Made by a program: the position numbers and the translations under genes
Source of the DNA: Blastococcus sp.
GTDB lineage: Bacteria > Actinomycetota > Actinomycetes > Mycobacteriales > Geodermatophilaceae
Length of the DNA stretch: 46,085 bases
Assembly: GCA_025965695.1 (NCBI GenBank)
Contig: JAOPWM010000036.1
Location: forward strand, 1 to 46,085
Direction: 5' to 3'
In this document: piece by piece, positions 1-46,085 of the stretch
Layout: each line of letters starts with the position of its first letter
How positions within the stretch are numbered: position 1 is the first letter of the stretch
The notes under the pieces: generated by a model
What the model was told of the DNA's origin: nothing
The model's database searches: none
Seen by the model: only the letters and a program-made list of their open reading frames with translations

Positions 1-1
1 G

Positions 2-352
2 GTCGCCGACGACAGCCGCGTCATGCGGCAGATCGTCATCCGCACCCTGCGGCAGGCCGGTTACGACGACCACGACATCGTCGAGGCCGAGGACGGCGCC
101 GACGCGCTGGCCAAGGTGTCGTCGGAGAAGCCGGACCTGGTCCTGTCGGACTGGAACATGCCGAACATGAGCGGCATCGAGTGCCTCCAGGCGCTGCGGT
201 CGTCGGGCTCGGCCGTGCCGTTCGGCTTCGTCACCTCGGAGGGTTCGGCCGAGATGCGGGAGAAGGCGGCCAACGCCGGCGCCCTGTTCCTCATCGCCAA
301 GCCGTTCACCGAGGACACGTTCAAGGAGCACCTGGACGGGGTCCTCTCATGA
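2..352 (+). CDS. CheY-like response regulator, 5' truncated by window edge
   Basis: Single receiver domain that accepts phosphate from a histidine kinase. The frame is open from the first full codon and reads VADDSRVMRQ, so only the first few residues are missing. The acidic pair in ADDS, the phospho-acceptor Asp in LVLSDWNMP, the switch Thr in FVTSEGS and the conserved Lys in IAKPF are all present. There is no output domain, so it should act by protein contact as CheY does. Its stop overlaps the start of the next gene (ATGA), which encodes a CheX/CheC-like phosphatase, so the two are probably co-translated in a chemotaxis-like operon whose upstream part lies outside the window. The natural start cannot be seen. 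Confidence 0.93.
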   Translation, partial: VADDSRVMRQIVIRTLRQAGYDDHDIVEAEDGADALAKVSSEKPDLVLSDWNMPNMSGIECLQALRSSGSAVPFGFVTSEGSAEMREKAANAGALFLIAKPFTEDTFKEHLDGVLS

Positions 353-831
353 CCACCGTCCTGCTGCCCGCGGCCAAGGACGTCCGCGACATGCTCGCGG
401 CCCTCGTCGGCCGCAACGTCACCGTCTCCCCCGGCGCCCCGGTCACCCCGGCCCCGGACCGGCCGGTCGCCGTCGCCGTCTACGTGGCGCCGGACATGTC
501 GGTCAATGCGCTCTGCCTGATGGACCTGCGCGCATCGGCCTACACCGGCGGCGCGCTGGCCCTGCTGCCTCCCGGCGGCTGCCAGGACGCGGTCGAGGAG
601 GACGGCGAGCTGACCACGATGCTCGTCGAGGCCCTCCACGAGGTCGTCAACGTGCTGTCGGCGCTGTTCAACACCCCGGGTGCCCCGCACTCGAAGCTGC
701 ACAAGGTCTACGCGCCCGGTGACGAGGTCGCCGCCGACCTGGCGGGCATGCTCGCCGGCTTCAACCGCATCGACCTCGACGTCGATGTGCAGGGCTATGG
801 CAAGGGATCGATCTCCCTCGTCCTGCCATGA
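349..831 (+). CDS. CheX/CheC-like phospho-receiver phosphatase
   Basis: A 160-residue protein without an obvious catalytic signature at first sight. It contains the spacing that defines the CheC/CheX/FliY phosphatases: Glu94-x3-Glu98-x2-Asn101-x21-Pro123. In the family consensus the first residue is Asp or Ser, so Glu94 is a deviation, but the catalytic Glu and Asn are in place. Length matches CheX (about 155 residues, one active site). The ATG overlaps the stop of the CheY-like receiver, whose phosphate it would remove. The Ala/Pro-rich N-terminal 40 residues are unremarkable. The family call rests on the motif, the length and the receiver next door; a fold comparison would settle it. Confidence 0.7.
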   Translation: MTTVLLPAAKDVRDMLAALVGRNVTVSPGAPVTPAPDRPVAVAVYVAPDMSVNALCLMDLRASAYTGGALALLPPGGCQDAVEEDGELTTMLVEALHEVVNVLSALFNTPGAPHSKLHKVYAPGDEVAADLAGMLAGFNRIDLDVDVQGYGKGSISLVLP

Positions 832-863
832 CACTGCAGTCCGGAGGACTGCCATGTCATGGC
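825..863. terminator. Bidirectional hairpin between convergent genes
   Basis: A 39-nt near-perfect inverted repeat: arms GCCATGACA/TGTCATGGC (9 bp) and GCAGTCC/GGACTGC (7 bp) separated by a 2x2 internal loop and closed by the triloop GGA. The CheX-like stop codon lies in the left arm and the kinase stop begins directly after the right arm, so the structure serves as the end of both transcripts. There is no U-tract on either side. Confidence 0.75.
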
Positions 864-1322
864 TCAGGCCAGAGCCGGCTCGCGATTCTCGACCGTTGTC
901 GGCAGGCAGGCCCAGACGTGCTTGCTGCCGCCGTCGACGTACCAGCCGTGCGCGACGGCCAGCCGCGCGACCAGGTGCAGTCCCAGCCCGCCCTTGGCGG
1001 GGTCGCGGTCGACGGCCGGGGCGGGCATCGTCTCAGGCGCCCGGTCGCTGACGACGACCAGCCACCCACCGCTGCCGGCGACGACCGTTGCGACGACAGG
1101 GGACTCCCCGTGCCGCAGCGCGTTGGACGCCAGTTCGTCGAAGGCCAGGACCAGCCGCTCGCCTGCGGAGTTCTCCTCGTCACGCGGGAAGCCGACCCCA
1201 CCCAGTCGGCTCCGGAGCCCGGCCCGGGCGGCGGGCAGTTCGGCGACCCCGCGGAGATCCCAGCGCCACACCTCGCCCCTGCCGTCCGGTAACGGGCGCA
1301 ATGGCCACGCGAGCCTGCCCAT
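864..1322 (-). CDS. RsbW/SpoIIAB-like serine kinase (HATPase_c_2)
   Basis: GHKL-fold ATPase of the anti-sigma-factor kinase type, 152 residues. The N box DELASNALRHG (Asn67), the Asp of SDRAP (Asp93) and the glycine lid GGLGLHLVARLA (111-122) are all recognisable. Family members bind ATP, phosphorylate a STAS-domain antagonist and sequester a sigma factor, or act as free-standing regulators in Actinobacteria. I chose the ATG preceded by GGGGCGAGGACC; a GTG 48 nt upstream would add 16 poorly conserved residues. It lies 60 bp downstream of a SpoIIE phosphatase on the same strand, the usual partner-switching arrangement. No STAS antagonist or sigma factor is visible nearby. Confidence 0.85.
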   Translation of the reverse strand: MGRLAWPLRPLPDGRGEVWRWDLRGVAELPAARAGLRSRLGGVGFPRDEENSAGERLVLAFDELASNALRHGESPVVATVVAGSGGWLVVVSDRAPETMPAPAVDRDPAKGGLGLHLVARLAVAHGWYVDGGSKHVWACLPTTVENREPALA

Positions 1323-1382
1323 GGTCCTCGCCCCCGATCGCCGGAAATCCGCCACACCCGGGTTGCCCACTCGTTCCGCCGG

Positions 1383-3089
1383 TCAACCGTGACGCAAGCC
1401 GCTTACTGACCCGCCGGGGTGACGGGGGCCCGAGGAGGAGAGCCGGACGGCGACGATTGCGACGTCGTCCTGGGGTGTGCCCTGGAGCATTTCCTCCAGG
1501 AGCGCATCGCAGAGTTCCTCCAGGGGCCTGCCCGCCAGCGCACCGAGCTGGGCGACGAGGCGGCTGATCCCGTCGTCGAGCGTGCTCCCTCGCCGCTCGA
1601 TCAGGCCGTCGGTGTACAGCAGCACGGTGGAGTCCGGCGTGACGTCGACGAGTGACTCCGGGCGCTCGGTCGTGCAGTCCACGCCCAGCATCAGGTCGCC
1701 GATGGGGCCGCCGAGGACGGTGGCGTTCCCGTCGGGGGCGACCACGATGGGCGGGGGGTGCCCGGCGTTGGCCCACCGGAGGCGGCTGGAGCCGTCACCC
1801 GCGCCGGAGGGCTCGAGCCGGGCGACCGCCGCCGTCGCGAGGGTGTCGGTGTGCATGTCCGCGATGGCCTCGTCCAGGCCGCGCAGCACCTCGGCCGGCC
1901 CCGCCCCGCTGTAGTGGGCGATACCGCGCAGCAGCGCCCGGAGCTGGCCCATCGCCGCGGCGGCCGCGGTGTCGTGGCCCACGACGTCGCCGATCACGAG
2001 GACCGGCGTCCCGTCGCGCAGCGGGAACGCGTCGTACCAGTCGCCGCCCACGCGGGCGGCCTCCGCGGCGGGGACGTACCGCACCACGATCTCGGCCTCT
2101 CCCATCGCCGGCGGATCGGTCAGCAGGCTGCGCTGGAGCGCCTCGGCCAGCTGCGCCTGCTGGCTCTGCCGGTGCACCCGGGCGACGGCCCGGCCGGCCT
2201 CGGCCGCGACCTGGCGGGCCGTTTCCAGGTCCTCCTCGCTGAGGGTGCGGCCGGCGTCGAGGTAGAGGGTGAGGACGCCGACCGTGCGCCCCTCCGCGGT
2301 CAACGGGAGCACCACCGCCGTCGCCGGATGGAGAGCGACGAGGAGGTCCCGCGACGGGCCGGGCCGCATGAGGCGCAGGACGGCGTCGACCGGCTGGGTC
2401 AGCGGCGTCCCGGCGTGCAGCGCCTGGGCGACGGGGGAGGTGCTGGGCAGGGAATCCAGGCGGACGAGGGTGTACCGCTGCATGAGCGGGCGTCGTGCCG
2501 GGTCGGCGTGCCAAGAGCCGACGTCGCGGGGGCGACCGTCGCGGTCCACCACAGTGACGATGCAGCCGTCGGTCAGGACCGGTACGACCAGCCGGGCCAG
2601 CCGCCCGAGGGCGGACTCGGTGTCGAGTTCCCCGGTCAGCTCGGCGCGCACCTGGGCCAGCAGGGCGGTCCGCGCGGTGGCGCGGTGGGCGGTCTCCTCG
2701 GCGTCGCGACGGTCGGTCGCGTCGAGGACGTAGACGGCCAGACCGTCGGGCCCGGGCCACACCCGCACCTCGACCCAGCCCGCGCGGGCGCCCCGGTGTT
2801 CCGTCTCGAAGGTCATCGGGCGGCCCGTGGCCACGGCGGCCCGGTAGGTCTCCTCGATGAGGCTGCCGGACAGGTGGGGGAAGGACTCCCAGAGCGATTC
2901 GCCGACGATGTCGTCCCGCCGGCGGTTCATCAGCCGTTCGGCCTCGGCGTTGACGTACCGGAACCGCCACTGGGTGTCCAGGAGGCAGAAGGCCGCGGGC
3001 ATGGTCTCGAGGAAGCGCACCAGCTCCGCCCCGTGGCGCGCACCGGAGGGGCCCGGTACGCCGCCGAGCAGCCTGTCCCTCTCGCCCAC
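1383..3089 (-). CDS. PAS-GAF-SpoIIE (PP2C) serine phosphatase
   Basis: Sensor phosphatase of the RsbU/SpoIIE class. In order: PAS domain (about 22-125, with CLLDTQWRFRYVNAEAE), GAF domain (about 155-305) and a PP2C domain (about 325-548) with the metal ligands of GGDWYDAF (348-355), VIGDVVGHD (366-374), NAGHPPP and the final DDVAIVAV. It should dephosphorylate a STAS antagonist in response to a small molecule, light or redox signal. The start is uncertain: the frame stays open to an ATG at 3275 and another at 3143, but the first 60 residues of that extension are Arg/Gly-rich and unlike protein. I prefer the GTG preceded by GGGGG. It is divergent from a paralogue of the same architecture. Confidence 0.87.
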   Translation of the reverse strand: MGERDRLLGGVPGPSGARHGAELVRFLETMPAAFCLLDTQWRFRYVNAEAERLMNRRRDDIVGESLWESFPHLSGSLIEETYRAAVATGRPMTFETEHRGARAGWVEVRVWPGPDGLAVYVLDATDRRDAEETAHRATARTALLAQVRAELTGELDTESALGRLARLVVPVLTDGCIVTVVDRDGRPRDVGSWHADPARRPLMQRYTLVRLDSLPSTSPVAQALHAGTPLTQPVDAVLRLMRPGPSRDLLVALHPATAVVLPLTAEGRTVGVLTLYLDAGRTLSEEDLETARQVAAEAGRAVARVHRQSQQAQLAEALQRSLLTDPPAMGEAEIVVRYVPAAEAARVGGDWYDAFPLRDGTPVLVIGDVVGHDTAAAAAMGQLRALLRGIAHYSGAGPAEVLRGLDEAIADMHTDTLATAAVARLEPSGAGDGSSRLRWANAGHPPPIVVAPDGNATVLGGPIGDLMLGVDCTTERPESLVDVTPDSTVLLYTDGLIERRGSTLDDGISRLVAQLGALAGRPLEELCDALLEEMLQGTPQDDVAIVAVRLSSSGPRHPGGSVSGLRHG

Positions 3090-3327
3090 TGCGGTGCCCC
3101 CACGGTCCGGCTGCCTGCGTTGGTGGCCCCGTTGCTGGAGCATCCGCGCCGACCCGAACGGAACCGGGCGGTCGAGGACACGGCGATTCTGTCGATCACA
3201 CCGGCCGCTGCCAAGGAGGCGCGGAGCGGCGGCACCGAGTGTGCCAGCGACCGCGAACGGGTGACCTGCGCCCATGGCCGGTCAGGAGGTGCCGGGGCGG
3301 GACCGGCGATGGGGCAGAGTGATCGAC

Positions 3328-5100
3328 ATGACCGGGGACGACGCTGCGCGGCTGCCCGCGGACCTGCTGCTGCAGGCCGTCGAGGGCATGGAGCGGCCGC
3401 TGTTCGTCCTGGACGAGCGGTGGCGCTTCAGCTACATCAACCCGGCGGGTGCGCGGGTGATCGACCGCACCGTGGTGAGCACGGTCGGCCGCGACATCTG
3501 GGCGGAATTCCCGGAGGCGCTGGGCAGTTCGTTCGAGGAGCTGTACCGGCGGGTGCGGGCGAACGGGGGATCGGGCAGCGCTGAGGACTGGTTCGAGCCC
3601 CTCGGCAAGTGGTTCCGGGCCGACGCCTTCCTGACCGACGCCGGTCTGGTGGTCACCTACGACGATGTCACCGAGCGACGTCGGACGGAGACGGAGCGGG
3701 CGGCGGCTGTGGCGGCCCGCGAGGAGGCGGCTGCCGAGGCGGCCATCGCCGCGGGGGAGGCGGAGGAAGCCGGGCGGCACCTGATGCTCCTCGGCGACAT
3801 CAACCTGGCGATGACCTCGACGATCGACACCGACGAGGCGGTCGACCGCTTCGCCCATCTCGTCGTCCCGCTGCTCGCCGACTGGTGCCTGGTCAGCGTG
3901 TTCCACCCCGACGGAACCCGCCGGGACGTCGGCCGGGCGCACCGCGACCCCGCGATGACCGCGGCCATGAACCGGTACGCCGACCTCCGGGTCACGACGA
4001 ACCTGTCGACGGCGCCGGTGCCTCAGCTGCAGCGCAGCCAGCACCCGGTGATCATCGACGACTTCACGCCCGCCCACGTCGAGGCCATGGTCGCCAGCAC
4101 CGAGGCGCGCGCGGCTCTGGCCGTGCTGCGGCCGGGCGCCGTCGCGGCCTTCCCGTTGATCGCCCGCGGTGAGGTGTTCGGTGCGATCACACTGATCAAC
4201 GGGCCCGAGCGAGGTCCGCACACCCGCGCCGAGCTCCGGACGGCGGAGATCGCCTCCCGTCGGGCAGCCCTCGCCCTGGACAACGCCCGGCTCGCCACGG
4301 CCAACCAGCAGGTGGCCGAGCGGCTGCAGCTGAGCCTGCTCTCCCCGCCCGTCCAGTCCGACCGACTGGAGCTCGCCGTGCGTTACCGGCCGGCCACGCA
4401 CGGCATGTCGATCGGCGGGGACTGGTATGACGCTTTTCTGCAGCCCGACGGCGACACCGTGCTGGTCATCGGTGACGTGATGGGCCACGACATCGAGGCC
4501 GCCGCGGCCATGGGCCAGGTCAAGACGCTGGTGCGGGGCATCGCCTTCGACCGGCTGGACGAGCCGGCCGACGTGCTGCGCCGGGTCGACCACGCACTGG
4601 TCGGGCTGGCCGTCCCCGCGATGGCGACCGCTCTGGTCTGCCGGGTCGAGGAGGATCCCGCCGGTCGCGTGCACGGTGTGCGACGGCTCCGCTGGTCCTC
4701 GGCCGGTCACCCGGAGCCGATGCTGCTGCTGGCCGACGGCACCGTCGAGGACCTCTCCGCGCCCGTCGGCCCGCCGCTGGGCATCGGCTGGCTCGGCCAC
4801 CGCGTGGACGGCCTGGCCACGCTGCCCGAGGACAGCACGCTGCTGCTCTTCACCGACGGCCTGTTCGAGCGGCGGGGCGTGCCGCTGGACGACGGGCGCG
4901 CGCAGGTCCGCGAGATCCTCCGTCACGCGGCCGACCTTCCGCTGGACGCTCTCTGCGACCGGCTGCTCGCCGAGATGCTCGGTGAGGGTGTGGAGGACGA
5001 CGTGGCGGTGCTCGCGGTCCGGGCCCACCCGGTGCACGCGGAGCGCGCGCTCGAGGCCGGGCCAGACATCCTGCCGTCCGCCGTCGCCCGTCCCGTCTGA
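3328..5100 (+). CDS. PAS-GAF-SpoIIE (PP2C) serine phosphatase, second copy
   Basis: Same architecture as its divergent neighbour. PAS (about 15-118, LFVLDERWRFSYINPAGARV), an Ala/Glu-rich helical linker (about 120-152) that probably forms a coiled coil, GAF (about 155-320) and PP2C (about 345-575) with GGDWYDAF at 363, VIGDVMGHD at 380, SSAGHPEP, LLLFTDGLFERRG and EDDVAVLAV. Length 590 residues. The ATG is preceded by GGGGCAGAG at a suitable distance; the frame extends upstream to an ATG at 3274, inside the leader. The catalytic core is complete, so an active Mn/Mg-dependent Ser/Thr phosphatase is expected. Target proteins are not encoded in the window apart from the RsbW-like kinase at 864-1322. 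Confidence 0.9.
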   Translation: MTGDDAARLPADLLLQAVEGMERPLFVLDERWRFSYINPAGARVIDRTVVSTVGRDIWAEFPEALGSSFEELYRRVRANGGSGSAEDWFEPLGKWFRADAFLTDAGLVVTYDDVTERRRTETERAAAVAAREEAAAEAAIAAGEAEEAGRHLMLLGDINLAMTSTIDTDEAVDRFAHLVVPLLADWCLVSVFHPDGTRRDVGRAHRDPAMTAAMNRYADLRVTTNLSTAPVPQLQRSQHPVIIDDFTPAHVEAMVASTEARAALAVLRPGAVAAFPLIARGEVFGAITLINGPERGPHTRAELRTAEIASRRAALALDNARLATANQQVAERLQLSLLSPPVQSDRLELAVRYRPATHGMSIGGDWYDAFLQPDGDTVLVIGDVMGHDIEAAAAMGQVKTLVRGIAFDRLDEPADVLRRVDHALVGLAVPAMATALVCRVEEDPAGRVHGVRRLRWSSAGHPEPMLLLADGTVEDLSAPVGPPLGIGWLGHRVDGLATLPEDSTLLLFTDGLFERRGVPLDDGRAQVREILRHAADLPLDALCDRLLAEMLGEGVEDDVAVLAVRAHPVHAERALEAGPDILPSAVARPV

Positions 5101-5103
5101 GTT

Positions 5104-5119
5104 CCCCGGCCGCCCGGGG
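5104..5119. terminator. Short GC hairpin between convergent genes
   Basis: CCCCGG and CCGGGG arms (6 bp) around a 4-nt loop fill the 20-bp gap between the SpoIIE gene and the ZIP permease, which converge here. No U-tract. Confidence 0.45.
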
Positions 5120-5120
5120 G

Positions 5121-5870
5121 TCAGGCGAGGCTGATCGCGAAGGCGGTCAGGAAGCCCACTGTCGTGATCAGCCCGGTCCACGCGTGGGTGTTCTCGAAGG
5201 CCTCCGGGATCATGGTGTCGGCGATCATCGTCAGGATCGCGCCGGCCGCCACGGCCGTGATCACCGCCTCGACCTCCGGGGGCGCACCGCCGAGGAGGAC
5301 GTAGCCGAGCAGCGCGGCCAGCCCGCTGGCCACGGCGATGCCGCACCAGACGCCGAAGACGTACCGGGCGGAGCGGCCGCCGCGTTTCATGCCGGCGGCG
5401 CTCGACAGCCCTTCGGGGACGTTGGAGATGAAGACGGCGGCCAGCACCGACACGCTCACCGAGCCACCGCTCAGCAGGCCGAGGCCGAGCACCACCGACT
5501 CGGGGATGCCGTCGAGCAGCGCCCCGATCGCGATGGCGGCGCCGCTGCCCGCCTGGTCGGACTCCGACGGCTGCTGGTCCCCCGACCGCTTCCGGTGCCG
5601 GGCGCCCCGCCGGCCGAGGGCGAGGTTGGCGGCCAGGTAGACGGCCGCGCCGGCGAGGAAACCGCACGCCGTCGCGACCAGGCCACCGGTCCGCGTGGCC
5701 TCCTCCATGAGGTCGAAGGCCACGGCGGAGATGAGCACGCCGGAGCCGAAGGCCATCACCGAAGCGACGACCTTGGGTGGGACGGATACCGACCAGGCGA
5801 TCAGCGCGCCGATGACCAGCGCACCGCCGCCGAGCAGCCCCCAGAGTCCGGCCTCCAGCCAGGTCGGCAT
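5121..5870 (-). CDS. ZIP-family divalent metal permease
   Basis: A 249-residue protein with about eight predicted membrane segments and a charged loop (residues about 85-110, RRGARHRKRSGDQQPSESDQ) between the third and fourth. The ZIP signature in helices 4 and 5 is visible as LLDGIPESVVLG and FISNVPEGLSSA, with a further MIPEAFE near the C-terminus. ZIP/ZupT proteins import Zn, Fe or Mn. Helix 4 carries Leu-Asp where many ZIPs have His-Asn or His-Asp, so metal selectivity may differ. It follows the AAA ATPase on the same strand, separated by a pair of hairpins, so it may have its own transcript. Confidence 0.87.
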   Translation of the reverse strand: MPTWLEAGLWGLLGGGALVIGALIAWSVSVPPKVVASVMAFGSGVLISAVAFDLMEEATRTGGLVATACGFLAGAAVYLAANLALGRRGARHRKRSGDQQPSESDQAGSGAAIAIGALLDGIPESVVLGLGLLSGGSVSVSVLAAVFISNVPEGLSSAAGMKRGGRSARYVFGVWCGIAVASGLAALLGYVLLGGAPPEVEAVITAVAAGAILTMIADTMIPEAFENTHAWTGLITTVGFLTAFAISLA

Positions 5871-5889
5871 GGGCGCTCCCTCGTTTCGG

Positions 5890-5947
5890 GGACTTTCGGC
5901 GCGGAAAGTCCGGGCAGACCCCCGGACTTTCGGCGCGGAAAGTCCGG
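5890..5947. repeat. Two near-identical tandem hairpins
   Basis: Two copies of an inverted repeat GGACTTTC-GGCGCG-GAAAGTCC, the first with 8-bp arms (5890-5911) and the second extended to 10-bp arms CCGGACTTTC/GAAAGTCCGG (5922-5947), both with the same 6-nt loop. They fill the gap between the ATPase stop and the ZIP start on the minus strand. They could terminate the ATPase message, but duplication of stem and loop is more like a repeated element or a pair of operator/RNA sites. Confidence 0.7.
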
Positions 5948-5954
5948 AACGTGC

Positions 5955-7148
5955 TCAGTCGGGGTGGCGCAGCAGGTACCGGCCGAAGTGCGGGACGGTG
6001 AAGGCGATCGAGCCGCGCTCGGCCGAGTACACCAGGCCCTTCTTGATCAGCGAGTCCCGGGCGGGTGAGAGCGACGCGGGCTTGCGGCGCAGGGAGACGG
6101 CGACCTCCGACGTGGCGACGGCTGCCCCCGTGGGTCCGCCGAGATCGGCCATCGCGTGCATGTCCTCGCGCTCGGCCGGGGTGGCGCGGTCGTAGCGGGA
6201 GCCGAAGCACCCGACCGCGAGCTCGGCCTCGGCGACCGGGGCGGCCATGGCGACGTCCTCGGCAGTGATGGGCGAGGAGGCCGCGAGGTCCCAGGTGACC
6301 TTGCCGTAGGCCTGGACGAAGTACGGGTAGCCGTCGGCCGCCGCGTACAAGGCGTCCAGCGCGGCCGGCTCGAACGCGACGTCCTCACGGGCGGCCGGGG
6401 CCAGCAGCGCGTGGTCCGCGGCCTCCCGGTCGAGGCGGTCGATCCGGAGGTAGCGGAAGAGCCGCTCGGAGTAGCTCTTGGAGGCGCTGAGCACCGCGGG
6501 CAGGTGGGGGAGTCCTGCGCCGACGACGATCAGCGGGGCGCCCTGCTGGGACAGCTCGTGGCAGGCGGCGCAGATCGCCGAAACGTCGTCGGGCTGCACG
6601 TCCTGCATCTCGTCGATGAACAGCGCGATGCCGCTGCCGATGTCGGCAGCCACGCCGGCGGCGTCGCTGAGCAGTTCGACGAGGTCGATCTCCATGTCGC
6701 CGGAGTCGGCGCGGCCGGTCGCGGCGGGAACGTCGATGCCGGGCTGCCATCGGTCGCGGACCTTCGCGTCGGACGGCTGGACCCGCTGGGCGAACGCCTT
6801 GACGACGCCGAGAACCTCGTCCATCGACTCCTGGTCCTGGTGTCGCGGCCCGAGCTCGCGCAGCGCCATGTGCAGTGCGGAGGAGACCGGACGCCGCAGC
6901 GACTGCTCGGGCCGCGCCTCGATCTTGCCGGTGCCCCAGCCGCGGGAGATCGCCGCCGAGCGGAGCTGGTTGAGCAGCACCGTCTTCCCGACGCCGCGCA
7001 GCCCGGTGAGCACGAGCGACCGTTCCGGCCGGCCGTGCGCGATCCGCTCGAGGACGACGTCGAACGCCGACAGCTCGGCGTCCCGGCCGGCCAGCTCGGG
7101 GGGGCGCTGCCCCGCGCCCGGGGCGTACGGGTTCCGCACGGGATCCAT
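5955..7148 (-). CDS. AAA ATPase of the ORC1/Cdc6-like type
   Basis: A 397-residue P-loop ATPase. It opens with the start of many actinobacterial homologues (MDPVRNPYAPG) and carries Walker A GLRGVGKT (49-56) and Walker B ALFIDEMQD (175-183), followed by a sensor region with VVGAGLPHLP. A winged-helix-like C-terminus (about 330-397) ends in TVPHFGRYL. The layout matches single-gene ATPases resembling Cdc6 or STAND proteins; the cellular role is unknown. The ATG is supported by a TACGGT -10 box seven bases upstream and no Shine-Dalgarno, meaning a leaderless message. An upstream start at 7181 would include the promoter and is rejected. Confidence 0.85.
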   Translation of the reverse strand: MDPVRNPYAPGAGQRPPELAGRDAELSAFDVVLERIAHGRPERSLVLTGLRGVGKTVLLNQLRSAAISRGWGTGKIEARPEQSLRRPVSSALHMALRELGPRHQDQESMDEVLGVVKAFAQRVQPSDAKVRDRWQPGIDVPAATGRADSGDMEIDLVELLSDAAGVAADIGSGIALFIDEMQDVQPDDVSAICAACHELSQQGAPLIVVGAGLPHLPAVLSASKSYSERLFRYLRIDRLDREAADHALLAPAAREDVAFEPAALDALYAAADGYPYFVQAYGKVTWDLAASSPITAEDVAMAAPVAEAELAVGCFGSRYDRATPAEREDMHAMADLGGPTGAAVATSEVAVSLRRKPASLSPARDSLIKKGLVYSAERGSIAFTVPHFGRYLLRHPD

Positions 7149-7155
7149 GTCGAGC

Positions 7156-7161
7156 ACCGTA
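7156..7161 (-). promoter_or_regulatory. -10 box of leaderless ATPase promoter
   Basis: TACGGT on the minus strand, then seven bases (GCTCGAC) to the ATG. There is no Shine-Dalgarno, as expected for a leaderless actinobacterial transcript. Confidence 0.6.
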
Positions 7162-7183
7162 TGGGCTTGTCTAGTCGCCACCG

Positions 7184-7200
7184 TAGAGATCGGTAGAACG
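7184..7200 (+). repeat. Copy 1 of a dispersed 17-bp motif
   Basis: The pattern TAGAGA-NNN-GTAGAACG occurs here with TCG in the middle and again at 12933-12949 with GCT. Both copies lie in non-coding sequence, this one upstream of the ATPase promoter. Fourteen of 17 positions match. Confidence 0.45.
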
Positions 7201-7340
7201 ACCTAGCGCGTGTCGCGGGCCTGCGCCGTCCGCCGAGTGTGTGCGCCCACGCCCAGTACGCGCCTCTGGGACTGGGCGTCCGCGCATACGGTCGCGCCCG
7301 GATACCGGCCGAGATCCCCCCGCGGGTGATCATCCGCCGC

Positions 7341-7346
7341 TAGCGT
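7341..7346 (+). promoter_or_regulatory. -10 box of leaderless holin-like gene promoter
   Basis: TAGCGT followed by six bases and the GTG start of the holin-like gene. The same hexamer at the same distance occurs before the nuclease and DUF3097 genes. Confidence 0.65.
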
Positions 7347-7352
7347 GGCGGT

Positions 7353-7724
7353 GTGGTGAAGTTCGCACTGAAAGTGGTCATCCTCGGGGCGGCCTTCTAT
7401 GTCCTCACGAAGTACGTACTGAACGGCCATCTGGACGTCGTACCCAACCCGAACGGTCCGCTGGGTGACGCTGGTACCTACCTCTGGATCGGTCTCCTCT
7501 TCGGCGTGGTGAACGCCATCGTGGGCCCGGTCCTCCGCCTGCTGTCACTGCCCTTCGTCGTGCTGACGCTGGGGCTGTTCCTGCTGGTCGTCAACGCGGC
7601 CCTGCTCGGTCTCACCGCCGCACTGAGCGACCGGCTGACCGTCGACGGCTTCGGCACCGCGCTCATCGGCGGGCTGATCCTGGCTGTCGTCGGCTGGGCG
7701 GCCGACCAGCTCCTCGACCGCTGA
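7353..7724 (+). CDS. Holin-like four-helix membrane protein
   Basis: A 123-residue, very hydrophobic protein with four predicted membrane segments (about 5-22, 44-66, 68-90 and 100-119) and short polar loops. It has the form of the small proteins annotated as phage holin family or mycobacterial four-TMS holins, which are widespread in actinobacterial chromosomes and usually not phage-borne. No lysin, portal or other phage gene is nearby, so lysis is an unlikely role and a general membrane function is more probable. The first of two adjacent GTG codons was chosen because a TAGCGT -10 box sits six bases before it. Confidence 0.8.
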   Translation: MVKFALKVVILGAAFYVLTKYVLNGHLDVVPNPNGPLGDAGTYLWIGLLFGVVNAIVGPVLRLLSLPFVVLTLGLFLLVVNAALLGLTAALSDRLTVDGFGTALIGGLILAVVGWAADQLLDR

Positions 7725-7799
7725 CGGTGTCGCCGGCCGACCCGAGCTACGGGTGGGTAACGCTCGCCGCGTCGCCGTGACGAGCACCTTCTCCAGCAG

Positions 7800-7805
7800 T
7801 AGCGT
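7800..7805 (+). promoter_or_regulatory. -10 box of leaderless glutamate dehydrogenase promoter
   Basis: TAGCGT, then seven bases, then the in-frame GTG taken as the start. An ATG-like start 60 nt upstream would lie before this box and is therefore unlikely. Confidence 0.6.
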
Positions 7806-7812
7806 CGGAGGC

Positions 7813-10800
7813 GTGGCGAGCACCATCGGTCTCGCGCCGGAGACCCCGGTGCGCGAGCCGGACGGCGGCACCGCGGCGGGCTCGATGACCGAGCTGGCCG
7901 CGCTCGAGGCGGCCCGGGACGAGAAGCGTCAGCTGCTCGAACGTGCTGCTGAGGAGGCCCGGTCGGGGCTCGGCGCCAAGACCCAGCTCCCAGCGGGCTG
8001 TCAGCCCGACGACCTCCCCGCCCTGCTGCAGCGCTACTTCTGGAGCGAGCCCGCGGCCGAGGTCCTGGGACACGAGCCGGCCGAACTCGCCGCCCTCGCG
8101 CTCGGACACCTCCGCCTCGCCGAGGTGCGCCCGCCCGGCTCGGCGACCGTCGACGTGCAGAGCCTGCCGGACGGCCGGTCCGGCGGGTCCGGTGGGGGAC
8201 GGTCGGTCATCCGCCTGGTGACCGACGACATGCCGTACCTCGTCGACTCGGTCACCGCCGAGGTGGTGCGTCAGGGCGTCACCCTCGCCCACATCGTGCA
8301 TCCGGTCGTCGTGGTCCGGCGTGACCTGCGCGGCAAGATCAAGGCCTTCTGCGACAGCGCGCTGGCGGCCGGCTGCGGTTCCGACGCCCTCACCGAGTCC
8401 TGGATGGCCGTCGTCGTCGACGGATCGCTGGACGACGAGGCCGCCGCCGACCTGGTCACCGGCCTGCGCACCGTGCTCGACGACGTGCGGGCGGTGGACG
8501 AGGACGCCGAGCGGCTGCGGACCCGGGTGCTGGAGCTGGCCGCGCGGCTGGACGAACTCGCCGGCCCCTCCCGCGACCCGGCCGCCGAGCCGGCCGACGA
8601 CCCCGCGGAGGCCGCCGCGCTGCTGCGCTGGCTCGCCGAGGGCAACTTCGTCTTCCTCGGCGCCCGTGAGGTCGACCTCGTCCCGAGCCGGGGGAAGATC
8701 GCCGCCCGCCCCGTCCACGGCACGGGGCTCGGCGTCCTGCGCAGCGACACCGACATGACCGCGTCGGTGGCCGGTATGCCCGAAGCGACCCGCTCCCCCG
8801 CGCAGCACCTGCTGACCGTCACCAAGGCCGACGCCCGCTCCACCGTCCGCCGCCGGGCCTGGCTGGACCTGATCGCGGTGAGCCTGCCCGCGGCCGACGG
8901 TGGCGCTACCCGGCAGCTCCGTTTCGTGGGGCTGTTCCCCTCCGCGGCGTACACGACCAGCGTCGTCGACGTCCCCCTGGTGCGCCGCCGGGTCGCGGAG
9001 GTGGTGACCCGCTCCGGAGTGCCGGCCGACAGCCACACCGGCAAGGAACTGCTCGACGTCCTCGAGACCTATCCGCGCGACGAGCTGCTCCAGGTCGGCG
9101 CCGACGAGCTGCTGCCCGTGGCCCTGGCGGTCCTGCAACTGCAGGAGCGCAGGCAGACGCGGCTGTTCCTCCGGCAGGACCCGACCGGGCGGTTCTGGTC
9201 GGCACTGGTCTATCTGCCCCGCGACCGGTACACGACCGAGGTGCGGCTGGCGATGCAGCAGCTCCTGCTCGAGCGGCTGGGCGGCACGAACGTCGAATAC
9301 ACCGCGCGGTCCACCGAATCGGTGCTGGCCCGGCTGCACTTCGTCGTCCGCGTGCCGGTGGGCCGCCGCGGGAGTCCCAAGCCGATGGTCGTCGACGTCG
9401 AGGCGCTCCAGGCCGAGCTCGCTGCCGCCGCCCGCAGCTGGACCGACGACCTTGCCGACGCGCTGCACACCCGGTACGGCGCCGAGGCCGAGCGGCTGCT
9501 GTCCCGGGTGGCCGACGCCTTCCCGGCCTCCTACCAGGACCGTTTTTCCGCCGAGCAGGCCGTCGACGATCTCGCCCGGCTGGACGGGCTCGCCGAGGGG
9601 CAGCTGTCGCTGCGCCTCTGGACGCCCAAAGGCGCGGCGCCCGGTGACCGCCGGCTGACCATCTACCGGGTCGGCCAGCGGCTGCTGCTGTCTGAGGTGC
9701 TGCCGGTCCTGCAGAACATGGGCGTCTCCGTCGTCGACGAGCGGCCGTACGAGATCGACCGCATCGGTGCGCCGCCGACCCGGATCTACGACTTCGGGGT
9801 CACCGTCCCGCCGGCCGAGCTGCCGCTGCTGCGCTCCCTGCCGGAGCGCTTCACCGAGGGCGTGGCCGCTGTCTGGCGGGGCGAGGCCGAGGACGACGGC
9901 CTGGGCGCGCTGGTCATGCTGGCCGGCCTGAACTGGCGCCAGGTCACCGTCGTCCGTGCGTACGTGCAGTGGCTGCGGCAGGCCGGGCTGCCGTTCGGCC
10001 AGACCTACGTCGAGCAGACCTTGGCCGCCCATCCCGACGTCGTCGCCCGGCTGGTCGCGCTGTTCGAGGCGCGGTTCTCCCCGGAGCGCAGCCGGGGCCG
10101 CGAAGCGCGGCAACACGACCTGGTGGAGTCGCTCCGCAAGTCGATCGGCGAGGTCGAGTCGCTGGACGCCGACCGCGTGCTGACCTCGCTGTTGGCCGCC
10201 GTCACCGCCACCCAGCGCACCACCTACTACGCCATGACTGGACCCGATCCCACCCCGCTGGCGCTCAAGCTCGACCCGGCCGCAGTCCCGGACCTGCCCG
10301 AGCCGCGGCCGGCCCGCGAGGTCTGGGTCAGCTCGCCGCGAGTCATGGGCATCCACCTGCGCTTCGGCGCCGTCGCCCGGGGCGGGCTGCGCTGGTCGGA
10401 CCGCCGGGAGGACCTGCGCACCGAGGTGCTGGGTCTGGTCAAGGCGCAGATGGTGAAGAACACCGTCATAGTGCCGACCGGCGCGAAGGGCGGCTTCGTC
10501 GTCAAGCAGCCCCCGCCCGACGGTGCGTCACGGGACGCGGTCCTCGCGGAGGGGCAGGCCTGCTACAAGCTGTTCATCGGCGCCCTGCTGTCGCTGACCG
10601 ACAACCTGGTCGACGGCTCGGTCGTCCCGCCGGAGCGGGTGGTCCGGCACGACGGCGACGACACCTACCTCGTCGTCGCGGCCGACAAGGGGACGGCGAC
10701 CTTCTCCGACCTGGCCAACTCCGTCGCGCTCGAGCGCGGCTTCTGGCTCGGGGACGCGTTCGCCTCCGGCGGGTCGGTCGGCTACGACCACAAGGCCATG

Positions 10801-12828
10801 GGCATCACCGCCCGCGGCGCGTGGGAGTCGGTGACCCGGCACTTCCGCGAACTCGACATCGACGTCCAGAAGCAGGACGTCACCGTTGTCGGCGTCGGCG
10901 ACATGTCCGGCGACGTCTTCGGCAACGGGATGCTGCTGTCCGAGCACATCCGGCTGGTGGCTGCCTTCGACCACCGGCACGTGTTCGTCGACCCCACCCC
11001 GGACGCGGCGTCGTCCTTCAGCGAGCGCAAGCGGCTCTTCGGGCTGCAGCGCTCGTCCTGGGCCGACTACAACCGCTCCCGGATCAGCGCCGGGGGTGGC
11101 GTGTGGCCGCGGACGGCGAAGTCGATCCCAGTCTCCGGGCCGATGCGGACCGCCCTCGGACTGCCCGACGGCGTCGCCGGCCTCAGCCCGGTCGAGCTGA
11201 TCCGGGCGATCCTGCTCGCGCCGGTCGACCTGCTGTTCAACGGCGGCATCGGCACCTATGTGAAGGCCTCGACCGAGAGCGCGCTCGACGTGGGGGACAA
11301 GGCCAACGACGCCGTGCGGGTCGACGGCGGGCAGGTGCGCGCCCGCGTCGTCGGCGAGGGTGGCAACCTGGGGCTGACCCAGCGCGGTCGCGTCGAGTAC
11401 GCCCTGACCGGCGGGCGGGTGAACACCGACGCGATCGACAACTCCGCCGGGGTGGACACCTCCGACCACGAGGTCAACATCAAGATCGCGCTGAACCGGG
11501 TGGTCGACGCCGGGGAGCTCAGAGCCGCCGACCGCGCGGCGTTGCTCGGCTCGATGACCGACGACGTCGCGACCGCCGTCCTCCGCAACAATCACGCGCA
11601 GAACGCAACCCTGGCCGCGGAGGTGAGCTCGGCGCGCAGCCTGCTCGACGCGCACGAGCGGTTCATCCGGAGTCTGGAGCGCTCGGGCCGGCTGCTGCGC
11701 CATGTGGAGGCGCTGCCCGAGGACCGGCAGCTCGCCGAGCGTCGGCGCGACGGCCAGGCGCTGACCAGTCCCGAGCTGTCGGTCCTGCTGGCCTACGCCA
11801 AACTGCAGGCTGACACGGAGGTGCTCGCCTCCGGACTGCCCGACGACCCGGCGCTCGAGGGGCTGCTCGTCGACTACTTCCCGGCACCGCTGCAGAAGCG
11901 GTTCCCGGCGGCGATCACCGGCCACGCGCTGCGCCGGGAGATCATCGCGACGGTCCTGACCAACCGTGCCGTGAACATCGCCGGCGTCACCGGCCTCTTC
12001 CGGTTGACCCAGGAGACCGGTGCCCCGCTGGCCCGTGTCGTGCTCGCGCACACCGTCGCCCGTGCGGTCTTCGACGTGGACCGGCTGTGGGACGCCGTCC
12101 GGCCGCTCGACAACGTGGTCTCGGCGACGACCCAGGTCGAGCTGCGCACCGAGGCGACCCGGCTGGCCGAGCGGACCGCCCGGTGGATCCTCCGCCAGCC
12201 CGAGCTCGCCGAGGAGGCGGCCCCGGCGATCGCCGATGTGAGGGACCGGTTCATCGCGCCCGTGGCGGCCGTCCGGGGAGGCCTTCCGGGGTGGCTCCTC
12301 GGTGGCGAGGCGGAGGCGTACGCCGAGCGGGCGAGGAAGCTGCAGGAAGCCGGGGTGCCCGCCGAGCTGGCCGCGGAGATCGCTGCGGCGCCGCTGCTGC
12401 CGGCGGCGCTGGACCTGGCTGTGGTCAGCGAGCGAACCGGGGCGCCCGTGGCGCTGGCCGGGCAGGTCCTGCAGTGCCTCGCCGAGCGGCTGGGGTTGAT
12501 GCCGCTGCGCGAGCTGGTGATCGCACTGCCGCGCGACCGACGGTGGCCGTCCATGGCCCGCGCGTCGCTGCGCGATGACCTGGCGATGGAGCAGGCGTCG
12601 CTCGTCGAGGACGTGCTGACCCTGCGGACGACCGACACGGACGACCCCGCGACGCTGGTCGCTGCGTGGGTCGAGAGCTGGGACACCACGCAGTCACGGT
12701 CGGCCGCGCAGCTCGCCGACATCTCCGCAGGGGACCGGCACGAGCTGGCCGAGCTGCTGGTCGCCGTCCGCACCCTGCGCGGCCTGCGCAAGCGACGCCA
12801 GGCCCGCCGCCTTGCCCGCCCGGAGTGA
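7813..12828 (+). CDS. gdh: Large NAD-dependent glutamate dehydrogenase (L-GDH class)
   Basis: A 1671-residue enzyme of the 180-kDa class that oxidises glutamate to 2-oxoglutarate and ammonia with NAD. The N-terminal half is the regulatory ACT-like region, with LVTDDMPYLVDSVTAEV about 140 residues in. The catalytic centre follows: GGLRWSDRREDLRTEVLGL from about 857, then the Lys-containing PTGAKGGFVVK around 890. The nucleotide-binding segment VGVGDMSGDVFGNG starts near 1027. Usual length for the class is about 1600, so it is complete. The GTG is fixed by a leaderless promoter. It is the longest gene in the window and monocistronic, followed by a convergent amidase. Confidence 0.96.
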   Translation: MASTIGLAPETPVREPDGGTAAGSMTELAALEAARDEKRQLLERAAEEARSGLGAKTQLPAGCQPDDLPALLQRYFWSEPAAEVLGHEPAELAALALGHLRLAEVRPPGSATVDVQSLPDGRSGGSGGGRSVIRLVTDDMPYLVDSVTAEVVRQGVTLAHIVHPVVVVRRDLRGKIKAFCDSALAAGCGSDALTESWMAVVVDGSLDDEAAADLVTGLRTVLDDVRAVDEDAERLRTRVLELAARLDELAGPSRDPAAEPADDPAEAAALLRWLAEGNFVFLGAREVDLVPSRGKIAARPVHGTGLGVLRSDTDMTASVAGMPEATRSPAQHLLTVTKADARSTVRRRAWLDLIAVSLPAADGGATRQLRFVGLFPSAAYTTSVVDVPLVRRRVAEVVTRSGVPADSHTGKELLDVLETYPRDELLQVGADELLPVALAVLQLQERRQTRLFLRQDPTGRFWSALVYLPRDRYTTEVRLAMQQLLLERLGGTNVEYTARSTESVLARLHFVVRVPVGRRGSPKPMVVDVEALQAELAAAARSWTDDLADALHTRYGAEAERLLSRVADAFPASYQDRFSAEQAVDDLARLDGLAEGQLSLRLWTPKGAAPGDRRLTIYRVGQRLLLSEVLPVLQNMGVSVVDERPYEIDRIGAPPTRIYDFGVTVPPAELPLLRSLPERFTEGVAAVWRGEAEDDGLGALVMLAGLNWRQVTVVRAYVQWLRQAGLPFGQTYVEQTLAAHPDVVARLVALFEARFSPERSRGREARQHDLVESLRKSIGEVESLDADRVLTSLLAAVTATQRTTYYAMTGPDPTPLALKLDPAAVPDLPEPRPAREVWVSSPRVMGIHLRFGAVARGGLRWSDRREDLRTEVLGLVKAQMVKNTVIVPTGAKGGFVVKQPPPDGASRDAVLAEGQACYKLFIGALLSLTDNLVDGSVVPPERVVRHDGDDTYLVVAADKGTATFSDLANSVALERGFWLGDAFASGGSVGYDHKAMGITARGAWESVTRHFRELDIDVQKQDVTVVGVGDMSGDVFGNGMLLSEHIRLVAAFDHRHVFVDPTPDAASSFSERKRLFGLQRSSWADYNRSRISAGGGVWPRTAKSIPVSGPMRTALGLPDGVAGLSPVELIRAILLAPVDLLFNGGIGTYVKASTESALDVGDKANDAVRVDGGQVRARVVGEGGNLGLTQRGRVEYALTGGRVNTDAIDNSAGVDTSDHEVNIKIALNRVVDAGELRAADRAALLGSMTDDVATAVLRNNHAQNATLAAEVSSARSLLDAHERFIRSLERSGRLLRHVEALPEDRQLAERRRDGQALTSPELSVLLAYAKLQADTEVLASGLPDDPALEGLLVDYFPAPLQKRFPAAITGHALRREIIATVLTNRAVNIAGVTGLFRLTQETGAPLARVVLAHTVARAVFDVDRLWDAVRPLDNVVSATTQVELRTEATRLAERTARWILRQPELAEEAAPAIADVRDRFIAPVAAVRGGLPGWLLGGEAEAYAERARKLQEAGVPAELAAEIAAAPLLPAALDLAVVSERTGAPVALAGQVLQCLAERLGLMPLRELVIALPRDRRWPSMARASLRDDLAMEQASLVEDVLTLRTTDTDDPATLVAAWVESWDTTQSRSAAQLADISAGDRHELAELLVAVRTLRGLRKRRQARRLARPE

Positions 12829-12845
12829 CAGCCCCACCTTCGCGA

Positions 12846-12903
12846 CGAGATCTGCACACTCGCCCCCATGAGCACCCTGATGAGGGCGAATGTGCAGATC
12901 TCG
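12846..12903. terminator. Long imperfect hairpin between convergent genes
   Basis: A 13-bp arm (C plus GAGATCTGCACA and its complement), one C-A mismatch, then six more pairs (TCGCCC/GGGCGA) around an 18-nt loop. It sits between the glutamate dehydrogenase and amidase stops and is followed by a second hairpin. It lacks a U-tract. The arm sequence is AT-richer than its surroundings, so it may be a mobile intergenic repeat. Confidence 0.6.
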
Positions 12904-12916
12904 CCGAATATGGGCG

Positions 12917-12938
12917 TCTCTAGCGCGCCGGCTAGAGA
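12917..12938. terminator. Second hairpin between convergent genes
   Basis: TCTCTAGC/GCTAGAGA arms (8 bp) around a 6-nt loop, 14 bp before the amidase stop. Together with the preceding hairpin it probably ends both transcripts. Confidence 0.5.
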
Positions 12939-12949
12939 GCTGTAGAACG
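12933..12949 (+). repeat. Copy 2 of a dispersed 17-bp motif
   Basis: TAGAGA-GCT-GTAGAACG, matching the element at 7184-7200 at 14 of 17 positions. It overlaps the right arm of the hairpin at 12917-12938. Confidence 0.45.
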
Positions 12950-12951
12950 CT

Positions 12952-14373
12952 TCAGAGGGCGGGGCGGCGCTGCCCGAACAGCGTCGCCTGCTCGAAGGCG
13001 TGGCCCACCTCGAGCACCGTCCGGTCGGCCCGGGGAGCGCCGATGATCTGCAGTCCCACGGGCAGGCCGCCGGGCGTGAACCCGCCCGGCACCGACAGCG
13101 CGGGGGAGCCGGTGGCGGAGATGACCGTGCAGGAGCGCATCCACTCCAGGTAGTTCTCCTGCGGCACCCCGCCGATCTCGGTGGGGTACTCGAGCTCGAC
13201 CGGGAACGGCAGCACCTGGGTGGTGGGCGCCAGCAGGACGTCGTAGCGCTCGAAGAACGCCACCATGCGCTCGTACAGCTTCGTGTGCGCGATCTCGGCC
13301 CGTGCGATGTCGGTGCCGGAGAGCTTCGCGCCCATCTCGGCGTTCCAGCGGATGGACTCCTTGACCTTGTCGGGGTGCCGCCGTCCCAGGTCGCCGAAGG
13401 TCGCCTCGAACAGCCAGGCCCGCAGCGTCCCGAACACGTCGTCGGCGCCGGAGAGATCCGGGCAGTCGTCCTCGACGGATGCGCCGAGGTCGGCGAACAC
13501 GGCGACGGACGACGCCAGCACCGAGGTGATCGCCGGGTCGACCGTCACCCGGCCGCCGAGGTCCGGTGCCCAGGCCACCCGGAGGCCGGCCAGCGAGTCC
13601 GGCAGGGGAGCGGCGAACCCGGCCGGGTCGTCGGACAGCGAGATCGGCACCCGCGGGTCCGGCCCGGCCAGCACCGACAACTGGAGCGCGACGTCCGCGA
13701 CGGTGCGGCCCATGGGCCCCTGCACCGACAGTTGCGACCAGCCCATCGCGGCCGGCCACGTCGGCACCCGGCCCGGCGTGGGACGCAGGCCGACGACGTT
13801 GCAGAACGCGGCCGGATTGCGCAGCGACCCGCCCATGTCGCTGCCCTCGGCCAGCGGCACGAAGCCCGCGGCGAGCGCCGCCGCCGCCCCGCCCGACGAG
13901 CCACCCGCCGAGAGGCCGTGCCGGTAGGGGTTGTGGGTGGCCCCGAAGACGGTGTTGTAGGTGTGCGACCCGGCGGCGAACTCCGGCACGTTGGTCTTGC
14001 CGACGCGGATGGCCCCGGCGTCCTTCAGCCGGGCCACGACCAGCTCGTCGCGCAGCGGCACCGTGTCGGTGTGCAAGGGCGAGCCCCACGTCGTCCGCAT
14101 GCCGCCGGTGACGTGGGTGTCCTTGTGCGCGACCGGCAGCCCGTGCAGCGGGCCGACGGGATCACCCGCGGCCAGGGCCGCGTCGGCGGCATCGGCGGCC
14201 GCGCGGGCGCCCTCGGCGTCCAGGGTCACGACGGCGTTGAGGGCGGGGTTCAGCCGGTCGATCCGGGCGAGGTGTGCGTCGAGCAGTTCACGCGCGGAGA
14301 TCTCCCGTGCGCGGAGCATCCCGGCGAGCTCGGTCGCCGGCCGGAAGAGGAGGTCGTCGTTGGCCGCGGTCAC
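12952..14373 (-). CDS. Amidase-signature family amidase
   Basis: A 473-residue serine hydrolase of the amidase-signature (AS) family, which cleaves amides through a Ser-cisSer-Lys triad. The Lys is in GLPVAHKDTHV and the Gly/Ser-rich core is GLSAGGSSGGAAAAL, followed by EGSDMGGSLRNPAAF, which holds the nucleophile. The N-terminus (ATELAGMLRAREISARELL) and C-terminus (GLPVGLQIIGAPRADRTVL) are typical. The substrate cannot be read from sequence; GatA itself is unlikely because no gatB or gatC is adjacent. The frame extends far upstream, but protein-like sequence begins at the GTG reading MTAANDDLLF. Confidence 0.93.
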   Translation of the reverse strand: MTAANDDLLFRPATELAGMLRAREISARELLDAHLARIDRLNPALNAVVTLDAEGARAAADAADAALAAGDPVGPLHGLPVAHKDTHVTGGMRTTWGSPLHTDTVPLRDELVVARLKDAGAIRVGKTNVPEFAAGSHTYNTVFGATHNPYRHGLSAGGSSGGAAAALAAGFVPLAEGSDMGGSLRNPAAFCNVVGLRPTPGRVPTWPAAMGWSQLSVQGPMGRTVADVALQLSVLAGPDPRVPISLSDDPAGFAAPLPDSLAGLRVAWAPDLGGRVTVDPAITSVLASSVAVFADLGASVEDDCPDLSGADDVFGTLRAWLFEATFGDLGRRHPDKVKESIRWNAEMGAKLSGTDIARAEIAHTKLYERMVAFFERYDVLLAPTTQVLPFPVELEYPTEIGGVPQENYLEWMRSCTVISATGSPALSVPGGFTPGGLPVGLQIIGAPRADRTVLEVGHAFEQATLFGQRRPAL

Positions 14374-14451
14374 CCTCCGAGCCTGCCACGCTTTCCCCCA
14401 TCCGCCCGACCGACGCCCCCGCCTGCGCGCGGCAGGGGTGTCCGGGGAACG

Positions 14452-16149
14452 ATGGAGTTGATGGACGGCGAACGAGACACGAGCACCGACGGCCCCACCT
14501 TCGACGCTCTCGGCCTGCGGCCGGAGCTGCTGCACGCATTGTCTGCCCTCGGGTACGAGGAGCCGACGCCCATCCAGCAGGAGGCGATCCCGCCGCTGGT
14601 GGCCGGCCGCGACCTGCTCGGACAGGCGGCCACCGGCACCGGGAAGACCGCCGCCTTCGCGTTGCCGATCCTCCAGTTGCTCCCCGCGCACCGCTCCGAC
14701 CGCGCGCCGATCGGGTTGGTCCTCGTGCCCACCCGCGAGCTCGCCGTCCAGGTGTCGGAGGCGCTGCACCGTTACGGACGCGACCTCGGTGCCCGGGTGC
14801 TCCCGGTCTACGGCGGCGCTCCGATCGTCCGTCAGCTGCGCGCTCTGGAGTCCGGCGTCGACGTCGTCGTCGCGACGCCGGGGCGGGCCCTGGACCTGCT
14901 GAACCGGGGCAGCCTGCGGCTGGGCGAGATCGCCACCGTCGTCCTCGACGAGGCCGACGAGATGCTCGACATGGGCTTCGCCGAGGACCTCGAGGCGATC
15001 CTGGACGAGACGCCCGAGTCGCGGCAGACGGTTCTGTTCTCCGCCACCATGCCGCGGCGGCTGGACTCCCTCGCCCGCCGGCACCTCAACGACCCGGTCC
15101 GCATCTCCATCGGCCGCGAGAAGGCGGTCGCCGGGGAGGCGCCCCGGGTCCGGCAGACCGCGTACGTCGTCCCCCGAGGGGCCAAGCCCGCCGCGCTCGG
15201 CCGGATCCTGGACATCGAAGCGCCGACCGCGGCCATCGTGTTCTGCCGCACCCGCGAGGAGGTCGACTCGCTCGCCGAGACGCTCAACGGCCGTGGGTAC
15301 CGCGCGGAGGCACTGCACGGCGGGATGAGCCAGGAGCAGCGGGACCGGGTGATGGGCCGCGTACGCGGCGGGACCGCGGACCTGCTGGTCGCCACCGACG
15401 TCGCCGCGCGCGGGCTGGACATCGAGCAGCTCACGCACGTCGTCAACTACGACGTCCCCTCGGCGCCCGAGTCCTACGTGCACCGCATCGGAAGGGTCGG
15501 CCGCGCGGGCCGTGAGGGTGTGGCAATCACCCTGGCCGAGCCGCGCGAGCACCGGATGCTCAAGACGATCGAGCGGGTGGCCGGTGCGCCGATCGCCGTC
15601 CAGACGGTGCCGACCGTGGCCGACCTGCGGAACCGACGGCTCCAGCTCACCCAGGCGGCGCTCCGCGAGAGCCTGCTGACCGATGACCTGGACAAGTTCC
15701 GCGTGGTCGTCGAGACCCTCACCGACGAGTTCGACCTCATGGAGGTCGCCCTCGCCGCGGTCAAGCTCGCCCACGAGGCCGGGGGAGGGACCGACGACGA
15801 CGAGGAGATCCCGCAGGTCGCCTTCCGGCAGGACAAGGAGGGCGGCCGCGCACCGGCGGGCCGGGGCCCCGGTGGCCGGGACGACCGCCCAGCCCGGCGC
15901 GTCACCGGTGGATCGGCCGCCCGCCTGTTCGTCGGCGCGGGCCGGGACGCCGGGATCCGCCCCGGTGACCTCGTCGGGGCCATCACGGGGGAGACCGGCC
16001 TGAAGGGCCGCGACATCGGCTCGATCGAGATCCACCAGCGGTTCGCGCTGGTGGAGGTGCCGGAGTCCGCAGCGGACGAGGTGGTCCAGGCGCTGCGCGC
16101 CACCATGATCAAGGGGCGCAAGGCAACGGTCCGCCGCGACCGGACCTGA
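14452..16149 (+). CDS. deaD: DEAD-box ATP-dependent RNA helicase with DbpA-type RNA-binding tail
   Basis: A 565-residue RNA helicase. Q motif (FDALGL...PTPIQ, 17-42), Walker A AATGTGKT (59-66), PTRELA, VVLDEADEMLDMGF with DEAD at 166-169, SAT at 197-199 and the motif VI region HRIGRVGRAGR are all intact. After an acidic and Arg/Gly-rich linker (about 440-490) comes a DbpA/CsdA-type RNA-binding domain (LFVGAGRDAGIRPGDLVGAI). It fits CsdA/DeaD, which remodels rRNA and mRNA in ribosome assembly and cold adaptation. An alternative ATG nine bases downstream has a GGAG just ahead. The upstream continuation of this open frame lies over the amidase and is not coding. Confidence 0.95.
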   Translation: MELMDGERDTSTDGPTFDALGLRPELLHALSALGYEEPTPIQQEAIPPLVAGRDLLGQAATGTGKTAAFALPILQLLPAHRSDRAPIGLVLVPTRELAVQVSEALHRYGRDLGARVLPVYGGAPIVRQLRALESGVDVVVATPGRALDLLNRGSLRLGEIATVVLDEADEMLDMGFAEDLEAILDETPESRQTVLFSATMPRRLDSLARRHLNDPVRISIGREKAVAGEAPRVRQTAYVVPRGAKPAALGRILDIEAPTAAIVFCRTREEVDSLAETLNGRGYRAEALHGGMSQEQRDRVMGRVRGGTADLLVATDVAARGLDIEQLTHVVNYDVPSAPESYVHRIGRVGRAGREGVAITLAEPREHRMLKTIERVAGAPIAVQTVPTVADLRNRRLQLTQAALRESLLTDDLDKFRVVVETLTDEFDLMEVALAAVKLAHEAGGGTDDDEEIPQVAFRQDKEGGRAPAGRGPGGRDDRPARRVTGGSAARLFVGAGRDAGIRPGDLVGAITGETGLKGRDIGSIEIHQRFALVEVPESAADEVVQALRATMIKGRKATVRRDRT

Positions 16150-16152
16150 AAA

Positions 16153-16172
16153 GGGACCCCCTCCTGGGTCCC
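16153..16172. terminator. Hairpin after deaD
   Basis: GGGACCC/GGGTCCC (7 bp) around a 6-nt loop, directly after the helicase stop and preceded by AAAA. A small CGCTC-GG-GAGCG palindrome follows. Confidence 0.6.
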
Positions 16173-16268
16173 CTCGCACGCTCGGGAGCGAGACCTGGTG
16201 GCCGGTGCGCCGAGCAGTCGGGAGGCGAGCTCGGCGAGGCGGTCGAGGGCGAGCGTGCCGGCCCGGGG

Positions 16269-17015
16269 TCAGGGAGCAGGGGCGACGAGGCTGAGGGCGG
16301 TGCCGCCGTCATGTTCCACGTGCAACCCCGCCCGCCTCAGCAGGCTCCGGAGGCGCACCACGTCGGCCGGTTCGGCGGTCGTCAGTGCGAGCAGCCGGGC
16401 CACCCTGCCCTTGTGCGCCTTGTTGAAGTGGGTGACCACCGACCGGGTGCCGTCGGGCCGTTCGCTGAGCACCTCGACGGTGACCGCACCGGGAACGGGG
16501 GCGAGCGCGGCGTAGGAACCGCTGCGCAGGTCGACGACGAGCTCGTCGACGGCGGACAGCACGGGGGAGAGGGCCGGCTTCCACAGTGCGCGCAGTGTGG
16601 GCAGACCGGGCAGCGTGGAGCCGGCCGACAGCCGGTAGGCCGGGATCCGGTCCGCGCCGCGGACGAGCCCGAAGAGGGCAGAGCCGACGGCCAGCCGGCG
16701 GTCGGCCCGGGCACGCTGCGCCCTGGTCATCGAGGCGACGTCGAGGGCGTCGTAGAGGACGCCGGTGTAGCGCTCGAGAGCCGGCCGCGTGGGGCTAGTC
16801 CACAGCGTCGCGTTCCGCTCGATCTCGTCATCCTGCTTCGGCGAGAGGCCCAGGGCGGTACGCGACGCGGGGACGTCGTCGGCGAGCTTCACCAGCGCCT
16901 CGGCGAGCTCGGTGCGGACCGGCGTCAGCTCGGGGGCGGTCAGCGCGGCGAGGTCGAGCGGGGCGCCGTTCCCGCCCGGGGCCTTCGTCTCCGACGGGGG
17001 CAACAGCACGAGCAC
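16269..17015 (-). CDS. yaaA: YaaA/UPF0246 peroxide-stress protein
   Basis: A 248-residue member of the YaaA (DUF328/UPF0246) family. It begins with the family hallmark LVLLPPSETKAPGG. Other conserved stretches are RYTGVLYDALDV, SALFGLVRGADRIPAYRLS and, near the end, VTHFNKAHKGRVARLL. In E. coli YaaA limits free iron and DNA damage under hydrogen peroxide and binds DNA. The GTG start is supported by a TAGCGT -10 box eight bases upstream. It is divergent from the aquaporin gene, which may also move hydrogen peroxide, so a shared oxidative theme is possible but not shown. Confidence 0.92.
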   Translation of the reverse strand: MLVLLPPSETKAPGGNGAPLDLAALTAPELTPVRTELAEALVKLADDVPASRTALGLSPKQDDEIERNATLWTSPTRPALERYTGVLYDALDVASMTRAQRARADRRLAVGSALFGLVRGADRIPAYRLSAGSTLPGLPTLRALWKPALSPVLSAVDELVVDLRSGSYAALAPVPGAVTVEVLSERPDGTRSVVTHFNKAHKGRVARLLALTTAEPADVVRLRSLLRRAGLHVEHDGGTALSLVAPAP

Positions 17016-17023
17016 GAGAGGCC

Positions 17024-17029
17024 ACGCTA
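17024..17029 (-). promoter_or_regulatory. -10 box of leaderless yaaA promoter
   Basis: TAGCGT on the minus strand, eight bases before the GTG start; no Shine-Dalgarno. Confidence 0.6.
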
Positions 17030-17071
17030 CGTCCTCACAGGCCGGGGCCGGCCGCCCGGTGGCTCCATGCA

Positions 17072-17101
17072 TTGACGCGGCCCACCGCAGGGGGCTACGT
17101 G
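17072..17101 (+). promoter_or_regulatory. Possible aquaporin promoter
   Basis: TTGACG, an 18-bp spacer and TACGTG, 35 bp before the GTG of the aquaporin. The -35 is close to consensus but the -10 is weak (last base G). Confidence 0.35.
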
Positions 17102-17136
17102 TTCCGGACCACGACGTTCCGAACCCGGGAGCACCG

Positions 17137-17994
17137 GTGGACGCCAGCCTTTCCCGCCGCCTCGTCACCGAGGTCGTCGCCACCGCCTTGCTGATCCTCT
17201 TCGGCCCCGGCAGCGTGGTGGCCGCACTGGCCGTGGGGAAGGGCACGCTCGACTACGCCGGCCTCGGGATGATCGCTCTGTCCTTCGGGCTGGTGGTCGC
17301 TTTGATCATCTACGCGTTCGGCAGCACGTCCGGATCCCACATCAACCCGGCCGTCACGCTGGCCCTGGCCGCGACCCGGCGCTTCCCCTGGCGCGAGGTC
17401 GCGCCCTACGTGGTGGCCCAGCTGGTCGGCGCCGTCCTCGGCGGACTGCTGATCGTCGCGGCCTTCGGCACGGCGTCGGTCGATGTCAGCAACGCCGGGT
17501 CGGTGTCCTTCGGCGCGGGCGTCGGCTATCCGCGGGCGATCCTCGCCGAAGCGCTGGCCACGTACCTGCTGATGCTGACGGTCATGGCCATGGCGGTCGA
17601 CAAGCGCGCGCCCGCGGGCTGGGCCGGGCTGATGATCGGGTTGTCGGTGACCTGCCTGGTCCTCGTCTTCGGGCCCCTGACCGGGGCCGCGGTCAACCCC
17701 GCCCGCGCCTTCGGCCCGTTCGCCGCCTCCGCGCTGGTCGGCGGCGCCGTCCCCTGGAGCCAGTTGCCGGCCTACGTCGTGGGCAGCGTGCTCGGCGCTC
17801 TGGTGGCGGCCGTCAGCTACGACCTGCTCGCCCGGCCGCGTGCCGGGGAGGCCGTGGCCGGGACCGAGGCCGAGCCGGCGCAGGGGACCCAGGGCGACAT
17901 CGTCGGCCACCGGTCCGGTGAACCGGACCGCGAGCCGTCGGCGGCCACCTCCGAGGCCGGGGGACGGCGCCGTCATGGAGGACGTCCGCGCTGA
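17137..17994 (+). CDS. MIP-family aquaporin
   Basis: Major intrinsic protein with six membrane helices and both NPA half-helices: HINPAVT (Asn70) and AVNPARAFGP (Asn187). The residue after the second NPAR is Ala and not the Asp typical of glycerol facilitators (NPARDLGP), which favours a water-selective channel of the AqpZ type; peroxide transport is possible. The 50-residue C-terminal tail (from about 235) is polar, rich in Glu, Gly and Arg, and probably cytoplasmic. The GTG has the Shine-Dalgarno CGGGAG five bases upstream. It runs towards the formaldehyde dehydrogenase on the same strand with a 66-bp gap. Confidence 0.92.
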   Translation: MDASLSRRLVTEVVATALLILFGPGSVVAALAVGKGTLDYAGLGMIALSFGLVVALIIYAFGSTSGSHINPAVTLALAATRRFPWREVAPYVVAQLVGAVLGGLLIVAAFGTASVDVSNAGSVSFGAGVGYPRAILAEALATYLLMLTVMAMAVDKRAPAGWAGLMIGLSVTCLVLVFGPLTGAAVNPARAFGPFAASALVGGAVPWSQLPAYVVGSVLGALVAAVSYDLLARPRAGEAVAGTEAEPAQGTQGDIVGHRSGEPDREPSAATSEAGGRRRHGGRPR

Positions 17995-18060
17995 CCGGCG
18001 CGGATGAGAGGTCGGGAGGACGCCCCGGACCGGGACGTCACGGACGAGAGGCAGGATGCG

Positions 18061-19281
18061 GTGGCCGGCAACAAGGGCGTCAGGTACATGGGACCGGGCA
18101 AGGTCGAGGTCGCCGATCTGGACTACCCGAAGCTGGAGCTGCAGGACGGCCCGGGGGTGAACCCCGCCAACGTGGGGCGCAAGACCCCGCACGGCGTGAT
18201 CCTCAAGACCGTCGTCACCAACATCTGCGGCAGCGACCAGCACATGGTGCGGGGACGGACCACCGCGCCGGAGGGCCTCGTACTCGGGCACGAGATCACC
18301 GGGGAGGTCGCGGAGAAGGGGCCGGACGTCGAGTTCCTCGAGGTCGGCGACATCGTCAGCGTGCCGTTCAACATCGCATGCGGCCGGTGCCGCAACTGCA
18401 AGGAGGGCAAGACCGGCGTCTGCCTGAACGTGAACCCCGACCGTCCCGGCTCGGCGTACGGCTACGTCGACATGGGCGGGTGGACCGGTGGACAGGCGAA
18501 CTACGTCATGGTCCCGTACGCAGACTGGAACTGCCTGAAGTTCCCCGACCGCGACCAGGCGATGGAGAAGATCCGCGACCTGACGATGCTGTCGGACATC
18601 TTCCCGACCGGCTACCACGGCTGCTACACCGCCGGGGTGTCGACCGGCTCGACCGTGTACATCGCCGGCGCCGGCCCGGTGGGCCTGGCTGCGGCCACCG
18701 CGGCGCAGCTGCTCGGCGCCGCGGTCGTCATCGTCGGGGACCTGGTCGAGGACCGGCTGGCGCAGGCGCGCAGCTTCGGCTGCGAGACCGTGGATGTCTC
18801 GAAGGGTGACCCGAAGGACCAGATCGAGCAGATCCTCGGTGAGCCGGAGGTCGACTGCGCCGTCGACGCGGTCGGCTTCGAGGCGCACGGGTACGGGGCG
18901 GATGCGCAGAAGGAACAGCCCGCCACCGTGCTGAACTCACTGATGGATCTCACCCGGGCCGGCGGCGCGCTGGGCATTCCCGGCCTCTACGTGACCGGGG
19001 ACCCCGGTGCCGCCGACGAGGCGGCGAAGACCGGGTCGCTTTCCATCCGGTTGGGGCTGGGCTGGGCCAAGTCGCACGCCTTCTACACCGGTCAGTGCCC
19101 GGTGATGAAGTACAACCGCCAGCTGATGATGGCGATCCTGCACGATCGGGTGCAGATCGCGAAGAACGTCAACGCCACCGTGATCCCGCTGGACGAGGCA
19201 CCGCGCGGCTACGCGGAGTTCGACCAGGGCGCGGCCCGCAAGTACGTCCTCGACCCGAACGGCATGGTGGGCGCCGCCTGA
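18061..19281 (+). CDS. fdhA: Glutathione-independent zinc formaldehyde dehydrogenase
   Basis: A 406-residue zinc-dependent medium-chain dehydrogenase matching Pseudomonas-type FdhA, which oxidises formaldehyde with tightly bound NAD. Catalytic zinc ligands Cys56 (NICGSDQH) and His77-Glu78 (VLGHEITGEV) are present, and the structural zinc site is Cys107, Cys110, Cys113 and Cys121. The family insert GYVDMGGWTGGQANYVMVP follows, and the nucleotide fold is at IAGAGPVGLAAATAA. The GTG reading MAGNKGVRYMGPGKV is preceded by GAGAGGCAGGA; an ATG at 18004 would give a non-conserved extension. A detoxification role is usual in soil actinobacteria. Confidence 0.94.
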   Translation: MAGNKGVRYMGPGKVEVADLDYPKLELQDGPGVNPANVGRKTPHGVILKTVVTNICGSDQHMVRGRTTAPEGLVLGHEITGEVAEKGPDVEFLEVGDIVSVPFNIACGRCRNCKEGKTGVCLNVNPDRPGSAYGYVDMGGWTGGQANYVMVPYADWNCLKFPDRDQAMEKIRDLTMLSDIFPTGYHGCYTAGVSTGSTVYIAGAGPVGLAAATAAQLLGAAVVIVGDLVEDRLAQARSFGCETVDVSKGDPKDQIEQILGEPEVDCAVDAVGFEAHGYGADAQKEQPATVLNSLMDLTRAGGALGIPGLYVTGDPGAADEAAKTGSLSIRLGLGWAKSHAFYTGQCPVMKYNRQLMMAILHDRVQIAKNVNATVIPLDEAPRGYAEFDQGAARKYVLDPNGMVGAA

Positions 19282-19297
19282 TCGCAGGGGAGGGGCG

Positions 19298-20110
19298 TCA
19301 GTCCGCCAGGTCCACGATGACCGGGGCATGGTCGCTGGCGCCCTTGCCCTTGCGTTCCTCGCGGTCGATGACCGCACCGGTGACGCGGCCGGCGAGCGCG
19401 GGGGAGCCGAGCACGAAGTCGATCCGCATGCCCTCGCGGCGGGGGAACCGCAGCTTCGTGTAGTCCCAGTAGGTGTAGACGCCGGGGCCGGGCGTGTACG
19501 GCCGGACGACGTCGGCGAAGCCGGACTCGACGATGGCCCGGAAGGCTGCCCGCTCGGGCGGCGAGACGTGCGTCGAGTGCGAGAACACGGTCATGTCCCA
19601 CACGTCGTCGTTCTCCGGCGCGATGTTCCAGTCGCCGACCAGCGCGACCTGCGCGGACGGGTCCTCGGTCAGCCAGTCGGCGGCCGTCGTCCGCAGGGCC
19701 TCGAGCCACTCGAGCTTGTAGGTGTAGTGCGGATCGCTCAGCGTGCGGCCGTTGGGCACGTAGAGGCTCCACACCCGGACGCCGCCGCACGTGGCACCGA
19801 TCGCGCGGGCCTCGGCGTCAGGATCCCCGCCGTCACCCGCCCCGGCTGCGCCCCAGCCGGGCTGGCCGGGGAAGCCGACGGTGACGTCCTCCAGTCCGAC
19901 ACGGGACAGGAGGGCGACGCCGTTCCACTGCGAGTAGCCGACGTGGGCGACCTCGTAGCCGAGGGCGCTGAACATCATCTCCGGGAACTGGTCGTCCCGG
20001 CACTTGGTCTCCTGCAGCGCCAGGACGTCGACGTCGTGCCGCTGCAGGAAGGCCGCCACCCGGTCGGCACGGCTGCGGATGGAGTTCACGTTCCAGGTCG
20101 CGATCCGCAC
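19298..20110 (-). CDS. xthA: Exodeoxyribonuclease III (AP endonuclease)
   Basis: A 270-residue EEP-family nuclease for base-excision repair. It starts with RIATWNVNSIRSR (Asn7 region), followed by VLALQETKCRDDQFP (metal-binding Glu), YVPNGR, LVGDWNIAPENDD (Asp-x-Asn), RIDFVLGSP and the C-terminal catalytic pair SDHAPVIVDL. All active-site residues of exonuclease III are visible. The GTG start lacks a Shine-Dalgarno and has a TACTCT -10 box eight bases upstream, so it is probably leaderless. It ends 16 bp from the convergent fdhA stop. Confidence 0.96.
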   Translation of the reverse strand: MRIATWNVNSIRSRADRVAAFLQRHDVDVLALQETKCRDDQFPEMMFSALGYEVAHVGYSQWNGVALLSRVGLEDVTVGFPGQPGWGAAGAGDGGDPDAEARAIGATCGGVRVWSLYVPNGRTLSDPHYTYKLEWLEALRTTAADWLTEDPSAQVALVGDWNIAPENDDVWDMTVFSHSTHVSPPERAAFRAIVESGFADVVRPYTPGPGVYTYWDYTKLRFPRREGMRIDFVLGSPALAGRVTGAVIDREERKGKGASDHAPVIVDLAD

Positions 20111-20118
20111 GGGAGGCC

Positions 20119-20124
20119 AGAGTA
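20119..20124 (-). promoter_or_regulatory. -10 box of leaderless xthA promoter
   Basis: TACTCT on the minus strand, eight bases before the GTG start. Confidence 0.5.
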
Positions 20125-20201
20125 CGGACGCCCGCTCGGACGGCCGCCCTGCAGGGGCCCGGCCCGAGCCTGCGAGGGCTGGGGAGCAGGGTGGTCCTCT
20201 T

Positions 20202-21152
20202 TCAGACCTGGACGGCGACCTCGCCCCGCGCAGCCATCCGTGCCCGCATCCGCTCCCGGCTCTCCACGAACTTCGTCGCCTGGGCGTCGAGTCCGACCAG
20301 GAACTGGGCCAGTTCCTCGCGGGCCTTCTCACCTTCGGGGCCGAAGTCGGTGCGCTCGAAGACCTTCCAGGTACGCAGGATCGGGCTGACGACCTCGTCG
20401 TGATGCAGGCGAAGGTCGTAGATCCCGGCCTTGGCGATGATCGTCGAGTTCTTCCGGAAGTTGGCCATGTTGGCGCCGGGCATCTCGAAGTTGATCACCT
20501 CGTTGGCCACGGCCTTCATCATCTCGTCCGGGCTGATGTCGAACGCCGCGGTGACGATGTTCCGGTAGAAGATCATGTGCAGGTTCTCGTCGGTGGCGAT
20601 GCGGGCCAGCAGCTTGTCCGCGATCGGGTCGCCGCTCGCCTTGCCGGTGTTGCGGTGCGAGACGCGGGTCGCGAGCTCCTGGAACGAGACGTAGGCGACC
20701 GCTTCCAGCGGCGTCTTGTCGCCGGAGTCGTAGCCGGTGGTCATGTAGTCCACACGAGCCCGCTCGAGCTCGACCGGGTCGACCCCGCGGGTGACCACCA
20801 GGTAGTCCCGCAGCGCGACCCCGTGCCGGCCTTCCTCCGCCGTCCAGCGGCCCACCCAGGTGCCCCACGCGCCGTCGCGGCCGAACCGGGTGGCGATCTC
20901 CCGGTGGTAGCTGGGCAGGTTGTCTTCGGTGAGCAGGTTCACGAACATCGCGGCCTTCGCCGTATCGTCCAGCCGCGACTGCTCCGGCGACCAGTCCTCC
21001 CCGCCCAGGAAGGCGAAGTTCCGCCCCTCGTCCCACGGGACGTAGTCGTGCGGATGCCATTCCTTGGCGATCGCGAGGTGGCGGTCCAGATTCTGGGCGA
21101 CCACCGGCTCCAGCTCGGTGAGGACCGCCGCGTACGGGGATGTCTGGGGCAT
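20202..21152 (-). CDS. desA: Acyl-ACP desaturase (ferritin-like diiron)
   Basis: A 316-residue soluble fatty-acid desaturase of the plant stearoyl-ACP/mycobacterial DesA type. Diiron ligands lie in TEDNLPSYH (Glu76), EEGRHG (Glu106/107, His110), FQEL (Glu159) and DENLH (Glu189, His192). It would introduce a double bond into an acyl-ACP using oxygen and ferredoxin, setting membrane fluidity. GGAGG sits five bases before the ATG. Upstream are two 15-bp tandem copies of a palindromic element, a likely operator. The frame continues upstream across the LCP gene start and that part is not coding. Confidence 0.95.
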   Translation of the reverse strand: MPQTSPYAAVLTELEPVVAQNLDRHLAIAKEWHPHDYVPWDEGRNFAFLGGEDWSPEQSRLDDTAKAAMFVNLLTEDNLPSYHREIATRFGRDGAWGTWVGRWTAEEGRHGVALRDYLVVTRGVDPVELERARVDYMTTGYDSGDKTPLEAVAYVSFQELATRVSHRNTGKASGDPIADKLLARIATDENLHMIFYRNIVTAAFDISPDEMMKAVANEVINFEMPGANMANFRKNSTIIAKAGIYDLRLHHDEVVSPILRTWKVFERTDFGPEGEKAREELAQFLVGLDAQATKFVESRERMRARMAARGEVAVQV

Positions 21153-21176
21153 GGGGACCTCCGAGGGGTCGACGCG

Positions 21177-21206
21177 ACCTACGCCTGCGTAACCTACGCT
21201 GCCGTA
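21177..21206. promoter_or_regulatory. Tandem palindromic operator upstream of desA
   Basis: Two 15-bp direct repeats starting ACCTACGC, each holding an inverted repeat: TACGC-CT-GCGTA (21180-21191) and TACG-CTGC-CGTA (21195-21206). They lie 25-54 bp upstream of the desaturase ATG. The CCTACG...CGTA form resembles sites bound by TetR-type lipid regulators in actinobacteria; the regulator is not encoded nearby. Confidence 0.6.
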
Positions 21207-21302
21207 ACCAACGGTCGGTGTCCATAGGGGTTCCCCGAAAGGCGCCCCTTCACCCGTCCCGCCGCCCCCGGATCGCGGTCGGCCCCGGCGCAGCGTGCGA
21301 GC

Positions 21303-21316
21303 CCCAGGCGCCTGGG
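21303..21316. repeat. 14-bp perfect palindrome upstream of LCP gene
   Basis: CCCAGGCGCCTGGG lies about 85 bp before the LCP start in the divergent desA/LCP intergenic region. It could be an operator or a chance GC-rich palindrome. Confidence 0.4.
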
Positions 21317-21399
21317 AGCAGGCGTCCAGGCAACGCCCAGGCGGCCGTTCGGTGCGATCATGGCCGGATGACTTGGCGGCGCCGAGCGACGGACGGCCT

Positions 21400-22950
21400 G
21401 TGAGCGAGCCTGCTGACGCACCTTCTTCGGGGAGGGCCACGGTGTCTGCGCCCGTCCGCGGACGGCGGCGGGCTGAGCGGAGCTTCGGTTCCGCGCTCGG
21501 CTGGACCGTCCTCGGCGCCGTCGTCCCCGGGACGGGTTTCCTTGCCGCCGGGCGCCGCATCCTCGGTGCGATCACCCTCCTGCTCTTCCTGGTCCTCGTC
21601 GGCGGCGGGGTCTGGCTGGCCACGGGCGGACGGCGCATGGCCGTCCGGACCGCTGTCGACACCGGCGCCCTGCTCTGGGTCGTCGGCGGGATCGCGCTGG
21701 TCGCCCTGCTCTGGATCGTGGTCGTCGTCGCCGGCTACCGAATGCTGCTGCCGAGCCGGGTCGGACGCGGGCGGCATGTGTTCGGCGCCGTCGTCGTCCT
21801 CCTGCTGGTCGCGGTCGTCGCCGCGCCGGCGGTCCTGGCGAGCCGGCTCGCCTTCACCCAGCGTGACTTCATCGCCGGCGTCTTCCACGACAACGGGAAG
21901 TCCGCGACCGTCGTCGACACCCCCAACCCGTTCGGGGACAAGGCGCGGGTCAATGTCCTGCTGCTCGGCGGTGACGGCGGCGCTGGCCGCGACGGCGTGC
22001 GTACCGACACGGTCATCGTCGCCAGCGTCGACACCAAGACCGGCGACACGACGCTGTTCAGCCTCCCCCGCAACCTGGAGAACCTGCCGTTCCCGGCGGA
22101 CAGTCCGCTGCACGCGGCCTACCCGGACGGCTTCGAGGACGGCAGCGAGAGCGAAAGCCTGCTCAACGCCGTCTACCGCAACGGCCCGGCGCAGCACCCC
22201 GACATCCTCGGGCCCACCGACTATCCCGGCGCCGACTTCCTCAAGCTGGGCGTGGGGGAGGCGCTCGGCTTGACGATCGACTACTTCGTACTGGTCAACC
22301 TCGACGGCTTCAGCCGACTGGTCGACGCCCTCGGCGGCATCACCGTCAACGTCAACTACTACGTGCCCGTCGGGGGTGAGCCCTCGATCGGCATCCTGCC
22401 CGACGCCTACATCGCCCCGGGGCCGAACCAGCACATGGACGGCGCCACGGCACTGGCCTTCGCCCGCGGCCGGTTCGGGCTCACCGACTACGACCGCATG
22501 GCCCGGCAGCGCTGCACGATCGACGCGATCATCCATGCCGCGGACCCGGTCACCCTGCTCCAGCAGTACCAGGAACTCGCCGCGACCACCCAGGACATCG
22601 TCAGCACCGACATCCCCCGGTCCGCGCTGGGCGGCTTCGTGGATCTCGCGTTCCGCGTCAAGGACGCGACCACCCGCAGCGTCGTCTTCGACCCGAGCCT
22701 GATCGACCCGGCCTACCCCGACTACGACCGGATGCGCCAGATCGTGCACGCCGCGCTGGCCCCGGCGTCCGACACCGCCGCAAGCAGTGGCCCGGCCGCA
22801 AGCAGTGGCCCGGCCGCCCCGACCACGGGCGTGGCGGCCCCGACGACTGCGGCGGGCCCGGCGGCCGACGTCGGCAATGCCTGTGCCTACGACGCGGCCA
22901 CGGCACAGAAGGCCCTCGCCGCCGGTCAGCCGCCGACCAGGAGAGGGTGA
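21400..22950 (+). CDS. LytR-CpsA-Psr (LCP) family glycopolymer ligase
   Basis: A 516-residue membrane-anchored transferase. About four membrane segments lie in the first 150 residues (GWTVLGAVVPGTGFLAAG onwards). The extracellular LCP domain then begins with NVLLLGGDGGAGRDGVRTDT and has SLPRNLENLPFP, the Arg-containing LAFARGRFGLTDYDRMARQ and FSRLVDALGGITV. LCP enzymes attach arabinogalactan or teichoic-type polymers to peptidoglycan. The tail (from about 460) is a Pro/Ala/Thr-rich linker with an exact tandem repeat. I chose the GTG reading MSEPADAPSS; no clear Shine-Dalgarno precedes it, and the GTG at 21442 is an alternative. Confidence 0.92.
   Translation: MSEPADAPSSGRATVSAPVRGRRRAERSFGSALGWTVLGAVVPGTGFLAAGRRILGAITLLLFLVLVGGGVWLATGGRRMAVRTAVDTGALLWVVGGIALVALLWIVVVVAGYRMLLPSRVGRGRHVFGAVVVLLLVAVVAAPAVLASRLAFTQRDFIAGVFHDNGKSATVVDTPNPFGDKARVNVLLLGGDGGAGRDGVRTDTVIVASVDTKTGDTTLFSLPRNLENLPFPADSPLHAAYPDGFEDGSESESLLNAVYRNGPAQHPDILGPTDYPGADFLKLGVGEALGLTIDYFVLVNLDGFSRLVDALGGITVNVNYYVPVGGEPSIGILPDAYIAPGPNQHMDGATALAFARGRFGLTDYDRMARQRCTIDAIIHAADPVTLLQQYQELAATTQDIVSTDIPRSALGGFVDLAFRVKDATTRSVVFDPSLIDPAYPDYDRMRQIVHAALAPASDTAASSGPAASSGPAAPTTGVAAPTTAAGPAADVGNACAYDAATAQKALAAGQPPTRRG
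22777..22812 (+). repeat. 18-bp exact tandem duplication in LCP tail
   Basis: GCCGCAAGCAGTGGCCCG occurs twice back to back, coding for AASSGP repeated. It lies in the low-complexity linker, so copy number may vary between strains. Confidence 0.85.
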
Positions 22951-22960
22951 ACCGGCCCGC

Positions 22961-23340
22961 TCAGGCGGTGCTGAGGTCACGGGTCCGCAACGCGCCGAAG
23001 CCGACGGCCAGCAGTGCGACGATCACCGCTCCGAGTCCCACGCCGGACGCGGGTCGTCCACGACTCGAAATCGGCACCCGGGGCGTCCTCGCTGATGTGC
23101 TCCTGGAACACCGCCTCCATGGACGGGTCGAGGCCCGACGTCGGCTCGTCGAGGATCAGCAGTTCGGCGTCGGAGGCCAGGGCTGCGACCAGCGCGACCT
23201 TCTGCCGGTTGCCCTTCGAGTAGGTGCGTGCCCACTTCGTCGGATCGATGCACCTCGCCGGTGGCGACCTCCAGGTCGAGGCCGTCGAGCGCGCGCGTCC
23301 CACCGAACACCGTGACCAGGCCGGCGACCGAGACCGCAGC
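22961..23340 (-). pseudogene. Remnant of an ABC-2 type exporter (ATPase plus permease)
   Basis: Three fragments of a DrrAB-like exporter lie in order but in three different frames. First comes an ATPase N-terminus, [20 protein letters not shown] (about 23323-23264), ending at ATGEVH just before where Walker A should be. Then comes an ATPase middle, [20 protein letters not shown], with Walker [15 protein letters not shown] and on to QEHI (about 23226-23090). Last is a permease C-terminus, [20 protein letters not shown], ending RTRDLSTA and a stop at 22961. Walker A to the Q-loop and nearly the whole permease are missing. At least two deletions and frame changes are needed, so no functional product is expected. 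It explains the space between the LCP and ArsR genes. Confidence 0.85.
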
Positions 23341-23397
23341 GTTGATGGTTGCAGAACCTGGGACCGGAGCGACGACCGGAACCTACGATCGCCCCGT

Positions 23398-24063
23398 TCA
23401 CATGCTGGTGATCTGGATGAGGTTCCCGCAGGTGTCGTCGAGCACGGCCGTGGTCACGGGACCCATGGCGACCGGCTCCTGCGTGAAGATGACCCCCAGG
23501 CCCGTGAGCCGGTCGAACTCGGCATGCACGTCGTCCACCGCGAACGAGGTGAACGGGATCCCGTCGGCGACCAGCGCCTCCTTGAACGGACCGACGGCGG
23601 GGTGGTCGCTGGGCTCGAGCACGAGCTCGACGCCGTCGGGAGCCTCCGGCGACACCACGGTCAGCCACCGGTGCTCGCCCAGGGGAATCTCGGTCTTCTT
23701 CACGAAGCCGAGCACCTCGGTGTAGAAGCGCAGTGCCCTCTCCTGGTCGTCGACGAGGACGCTGGCCAGGTTGATCCGCATGGGTCCTCCTCGGGAACCG
23801 ACGTGCCACCGGTCGACGATGGCTCGGAGGGGAGACGTGTCCAGGTCGTGGAACTTGTAGCGGCCCGCACGCCGGGTCCGGACCAGGCCCGCTGCCTCGA
23901 GGACGTCCAGGTGCTGGGAGACGGCCTGCCGTGACGAGCTGAGGCCGTGCCGGCTGATCAGCCGGCTGCACAGCTCGAACAGGGTCTGACCGCTCCGCTC
24001 CTGCAGTTCGTCGAGAATGGCGCGCCGGGTCGGATCGGCGAGGGCTTTGAACACGTCCCCCAC
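23398..24063 (-). CDS. ArsR-type HTH fused to a glyoxalase/VOC domain
   Basis: One uninterrupted frame of 221 residues. Residues 1-90 are an ArsR-family winged helix ([18 protein letters not shown], recognition region [20 protein letters not shown]). Residues 95-221 are a VOC/glyoxalase-fold domain ([20 protein letters not shown], ending [11 protein letters not shown]). In related genomes I know these as two adjacent genes. Here the linker WHVGSRGGP joins them, yet GAGGAGG followed by an ATG (23781) remains at the junction, so a free VOC protein may also be made. The GTG start has a TATTGT -10 box eight bases upstream inside a 20-bp inverted repeat, which implies autorepression. Ligand unknown; no metal-binding Cys motif is apparent. 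Confidence 0.85.
23779..23794 (-). promoter_or_regulatory. Internal Shine-Dalgarno and ATG at the HTH-VOC junction
   Basis: GAGGAGG four bases before an in-frame ATG reading [10 protein letters not shown]. It is stronger than most initiation sites in the window and could start a separate 127-residue VOC protein from the same message. Confidence 0.6.
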
Positions 24064-24071
24064 AGTGGGGA

Positions 24072-24096
24072 ACAATAGGCAAGTTGTCACTTGCCT
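24072..24096 (-). promoter_or_regulatory. Promoter and autoregulatory operator of the ArsR-VOC gene
   Basis: The -10 box TATTGT (24072-24077) lies eight bases before the GTG. The perfect inverted repeat AGGCAAGT-TGTC-ACTTGCCT (24077-24096; 8-bp arms, 4-nt centre) abuts it and covers the spacer and part of the -35 region, a placement that would let a bound ArsR dimer block RNA polymerase. Confidence 0.7.
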
Positions 24097-24106
24097 GACA
24101 AGAGGA

Positions 24107-24997
24107 TCACGCGTCGAGGCGCACGTCCTCCAGGGAGCCCAGCTCGACCCAGTTCGCGGTCGCCCGGCCGGGGGGTGGCGGCTCCTCGCCGGTCACCGGT
24201 GCCCCGAGGCGGTCGACCAGGGCCAACTGGTCCAGGTCCAGGCCGGCCAGGACGGCGATGTCGGCGATCGGCACCTGGAACGTGCGGAAGGCGCCAAGCG
24301 GCGGGAGCGTGCCCGCCGCCGCGGCCTCGGCGAACGCCGCCTCGAGATCGTGGACCAGTGGCGTCTGGTCGAGGATGTAGCCGGTGGCGGCCAGCGCCCC
24401 GTCCTGCACGAAGGCCACGACCTTCCAGAACCGCAGCGGTATCTGGATCCCCCGGTAGGGCGGGTCCGCGGGATCGAGGACGGGACCAGCGAAGACGGCC
24501 AGCTTCCGGTCGAAGGTCGCCGCGTGCTCCTGCAGGTACTCCTCGAGTCCCAGCCACAGCTCCCGGCCCTGGTTGAACATCGAGGCCTGGGGTGCGGCGT
24601 TGGTGAAGTAGAAGGTCTCGGCCTCGGCCTGACGGGCCTCCTCCTCCGTATCGCCCCATGTCGAGGACGCACGCATCACCAGATGGCCGCGGTCGAGGTC
24701 GTTGTGGGCGTACACCGGCGGCCCCGCCTGGAGTTCTGCGGCCAGCCGGGGATCGAGCAGCCAGTTGTCGGTGCGTTCGAGGCTCTGCAGACGTCCGCCG
24801 TCGAGGTCGAGGGCGGTCAGCGCCGCGAATCTCCGGTCGGGTCGGAACAGGACGGAGTAGTGCAGGTAGGGCAGCAGCACGGTCGCCGCGTCGGTGGTGA
24901 CCGTGGGGATCGGCACGCCGGGTCCGAGGAACAGCGGGTCGTAGCCCGTCCGACCCTCCAGGTCCTGTGCCGTGGGGCTGCCGGCAAGGTCTGTCAT
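24107..24997 (-). CDS. DNA/RNA non-specific endonuclease (NucA/NUC1-like)
   Basis: A 296-residue beta-beta-alpha-metal nuclease. The catalytic DRGH is at 102-105 (NDLDRGHLVMR) and the second signature FYFTNAAPQASMFNQG, which supplies the Mg-binding Asn, at 129-144; WLGLEEYL follows. No signal peptide or membrane segment is visible, which is unusual for a family that is often secreted, so it may act inside the cell or leave by an unrecognised route. The ATG has a TAGCGT -10 box six bases upstream and no Shine-Dalgarno. It precedes the ArsR-VOC gene on the same strand but that gene has its own promoter. No immunity protein gene is evident. Confidence 0.87.
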   Translation of the reverse strand: MTDLAGSPTAQDLEGRTGYDPLFLGPGVPIPTVTTDAATVLLPYLHYSVLFRPDRRFAALTALDLDGGRLQSLERTDNWLLDPRLAAELQAGPPVYAHNDLDRGHLVMRASSTWGDTEEEARQAEAETFYFTNAAPQASMFNQGRELWLGLEEYLQEHAATFDRKLAVFAGPVLDPADPPYRGIQIPLRFWKVVAFVQDGALAATGYILDQTPLVHDLEAAFAEAAAAGTLPPLGAFRTFQVPIADIAVLAGLDLDQLALVDRLGAPVTGEEPPPPGRATANWVELGSLEDVRLDA

Positions 24998-25003
24998 GGA
25001 AGG

Positions 25004-25009
25004 ACGCTA
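25004..25009 (-). promoter_or_regulatory. -10 box of leaderless nuclease promoter
   Basis: TAGCGT on the minus strand, six bases before the ATG of the nuclease gene. Confidence 0.65.
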
Positions 25010-25093
25010 GGACCGGCCGACTGCGGCGCGCCAGGAGGTCGTGCGCGGTGCGGCGCCGGGGGCCCCGATCGCGCCCGCGGGCCGCGCGGGACC

Positions 25094-25621
25094 ATGGTCG
25101 GCGTGCCAGATGTCGAGGTCCGAGCCGTGTCCGCCGTCGACGACGCCCTGCGCGGTGAACTGCTGGCCTGCTGGACCGACGTGTCCAACGCCGGAGGTGC
25201 CGTCGGGTTCGTTCCCCCGGTCACCCAGGACGACGTCGCCCCAGTGCTGGGCCGCCTGCTGGAGGGCGTGCACTCCGGGCGCGATGTCCTGGCGGTGCTG
25301 ACCGTCGACGGTGCCACCGCCGGCTGGGCGGCTCTCGTGCGATCGCTGAGCCCGCTGCGGCGGCACTGGGCGACGGTGCTGCGCGTGCAGGTCCACCCCT
25401 CGTGGCAAGGGCAGGGCCTGGGCCGCGCGCTCATGACCGGCGTCCACGGCATTGCACAGCAGCAAGGCTGTGAGTTCCTCTCCCTCACCGCCCGTGGGGG
25501 CACCGGGGTGGACGCCTTCTACCGCGGCCTCGGCTACCGCGAGGTCGGCCGGCTGCCCGGCGCGATCCGGGTCGCGCCCGGGGACGACCGCGACGAGATC
25601 CTGCTGCACTGCCGGCTCTGA
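25094..25621 (+). CDS. GNAT-family N-acetyltransferase
   Basis: A 175-residue GNAT enzyme transferring an acetyl group from acetyl-CoA. The acetyl-CoA-binding motif is VHPSWQGQGLGRALM, in the strand 4/helix 3 position, followed by the typical SLTARGGTGVDAFYRGLGYREVG. The substrate cannot be told. The ATG chosen lies in an early GC-rich stretch; a GTG nine bases downstream is equally possible. It is divergent from the nuclease gene and is followed after 20 bp by a small membrane protein on the same strand. Confidence 0.88.
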   Translation: MVGVPDVEVRAVSAVDDALRGELLACWTDVSNAGGAVGFVPPVTQDDVAPVLGRLLEGVHSGRDVLAVLTVDGATAGWAALVRSLSPLRRHWATVLRVQVHPSWQGQGLGRALMTGVHGIAQQQGCEFLSLTARGGTGVDAFYRGLGYREVGRLPGAIRVAPGDDRDEILLHCRL

Positions 25622-25641
25622 CTGACTGGCAAGGTGGTGGC

Positions 25642-25848
25642 ATGGACGGATCAGCGCCGGGCTCGCGCGACGCCAAGCGGGAGCGGCTGATCGGCCTGCT
25701 CGTCCTGGGTGTCGCCCTCGTGCTCCTCGTGTCGTCGGTGACCTGGTTCGGCACCGGGCAGACGCTCGTCGGTGTCGGCCAGCTCGTGCTCGGCGGCGTG
25801 CTGGCCCTCGTCGGCGGCTTCCTGCTCCGACGCGCCGGCCGGGGCTGA
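25642..25848 (+). CDS. Small two-helix membrane protein
   Basis: 68 residues. After a charged N-terminus (SRDAKRERL) come two hydrophobic segments (about 17-35 and 42-62) linked by TWFGTGQT, ending in RRAGRG. The Lys/Arg before helix 1 and after helix 2 predict both ends in the cytoplasm. A purine-rich AAGGTGG precedes the ATG. I do not recognise a family. It probably shares a transcript with the acetyltransferase just upstream. Confidence 0.7.
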   Translation: MDGSAPGSRDAKRERLIGLLVLGVALVLLVSSVTWFGTGQTLVGVGQLVLGGVLALVGGFLLRRAGRG

Positions 25849-26043
25849 CCGGCGGGGGGCGCGGGCCGTACCCGGGGAGCGGTCGCGGGTGAGCAGGACG
25901 TCGGTCCGGAGCAGGTCACCGGACCGCGCGGCGACCAACGCCTCGAAGGCGTCCGCGTTCTGTGGTCCCACGGGGTCTTCCCCCGTCGTCACCCCTATGA
26001 CGCCGAGGCCGCCCGGCAACGAACGCCGCCGTGATCAGATCGT

Positions 26044-26065
26044 GATCGAAGCGGTTTGTTCGATC
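26044..26065. promoter_or_regulatory. Inverted repeat in the 290-bp gap before a small gene
   Basis: GATCGAA and TTCGATC (7-bp arms, 8-nt centre), AT-richer than the surroundings and 74 bp before the next start. Possible operator. I see no other structure or gene in 25849-26138. Confidence 0.4.
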
Positions 26066-26138
26066 GCCGTTGCGGGAGCGGGTGAGCCGCCCCACACTCG
26101 CCGACGACGCCGATCGTGCGGGAAGGACGGAGGAACCG

Positions 26139-26339
26139 GTGAAGCTCGACAAGCAGGAACTGGTGCGAATGCTGCGCACCCAGGGCGACAACGACACCGC
26201 GGACAAGGTCGAGGCCGGACTGCCCGACGAGATCGACACCGACCGGGACGCCGGTGCCCTCGAGGGCGTGGGGCTCGACCGCACCCAGCTCATGGCCAAG
26301 CTGGCCGGCGGCGGGTTCGGCAGCACCCTCACGCCCTGA
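26139..26339 (+). CDS. Small conserved hypothetical protein
   Basis: 66 residues, acidic and soluble, starting MKLDKQELVRMLRTQGDNDT and ending with a Gly-rich LAGGGFGSTLTP. The N-terminal helix looks like a short helical hairpin. The GTG is fixed by GGAGGA at an ideal distance; the open frame extends 69 nt upstream without a better start. I know similar short proteins from actinobacterial genomes but no function. It converges on the acyl-CoA dehydrogenase with a 22-bp gap. Confidence 0.75.
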   Translation: MKLDKQELVRMLRTQGDNDTADKVEAGLPDEIDTDRDAGALEGVGLDRTQLMAKLAGGGFGSTLTP

Positions 26340-26361
26340 GCCGCGGGTCGTCGCCGCTTCC

Positions 26362-27573
26362 TCAGCCGCTGTAGGGGCGCTCCCGGGCCAGTTCCTCCTT
26401 AGCGACCCCGCGGATGTGCACCGCGTCGGGGCCGTCGACGATGCGCAGCGTCCGGGCGCTCGCGTAGAAGCGGGCCAGGACCGTGTCGTTGCTGACGCCG
26501 GCGCCGCCGTGCAGCTGGATGGCGCGGTCGATGACGTCGAGGGCCACCCGGGGAGCAGCGACCTTGATCGCGGAGATCTCGGTGCGGGCGCCCTTGGCGC
26601 CGAACTTGTCGATCAGATCGGCCGTCTGCAGCACGTACAGGCGGGCCTGGTCGATCTCGATCCGGGAGAGCGCGATGCTCTCGCGCACGGTGCCCTGCTC
26701 GGCCAGCGGCCGACCGAAGGCCACCCGCGACGTGGCCCGTTCCACCATGAGCGCCAGCGCGCGCTCGGCCATGCCGATGGCACGCATGCAGTGGTGGATC
26801 CGGCCGGGTCCGAGGCGCGCCTGGGCGATCATGATGCCGTCGCCCTCGCCGGCCAGGATGTTGCTCACCGGCACGCGGACGTCGGTGAACCGCAGCTCGG
26901 AGTGGCCGTGCTGGTCCTGGTACCCGAAGACCGGGAGGTGCCGGACGATCTCCAGCCCCGGGGTGTTCCGGGGCACGAGCACCATCGACTGCTGGCGGTG
27001 CGGCGGGCCGTCCGGGTCGGTCTTGCCCATGACGATGAAGATCTGGCAGCGCTCGTCGGCGGCCCCGCTGGTCCACCACTTGCGGCCGTTGATCACGTAG
27101 TCGTCGCCGTCGCGCACGATCGATGTCTGGATGTTGCGCGCGTCCGACGACGCGACGTCGGGCTCGGTCATCGCGAACCCGGAACGGATCTCGCCCTCGA
27201 GCAGCGGCTGCAGCCACCGCTGCTTCTGCTCGTCGGTGCCGAACAACATGAGCGTCTCCATGTTGCCGGTGTCCGGCGCCCCGCAGTTGATCGCCTCCGG
27301 CGCGATCGTGGGTGACCAGCCGGTGATCTCGGCGACCGACGCGTACTCGAGGTTGGACAGTCCGGCCAGCTCGTGGTGGAAGAGATTCCACAGTCCGCGC
27401 TTGCGCGCCTCCGTCTTGAGTTCCTCGAGCACCGGCGGATGCTCGTGGTTGTCGTGGCCGCGCGCAGCGCGCCACTCCTCGTAGACGGGCTCGGCGGGGA
27501 AGACATGCTCACGCATGAAGTCCCACATCCGGCCGGTGACGTCCTCGGCTTTGGCGGAGAGCGCGAAGTCCAT
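26362..27573 (-). CDS. Acyl-CoA dehydrogenase
   Basis: A 403-residue FAD enzyme of the acyl-CoA dehydrogenase superfamily, oxidising acyl-CoA to the 2-enoyl-CoA. Recognisable parts are the N-terminal helical domain, [18 protein letters not shown] and [10 protein letters not shown] of the middle domain, and the C-terminal helices with the FAD contact [11 protein letters not shown], followed by [20 protein letters not shown]. The length and [10 protein letters not shown] ending match the ACAD10/11-like bacterial group. No electron-transfer flavoprotein or hydratase gene is adjacent. The ATG has TACCTT six bases upstream and no Shine-Dalgarno, so it is probably leaderless. Confidence 0.94.
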
Positions 27574-27579
27574 GTCGGG

Positions 27580-27585
27580 AAGGTA
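27580..27585 (-). promoter_or_regulatory. -10 box of leaderless acyl-CoA dehydrogenase promoter
   Basis: TACCTT on the minus strand, six bases before the ATG. Confidence 0.55.
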
Positions 27586-27614
27586 ACGGCGGACGGGTCC
27601 GGCGTCGCGTCGGG

Positions 27615-27632
27615 GGTGGGCGGTCGCCCACC
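27615..27632. terminator. Hairpin after the DUF3040 gene
   Basis: GGTGGGC-GGTC-GCCCACC, a 7-bp perfect stem with a 4-nt loop, 15 bp past the DUF3040 stop on the minus strand and upstream of the acyl-CoA dehydrogenase promoter. Confidence 0.55.
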
Positions 27633-27646
27633 GGACATGGCGGTGG

Positions 27647-27916
27647 TCAGGTGTGCCAGGCGGCCGGGTCCTCCGGCGTGGCGCACAGCCAGCAGACGAG
27701 CACGGGCGAGGCGAGGATCAGCAGCACCGCGATCAGGCCGAGCGTCACCCTGCCCGGCAGCAGGAGTGCCGGCAGCAGCAGTGGGAGCGCCAGCAGCACC
27801 CATGCCGCCGAGCGCCGATGCGGGGTGGGGGACCGGCCGCTCAGGAGCGCCGCCAGGGCGGGGTCGTCGCGTTCGAGGTCGGCACCCAGGGAGAGGAGGA
27901 CCGGGTCGTCGTCCAT
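27647..27916 (-). CDS. DUF3040-like small membrane protein
   Basis: 89 residues. The N-terminus [20 protein letters not shown] resembles the DUF3040 signature, in which a short amphipathic helix ends in ERxLxxxDPxLA. Two hydrophobic segments follow (about 38-55 and 57-75). DUF3040 proteins are actinobacterial, often cell-envelope associated, function unknown. The ATG is preceded by GAGGGG. An upstream in-frame extension to 28054 is Arg/Gln-rich and not protein-like. Confidence 0.75.
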
Positions 27917-28089
27917 CGGGCACCCCTCGGGGTCCTGGCGGACGGACCGTTGCTCGGCTCTCTTCCGCCGTTGTTGCGCAGTCTGCTCCGACCCGGCGCG
28001 CAGCGGAAGACGGTGAGAGCCGGGTCCCGCCGTCCCCGTGAGGGACGACGGCACCCGGCTCCTCCGACCGGTCGGCTATCGGTGTGCGG

Positions 28090-28530
28090 TCAGGCGCGCG
28101 TGCGGCTGGAGACGGCGGTACGGACGGGAGCCAGCGCGATCACCAGGCCGATGAGGGCCGTGGCGATGTGCAGGACGTTGTCCGCCGCGTTGATGTTGAG
28201 GAAGTCCCAGTCCTTGCCGACGGCGATCAGGCCGTAGATGAACACCGCCGCATAACCCACCGCGAGCAGCCAGCCGTAGGTCCGGGCACCGGCGAGGGTG
28301 CGGGCCAGGACCAGTCCGGCCACACCGATGAGGATGTGGACGATGTTGTGCAGCGGATTGATCATGAAGAAGAGCAGCATCTCGTGCTGCGAGTTGTCGG
28401 CGAAGTGGTCGAATCCGGTGACGAAGAAGCCGACGATCCCGACCAGCAGGTAGACCGCGCCGAAGACCAGCGCGAGAAGCTGCGGCCAGGGACGGGTCCC
28501 GGCGCCGGTGTTGTCCGCAGATGCGGCCAT
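28090..28530 (-). CDS. DUF4383 membrane protein
   Basis: 146 residues with four predicted membrane helices. Family-typical stretches are VGFFVTGFDHFA, the His-rich INPLHNIVHILIGVAGL and NAADNVLHIATALIG. DUF4383 proteins are common in Actinobacteria; the conserved His and Asn pairs in the membrane suggest a cofactor or metal site, but the function is unknown. AGGAGGA lies directly upstream of the ATG chosen; an upstream start adds 20 non-conserved residues. Confidence 0.87.
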   Translation of the reverse strand: MAASADNTGAGTRPWPQLLALVFGAVYLLVGIVGFFVTGFDHFADNSQHEMLLFFMINPLHNIVHILIGVAGLVLARTLAGARTYGWLLAVGYAAVFIYGLIAVGKDWDFLNINAADNVLHIATALIGLVIALAPVRTAVSSRTRA

Positions 28531-28709
28531 GGTTCCTCCTGAGAGCTGCGCCCGCGGTGTGCCGGCGGTTCGGTGGCTGGGATACCCCACCCGCTATCCA
28601 TCAACCGTCTCTTGCCCTATCGGGCGGGGTGCAATCTTTCTGCTGCCCAGGCGGCCGGCCGGTGCGCGGGGAGGGTCGGGAGGTCTTCGGCAGCACTCTG
28701 CCGTCCGGT

Positions 28710-30353
28710 TCAGCGCACGGTCGGACGGGAACGGCGGACGACGAACGGTCCGATGGCCAGCAGGTCGACCGGCGCCGAGCCGAAGCACTCCAGGGCGTCC
28801 CGCGGGTCGTCGACCATCGGCCGGCCGGCGGTGTTCAGGCTCGTGTTCACGACGACCGGCAGCCCGGTGCGGCGTTCGAAGCACTCGAGCATCCTGGCGA
28901 CCAGCGGCTCATCGGCGCGGTCGACGGTCTGGATCCGCGCCGTCCCGTCGACGTGCGTGACCGTCGGGATGCGGTCGCGCCACACGGGCGCCACGTCGTG
29001 GACGAACAGCATGTAGGGCGATGGGATGGGGCCGCGGCCGAAGATCTCGGGGGCCCGCTCGGCCAGCACCATCGGCGCGACGGGCCGGAACTGCTCGCGG
29101 CCCTTCACGTTGTTCATCCGCTCCAGGTTCGCCACGTGGCCGGGGTGGGCCAGCAGCGAGCGATGGCCCAGTGCGCGCGGGCCGAACTCGCTGCGGCCCT
29201 GGAACCAAGCGACGATCCCGTTGTCCGCCAGCACCTGGGCGACCGCGTCGGCCACGTCGTGGGGGCGCTCGTAGGCGATCGCCGCCGTCGTCAACCAGGC
29301 CTCGATCTCCTCGTCGGTCCAGCCGCGCCCGAGGTCCGCGCCGGGCATGGGTTCGGGAACGTCCCCCAGGTCGCGGGCCACGGCCATCGCGCCCCCCAGC
29401 GCGGTGCCGGAGTCACCCGCGGCCGGCTGCACCCAGACGTGCTCGAACGGCCCTTCGGCGGAGATGCGGCTGTTGGCCACACAGTTGAGCGCGACGCCGC
29501 CCGCCAGGGTGAGCGCCGTGTCGCCGGTCCGCCCGTGCAGCCAGCGGACGAGATCGAGCAGCGTCTCCTCCAGCCGCAGCTGGACGCTCGCGGCCAGGTC
29601 GGCGTGCGCCTCGGTCCACTCGTCACCCGTGCCCAGCCGTGGGGCGAACTCGGCGAAGTCGATGCGCGCCGTCCGGAAGCCGCCGTCCCCGGTGGCGCAG
29701 ATCGACCCGGCGAGCTCAGCGGCGAACCGCGGCTTCCCGTAGGACGCCATCGCCATGATCTTGTACTCGTCGCTGCTGCGGAGGAAACCGAGGTGCTCGG
29801 TCAGGTCCTCGTAGAGCAGGCCCAGGGAATGCGGCAGTGCCTGGCTGGCCAGCACCTCCAGCTGCCCGTCGGTGTAGCGGCCGGCGAGATGGCTGACCGC
29901 CTCTCCGCGGCCGTCGAGGACCAGCACGGAGTTGGTCGGGTACGGCGCGGCCAGTCCGGCCGACGCGGCGTGCGCCACGTGGTGCGGGACGTAGGCGACC
30001 TTCTCCTCGGCCAGCCCAGGCAGATGGTGCGCGAGGAAGGACGGCGCCTGCTCGGCGTACAGCTTCCGCATGACGTCGCCGTCGTCGTGCAGGCCGGTCT
30101 GGGCCGGCGACGGCATCAGCCGCGGGTCGAAGGAGTAGGCGACAGCGTCGAGGTCGGCCGGTGTCAGGCCGGCCTCCGCCAGGCACCACGCGGCCGACAG
30201 CTCGGGCAACTCCCAGGCACTCCACGGCAGCGGGCGCTTGCCGTGCTTGCGCCGGCTGAACCGCTCCTCCTCCGCCGCGGCCACGACCTTCCCGTCGACC
30301 AGGAGCGCGGCCGCCGGGTCGTGGTAGAGCGCATTGATGCCGAGAACCTTCAC
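28710..30353 (-). CDS. NodU/CmcH/TobZ-family carbamoyltransferase
   Basis: A 547-residue O-carbamoyltransferase. The N-terminal ASKHA-like domain has VLGINALYHDPAAALLVDG, AAEEERFSRRKHGKRP, VPHHVAHAASAG (His124, His125, His128) and LVLDGRGE; the C-terminal NodU domain has LAGGVALNCVAN, GRSEFGPRALGHRS and VVNTSLNTAGRPM. Such enzymes make carbamoyl-adenylate from carbamoyl phosphate and ATP and pass the carbamoyl group to a hydroxyl of a sugar, antibiotic or nodulation factor. No biosynthetic cluster is adjacent, so the acceptor is unknown. AAGGAGA precedes the GTG. It lies 45 bp downstream of recQ on the same strand. Confidence 0.94.
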   Translation of the reverse strand: MKVLGINALYHDPAAALLVDGKVVAAAEEERFSRRKHGKRPLPWSAWELPELSAAWCLAEAGLTPADLDAVAYSFDPRLMPSPAQTGLHDDGDVMRKLYAEQAPSFLAHHLPGLAEEKVAYVPHHVAHAASAGLAAPYPTNSVLVLDGRGEAVSHLAGRYTDGQLEVLASQALPHSLGLLYEDLTEHLGFLRSSDEYKIMAMASYGKPRFAAELAGSICATGDGGFRTARIDFAEFAPRLGTGDEWTEAHADLAASVQLRLEETLLDLVRWLHGRTGDTALTLAGGVALNCVANSRISAEGPFEHVWVQPAAGDSGTALGGAMAVARDLGDVPEPMPGADLGRGWTDEEIEAWLTTAAIAYERPHDVADAVAQVLADNGIVAWFQGRSEFGPRALGHRSLLAHPGHVANLERMNNVKGREQFRPVAPMVLAERAPEIFGRGPIPSPYMLFVHDVAPVWRDRIPTVTHVDGTARIQTVDRADEPLVARMLECFERRTGLPVVVNTSLNTAGRPMVDDPRDALECFGSAPVDLLAIGPFVVRRSRPTVR

Positions 30354-30398
30354 GCGTCGTCTCCTTGCACCGCGGACAGTGCCGCGCCCTTACCCAGG

Positions 30399-32105
30399 TC
30401 AGGCGGGGGTACGTGCCTTCAGCAGGTTGTTCTCGGTGACGGCGGCGATGCCGAGCGTCTTGTAGCCGACCTCGTCGAAGAGCACGACCAGCCGGTCGTC
30501 CTCGACCCGCATGACGACGCCGGGCCCCCACTCGCTGTGCTCGACCGGCGTCTCGACCGGGAAGGGCGTGTCGTGTTCTGCCGGCGCCGGGCGCTCCTGG
30601 GCGGTGCCGGCCGAGCAGTTGTCACAGTTCCCGCACGGTTCGTCGAGCTGTTCGCCGAAGTAGCCCAGCAGGAACTGCCGCCGGCACTCGGTCGTCTCGG
30701 CGTAGCCGCGCATCATCTCGACCCGGCTCTGGTCCACCCGCTCGTGGTGCTCGGCCAGCTCGCGCGCCGCTGCCGCTGCCTCCTCCGGCGGCGGGGCGTC
30801 CTTGGCCGGGTATGCGGCGCCGTCCTCGTCCAGGACGACTGCCGACACCTGCTCGAGCAGGTTGAGATCGCGGGCCAGCGGGGTGGCCGCGCGCCCGGTC
30901 TCCTCCCGCAGGTCCTTGACGTCGACGCCGTCCTCGATGCCCGCCGCCGCTGCAGCCTGCACCAGCCCGGCCACCTGCTGGAGCACCTCCTCCGCCGGGC
31001 TGCCGGCGGCGAAGAACCGGCGGAGGCCGAGGTCCTCCTGCCGGTAGACCAGCACGGCGAGCGCCGGCTGCCCGTCGCGTCCCGCCCGGCCAATCTCCTG
31101 GTAGTAGCTGTCGACGGAATCCGCGGGCTCGGCGTGGACGACGAACCGGGTGCCGGGCTTGTCGATGCCCATGCCGAACGCGGTGGTCGCGACGACGACG
31201 TCCAGCTCGTCGTCCATCCAGGCACGCTGGGTGTCCTCGCGCTCGGTCTTGTTCCGGCCCGCGTGGTATGGCCGGACCCGCAGCCCACGGTCGGCCAGCT
31301 GCTCGGCGATCTCCTCGGTGCCCTTCCGGGTGGCGCTGTAGACGATGCCGGGCCCGCGGCCGTCCCCGATCTCGGCGAGAACGCGGTCGAGCACCCCCTG
31401 CTGCTTGCCGTAGGCGTCGGCGTACTGGTCGACCTCCAGGCGGATCTCGGGCCGGTCGAAACCAGCGACGACGACCCGTGCCTCGCGCATCTCCAGCCGC
31501 TCGACGATCTCGGCCCGAACCGGCGGGGCGGCCGTCGCGGTGAGTGCGAGGACCGTCGGGTGCCCCAGCTGTTCGATGACACCGCCCAGCCGCAGGTAGT
31601 CCGGGCGGAAGTCGTGACCCCACGCCGAGACGCAGTGGGCCTCGTCGACCACGAACAACGCCGGCCGGGCCTCGCGGACGGCGTCCACGACCTCGGGCTT
31701 GGTGAGCTGCTCGGGGGCGAGGAAGACGAAGCGGACCGTTCCCTCACCGAGCGCATCCAGGACCTCCCGCTGGTCGCCGGCCGACATGCTGGAGTTCAGC
31801 TGGGCCGCCCGCCCGGCGCGGTCCTCGATCTCGGCCAGCCGCTCGACCTGGTCACGCTGCAGGGCGATCAGCGGTGACACGACCACGACCGGCCCGTCGA
31901 GCAACTGGCCCGCGACCTGGTAGATCGCCGTCTTGCCGGCTCCGGACGGAAGGACGGCGAGCGTGTCGGTGCCGGCCACGACCGACTGCATGGCCGCCTC
32001 CTGGCCGGGGCGGAACTCCGGAAAGCCGAGGACGTCGCGGGCGAACTCGCGGATGCGCCGCGTGCGGACCGACGCCGAATTCCCTGCCGGGTTGCCGGCC
32101 GGCAC
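30399..32105 (-). CDS. recQ: RecQ-family ATP-dependent DNA helicase
   Basis: 568 residues, 3'-5' superfamily 2 helicase. FRPGQEAA (motif 0), Walker A LPSGAGKT (52-59), VVDEAHCVSAWGHDFRPDY (DEAH plus the aromatic-rich loop), ALTATA, FGMGIDKP and QEIGRAGRDG are intact. A zinc-binding module with an upstream Cys (TECRRQF) and CGNCDNC follows. In place of a recognisable HRDC, the C-terminus ends in HSEWGPGVVMRVEDDRLVVL and GYKTL, resembling the small Tudor/SH3-like tail of UvrD/PcrA. The GTG has GAGGA ten bases upstream; an ATG at 32180 is an alternative. It is divergent from the molybdenum operon. Confidence 0.92.
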   Translation of the reverse strand: MPAGNPAGNSASVRTRRIREFARDVLGFPEFRPGQEAAMQSVVAGTDTLAVLPSGAGKTAIYQVAGQLLDGPVVVVSPLIALQRDQVERLAEIEDRAGRAAQLNSSMSAGDQREVLDALGEGTVRFVFLAPEQLTKPEVVDAVREARPALFVVDEAHCVSAWGHDFRPDYLRLGGVIEQLGHPTVLALTATAAPPVRAEIVERLEMREARVVVAGFDRPEIRLEVDQYADAYGKQQGVLDRVLAEIGDGRGPGIVYSATRKGTEEIAEQLADRGLRVRPYHAGRNKTEREDTQRAWMDDELDVVVATTAFGMGIDKPGTRFVVHAEPADSVDSYYQEIGRAGRDGQPALAVLVYRQEDLGLRRFFAAGSPAEEVLQQVAGLVQAAAAAGIEDGVDVKDLREETGRAATPLARDLNLLEQVSAVVLDEDGAAYPAKDAPPPEEAAAAARELAEHHERVDQSRVEMMRGYAETTECRRQFLLGYFGEQLDEPCGNCDNCSAGTAQERPAPAEHDTPFPVETPVEHSEWGPGVVMRVEDDRLVVLFDEVGYKTLGIAAVTENNLLKARTPA

Positions 32106-32303
32106 GTGGGTCAGGTCCTCAGGGTCGTTGTCGCGGCGTGCTCCCACCGACCGAGGCTGCCCGGCGTCTCCGATCGGCAAACCGGACGCGCACAGCGGAA
32201 CTGCTCACCATGGGTATCTCGGTGATTCTGCCGACGTGGCAGCGCGCGCCGATGCGGGCCGCCGCACCACGCGGGTGAGTGGGGAGTGGTGGACCGCACG
32301 TTA

Positions 32304-32318
32304 TTCCGCACCCGCGGA
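32304..32318. promoter_or_regulatory. Upstream operator of the HTH-Mop/mod operon
   Basis: TTCCGCACCCGCGGA, arms TCCGC/GCGGA. It differs at one base from the downstream copy, whose start is exactly 33 bp away, about three helical turns. Lies upstream of the -35 box. Confidence 0.65.
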
Positions 32319-32330
32319 GCCAGCAAGCTG

Positions 32331-32359
32331 TTGATCTTCCGCACCTGCGGATCTATGGT
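32331..32359 (+). promoter_or_regulatory. Leaderless promoter of the HTH-Mop/mod operon
   Basis: -35 TTGATC (32331-32336), exactly 17 bp spacer, -10 TATGGT (32354-32359), then six bases to the GTG. It has the most complete -35/-10 pair of the leaderless promoters in the window. Confidence 0.75.
32337..32351. promoter_or_regulatory. Downstream operator within the -35/-10 spacer
   Basis: TTCCGCACCTGCGGA with perfect 6-bp arms TCCGCA/TGCGGA. It begins the base after the -35 box and ends two bases before the -10, so occupancy would exclude RNA polymerase. Confidence 0.72.
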
Positions 32360-32365
32360 CCGCCC

Positions 32366-32758
32366 GTGCCGACCACATACCGGATCGCTGAAGCCGCCTC
32401 GCTGCTCGGCGTCAGCGACGACACCGTCCGCCGCTGGATCGACAGCGACCGTCTGCCCGCGCACCGGGAGGGCACCGGCCCGGCGGTGGTCGACGGCGCG
32501 GATCTCGCGCTCGTCGCCACTCGCCTCCGGGAGGCGCCGGAGCCGGGCACGACGCCGTCGTCGGCCCGCAACCGGCTGACCGGCATCGTCACGCGGGTCC
32601 TGCGGGACACCGTCATGGCGCAGGTGGAGATCCAGGCCGGACCCTTCCGGCTGGTCTCCCTCATGTCCCGGGAGGCGGCAGACGAACTGGGCCTCGAGGC
32701 CGGCGTCCGCGCCGTCGCGACGGTGAAGGCGACGCAGGTCAGCGTGGACGTCCCGTGA
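32366..32758 (+). CDS. HTH-Mop molybdate-responsive regulator (predicted)
   Basis: 130 residues. Residues 4-50 form a MerR/excisionase-type helix-turn-helix (YRIAEAASLLGVSDDTVRRW). Residues 66-128 form a Mop/TOBE molybdate-binding domain (ARNRLTGIVTRVLRDTVMAQ, ending VKATQVSV). DNA-binding and ligand domains in one short chain, at the head of modABC, point to a molybdate-sensing transcription factor, distinct from ModE, which carries two Mop units on a different winged helix. Mop domains assemble as oligomers, so a multimer could bridge the two operators at its own promoter. Its stop overlaps the modA start (GTGA). Repression by molybdate is inferred, not shown. Confidence 0.85.
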   Translation: MPTTYRIAEAASLLGVSDDTVRRWIDSDRLPAHREGTGPAVVDGADLALVATRLREAPEPGTTPSSARNRLTGIVTRVLRDTVMAQVEIQAGPFRLVSLMSREAADELGLEAGVRAVATVKATQVSVDVP

Positions 32759-33582
32759 AGGGGCGCGCGGCCGCTGTCGCGGCGGTGGCGCTCCTCGCGC
32801 TCGCCGGCTGCGCCGGTCCCGCCGCCTCCTCCTCGGACACCGCCACAGGCTCATCGTCGGCCGAGAGCTCTGGGAGCGGGAAGCTCACCGGCACCGTGAC
32901 CGTCTTCGCGGCCGCATCCCTGACCGACGTCTTCACCGCGCTCGGCGACCAGCTGATGGCCGACAACCCGGATCTTGAGGTGCGGTTCAACTTCGCGGGC
33001 AGTTCGGCGCTGGCCACGCAGCTCACCCAGGGCGCCCCCGCCGATGTCTTTGCCTCGGCGGACGAGGCCCAGATGGCGAAGGAAAAGGATGCCGGGCTGG
33101 CCGTGGATCCGACGGTCTTCGCCCAGAACTCGCTGATGCTCGCCGTCCCGCCGGGCAACCCGGCCCGCATCGCCCCACCGCAAGCAGCCGGCATCCCCGG
33201 CCTCGCCGACCTCGTCCCCGCAGACCTCACCCTCGCCGTCTGCGCGCCGGAGGTGCCGTGCGGGGCGGCCGCGGCGAAGGTGCTCGACTCCGCGGGTCTC
33301 AACGGTGCGCCGGACACGTACGAGGACGACGTCCGGGCGGTACTGACGAAGGTGGAGCTCGGCGAGGTCGACGCCGGGCTGGTCTACGTCTCCGACGTCC
33401 ACGCGGCCGGCGACAAAGTTCTCGCCTTCGCCTTCCGCGAGTCCTCCCTCGCGGTCAACCGGTACCCGCTCTCCGTGCTGACCGATGCCCCGAACCCGGC
33501 GGCCGCACGGGCGTTCGTCGACCTGGTGCTGTCCGACGCCGGGCAGCAGGTCCTCCGGCACGCCGGTTTCCAGGAACCGTGA
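32755..33582 (+). CDS. modA: Molybdate ABC transporter substrate-binding lipoprotein
   Basis: 275 residues. A lipoprotein signal peptide with lipobox LAGC places the lipidated Cys at 19, followed by a Ser-rich linker. The mature part has the ModA landmarks VFAAASLTDVFTAL, FNFAGSSALATQL and QGAPADVFASADEAQM, and AEVDAGLVY-like GEVDAGLVYVSDV. The oxyanion-binding Ser residues of the first two motifs are present. It delivers molybdate (perhaps also tungstate) to the permease. GTG start overlapping the regulator stop by four bases indicates translational coupling. Confidence 0.95.
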   Translation: MKGRAAAVAAVALLALAGCAGPAASSSDTATGSSSAESSGSGKLTGTVTVFAAASLTDVFTALGDQLMADNPDLEVRFNFAGSSALATQLTQGAPADVFASADEAQMAKEKDAGLAVDPTVFAQNSLMLAVPPGNPARIAPPQAAGIPGLADLVPADLTLAVCAPEVPCGAAAAKVLDSAGLNGAPDTYEDDVRAVLTKVELGEVDAGLVYVSDVHAAGDKVLAFAFRESSLAVNRYPLSVLTDAPNPAAARAFVDLVLSDAGQQVLRHAGFQEP

Positions 33583-34391
33583 CCCGGCCCCGCGAGGGCA
33601 CCGGCATCCCCACGCCACTGCTGGTCCCCGCCGGCCTGGGCATCGCCTTCCTGGTGCTGCCGGTCGTCGGCCTCCTGGTGCGGGCCCCGTGGTCGGACCT
33701 GGCGCCACAGCTCACCGCACCCGGCGTGGGCGATGCGCTGCGGCTGTCCCTCCTCTCGGCGACGGTTGCCACGCTGCTCTCGCTGCTGATGGGCGTGCCG
33801 CTGGCCTGGGTGCTCGCCCGTTCGCGGATCCGCGGCCGCAGCGTCCTGCGTGCGCTGGTGACGGTGCCGCTGGTGCTGCCGCCGGTGGTCGGCGGGGTCG
33901 CGCTGTTCCTGGTGCTGGGCAGGCAGGGGCTGCTGGGGCGCTGGCTGTTCGAGCAGTTCGACATCACGATCCCGTTCACGACCACTGCCGTCGTCATCGC
34001 CGAGACGTTCGTGGCCATGCCGTTCCTGGTGATCAGCGTCGAGGGCGCCCTGCGGGCCGCCGACGCACGGTTCGAGGACGTCGCCGCCACGCTCGGCGCC
34101 GACCGGTGGACCACCTTCCGGCGGGTCACGCTGCCGCTGGTCGCCCCGGGCGTCGCCGCGGGGGCGGTGCTCTGCTGGGCGCGTGCCCTGGGTGAGTTCG
34201 GGGCGACCATCACCTTCGCCGGCAACTTCCCAGGGACGACGCAGACGATGCCGCTGGCCGTCTACCTGGCGTTGCAGCGGGACCCCGAGGCGGCCCTCGT
34301 GCTGTCCCTCGTGCTGCTGGCCGTCTCGCTGGCCACGCTGCTCCTGCTGCGCGACCGCTGGCTGGGGCGATCAGGGGCTCCGGTCGCGTGA
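33579..34391 (+). CDS. modB: Molybdate ABC transporter permease
   Basis: 270 residues, six predicted membrane segments. The inner-membrane permease signature facing the ATPase is seen as VAATLGADRWTTFRRVTLPL with the EAA-like loop, and the sequence RALGEFGATITFAGNFPG is diagnostic of ModB. GTG overlaps the modA stop and its own stop overlaps the modC start in the same GTGA fashion. No fused ATPase domain. Confidence 0.95.
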   Translation: MTRPREGTGIPTPLLVPAGLGIAFLVLPVVGLLVRAPWSDLAPQLTAPGVGDALRLSLLSATVATLLSLLMGVPLAWVLARSRIRGRSVLRALVTVPLVLPPVVGGVALFLVLGRQGLLGRWLFEQFDITIPFTTTAVVIAETFVAMPFLVISVEGALRAADARFEDVAATLGADRWTTFRRVTLPLVAPGVAAGAVLCWARALGEFGATITFAGNFPGTTQTMPLAVYLALQRDPEAALVLSLVLLAVSLATLLLLRDRWLGRSGAPVA

Positions 34392-35440
34392 GCCTGTCGG
34401 CACGGGTCCTGGTCCGGCGCGGATCACTGGCGCTCGACGTCGAGATGGACGTCGCCGATGGCGAGGTGCTCGCCGTCCTCGGTCCCAACGGGGCGGGCAA
34501 GTCCACGCTCTTGCGAGTTCTCGCCGGGCTGCTGCCCGCCGACGGCGGCCGTGTCACCGTCGACGGCCACCCCTGGGACGACGTCCGGACGCGGACGCAC
34601 CTGCCCGCGCACCGGCGGTCGCAAGGTGTCGTCTTCCAGGACGCGCTGCTCTTCCCGCACCTGACCGTGGGGGAGAACGTCGCATTCGGGCTCCGGACAC
34701 GGGGGATGCGGAAGGCGGCTCGGGTCGAGGCGGCGGCCGGCTGGCTCGCCCGTGTCGGCCTGGCGGGCCTGGCCGATCAGCGCCCGGGACAGCTGTCCGG
34801 GGGACAGGCCCAGCGGGCGGCGCTGGCCCGGGCCCTCGTCGGCGATCCGGCGCTGCTGCTGCTCGACGAGCCGCTGTCGGCGCTGGACGCCCGCACCCGG
34901 CTCACCGTGCGGGCCGAGCTGCGACGGCACCTGGCCGAGTTCGCCGGCAGCACGGTGCTGGTGACCCATGACCCGGTGGACGCGATGGCCCTGGCCGACC
35001 GGGTCGTCGTCGTCGAGAACGGCCGCGTCGTCCAGGCCGGGACACCCGCCGAGGTGAACCGCCGCCCGCGCACCGACTACGTCGCCCGCCTCGTCGGGCT
35101 CTCGCTGCTGCCCGGCACGGGGACCGGGCGAATAGTCCGGCTCGACAGCGGGGGTGAGGTGGCAGTGGCCGAGGAGGCGGCCGGGCGGGTGTTCGCCGCC
35201 GTCCGCCCGGAGTCGGTCGCGCTCTACCTGGCCCGGCCCGACGGCAGCCCGCGCAACGTCTGGCCGGCGACCCTGGTCGGCGCGACCCCGCACGGCGCGA
35301 CGGTGCGCTGCGAACTGGCCGGCGAGGTGCCGCTGGTCGCCGACGTCACCGCGACCGCTTTCGCCGAGCTGGGACTCGTCCCCGGCGCGCCGGTCTGGGC
35401 GACCGTGAAGGCGTCCGAGGTCGCCGTCTACGCCCGCTGA
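34388..35440 (+). CDS. modC: Molybdate ABC transporter ATP-binding protein
   Basis: 350 residues. Walker A GPNGAGKST (32-40), Q-loop VVFQDALLFPHLTV, signature LSGGQ (136-140), Walker B LLLLDEPLSALD and the switch VTHDP are intact. The C-terminal third is a regulatory region that ends in a TOBE half-site (VWATVKASEVAVYA), similar to the end of the HTH-Mop protein. It energises ModB. GTG start, four-base overlap with modB. Confidence 0.95.
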   Translation: MSLSARVLVRRGSLALDVEMDVADGEVLAVLGPNGAGKSTLLRVLAGLLPADGGRVTVDGHPWDDVRTRTHLPAHRRSQGVVFQDALLFPHLTVGENVAFGLRTRGMRKAARVEAAAGWLARVGLAGLADQRPGQLSGGQAQRAALARALVGDPALLLLDEPLSALDARTRLTVRAELRRHLAEFAGSTVLVTHDPVDAMALADRVVVVENGRVVQAGTPAEVNRRPRTDYVARLVGLSLLPGTGTGRIVRLDSGGEVAVAEEAAGRVFAAVRPESVALYLARPDGSPRNVWPATLVGATPHGATVRCELAGEVPLVADVTATAFAELGLVPGAPVWATVKASEVAVYAR

Positions 35441-35441
35441 C

Positions 35442-35471
35442 GAGCGGCCGAAATGGCCATTGTGGCCGCTC
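35442..35471. terminator. Nested palindrome between modC and mocA
   Basis: Arms GAGCGGCC/GGCCGCTC (8 bp) enclose 14 nt that include the perfect octamer ATGGCCAT. It begins two bases after the modC stop and ends 15 bp before the next start. It may attenuate transcription between transporter and cofactor genes, or act as an operator. Confidence 0.55.
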
Positions 35472-35486
35472 TGGGAGGGTAGGAGG

Positions 35487-36074
35487 GTGAGCTCTCCGAT
35501 CGTCGCCGCCGTCGTCCTCGCCGCCGGTGGAGGACGCCGCTACGGGATGCCGAAGGCGCTGGTCGAGTACGAGGGCAGCCTGCTGGTCGAACGGGCGGTC
35601 CGGACGGCGACGGCGGTCTGCGACCCCGTGCTCGTCGTGCTCGGCGCCCAGGCGGTGGACGTCTGGCGGGCCGCCGACCTCGGCGGGGCCACCGTGCTGG
35701 CCAACAAGGACTGGGCGACCGGGATGGCCTCCTCGCTGCGCACCGGCCTCGACGGGTTGCGCGGGTGGCCGGGTCAGGTCGACGCCGTCCTCCTGCTGCT
35801 CGTGGACACGCCGGGCATGACCCCGGAAGCGCTGGCCCGACTGGCCGGGCACGCCTCCCCGTCCGCGCTCGCGGTCGCGACCTACGACGGGGTCCGCGGC
35901 CATCCCGTGCTGATCGGCCGGGAACACTGGGCCGGGGTGGCCGAGACCGCGACCGGTGACGAGGGCGCCCGCCGGTACCTGGCTTCGCACGACGTCACGG
36001 AGATCGACTGCACCGGCCTGGCAGATCCGACCGACCTCGACGTCCCGCCGTCCGGGGTACCTTCGGCGCCGTGA
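35487..36074 (+). CDS. mocA: MocA/MobA-like molybdenum cofactor nucleotidyltransferase
   Basis: 195 residues. The nucleotide-binding signature LAAGGGRRYGMPKALVEY is at the N-terminus and the metal-binding LLLVDTPGMTPEAL follows about 90 residues later; GHPVLIGREHW and TGDEGARRYL complete the NTP-transferase fold. It would attach CMP (MocA) or GMP (MobA) to molybdopterin. The long G-x-P form and the HPVLI segment favour the cytidylyl type used by xanthine oxidase/CO dehydrogenase-family enzymes, but family confusion is common. GGGAGG lies eight bases before the GTG. Confidence 0.85.
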   Translation: MSSPIVAAVVLAAGGGRRYGMPKALVEYEGSLLVERAVRTATAVCDPVLVVLGAQAVDVWRAADLGGATVLANKDWATGMASSLRTGLDGLRGWPGQVDAVLLLLVDTPGMTPEALARLAGHASPSALAVATYDGVRGHPVLIGREHWAGVAETATGDEGARRYLASHDVTEIDCTGLADPTDLDVPPSGVPSAP

Positions 36075-36481
36075 TCGCCCGGGTCGTCGACGAGCCGCTG
36101 TCCGTGCCCGAGCACGAGGACGCCGTGGCCGACAAGGCCGCCGGCGCCGTCGTCTCCTTCGCCGGTGTGGTCCGCGACCACGACGGCGGCCGGTCGGTGA
36201 CCGAACTCGAGTACGTCGGCCACCCCTCCGCGCCCGACGTGATCCGCGAGCTGGCGGAGGAGTTCGCCGCGCGCCCCGACGTGCACGCCGTCGCCGTCTC
36301 GCACCGGATCGGTCTGCTCGGCATCGGGGACGTCGCGCTGGCGTGTGCCGTGAGCGCGTCGCACCGCGGTCAGGCGTTCGCGACCTGCGCCGAACTCGTC
36401 GATGAGGTGAAGAAGCGGCTGCCGATCTGGAAGCGGCAGGTCTTCGCCGACGGCGAGGAGGAATGGGTGGCCTGCCCCTAG
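36071..36481 (+). CDS. moaE: Molybdopterin synthase catalytic subunit MoaE
   Basis: 136 residues, the large subunit that inserts two sulfurs from MoaD thiocarboxylate into cyclic pyranopterin. Landmarks are GAVVSFAGVVRDHDGG, LEYVGHPSAPDVI, VAVSHRIGLLGIGDVAL, SASHRGQAF and the active-site Lys in KKRLPIWKRQVFADGEEEW. GTG overlaps the preceding stop by four bases. Its partner moaD is encoded separately 2.3 kb away on the other strand beside moaA. Confidence 0.95.
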   Translation: MIARVVDEPLSVPEHEDAVADKAAGAVVSFAGVVRDHDGGRSVTELEYVGHPSAPDVIRELAEEFAARPDVHAVAVSHRIGLLGIGDVALACAVSASHRGQAFATCAELVDEVKKRLPIWKRQVFADGEEEWVACP

Positions 36482-36487
36482 GGCAGG
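36471..36487. terminator. Hairpin spanning the moaE stop codon
   Basis: CCTGCCC-CTA-GGGCAGG, a 7-bp perfect stem with a triloop. The TAG stop is partly in the loop, and the next gene on the other strand ends eight bases later, so it probably serves both. Confidence 0.6.
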
Positions 36488-36494
36488 GAGCGCG

Positions 36495-36824
36495 TCAGTG
36501 CCGCTGCTCCAACCGGGCCTCGACGAGCTTGGTGGCCCCGGCGGCGCGCGCCTCCACGTCGTCACAGCGTTGGCGGACCCGGTCGAGCATCTCGGTGTCT
36601 CCGAGCGGCATCGTCGCCAGCAGGCGTTCGGCCTGATCCACCTCTGGGGAATCGAGCACGGCATCGACCAGACGCGTGCGCGTGCCGCCAGGCAGGTGCC
36701 CGGACTCCACGTGCAGGTCGGAGTGCACGACTCCCGGCTCGTCGGTGGCATGGACTTCGGCGCTCGCCAGGGTGCGCCCGTCCGCCTTGATCAGGATCGT
36801 CTGGTCGTCGTCGGATTGCGTCAC
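36495..36824 (-). CDS. Hypothetical protein
   Basis: 109 residues, acidic and soluble, with no membrane segment and no Cys other than Cys87. The N-terminal half looks like a small beta sheet (TILIKADGRTLASAEVHATD, VVHSDLHVES); the C-terminal half is helical (LVDAVLDSPEVDQAERLLA, then CDDVEARAAGATKLVEARLE). I do not recognise a family. GGAGA lies about seven bases before the GTG. It converges on moaE and is preceded by a hairpin-rich leader. Confidence 0.75.
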   Translation of the reverse strand: MTQSDDDQTILIKADGRTLASAEVHATDEPGVVHSDLHVESGHLPGGTRTRLVDAVLDSPEVDQAERLLATMPLGDTEMLDRVRQRCDDVEARAAGATKLVEARLEQRH

Positions 36825-36873
36825 GGTTCGTCTCCGCGTGTTCGGTCGGATGGCCGAGGTACTGGAAAGGCCG

Positions 36874-37014
36874 GTCCCCCCAGGGGGACGCGACCGTGCG
36901 GCACTGCACGGTCGCTCACCAGCTTGGCCCCCCGAGGGCTCGGCTTTCCGTGCCGAGGGTGCCGCCGGTCACGATTCAGTGCGCCACGCCGCGCCGGCGA
37001 GCAGTACTCGCCGG
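36874..37014. other. Cluster of four hairpins in a 229-bp intergenic region
   Basis: Four perfect stems in 141 bp: GTCCCCC/GGGGGAC (36874-36889), GCGACCGTGC/GCACGGTCGC with a 6-nt loop (36890-36915), CTCGGC/GCCGAG with a 7-nt loop (36939-36957) and CCGGCGAG/CTCGCCGG with a 5-nt loop (36994-37014). On the plus strand two runs of six C occur (36876-36881 and just after 36926). It lies between the GAF gene and the hypothetical gene, both on the minus strand. It may be a terminator plus structured leader, or a small RNA. Confidence 0.5.
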
Positions 37015-37053
37015 TCACGTAGCGCGGCGCGATGACGGGAAGGATGGGCCTGC

Positions 37054-37587
37054 TCAGGAAGACACCGGGGCCTCCGGTAGCGGCGGTGCCTCGAGGCCCG
37101 CGGCGAGCAGCGTGCTCAGCATCCGCGCGACCATCTCCACGAGCGGCAGTTCACGGGCGGCGCTGCGTGGCTTCGCCCGGAAGGCGACGCCGCAGAGGGT
37201 GCCGAACAGCTGCCGGTCCGGACCCACGAGCGGGACGCCGATGTAGGCCGCGATCTCGTGGCCGAGCCCCTTCGTGCACGCGGCGTATGCGGGAACGGCC
37301 GCCGTCACCGTGGCGACCCGCGGCGCCCGGCCCTCGATCATCTGACGGCAGAAGCTCTCCGCCCACGGAAGACGGGCGCCGGACCGGACCAGGCCGTCGG
37401 GGTAGGAGCACAGGACGATCTGACAGTCGTCGACGACCCGGGTGACCATCCAGACGTCCCAGCCCATGTGCTCGTGCAGGAAATCCAGCGCTCCCCTGGC
37501 CGCGGCGCCCCAGTCCGGCCAGGGCGCGACGTCACCGATCCCGCCCGGAACCACGGGGTGTCTGTTCCCTGATACGGGACGGGTCAA
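37054..37587 (-). CDS. GAF-domain protein
   Basis: 177 residues consisting almost entirely of one GAF domain: ALDFLHEHMGWDVWMVTRV, the GARLPWAESFCRQMIEG stretch, AYIGVPLVGPDRQLFGTLCG and a closing helix. There is no output domain, so it may be a small-molecule, redox or light sensor working through partners; two Cys (SFCRQM, AACTKG) lie near the ligand pocket. The TTG start is weak; a GTG 30 bases downstream is an alternative. It follows the SMP-30 gene by 12 bp and is probably translated from the same message. Confidence 0.8.
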   Translation of the reverse strand: MTRPVSGNRHPVVPGGIGDVAPWPDWGAAARGALDFLHEHMGWDVWMVTRVVDDCQIVLCSYPDGLVRSGARLPWAESFCRQMIEGRAPRVATVTAAVPAYAACTKGLGHEIAAYIGVPLVGPDRQLFGTLCGVAFRAKPRSAARELPLVEMVARMLSTLLAAGLEAPPLPEAPVSS

Positions 37588-37599
37588 CCCCGTTCCGGT

Positions 37600-38445
37600 T
37601 CAGCCGGCGAACTCACGTACCGGGAGTCCCGCGATCGCGACCTCGGCACGGAACAGTGATCCAGCCAGCGGGTCATCCCCTGGTGCGAGGCCCTCCCGCG
37701 AGGTCGTGACGAACAGCTCGTCCAGGTGCGGGCCGCCGAACGCGCAGGCGGTCACCAGCGCGGTCGGCACCTCGACCACGGCGTCGAGCACGCCGTCCCG
37801 GGTGTAGCGGTGCACCGCCCCGCTCCCGTACAGGGCCACCCAGACCCCGCCCTCGGCGTCGACGGTGAGTCCGTCGGGATTGCCGTCGTCGGGCAGCTGC
37901 ACGAAGGGACGGCGTGCGGTCAGGCCGGCGTGCGGGTCGTAGTCGAAGACGTCGACACGGTGGGTCGCGGTGTCGTCGTAGTAGGCGAGCGAGCCGTCGG
38001 GGCTCCAGTCGAGGCCGTTGGACACCGTGACCCCCTCCAGGGCGGCGTGGACGCTTCCGTCGGGGTCGAGCCGGTAGAGCGCGGCGGCGCCCGGCCGCTG
38101 GTCATAGGCCATGGAGCCGCACCAGAAACGGCCGTCGGGATCGCAGCCGCCCTCGTTCATCCGCACCCCGGCGTCGGTCCACACCGGCTCCATCGGCGTG
38201 AGGGTGCCGTCGGCGTCCTCGAGGGTGAAGCCCCGCTCGACCGCGATGACCGCCCCGCCGCCCCGGCGCGGTCGCAGCGCGGCGGCGACGCCCCCGACGT
38301 GCCGGCGTCGGACCGTTCCGTCCCCCGCCAGGGAGAGGATGTCGCCCGCGAGCATGTCGACCCAGCGCAGCCCGCCCCAGCGGTCGGACCAGACCGGGCC
38401 CTCGGCGTGGTACGCAACCGGACCGGTCAGCTGCTCGGCGCGCAC
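37600..38445 (-). CDS. SMP-30/gluconolactonase family protein
   Basis: 281 residues, six-bladed beta-propeller lactonase family. The metal ligands are in place: Glu15 (YHAEGPVW), Asn at RMNEGGCDPDGRFWCG, Asn at VSNGLDWSPDGSLAYY and Asp at NPDGLTVDAEGGVWVAL. Members open sugar or other lactones using Ca or Zn; the substrate here is unknown. GTG start with a poor Shine-Dalgarno. It is followed 12 bp later by the GAF gene on the same strand. Confidence 0.92.
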   Translation of the reverse strand: MRAEQLTGPVAYHAEGPVWSDRWGGLRWVDMLAGDILSLAGDGTVRRRHVGGVAAALRPRRGGGAVIAVERGFTLEDADGTLTPMEPVWTDAGVRMNEGGCDPDGRFWCGSMAYDQRPGAAALYRLDPDGSVHAALEGVTVSNGLDWSPDGSLAYYDDTATHRVDVFDYDPHAGLTARRPFVQLPDDGNPDGLTVDAEGGVWVALYGSGAVHRYTRDGVLDAVVEVPTALVTACAFGGPHLDELFVTTSREGLAPGDDPLAGSLFRAEVAIAGLPVREFAG

Positions 38446-38466
38446 GACCGGCTCACCGTCCGGTCG

Positions 38467-38664
38467 TCAGCGGGCGCCGGTGAGCCCGCCGTCGTCGTGG
38501 CCGTGCGCGTCACGGTCGAGCTGCTCCTCCTCGGCCTCGGCCTCCATCACGTGGGCCTCCCCCGCGACCGTGGCCGCTGCGTCGCCGTGGGACTCGCCGT
38601 AGACCTGCTCGGCCCGGCCGAGCAGTTCCTCGGCCTTCGCCTTCACCTTGTCGAAGATGCTCAT
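38467..38664 (-). CDS. CsbD-like stress protein
   Basis: 65 residues, highly charged. The N-terminus MSIFDKVKAKAEELLGRAEQ matches the CsbD repeat (KGKAEELKGKAKEA-like helices); the C-terminal part is acidic and His-rich (DAHGHDDGG). CsbD proteins belong to general stress regulons in Bacillus and other bacteria and are probably disordered until bound. GGAAGGA precedes the ATG. The palindrome TGACCGGTCA (38688-38697) lies 23 bp upstream and could be regulatory. Confidence 0.82.
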   Translation of the reverse strand: MSIFDKVKAKAEELLGRAEQVYGESHGDAAATVAGEAHVMEAEAEEEQLDRDAHGHDDGGLTGAR

Positions 38665-38687
38665 GGGTCCATCCTTCCGCAGGTCAG

Positions 38688-38697
38688 TGACCGGTCA
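38688..38697. promoter_or_regulatory. 10-bp palindrome upstream of the csbD-like gene
   Basis: TGACCGGTCA, overlapping GGTCAGTGACC. The core GTGACCG also appears in the leader of the PRC-barrel stress gene (43621-43627), but such a 7-mer can recur by chance in GC-rich DNA. Confidence 0.35.
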
Positions 38698-38773
38698 GCC
38701 ACCCTGGCACTGATCGGCTTCCGCGGCCCGGTCCGCTCCTCGCTCGTTCCTCGCTGCGATGCTCCCGGGCCTG

Positions 38774-39016
38774 TCAGCCTCCCGCGAACGGGGGCAGGAC
38801 GTCGACGACGGCCCCGGGTGAGAGCACCAACGCCCGGTCGCGGGCCGAGGTTCCGTCCACGAGGAACGAGCATGCGGTGAGCACGCGCTCCAGCTTCTCG
38901 CCGTGCGCGGCGACGATCTGCCCGACCAACTCGTCGAGCGTTGCGGCGATGCGGCTCTCGGTGTCGACACCGGAGGCAGCCCGGGCGCCCGCGAAGTACC
39001 GGACGGTGACGGCCAT
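38774..39016 (-). CDS. moaD: Molybdopterin synthase sulfur carrier MoaD
   Basis: 80 residues with the ubiquitin-like fold of MoaD/ThiS. It starts AVTVRYFAGARAASG and ends in the essential Gly-Gly (LPPFAGG), which MoaE uses as a thiocarboxylate. The sequence VVDVLPP before the tail is typical. It lies downstream of moaA on the same strand. I chose the ATG; a TTG 27 bases upstream, four bases... just past the moaA stop, would add nine Pro-rich residues. Confidence 0.9.
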   Translation of the reverse strand: MAVTVRYFAGARAASGVDTESRIAATLDELVGQIVAAHGEKLERVLTACSFLVDGTSARDRALVLSPGAVVDVLPPFAGG

Positions 39017-39044
39017 CGTGGGGGTGGGCGGGCCGGCGGACAAC

Positions 39045-40097
39045 TCAGCCGCCGATCGCCGACATCGGCCGGGTCGGCTGCAGGAAGCTCGGGTCGTCGA
39101 TGCCGTGGCCGGGCAGCTTGCTCAGCGTCGCGATCCGCCAGCGGTCGGCCAGTTCCTCGTCGGTGGCACCCGCGCGCATCGCCGTCCGGAGATCGGACTC
39201 CTCGCGGGCGAACAGGCAGTTGCGGATCTGCCCGTCCGCGGTCAGCCGCGTGCGGTCGCAGGCGCCGCAGAAATTGCGGGTGACCGACGCGATGACGCCG
39301 ACGGTGGCCGGTCCGCCGTCCACGAGCCAGCGCTCGGCCGGCGCCGAACCGCGCTCTTCGACGTCCGGGGTGAGCGTGTGCGCGGCCGACAGGCGTTCGA
39401 GGATGTCCTCGGCCGTCACCATCTCGCCGCGGGTCCAGGCGTGATGGGCGTCCAGCGGCATCTGCTCGATGAAGCGCAGCTGGTAGTCGTGCTCGAGGCA
39501 GAAGTCCAGCAGCGGGAGGGCGTCTGCCTCGTTGATCCCGCGCAGCAGGACGGCGTTGACCTTTACGGGGGTCAGACCCGCTGCGTGGGCGGCCGCCAGC
39601 CCTGCGACGACGTCGTCGAGGCGGTCGCGGTGCGTCAGCTGCTTGAAGCGGTCGCGGTCGACCGTGTCCAGGCTGCAGTTGATCCGGTCCAGGCCGGCGG
39701 CGGCCAGGGCGGGCGCGACGCGTGCGAGCCCGATGGCGTTCGTGGTGAGGCTGACCTCGGGGCGCGGGCTCAGTGCTGTCGCGGCGGCGACGATCCCCAC
39801 CAGGCCCGGGCGCAGTAGCGGCTCCCCACCGGTGAACCGGACCTCGTCGATGCCGAGCTGTTCCACGCCGATCCGCACCAGCCGCGAGATCTCGTCGTCG
39901 GTGAGCACCTCGACCTTGGGCAGCCAGTCCAGGCCCTCGGGCGGCATGCAGTAGCTGCAGCGCAGATTGCACCGGTCGGTCAGCGAGACCCGCAGGTCGG
40001 TGGCCACGCGGCCGTGCCGGTCGACCAGCCCACCGCGCCCGGGCAACGCGTCCTGGGCGGGGCGCACCCAGGGGTCGGGCAAGGGGCTGCTGCTCAC
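39045..40097 (-). CDS. moaA: GTP 3',8-cyclase MoaA
   Basis: 350 residues, radical-SAM enzyme of the first step in molybdopterin synthesis. The N-terminal cluster motif is CNLRCSYC (Cys43, 47, 50). FTGGEPLLRPGL binds SAM, and the C-terminal cluster uses FCGACDRTRL with NCLFA. The C-terminal Gly-Gly (MSAIGG), essential in MoaA, is present. The GTG has TACATT six bases upstream and no Shine-Dalgarno. The GTP-to-pyranopterin partner MoaC is not in the window. Confidence 0.96.
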   Translation of the reverse strand: MSSSPLPDPWVRPAQDALPGRGGLVDRHGRVATDLRVSLTDRCNLRCSYCMPPEGLDWLPKVEVLTDDEISRLVRIGVEQLGIDEVRFTGGEPLLRPGLVGIVAAATALSPRPEVSLTTNAIGLARVAPALAAAGLDRINCSLDTVDRDRFKQLTHRDRLDDVVAGLAAAHAAGLTPVKVNAVLLRGINEADALPLLDFCLEHDYQLRFIEQMPLDAHHAWTRGEMVTAEDILERLSAAHTLTPDVEERGSAPAERWLVDGGPATVGVIASVTRNFCGACDRTRLTADGQIRNCLFAREESDLRTAMRAGATDEELADRWRIATLSKLPGHGIDDPSFLQPTRPMSAIGG

Positions 40098-40103
40098 AGG
40101 CCG

Positions 40104-40109
40104 AATGTA
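40104..40109 (-). promoter_or_regulatory. -10 box of leaderless moaA promoter
   Basis: TACATT on the minus strand, six bases before the GTG start. Confidence 0.6.
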
Positions 40110-40154
40110 GTGCCGAAACCGGCGAAATGCGGTCGGGGTCGTCGGCTTCCACAG

Positions 40155-40160
40155 CTAGGC
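40155..40160 (+). promoter_or_regulatory. Possible -10 box of the MFS gene
   Basis: TAGGCT, 74 bp before the GTG of the MFS transporter, so this message would have a leader. No clear -35. Confidence 0.35.
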
Positions 40161-40233
40161 TCGGCCAGCCACCCGAGAGACCGGCGGAGAACTGCCCCGC
40201 ACTCGCTTGTGGCCAGAGAGCGCGAGAGAACCC

Positions 40234-41499
40234 GTGTCGCCCCGCACAGTCTTCAGCCCGTACGCCCGTCTCTTCACCGTTCCGGGGTCGGCGGCGTTCT
40301 CCTTCGCCGGCTGGGTCGCCCGGCTGCCCATCCCCATGCTCGGCCTCGGTGCGGTGCTGCTGGTCGCGGGGGAAACCGGCAGCTACGCGCTCGCCGGGGC
40401 GGTCTCCGGCACGCTCGCGCTGAGTTTCTCGGTGGTCAGTCCGCAGTGGGCCCGGGCGATGGACCGCCGCGGCCAGGGCGCGATCCTGCGCTGGGCGATG
40501 GCGGCCTATTTCGTCTCCGGCGTCGCCTTCGTCAGCGTGGTCGTCGCCGGCGGGCCGCGGTGGAGCTGGTTCGTGCTCGCCGCGCTCACCGGCGCGAGCG
40601 GTCCCAACATCGGGTCGCTGGTGCGCGCCCGCTGGGCCGAGGCGCTCGACGACCCGGCGCGGCGGCAGACCGCGTTCGCGCTGGAGGCCGTCGTCGACGA
40701 GGTGGTGTTCGTCGTCGGGCCACCCCTGGTGACGCTGCTGGCCACGCTCGTCGCCCCGCCCGTGGGTTTCCTGACCGGGATCGTCCTGGGTTCGGTCGGG
40801 GGCTTGTGGCTGGCCGGACAGCGGGGCACCGAACCGGCGGTGCAGGCGGTCGACCCGGCTGCGCCGGCCCGCCGATGGGACGCCCTCAACGCCACCGTCC
40901 TCGTCGTCGCGGGAAGCTACCTGGCGATCGGCGTCGTCTTCGGGGCCATGGACGTCGTGGTCGTGGGGTTCACCGACGCCGAGGGCGTTCCGACCTTCGC
41001 CGGTCTCGCGCTGGCGATCTACGCCGCCGGCAGCCTGGTGGCCGGGCTCGCCTACGGGGTGGCCCGCATCCCCGGCACGCTGACCAACCGGTTCCTCGGT
41101 ACCGCCGTGCTGTTCGGGCTGGCGGCGCAGCTGCTGTGGGGCGTCGGCTCGCTGACGGTGCTGGTCGCGGCGGGATTCGCGGCCGGGCTGACGATCGCGC
41201 CGGTACTGGTCTCCGGCCTCTCGCTGGTGGAGTCGCGGGTGCCCCGCTGGGCCCTCACCGAGGCGCTGTCCTGGACGACGACGGGGCTGACGCTCGGCGT
41301 CACCGCCGGCTCGGTGCTGGCGGGCTGGGCGGTGGACCACCGGGGGGCCGAGTCGGCGTTCGCCGTCCCCGCGCTGGCCGCAGCGCTGGCTGCGGTCCTG
41401 GCGCTCTCCTTCTCACCGCTGCTGCGCCGGCCGGCCCCCGTCCCGGCCGAGATCTCACCGGACGGAAGTATGGGCGTGGAGCGGCCGGCTGCGGGGTAG
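40234..41499 (+). CDS. MFS transporter
   Basis: 421 residues with about 12 hydrophobic segments. The motif-A region between helices 2 and 3 reads SPQWARAMDRRGQGAIL, and the central loop is short (VQAVDPAAPARRWDAL). The helices are Gly/Ala-rich as in efflux or nucleobase carriers, but no substrate signature is visible. GTG start with GAGAG upstream; the frame extends to a TTG 27 bases earlier. It is divergent from moaA and followed by an aldo/keto reductase after 63 bp. Confidence 0.88.
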   Translation: MSPRTVFSPYARLFTVPGSAAFSFAGWVARLPIPMLGLGAVLLVAGETGSYALAGAVSGTLALSFSVVSPQWARAMDRRGQGAILRWAMAAYFVSGVAFVSVVVAGGPRWSWFVLAALTGASGPNIGSLVRARWAEALDDPARRQTAFALEAVVDEVVFVVGPPLVTLLATLVAPPVGFLTGIVLGSVGGLWLAGQRGTEPAVQAVDPAAPARRWDALNATVLVVAGSYLAIGVVFGAMDVVVVGFTDAEGVPTFAGLALAIYAAGSLVAGLAYGVARIPGTLTNRFLGTAVLFGLAAQLLWGVGSLTVLVAAGFAAGLTIAPVLVSGLSLVESRVPRWALTEALSWTTTGLTLGVTAGSVLAGWAVDHRGAESAFAVPALAAALAAVLALSFSPLLRRPAPVPAEISPDGSMGVERPAAG

Positions 41500-41562
41500 C
41501 CGGTCAGCTCGGAAGGCCGCGCCCCCCGTCCCGCGGCGCCCCTCGATCGGAAGGACCGCCCT

Positions 41563-42399
41563 GTGGCACCCGTGCCCACGATCACCCTGAACAACGGCGT
41601 CGAGATCCCCCAGCTGGGCTTCGGCGTCTTCCAGATCCCGCCCAGCGAGACGGTGGAAGCCACCGCCTCGGCCTTGGAGATCGGCTACCGGCACATCGAC
41701 ACGGCGCAGATGTACGGCAACGAGCGCGAGGTCGGCCTCGCCGTCCGCGAGTCCGGCATCCCGCGGAACGAGGTGTTCGTGACCAGCAAGCTGAACAACA
41801 ATCGCCTCGAGCGCGACGACATCCTGCGCTCGTTCGACGCGAGCCTCTCCGATCTGGGCTTCGACGAGCTCGACCTCTTCCTGATCCACTGGCCGCTGCC
41901 GGCGGTGGCCGACTACGTCGCGCGGTGGAAGGTGATGGAGGAGATCTACGCCAGTGGCCGGGTGAAGGCCATCGGGGTCTCGAACTTCCAGCCCCAGCAC
42001 CTGCGCAACATCTTCGCCGCCTCCGAGGTGCGGCCGGCGGTGAACCAGGTCGAGGCGAGCCCCTTCCTGACCCAGGACGAGGTGCGCGCCTTCGACGCCG
42101 AGCACGAGATCGTCACCGAGGCGTGGGCCCCGATCGCGCGTGGCAAGGTGAACGACGACCCGGTCATCGCCGAGATCGCCGGCCAGGTCGGCAAGACCCC
42201 CGCGCAGGTCACGCTCCGCTGGCACATCCAGCGCGGCGACGTCGTCTTCCCGAAGTCGGTGACCCGCAGCCGGGTCGAGGAGAACTTCGACATCTTCGAC
42301 TTCGAGCTCGACCAGTCGGCGATGGCGGCCATCTCCGCGCTGAACCGGGACGAGCGCACTGGCCCGAACCCCGACGAGTTCAACTATGTCCCTGGGTGA
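41563..42399 (+). CDS. Aldo/keto reductase
   Basis: 278 residues, NADPH-dependent TIM-barrel reductase. The catalytic tetrad is visible: Asp and Tyr in HIDTAQMYGNE, Lys in VTSKLNNN and His in LFLIHWPLP. The family sequence KAIGVSNFQPQHL and the NADPH-binding region FPKSVTRSRVEENFDIFDF are present. It resembles 2,5-diketo-D-gluconate reductases, yet substrate range in this family is broad. GGAAGGA precedes the GTG. Confidence 0.95.
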   Translation: MAPVPTITLNNGVEIPQLGFGVFQIPPSETVEATASALEIGYRHIDTAQMYGNEREVGLAVRESGIPRNEVFVTSKLNNNRLERDDILRSFDASLSDLGFDELDLFLIHWPLPAVADYVARWKVMEEIYASGRVKAIGVSNFQPQHLRNIFAASEVRPAVNQVEASPFLTQDEVRAFDAEHEIVTEAWAPIARGKVNDDPVIAEIAGQVGKTPAQVTLRWHIQRGDVVFPKSVTRSRVEENFDIFDFELDQSAMAAISALNRDERTGPNPDEFNYVPG

Positions 42400-42453
42400 T
42401 GCTCCGCATCACACCGCGGCCAGGTGCCGCCCCGGCCTGAACTGAGCCGCTTC

Positions 42454-42497
42454 GTGTTCCGCGGCGGGAGACCTCCGGCCTCCGCGCCGCGGAACAC
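42454..42497. terminator. 13-bp perfect stem between convergent genes
   Basis: GTGTTCCGCGGCG and its exact complement enclose 18 nt. It lies between the aldo/keto reductase stop and the DUF3097 stop and should end both transcripts. No U-tract. Confidence 0.7.
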
Positions 42498-42513
42498 CGA
42501 GCATTCCGTCGTC

Positions 42514-43323
42514 CTAGTCCGTCGTGACGAAGTCGATGAGCTCCTCGACGCGGCCCAGCAGCGTCGGCTCGAGGTCGGTGAAGTTCTTCACCCGGGCGAG
42601 GATCCGCTGCGCCCAGACGTAGCCGGTGTCGTCCTCCCAGCCCAGCGCCTTGCAGACGCCTTCCTTCCAGGGCTGGCCCTTCGGGATCACCGGCCAGGCC
42701 GTGATGCCGACGACGTGAGGCTTGACCGCCTGCCAGATGTCGATGAACGGGTGGCCCACGACGAGGGCGTGCTCGCCGGTGATCTGCTCGGCGATCCGGG
42801 ACTCCTTCGAGCCTCTCACCAGGTGGTCGACCAGCACGCCGAGTCGCCGTCCCTGGGTCGGCCGGAACTCCTTCACGATCGCGGGCAGATCGTCCACCCC
42901 GTGCAGCGGTTCGACGACGACGCCCTCGACGCGCAGGTCGTGACCCCACACCTTCTCGACCAGCTCGGCGTCGTGCTTGCCCTCGACGTAGATCCGCCCC
43001 GCACGCGCCACCCGCGCCCGGGCGCCGGCCACATAGGTCGAACCGGAGGCGCTGCGCATCGGGCCCGACGGCCCGGCCTGTTTCGGCCGCACCAGCACGA
43101 CGGGCCGGCCGTCCACCCAGAAGCCAGGGCCGAGCGGGTATCCGCGGACCTTGCCGAAGCGGTCCTCGAGGTGGACGACGTCCTTCTCGCAGCGGACCAC
43201 GGCTCCCACGAACCCGGAGCTCGGGTCCTCCACGACGAGGTCGATCTCGGCCTCGACGGACGGAGGCTGCTTCTTCACGGTGCGGGGATGGACGAGGTTG
43301 TCGTACGGCGAACGGGGAGGCAC
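42514..43323 (-). CDS. DUF3097 family protein
   Basis: 269 residues, conserved in Actinobacteria with no assigned function. The central part looks like a TOPRIM core: YVEGKHDAELVEKVWG has the invariant Glu in a Gly-bounded turn, and GVLVDHLVRGSKESRIAEQI resembles the Asp-x-Asp region of TOPRIM nucleases such as RNase M5, although only one Asp is clear. The N-terminus (VVRCEKDVVHLEDRFGKVRG) suggests a small beta domain. The GTG start is fixed by TAGCGT six bases upstream. Confidence 0.87.
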   Translation of the reverse strand: MPPRSPYDNLVHPRTVKKQPPSVEAEIDLVVEDPSSGFVGAVVRCEKDVVHLEDRFGKVRGYPLGPGFWVDGRPVVLVRPKQAGPSGPMRSASGSTYVAGARARVARAGRIYVEGKHDAELVEKVWGHDLRVEGVVVEPLHGVDDLPAIVKEFRPTQGRRLGVLVDHLVRGSKESRIAEQITGEHALVVGHPFIDIWQAVKPHVVGITAWPVIPKGQPWKEGVCKALGWEDDTGYVWAQRILARVKNFTDLEPTLLGRVEELIDFVTTD

Positions 43324-43329
43324 CCGTTG

Positions 43330-43335
43330 ACGCTA
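43330..43335 (-). promoter_or_regulatory. -10 box of leaderless DUF3097 promoter
   Basis: TAGCGT on the minus strand, six bases before the GTG. Confidence 0.65.
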
Positions 43336-43596
43336 AGCACGGCTCCCCGCTCGTCCCTGGAGGACGCGCCGTGGACGACGCGCCGGGACACGCCCGGCCG
43401 GAGCCCTATTGCGCAGAGTGATCGGCGCCACTCATGAGCAAATCGGTCGTGGACAGGCGGGTTGCGCGGCATTCATTGCTCCGTGACCAGGGAAAACATG
43501 GTCCCGGCGACGCGACGACGCGTAGCGGGGGGCCGCGGAGCGCGACCGCCCCGGATGAGCGCCGCCCGAGTCGATCAAGCCGGGCTCGTTTCCCCT
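43336..43596. other. Intergenic sequence without gene
   Basis: The space between the divergent DUF3097 and PRC-barrel genes. I find no coding frame with protein-like content, no RNA gene and no convincing -35/-10 pair for the PRC-barrel gene. CTCATGAG (43431-43438) is the only short palindrome of note. Confidence 0.5.
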
Positions 43597-43650
43597 CTCC
43601 TGTCGCGGTCACCCAGATCAGTGACCGAACACCCCATGTCACGACAGGAG
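43597..43650 (+). promoter_or_regulatory. Leader hairpin that sequesters the Shine-Dalgarno
   Basis: Outer stem CTCCTGTCG (43597-43605) with CGACAGGAG (43642-43650), and an inner stem CGGTCAC (43606-43612) with GTGACCG (43621-43627) stacked directly on its left arm. The AGGAG Shine-Dalgarno of the PRC-barrel gene (43646-43650) is wholly inside the outer stem. The form suits translational control by temperature, protein or ligand. Confidence 0.55.
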
Positions 43651-43660
43651 CACCTCGACG

Positions 43661-44515
43661 ATGATCGGTACCGACACCATCAGCCGCGTGATTGGCCATG
43701 ACGTCTACGACGAGTCCGGCGAGAAGATCGGGTCCGCCGCCGAGGTGTACCTCGATGACGAGACCGGGCAGCCGGAGTGGGTCACCGTCCGCACCGGCTT
43801 GTTCGGGACCAAGGAGTCCTTCGTCCCGATCCGGAACGCCGACCTGACCGACGACGGTGTCCGCGTACCCGTGAGCAAGACGCAGGTGAAGGACGCCCCG
43901 AAGATCGACGCCGACGGCCACCTGTCGCCGGAGGAGGAGCAGGAGCTCTACCGCTACTACGGCATGGGCACCGGCATGGGCGCGGGCATGCAGACACCCG
44001 TGATGCAGACGACCGGCAGGGAGACGACCGGCACAGAGGGGACTGGCACAGGGAGGACCGGCACAGAGAGGACCGGCATGCAGACCGGCACCGACGCCCG
44101 CGGCACGGTCGGCCACGACACCTCCGGCCCGACGACGGACGACGCCATGACCGTCTCCGAGGAGCGACTGAACGTCGACACCCGCTCCGAGGAGGTGGGC
44201 CGGGCCCGCCTGCGCAAGTACGTCGTCACGGAGAACGTGACCGAGACCGTGCCCGTCTCGCGCGAGGAGGTCCGCGTCGAGCGGGAACCCATCACCGACG
44301 CCAACATCGGCAACGCGATGGACGGGCCCGCGATCAGTGAGGAGGAGCACGAGGTCACGCTGCACGCCGAGCGTCCGGTCGTGGACAAGGAGGCCGTGCC
44401 GGTCGAGCGCGTCCGCCTGGACAAGACCACCGTCGCTGACGAGGTCCAGGTCAGCGAGAGCGTCCGCAAGGAGGGGATCGAGGTCGACGGCGCCGACACC
44501 GACCGGCGCGGCTGA
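43661..44515 (+). CDS. PRC-barrel/DUF2382 stress-associated protein
   Basis: 284 residues. Residues 1-80 are a PRC-barrel (IGHDVYDESGEKIGSAAEVY, WVTVRTGLFGTKESFVPI). Residues about 105-150 are a low-complexity Thr/Gly linker encoded by 15-bp tandem repeats. Residues about 165-275 are a DUF2382 (YsnF/AvaK) domain with repeated charged strands (VSEERLNVDTRSEEVGRARL, VPVSREEVRVEREP). Homologues are induced by desiccation, oxidative or other stress; the biochemical role is unknown. AGGAG lies ten bases before the ATG and can be hidden in a leader hairpin. A 16-bp terminator follows. Confidence 0.92.
   Translation: MIGTDTISRVIGHDVYDESGEKIGSAAEVYLDDETGQPEWVTVRTGLFGTKESFVPIRNADLTDDGVRVPVSKTQVKDAPKIDADGHLSPEEEQELYRYYGMGTGMGAGMQTPVMQTTGRETTGTEGTGTGRTGTERTGMQTGTDARGTVGHDTSGPTTDDAMTVSEERLNVDTRSEEVGRARLRKYVVTENVTETVPVSREEVRVEREPITDANIGNAMDGPAISEEEHEVTLHAERPVVDKEAVPVERVRLDKTTVADEVQVSESVRKEGIEVDGADTDRRG
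44011..44085 (+). repeat. Five tandem 15-bp repeats in the PRC-barrel gene linker
   Basis: Units of the form GACCGGCACAGAGAG, five in a row with a few substitutions, coding for a TTGRE/RTGTE-like pentapeptide. The period is a multiple of three, so copy-number change would keep the frame. Confidence 0.8.
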
Positions 44516-44571
44516 CACCCGTCCCGGTGCGGGGGCGCCGGGGCGAGGTGCGAAGGGTCGCAACCGGGACG

Positions 44572-44610
44572 ACGGCGGCCGGACGAGGACCGGACTCGTC
44601 CGGCCGCCGT
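44572..44610 (+). terminator. 16-bp perfect stem terminator
   Basis: ACGGCGGCCGGACGAG and its exact complement around a 7-nt loop, 57 bp past the PRC-barrel stop and just before the MoxR gene. The strongest hairpin in the window; followed only by a weak TTCT. Confidence 0.8.
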
Positions 44611-44638
44611 TCTGCGGCCGGGTGGGATGCTCGGGGGT

Positions 44639-45553
44639 GTGAGCGAGCCGACCGTGCAGCCGATCGTCGCCGAACCCCCGGGTTTCGCGGACCCCGACGA
44701 GTTGGCGGCCGCGCTCCAAGCCACCGGCTACCTGCCCGACGAGGGGCTGGCCACGGCCGCGTATCTGGCGCTCGTGATGCACCGCCCACTGTTCCTGGAG
44801 GGTGAGGCGGGGGTCGGCAAGACCGCGCTGGCACACGCCCTGGCCGAGGTCACCGGCCGGCCGATCTACCGGCTCCAGTGCTACGAGGGGCTCGAGGCCA
44901 GCCAGGCGCTCTACGACTGGGACTTCGGCCGGCAGTTGCTGCACCTGCGCGCGGCCGAGGCCGCGCACGCCACGGAGGACACCGAGGAGCTCGAGGCCTC
45001 GCTCTACGACCGCCGCTTCCTGCTGGCGCGTCCCCTGCTGCAGGCGCTCGAGGACTCTCCCAGCGTCCTGCTGGTCGACGAGGTGGACCGTGCGGACGAC
45101 GAGTTCGAGGCGTTCCTCCTGGAGGTGCTCTCGGACTTCACGATCTCCATACCGGAGCTCGGCACGGTCCGGGCCACGACGCCGCCGCTGGTGATCCTGA
45201 CCTCCAACCGCACGCGCGAGGTGCACGACGCCCTCAAGCGCCGCTGCCTCTACCACTGGCTGCAGCACCCCGACTTCGACCGTGAGGTCGCGATCCTGCG
45301 CCGCCGGCTGCCGCAGGTCACCGAGCAGCTGGCCCGCGAGGTGGCCAGGGCCACCGCGAAGCTGCGCACCCTCGATCTGCTCAAGCCCCCGGGGATCGCC
45401 GAGTCGATGGACTGGGCCACCGCGCTGCACACCCTGGGTGCTCGCGACCTCGACCCGGACATCGCCGCCCGCACCCTGGGCGCCGTCCTCAAGTACCGCG
45501 AGGACACCGACCGGGTGCACGCGCTGGCCCGGGGGGCGCTCTTCGGTGGGTGA
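44639..45553 (+). CDS. MoxR-family AAA ATPase (CoxD-like)
   Basis: 304 residues. Walker A is LEGEAGVGKTALA and Walker B SVLLVDEVDRADDEFEAFLL, with the MoxR insert RLQCYEGLEASQALYDWDF between them and sensor 1 at LVILTSNRTREVHDAL. The Arg finger region is ALKRRCLYHWLQHPDF. It acts with a VWA protein as a chaperone that matures metalloenzymes; CoxD does so for molybdenum CO dehydrogenase. GTG chosen; an in-frame ATG 12 bases upstream is an alternative. Its end overlaps the start of a VWA-type gene by eight bases. Confidence 0.9.
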   Translation: MSEPTVQPIVAEPPGFADPDELAAALQATGYLPDEGLATAAYLALVMHRPLFLEGEAGVGKTALAHALAEVTGRPIYRLQCYEGLEASQALYDWDFGRQLLHLRAAEAAHATEDTEELEASLYDRRFLLARPLLQALEDSPSVLLVDEVDRADDEFEAFLLEVLSDFTISIPELGTVRATTPPLVILTSNRTREVHDALKRRCLYHWLQHPDFDREVAILRRRLPQVTEQLAREVARATAKLRTLDLLKPPGIAESMDWATALHTLGARDLDPDIAARTLGAVLKYREDTDRVHALARGALFGG

Positions 45554-46085
45554 CAGTCGCTCGGGAGGCATCGCCGCCCCCAGGCTCGCGCGCGACGTCG
45601 TCGACACCGTCCTCGGGTTCGCACGCACGTTGCGCCATGCCGGTGTCACCGCCTCCCCTGACCGTGTCGAGGCGATGCTCGCTGCGCTCGGTTCGCTGGA
45701 CGTGCTCGATCCGACCGACGTCTACTGGGCCGGGCGGCTGACCCTCTGCGGCAGCCCGGACGACCTCGACCGGTACGACGCCGCCTTCGCCGCCTACTTC
45801 GCCGGCGAGGCACCCCGCGCCCCGCGTCCGTCGGCCCGGACCCAGCCGCAGCCGGCGATCACCGCGCCCCTCGAACCCGGCTCGGGGCAGGACGACGACA
45901 CCGACACCTCCGACCTGGCGACGCAGGCCAGTGCGGACGAGGTGCTGCGCCACCGGGACGTCGCAGAGATGAGCCTCGCCGAGCGCGACCACCTGCGGCG
46001 GCTGTTCGCCCTGCTGCGGCCGGCGACCCCGATGCGCCCGGCCCGGCGCCGGAGGCCCAGCCCGCGGGGGGCGGTGCACCCGGGG
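45546..46085 (+). CDS. CoxE-like VWA-domain protein, 3' truncated by window edge
   Basis: The frame is open from a GTG inside the MoxR stop region to the last base, 180 codons without a stop. The N-terminus (DVVDTVLGFARTLRHAGVTA, VEAMLAALGSLDVLDPTDVYW) is typical of the N-terminal helical domain of CoxE/YehP-like VWA proteins. A Pro/acidic linker and SLAERDHLRRLFALLRP follow. The VWA domain with its metal site would lie beyond the window. Together with the MoxR ATPase this is a conserved two-gene maturation module. Confidence 0.85.
   Translation, partial: MGDSRSGGIAAPRLARDVVDTVLGFARTLRHAGVTASPDRVEAMLAALGSLDVLDPTDVYWAGRLTLCGSPDDLDRYDAAFAAYFAGEAPRAPRPSARTQPQPAITAPLEPGSGQDDDTDTSDLATQASADEVLRHRDVAEMSLAERDHLRRLFALLRPATPMRPARRRRPSPRGAVHPG

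Follow-up and report, generated by a model that had tools for sequence, protein, structure and literature searches.

The window analysed here (the whole stretch of 46,085 nucleotides) contains a molybdate transport operon headed by a gene for a 130-residue protein, HTH-Mop, and raises the question of whether this protein could sense molybdate and control the operon through the two palindromes at its promoter. The operon lies on the forward strand in the order HTH-Mop (32366..32758), modA (molybdate-binding protein, 32755..33582), modB (permease, 33579..34391), a modC-like ABC ATPase with a TOBE domain (34388..35440), a MobA/MocA-like nucleotidyltransferase (35487..36074) and moaE (molybdopterin synthase catalytic subunit, 36071..36481). 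Domain profiles identified modA, modB and moaE; the ATPase scored 230.8 bits with modC_ABC, under the cutoff of 285, and the transferase matched NTP_transf_3 and fell under the MocA and NboR cutoffs. The original prediction of an operon with GTGA overlaps almost throughout was borne out, with such overlaps at four of the five junctions. At the modC/transferase junction there is a 46-bp gap if the start is the GTG at 35487; a TTG at 35460 is also in frame. Among 80 named loci, the HTH-Mop gene is followed by a ModB homologue in 76.

The proposed fusion of an HTH with a single Mop domain is present, both HTH_17 and one TOBE domain scoring above their Pfam cutoffs. Pfam and structure search place a winged HTH of the Xis/RacA/BldC type at residues 4-56 (32375..32533, forward strand), and Pfam, comparison with Tub and structure search place one Mop (TOBE) domain at residues 65-128 (32558..32749, forward strand). 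The best Pfam model for the head was HTH_17 (residues 5-36, 38 bits, cutoff 27), followed by MerR types, of which MerR_1 reached 22.7 bits, barely over its cutoff of 21.6; TIGR01764 excise gave 40 bits (cutoff 28.8). The tail matched TOBE/Mop in one stretch only (residues 65-126, 53.5 bits, cutoff 22.3) and scored 48.3 bits with TIGR00638 Mop, under the cutoff of 55. A PADLOC mad1 match (29.7 bits) was set aside, as it spans residues 4-45, i.e. the HTH only. The AlphaFold monomer model had a pLDDT of 88.5 and a pTM of 0.48 with a poorly predicted linker, and Foldseek returned ModE, MopII, Tub and ModG for the tail and RacA, phage Xis and BldC for the head alone. Residues S66, R68, S101, K121 and A122 align with Tub S4, R6, S40, K60 and A61, the Tub type-2 oxyanion-site positions. 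Among 55 homologues with 56-92% identity to the window's protein, S66, R68 and K121 are invariant and S101 is at least 90% conserved; A122 lies outside the near-invariant columns. Judged by its sequence, HTH-Mop is thus a Mop/TOBE protein, in which both the fold and the conserved oxyanion ligands are present; its own assembly holds three TOBE matches, namely HTH-Mop, the modC of this operon and one further. PMC11980592 describes oxyanion storage by single-domain Mop proteins, Tub among them, and HTH-Mop could likewise be chiefly a molybdate store or buffer with a vestigial HTH. This reading is highly unlikely, as seven HTH residues (A11, L14, V16, S17, D19, R22 and R23) are invariant across the same 55 homologues.

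A recheck of the promoter returned every element as claimed: a -35-like TTGATC (32331..32336), a 17-bp spacer, a -10-like TATGGT (32354..32359) and a GTG start at 32366 that is probably leaderless, all on the forward strand. Recomputed positions also agree with the claim of a palindrome exactly in the spacer and a one-mismatch copy 33 bp upstream, start to start. The nearer of these two TCCGCANNTGCGGA-type palindromes, the putative proximal operator TTCCGCACCTGCGGA (32337..32351, centre at about -21), fills the -35/-10 spacer and ends 2 bp 5′ of the -10-like element; the putative distal operator TTCCGCACCCGCGGA (32304..32318), with one mismatch, is centred at about -54 relative to the start codon. 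In the window's own 4.09-Mb assembly, which is 81.5% complete, exact TCCGCANNTGCGGA occurs in a single place, the HTH-Mop promoter. The window holds three matches with at most one mismatch, where 0.25 were expected, and none of 100 shuffles contained three or more. Genome-wide, the one-mismatch single motif is at background level (15 places including both operators; 14 for the reversed control), and single sites were therefore not used for calling a regulon. The significant signal is the phased pair kept across species. No Rfam element was matched in 31800-36700.

The original prediction was to count as refuted if the palindromes were not kept ahead of orthologous genes; they proved to be strongly kept. 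By a loose criterion, pairs spaced 31-33 bp were found in 53 of 56 mod loci of the window's family (those fetched and non-identical, from 107 genomes with a match) and in 36 of 98 HTH-Mop loci fetched outside it, whereas ten other 3-bp spacing blocks gave pairs in 3-10 and 0-3 loci, respectively; these and all other locus and promoter counts are raw and ignore kinship among genomes. Of the 98 loci, 49 belong to the 80 best among 538 relatives, 29 were the best of another search and 20 were chosen; one duplicate (L182, of L147) had been dropped from 99. By a strict criterion, 52 of 105 loci (111 before removal of identical HTH-Mop genes) carried a phased pair, against one pair in 829,885 bp elsewhere within the same loci. 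When the best pair per region was taken with 28-36 bp allowed, 21 were spaced by 31 bp, 15 by 32 bp and 17 by 33 bp. A loose scan of 24-40 bp outside the family gave 39, 15 and 5 pairs at 31, 32 and 33 bp and 1-11 at other spacings; its control was flat (2234 pairs in 613,978 bp). A consensus-free palindrome-spacing test on the 99 non-family loci gave a weak signal (three loci at 31 bp, 0-1 elsewhere), after which sites outside the family were counted using the family consensus. By that consensus 62 of the 98 loci lack a pair. They include all eight loci fetched from what is presumably Streptomyces (class family f6), two of which (L171 and L172) have only 4-mismatch pairs. The family loci without a pair are L061, L016 and L023.

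The palindromes might belong to another transcription factor, with HTH-Mop merely a neighbour. Such a reading would accommodate the presence of the same motif at cox promoters, away from HTH-Mop, whose binding is predicted. Mod-like loci in 13 genomes without an HTH-Mop match carried a pair in only one of 17 cases, a control that is small because it counts five permeases with no more than 40-42% identity, and in which the absence of HTH-Mop is uncertain because at most 10 candidates per genome were scored; one of the 17 (L276) has a weak Mop-like match. The single pair lies 1.4 kb upstream of modB (L269), and three contig-truncated loci (L262-L264) had been dropped from an initial 20. The contrast between 53/56 and 36/98 loci with HTH-Mop and this 1/17, the position of the operator at the modA promoter where that is separate from HTH-Mop, and the molybdenum functions of both mod and cox make a foreign owner quite unlikely.

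The pair was found only upstream of HTH-Mop in 27 of the 56 family loci, only in the gap between HTH-Mop and modA in 23, in both places in three and in neither in three. Autoregulation, as originally predicted, fits the loci with a pair upstream of HTH-Mop, but the 23 with a pair solely before modA indicate that it is not general. In the upstream or spacer layout (pair at -54/-21), TANNNT follows the proximal palindrome by 1-5 bp in 26 of 33 loci, the start codon is 28-29 bp away from where the palindrome begins in 24 of 33, and TTG stands 6-8 bp ahead of the palindrome in many orthologous promoters. In the -35/+1 layout between HTH-Mop and modA, 12 of 20 loci (scored by eye) have TANNNT directly against the second palindrome, and in 8 of 20 the palindrome contains an ATG in frame with modA. 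The cox layout has the pair far upstream, at -103/-72. Because the spacing is constant while the promoter layout varies, it seems to be dictated by the protein.

These layouts bear on the direction of control. A palindrome occupying the -35/-10 spacer, as at MerR-family sites, and a head over the MerR_1 cutoff (22.7 versus 21.6 bits) would suit a MerR-like activator, in which molybdate-free HTH-Mop turns on mod under molybdenum starvation and is released by molybdate. The inter-gene layout puts the pair over -35 and +1, better suited to repression, and the 17-bp spacer is already near the usual optimum, so that there is no over-long spacer for an activator to correct. We therefore regard the MerR-like mode as unlikely.

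Constant 31-33 bp spacing in differing layouts would fit the predicted Mop oligomer bridging two operators on the same DNA face. The two-operator part of that design needs widening, as two sites are a minimum: many arrays of the inter-gene layout, and many in other actinobacteria, have a third site in phase. With at most two mismatches and both sides summed, third phased sites were found in 15 of 26 inter-gene arrays, 13 of 37 other arrays, 11 of 35 cox arrays and 1 of 30 upstream-type family arrays. At cox the signal is confined to the upstream side (7/35), since the four downstream equal the highest non-phased block. Across 17 loci of Actinomadura, peaks of the core GCANNTGC fall at -89/-88 (14), -57 (6) and -25 (12), 32 bp apart. 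A PWM test showed enrichment at +31 (8/53); its peak at +68 (7/53) was discarded, as it falls within the HTH-Mop frame in upstream-type loci. A permissive count of 67/128 has a background of 4.4% per offset, and the tighter counts are preferred.

The same spacing could arise from HTH-Mop dimers sitting on each palindrome separately, with cooperativity through the DNA or weak contacts and the phase reflecting a helical-face preference. This is a substantial possibility, somewhat short of an even chance. BldC, which structure search matched to the head, acts on DNA and has no Mop domain, and the upstream-type arrays of the window's family have two sites, with a third in just 1 of 30. A rule of face alone predicts spacings of about 21 or 42 bp as well, yet the 19-21 and 40-42 blocks held pairs in only 4 and 3 of the 56 family loci and 0 and 3 of the 98 others. 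Tub, moreover, is a hexamer built as a trimer of dimers according to PMC11980592, which also argues against separate dimers.

A candidate second target emerged from a pair-pattern scan of 108 family genomes, of which 51 had a match; the reversed control also matched in some. Of the pairs lying outside mod, 13 were fetched (L154-L166), and six have a CoxS-type gene downstream (L154, L155, L156, L157, L159 and L166). Pfam found 2Fe-2S domains near the pairs of L154, L156 and L159; for L154 and L166 it gave molybdopterin-binding (CoxL-type) domains. In addition, tblastn recognised CoxS at L155, L157 and L166 (78-82%). The other seven (L158 and L160-L165) were set aside as chance: Pfam on two frames of L158 gave one recombinase and one frame without a match, and L160-L165 were judged from the open-frame map only. 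The cox counts cover 72 promoters, which represent 72 genomes among the 100 that matched (30 best, 40 chosen, and L155 and L166, included because of their pair). The strict criterion gave pairs in 21 of 75 rows, or 19 of 72 promoters after three repeats were dropped, solely at 31-33 bp, against none in 198,778 bp of control. The loose criterion gave 35 of 72, and other blocks 1-10 of 72. By genus, pairs were present in 18/19 promoters of g3, 3/3 of g8, 4/10 of g9, 4/14 of g1, 4/22 of g2, 1/1 of g10, 0/2 of g11 and 1/1 of g12; without the two loci picked for their pair, g3 (L155) has 17/18 and g9 (L166) 3/9. Of the 19 cox loci with both a pair and a recognised core, 16 have the centre of the proximal palindrome 59-60 bp upstream of the -10. 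The cox promoter of the window's own genome carries no phased pair. The targets of HTH-Mop probably include a CoxS/CoxL-type molybdenum-hydroxylase operon in some genera.

Our favoured reading, which we consider probable, is that HTH-Mop is a molybdate-responsive regulator whose phased array represses mod and probably activates cox in some genera. From the architecture, gene order, operators, constant phase, three layouts and scarcity of pairs without HTH-Mop, all read from the DNA, we infer that HTH-Mop would be the binder, molybdate the signal, mod repressed, cox activated and the sites bridged by an oligomer larger than a dimer. On uptake of molybdate (or tungstate) by the Mop domains, an oligomer would assemble and place paired Xis/BldC-type winged-HTH heads on the inverted repeats, which recur every 31-33 bp, three helical turns, with two sites here and frequently three in other arrays. 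With ample molybdate, the array would cover the core promoter and repress HTH-Mop-modABC-mobA-like-moaE; in loci of the family with the other layout, it would repress the transcript starting at modA. In g3, whose genomes are Geodermatophilus-like, the array would lie about 60 bp upstream of the cox -10, a class-I activator position, so that loaded HTH-Mop probably turns the enzyme on too.

A more specific version, which we advance tentatively and with clear doubt, is that HTH-Mop acts as a molybdate-switched spool. In this model the six Mop domains of a hexamer would be arranged as three dimers at 120 degrees, each carrying one pair of HTH heads, and two or three palindromes would be wound round it; three sites at intervals of about 32 bp would close into a single circle of some 95 bp with a radius near 50 angstrom. 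Placed over the promoter, the spool would shut off molybdate uptake; placed upstream, it would recruit polymerase to the CO-dehydrogenase-type enzyme. Lrp/AsnC-type DNA-wrapping regulators have operators about three helical turns apart, bound by an oligomer of dimers. They share a similar operator repeat with HTH-Mop and differ in sensor and head; that HTH-Mop wraps DNA is our hypothesis.

Among known sensors, ModE of E. coli, with its LysR-type winged helix, resembles HTH-Mop in joining a Mop-type sensor of oxyanions to a DNA-binding head; it controls modABC, as HTH-Mop would. PMC11980592 describes ModE as having an HTH-9 head, repressing modABCD and activating moa, and a 'ModE-like' class as having one TOBE and an HTH-9 head. 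This double role, mod off and another target on, is the one proposed for HTH-Mop. Pfam and Foldseek uphold the claim that the design is distinct, with another winged helix and one Mop: ModE has two Mop units and an HTH-9 head, whereas HTH-Mop has one Mop and an Xis/RacA/BldC-type head, and the one-TOBE class still differs by its HTH-9 head. The AT-rich palindromic ModE box had no match in the window at up to three mismatches; absence of ModE from the assembly is weak evidence, as that is 81.5% complete. The TaoR family (Rajeev et al. 2019) is reportedly a molybdate/tungstate regulator with an HTH_17-type head, and profiles found the same excisionase-like HTH_17 head in HTH-Mop. The 'TaoR-like' architecture is HTH_17, PBP-like and TOBE (PMC11980592), and domain profile searches gave no PBP-like match in HTH-Mop. 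The storage proteins Mop, Tub and ModG share the Mop fold and oxyanion-site residues and are without a DNA-binding domain. TunR also sets a Mop-type sensor on a foreign DNA-binding domain, which is XerC/D-like, unlike the head of HTH-Mop. The principle of a sensor on a DNA-binding head is thus known from ModE, TaoR and TunR, and the HTH-Mop architecture and operator code look like a new form of it; open-licence PMC papers yielded no binding, ligand, expression or laboratory study of HTH-Mop, and subscription papers might mention the family.

HTH-Mop is a candidate molybdenum sensor, with a readable operator code, for a large part of Actinomycetota, for which the open-licence PMC literature yielded no described sensor. 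In some genera it may tie molybdate supply to a CO-dehydrogenase-type enzyme, and CO oxidation is ecologically weighty in such soil and desert bacteria. Since the spacing rule held over three layouts, mutants with altered spacing would be a simple test of whether Mop oligomers are used on DNA. Matches extending over the HTH were found in about 108 of 396 sampled genomes.

The HTH-Mop gene (32366-32758) of this GC-rich window encodes 130 residues with an HTH_17 domain and one TOBE (Mop) domain. It is followed on the same strand by modA, modB, a TOBE-bearing ABC ATPase gene, a MobA/MocA-like transferase gene and moaE; upstream, in divergent orientation, is a gene for a RecQ-type helicase. This gene order agreed with the original prediction, and the GTGA overlaps, said to join almost all of the operon, were found at 4 of 5 junctions. 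The predicted promoter features, including a palindrome filling the spacer and a one-mismatch copy starting 33 bp upstream, were confirmed as written in the window sequence. An AGCGGCC...GGCCGCT inverted repeat (35443-35470), a candidate terminator, attenuator or mRNA-processing element, is located where modC and the MobA-like gene are separated by the operon's only real gap.

HTH-Mop was present in 107/112 Geodermatophilaceae genomes (E <= 1e-8), and its nearest named relatives were in Blastococcus and other members of this family. Matches were found in 127/396 sampled phylum genomes (E <= 1e-10), of which 19 aligned from residue 35 onward only, leaving 108 that include the HTH. A ModB homologue lay 3′ of HTH-Mop on the same strand in 76/80 named loci; the others were L065, L092, L105 and L113, two of which are cut by contig ends. 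At L092 (Mycolicibacter longobardus), no mod gene was matched in the 5 kb flanking HTH-Mop on each side, nor was an operator pair recognised. HTH-Mop reached none of the NCBIfam equivalog cutoffs. Six plasmid records matched, three annotated as 'TOBE domain-containing protein', one as 'helix-turn-helix transcriptional regulator' and two without a listed gene. Large-genome relatives in family f6, presumably Streptomyces, carried 1-4 copies each (four matches in G396), and a phased pair with <=3 mismatches was absent from all eight f6 loci read (L169-L176).

To define operator pairs strictly, we used the consensus TCCGCANNTGCGGA with <=3 mismatches per site and <=4 in total, permitting spacings of 28-36 bp. 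Such pairs occurred in promoter regions of 52/105 loci, 33 before HTH-Mop and 20 between HTH-Mop and modA (both in one locus), and all 53 best pairs were spaced by 31, 32 or 33 bp. The remaining 829,885 bp of these loci contained one. With a looser criterion (CCGCRNNYGCGG, 3 mismatches in all), the predicted conservation upstream of orthologues was borne out: a 31-33 bp pair was kept in 53/56 family loci and 36/98 other loci, against 3-10 and 0-3, respectively, in ten other 3-bp spacing blocks. Among mod-like loci of genomes lacking an HTH-Mop match, a small and limited control, 1/17 had a pair, located 1.4 kb upstream. A lone one-mismatch palindrome over the first codons of a minus-strand DUF4383 gene (28514-28527), outside any phased pair, is probably due to chance.

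The operators, their phase and three promoter layouts were read directly from the DNA. In the window's upstream layout (33 promoters, 7 from outside the family), TANNNT followed the proximal palindrome by 1-5 bp in 26/33 and the start codon lay 28 or 29 bp after the palindrome start in 24/33. These distances make leaderless transcripts probable, with sites near -54 and -21 of the putative transcription start. In the inter-gene layout (20 promoters), TANNNT directly abutted the second palindrome in 12/20 by eye, and the palindrome contained GCGCATGCGG in 8/20, its ATG being in frame with ModA without an intervening stop in 8/8; the sites would lie near -32 and +1. In the cox layout, the start of the -10 lay 59-60 bp downstream of the proximal centre in 16/19 pair-bearing loci with a recognised core (16 further pair-bearing loci had no recognised core), placing the sites at about -72 and -103 of the predicted start. 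Because the spacing stayed constant while the promoter position varied, the fixed spacing is best explained as being set by the protein.

Third sites in phase (<=2 mismatches; upstream + downstream) were found in 4+11 of 26 inter-gene arrays, 5+8 of 37 other arrays, 7+4 of 35 cox arrays and 1+0 of 30 upstream-type family arrays, with 0-4 per side in non-phased blocks. The excess was clear in inter-gene and other arrays, and was confined to the upstream side in cox arrays. Fourth sites numbered 0-3 per block per side. The core GCANNTGC (<=1 mismatch), mapped across 17 Actinomadura loci, peaked at -89/-88 (10+4), -57 (6) and -25 (12), with an average of 0.37 per position.

An AlphaFold2 model from 55 homologues (pLDDT 88.5, pTM 0.48) comprised a head (4-56), a low-confidence segment (60-67) and a Mop domain (69-128). 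Foldseek matched the head to RacA, mycobacteriophage Xis and BldC, and the tail to MopII, Tub, ModG and ModE; none of 15 PDB sequence matches (E <= 1) spanned head plus tail. Tub is a hexamer built as a trimer of dimers and binds oxyanion in this form (PMC11980592). Among the HTH-Mop counterparts of its oxyanion-site residues, S66, R68 and K121 were invariant, S101 nearly so, and A122 not. The usual maximum of three sites matches the expectation for a trimer of dimers, which is suggestive only.

The Xis/BldC-type head on a single Mop supports the predicted separation from ModE, a known molybdate regulator with a different head. TaoR combines HTH_17 with a PBP-like domain, and PMC11980592 names a TOBE-bearing TaoR-like class; TunR has yet another head. 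Since HTH-Mop, with its phased operator array, lacks one defining feature each of ModE and TaoR in our tests, we regard it as a new variant among molybdate regulators. As the literature search covered open-licence papers only, this combination of domains may already be on record.

We infer the binder, ligand, oligomer and sign of regulation as follows. In the most likely mechanism, molybdate would occupy the Mop core, and the loaded oligomer would place HTH pairs onto the phased palindromes, closing the mod promoter. Falling molybdate would open the array and allow expression of uptake and cofactor genes and, where the layout is of the upstream type, of the sensor gene too. In cox promoters, that complex would occupy the region from which class-I activators act.

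Pairs preceded CoxS in 18/19 promoters examined in g3, a Geodermatophilus-like genus whose same-type named loci are Geodermatophilus, and in 3/3, 4/10, 1/1 and 1/1 in g8, g9, g10 and g12; without one g3 and one g9 locus selected for their pair, the counts were 17/18 and 3/9. The window's genus (g1) had 4/14, g2 4/22 and g11 0/2, and several g1 and g2 matches, weak and at scattered positions, may be chance. By Pfam, L154, L156 and L159 encode 2Fe-2S domains, and molybdopterin-binding domains are present at L154 and L166; the putative label 'CO dehydrogenase' follows a domain order common to other molybdenum hydroxylases. The window's own genome (assembly 81.5% complete) has a CoxS-type gene with no operator pair ahead of it. 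By eye, its promoter (L219, C112:900-3800) shares with L154-L157 and L159 a GGTAAGCGTGGCCTAAGTCAC-like block before TTGACAGACT and CTGCAAC repeats further upstream, possibly the site of another regulator.
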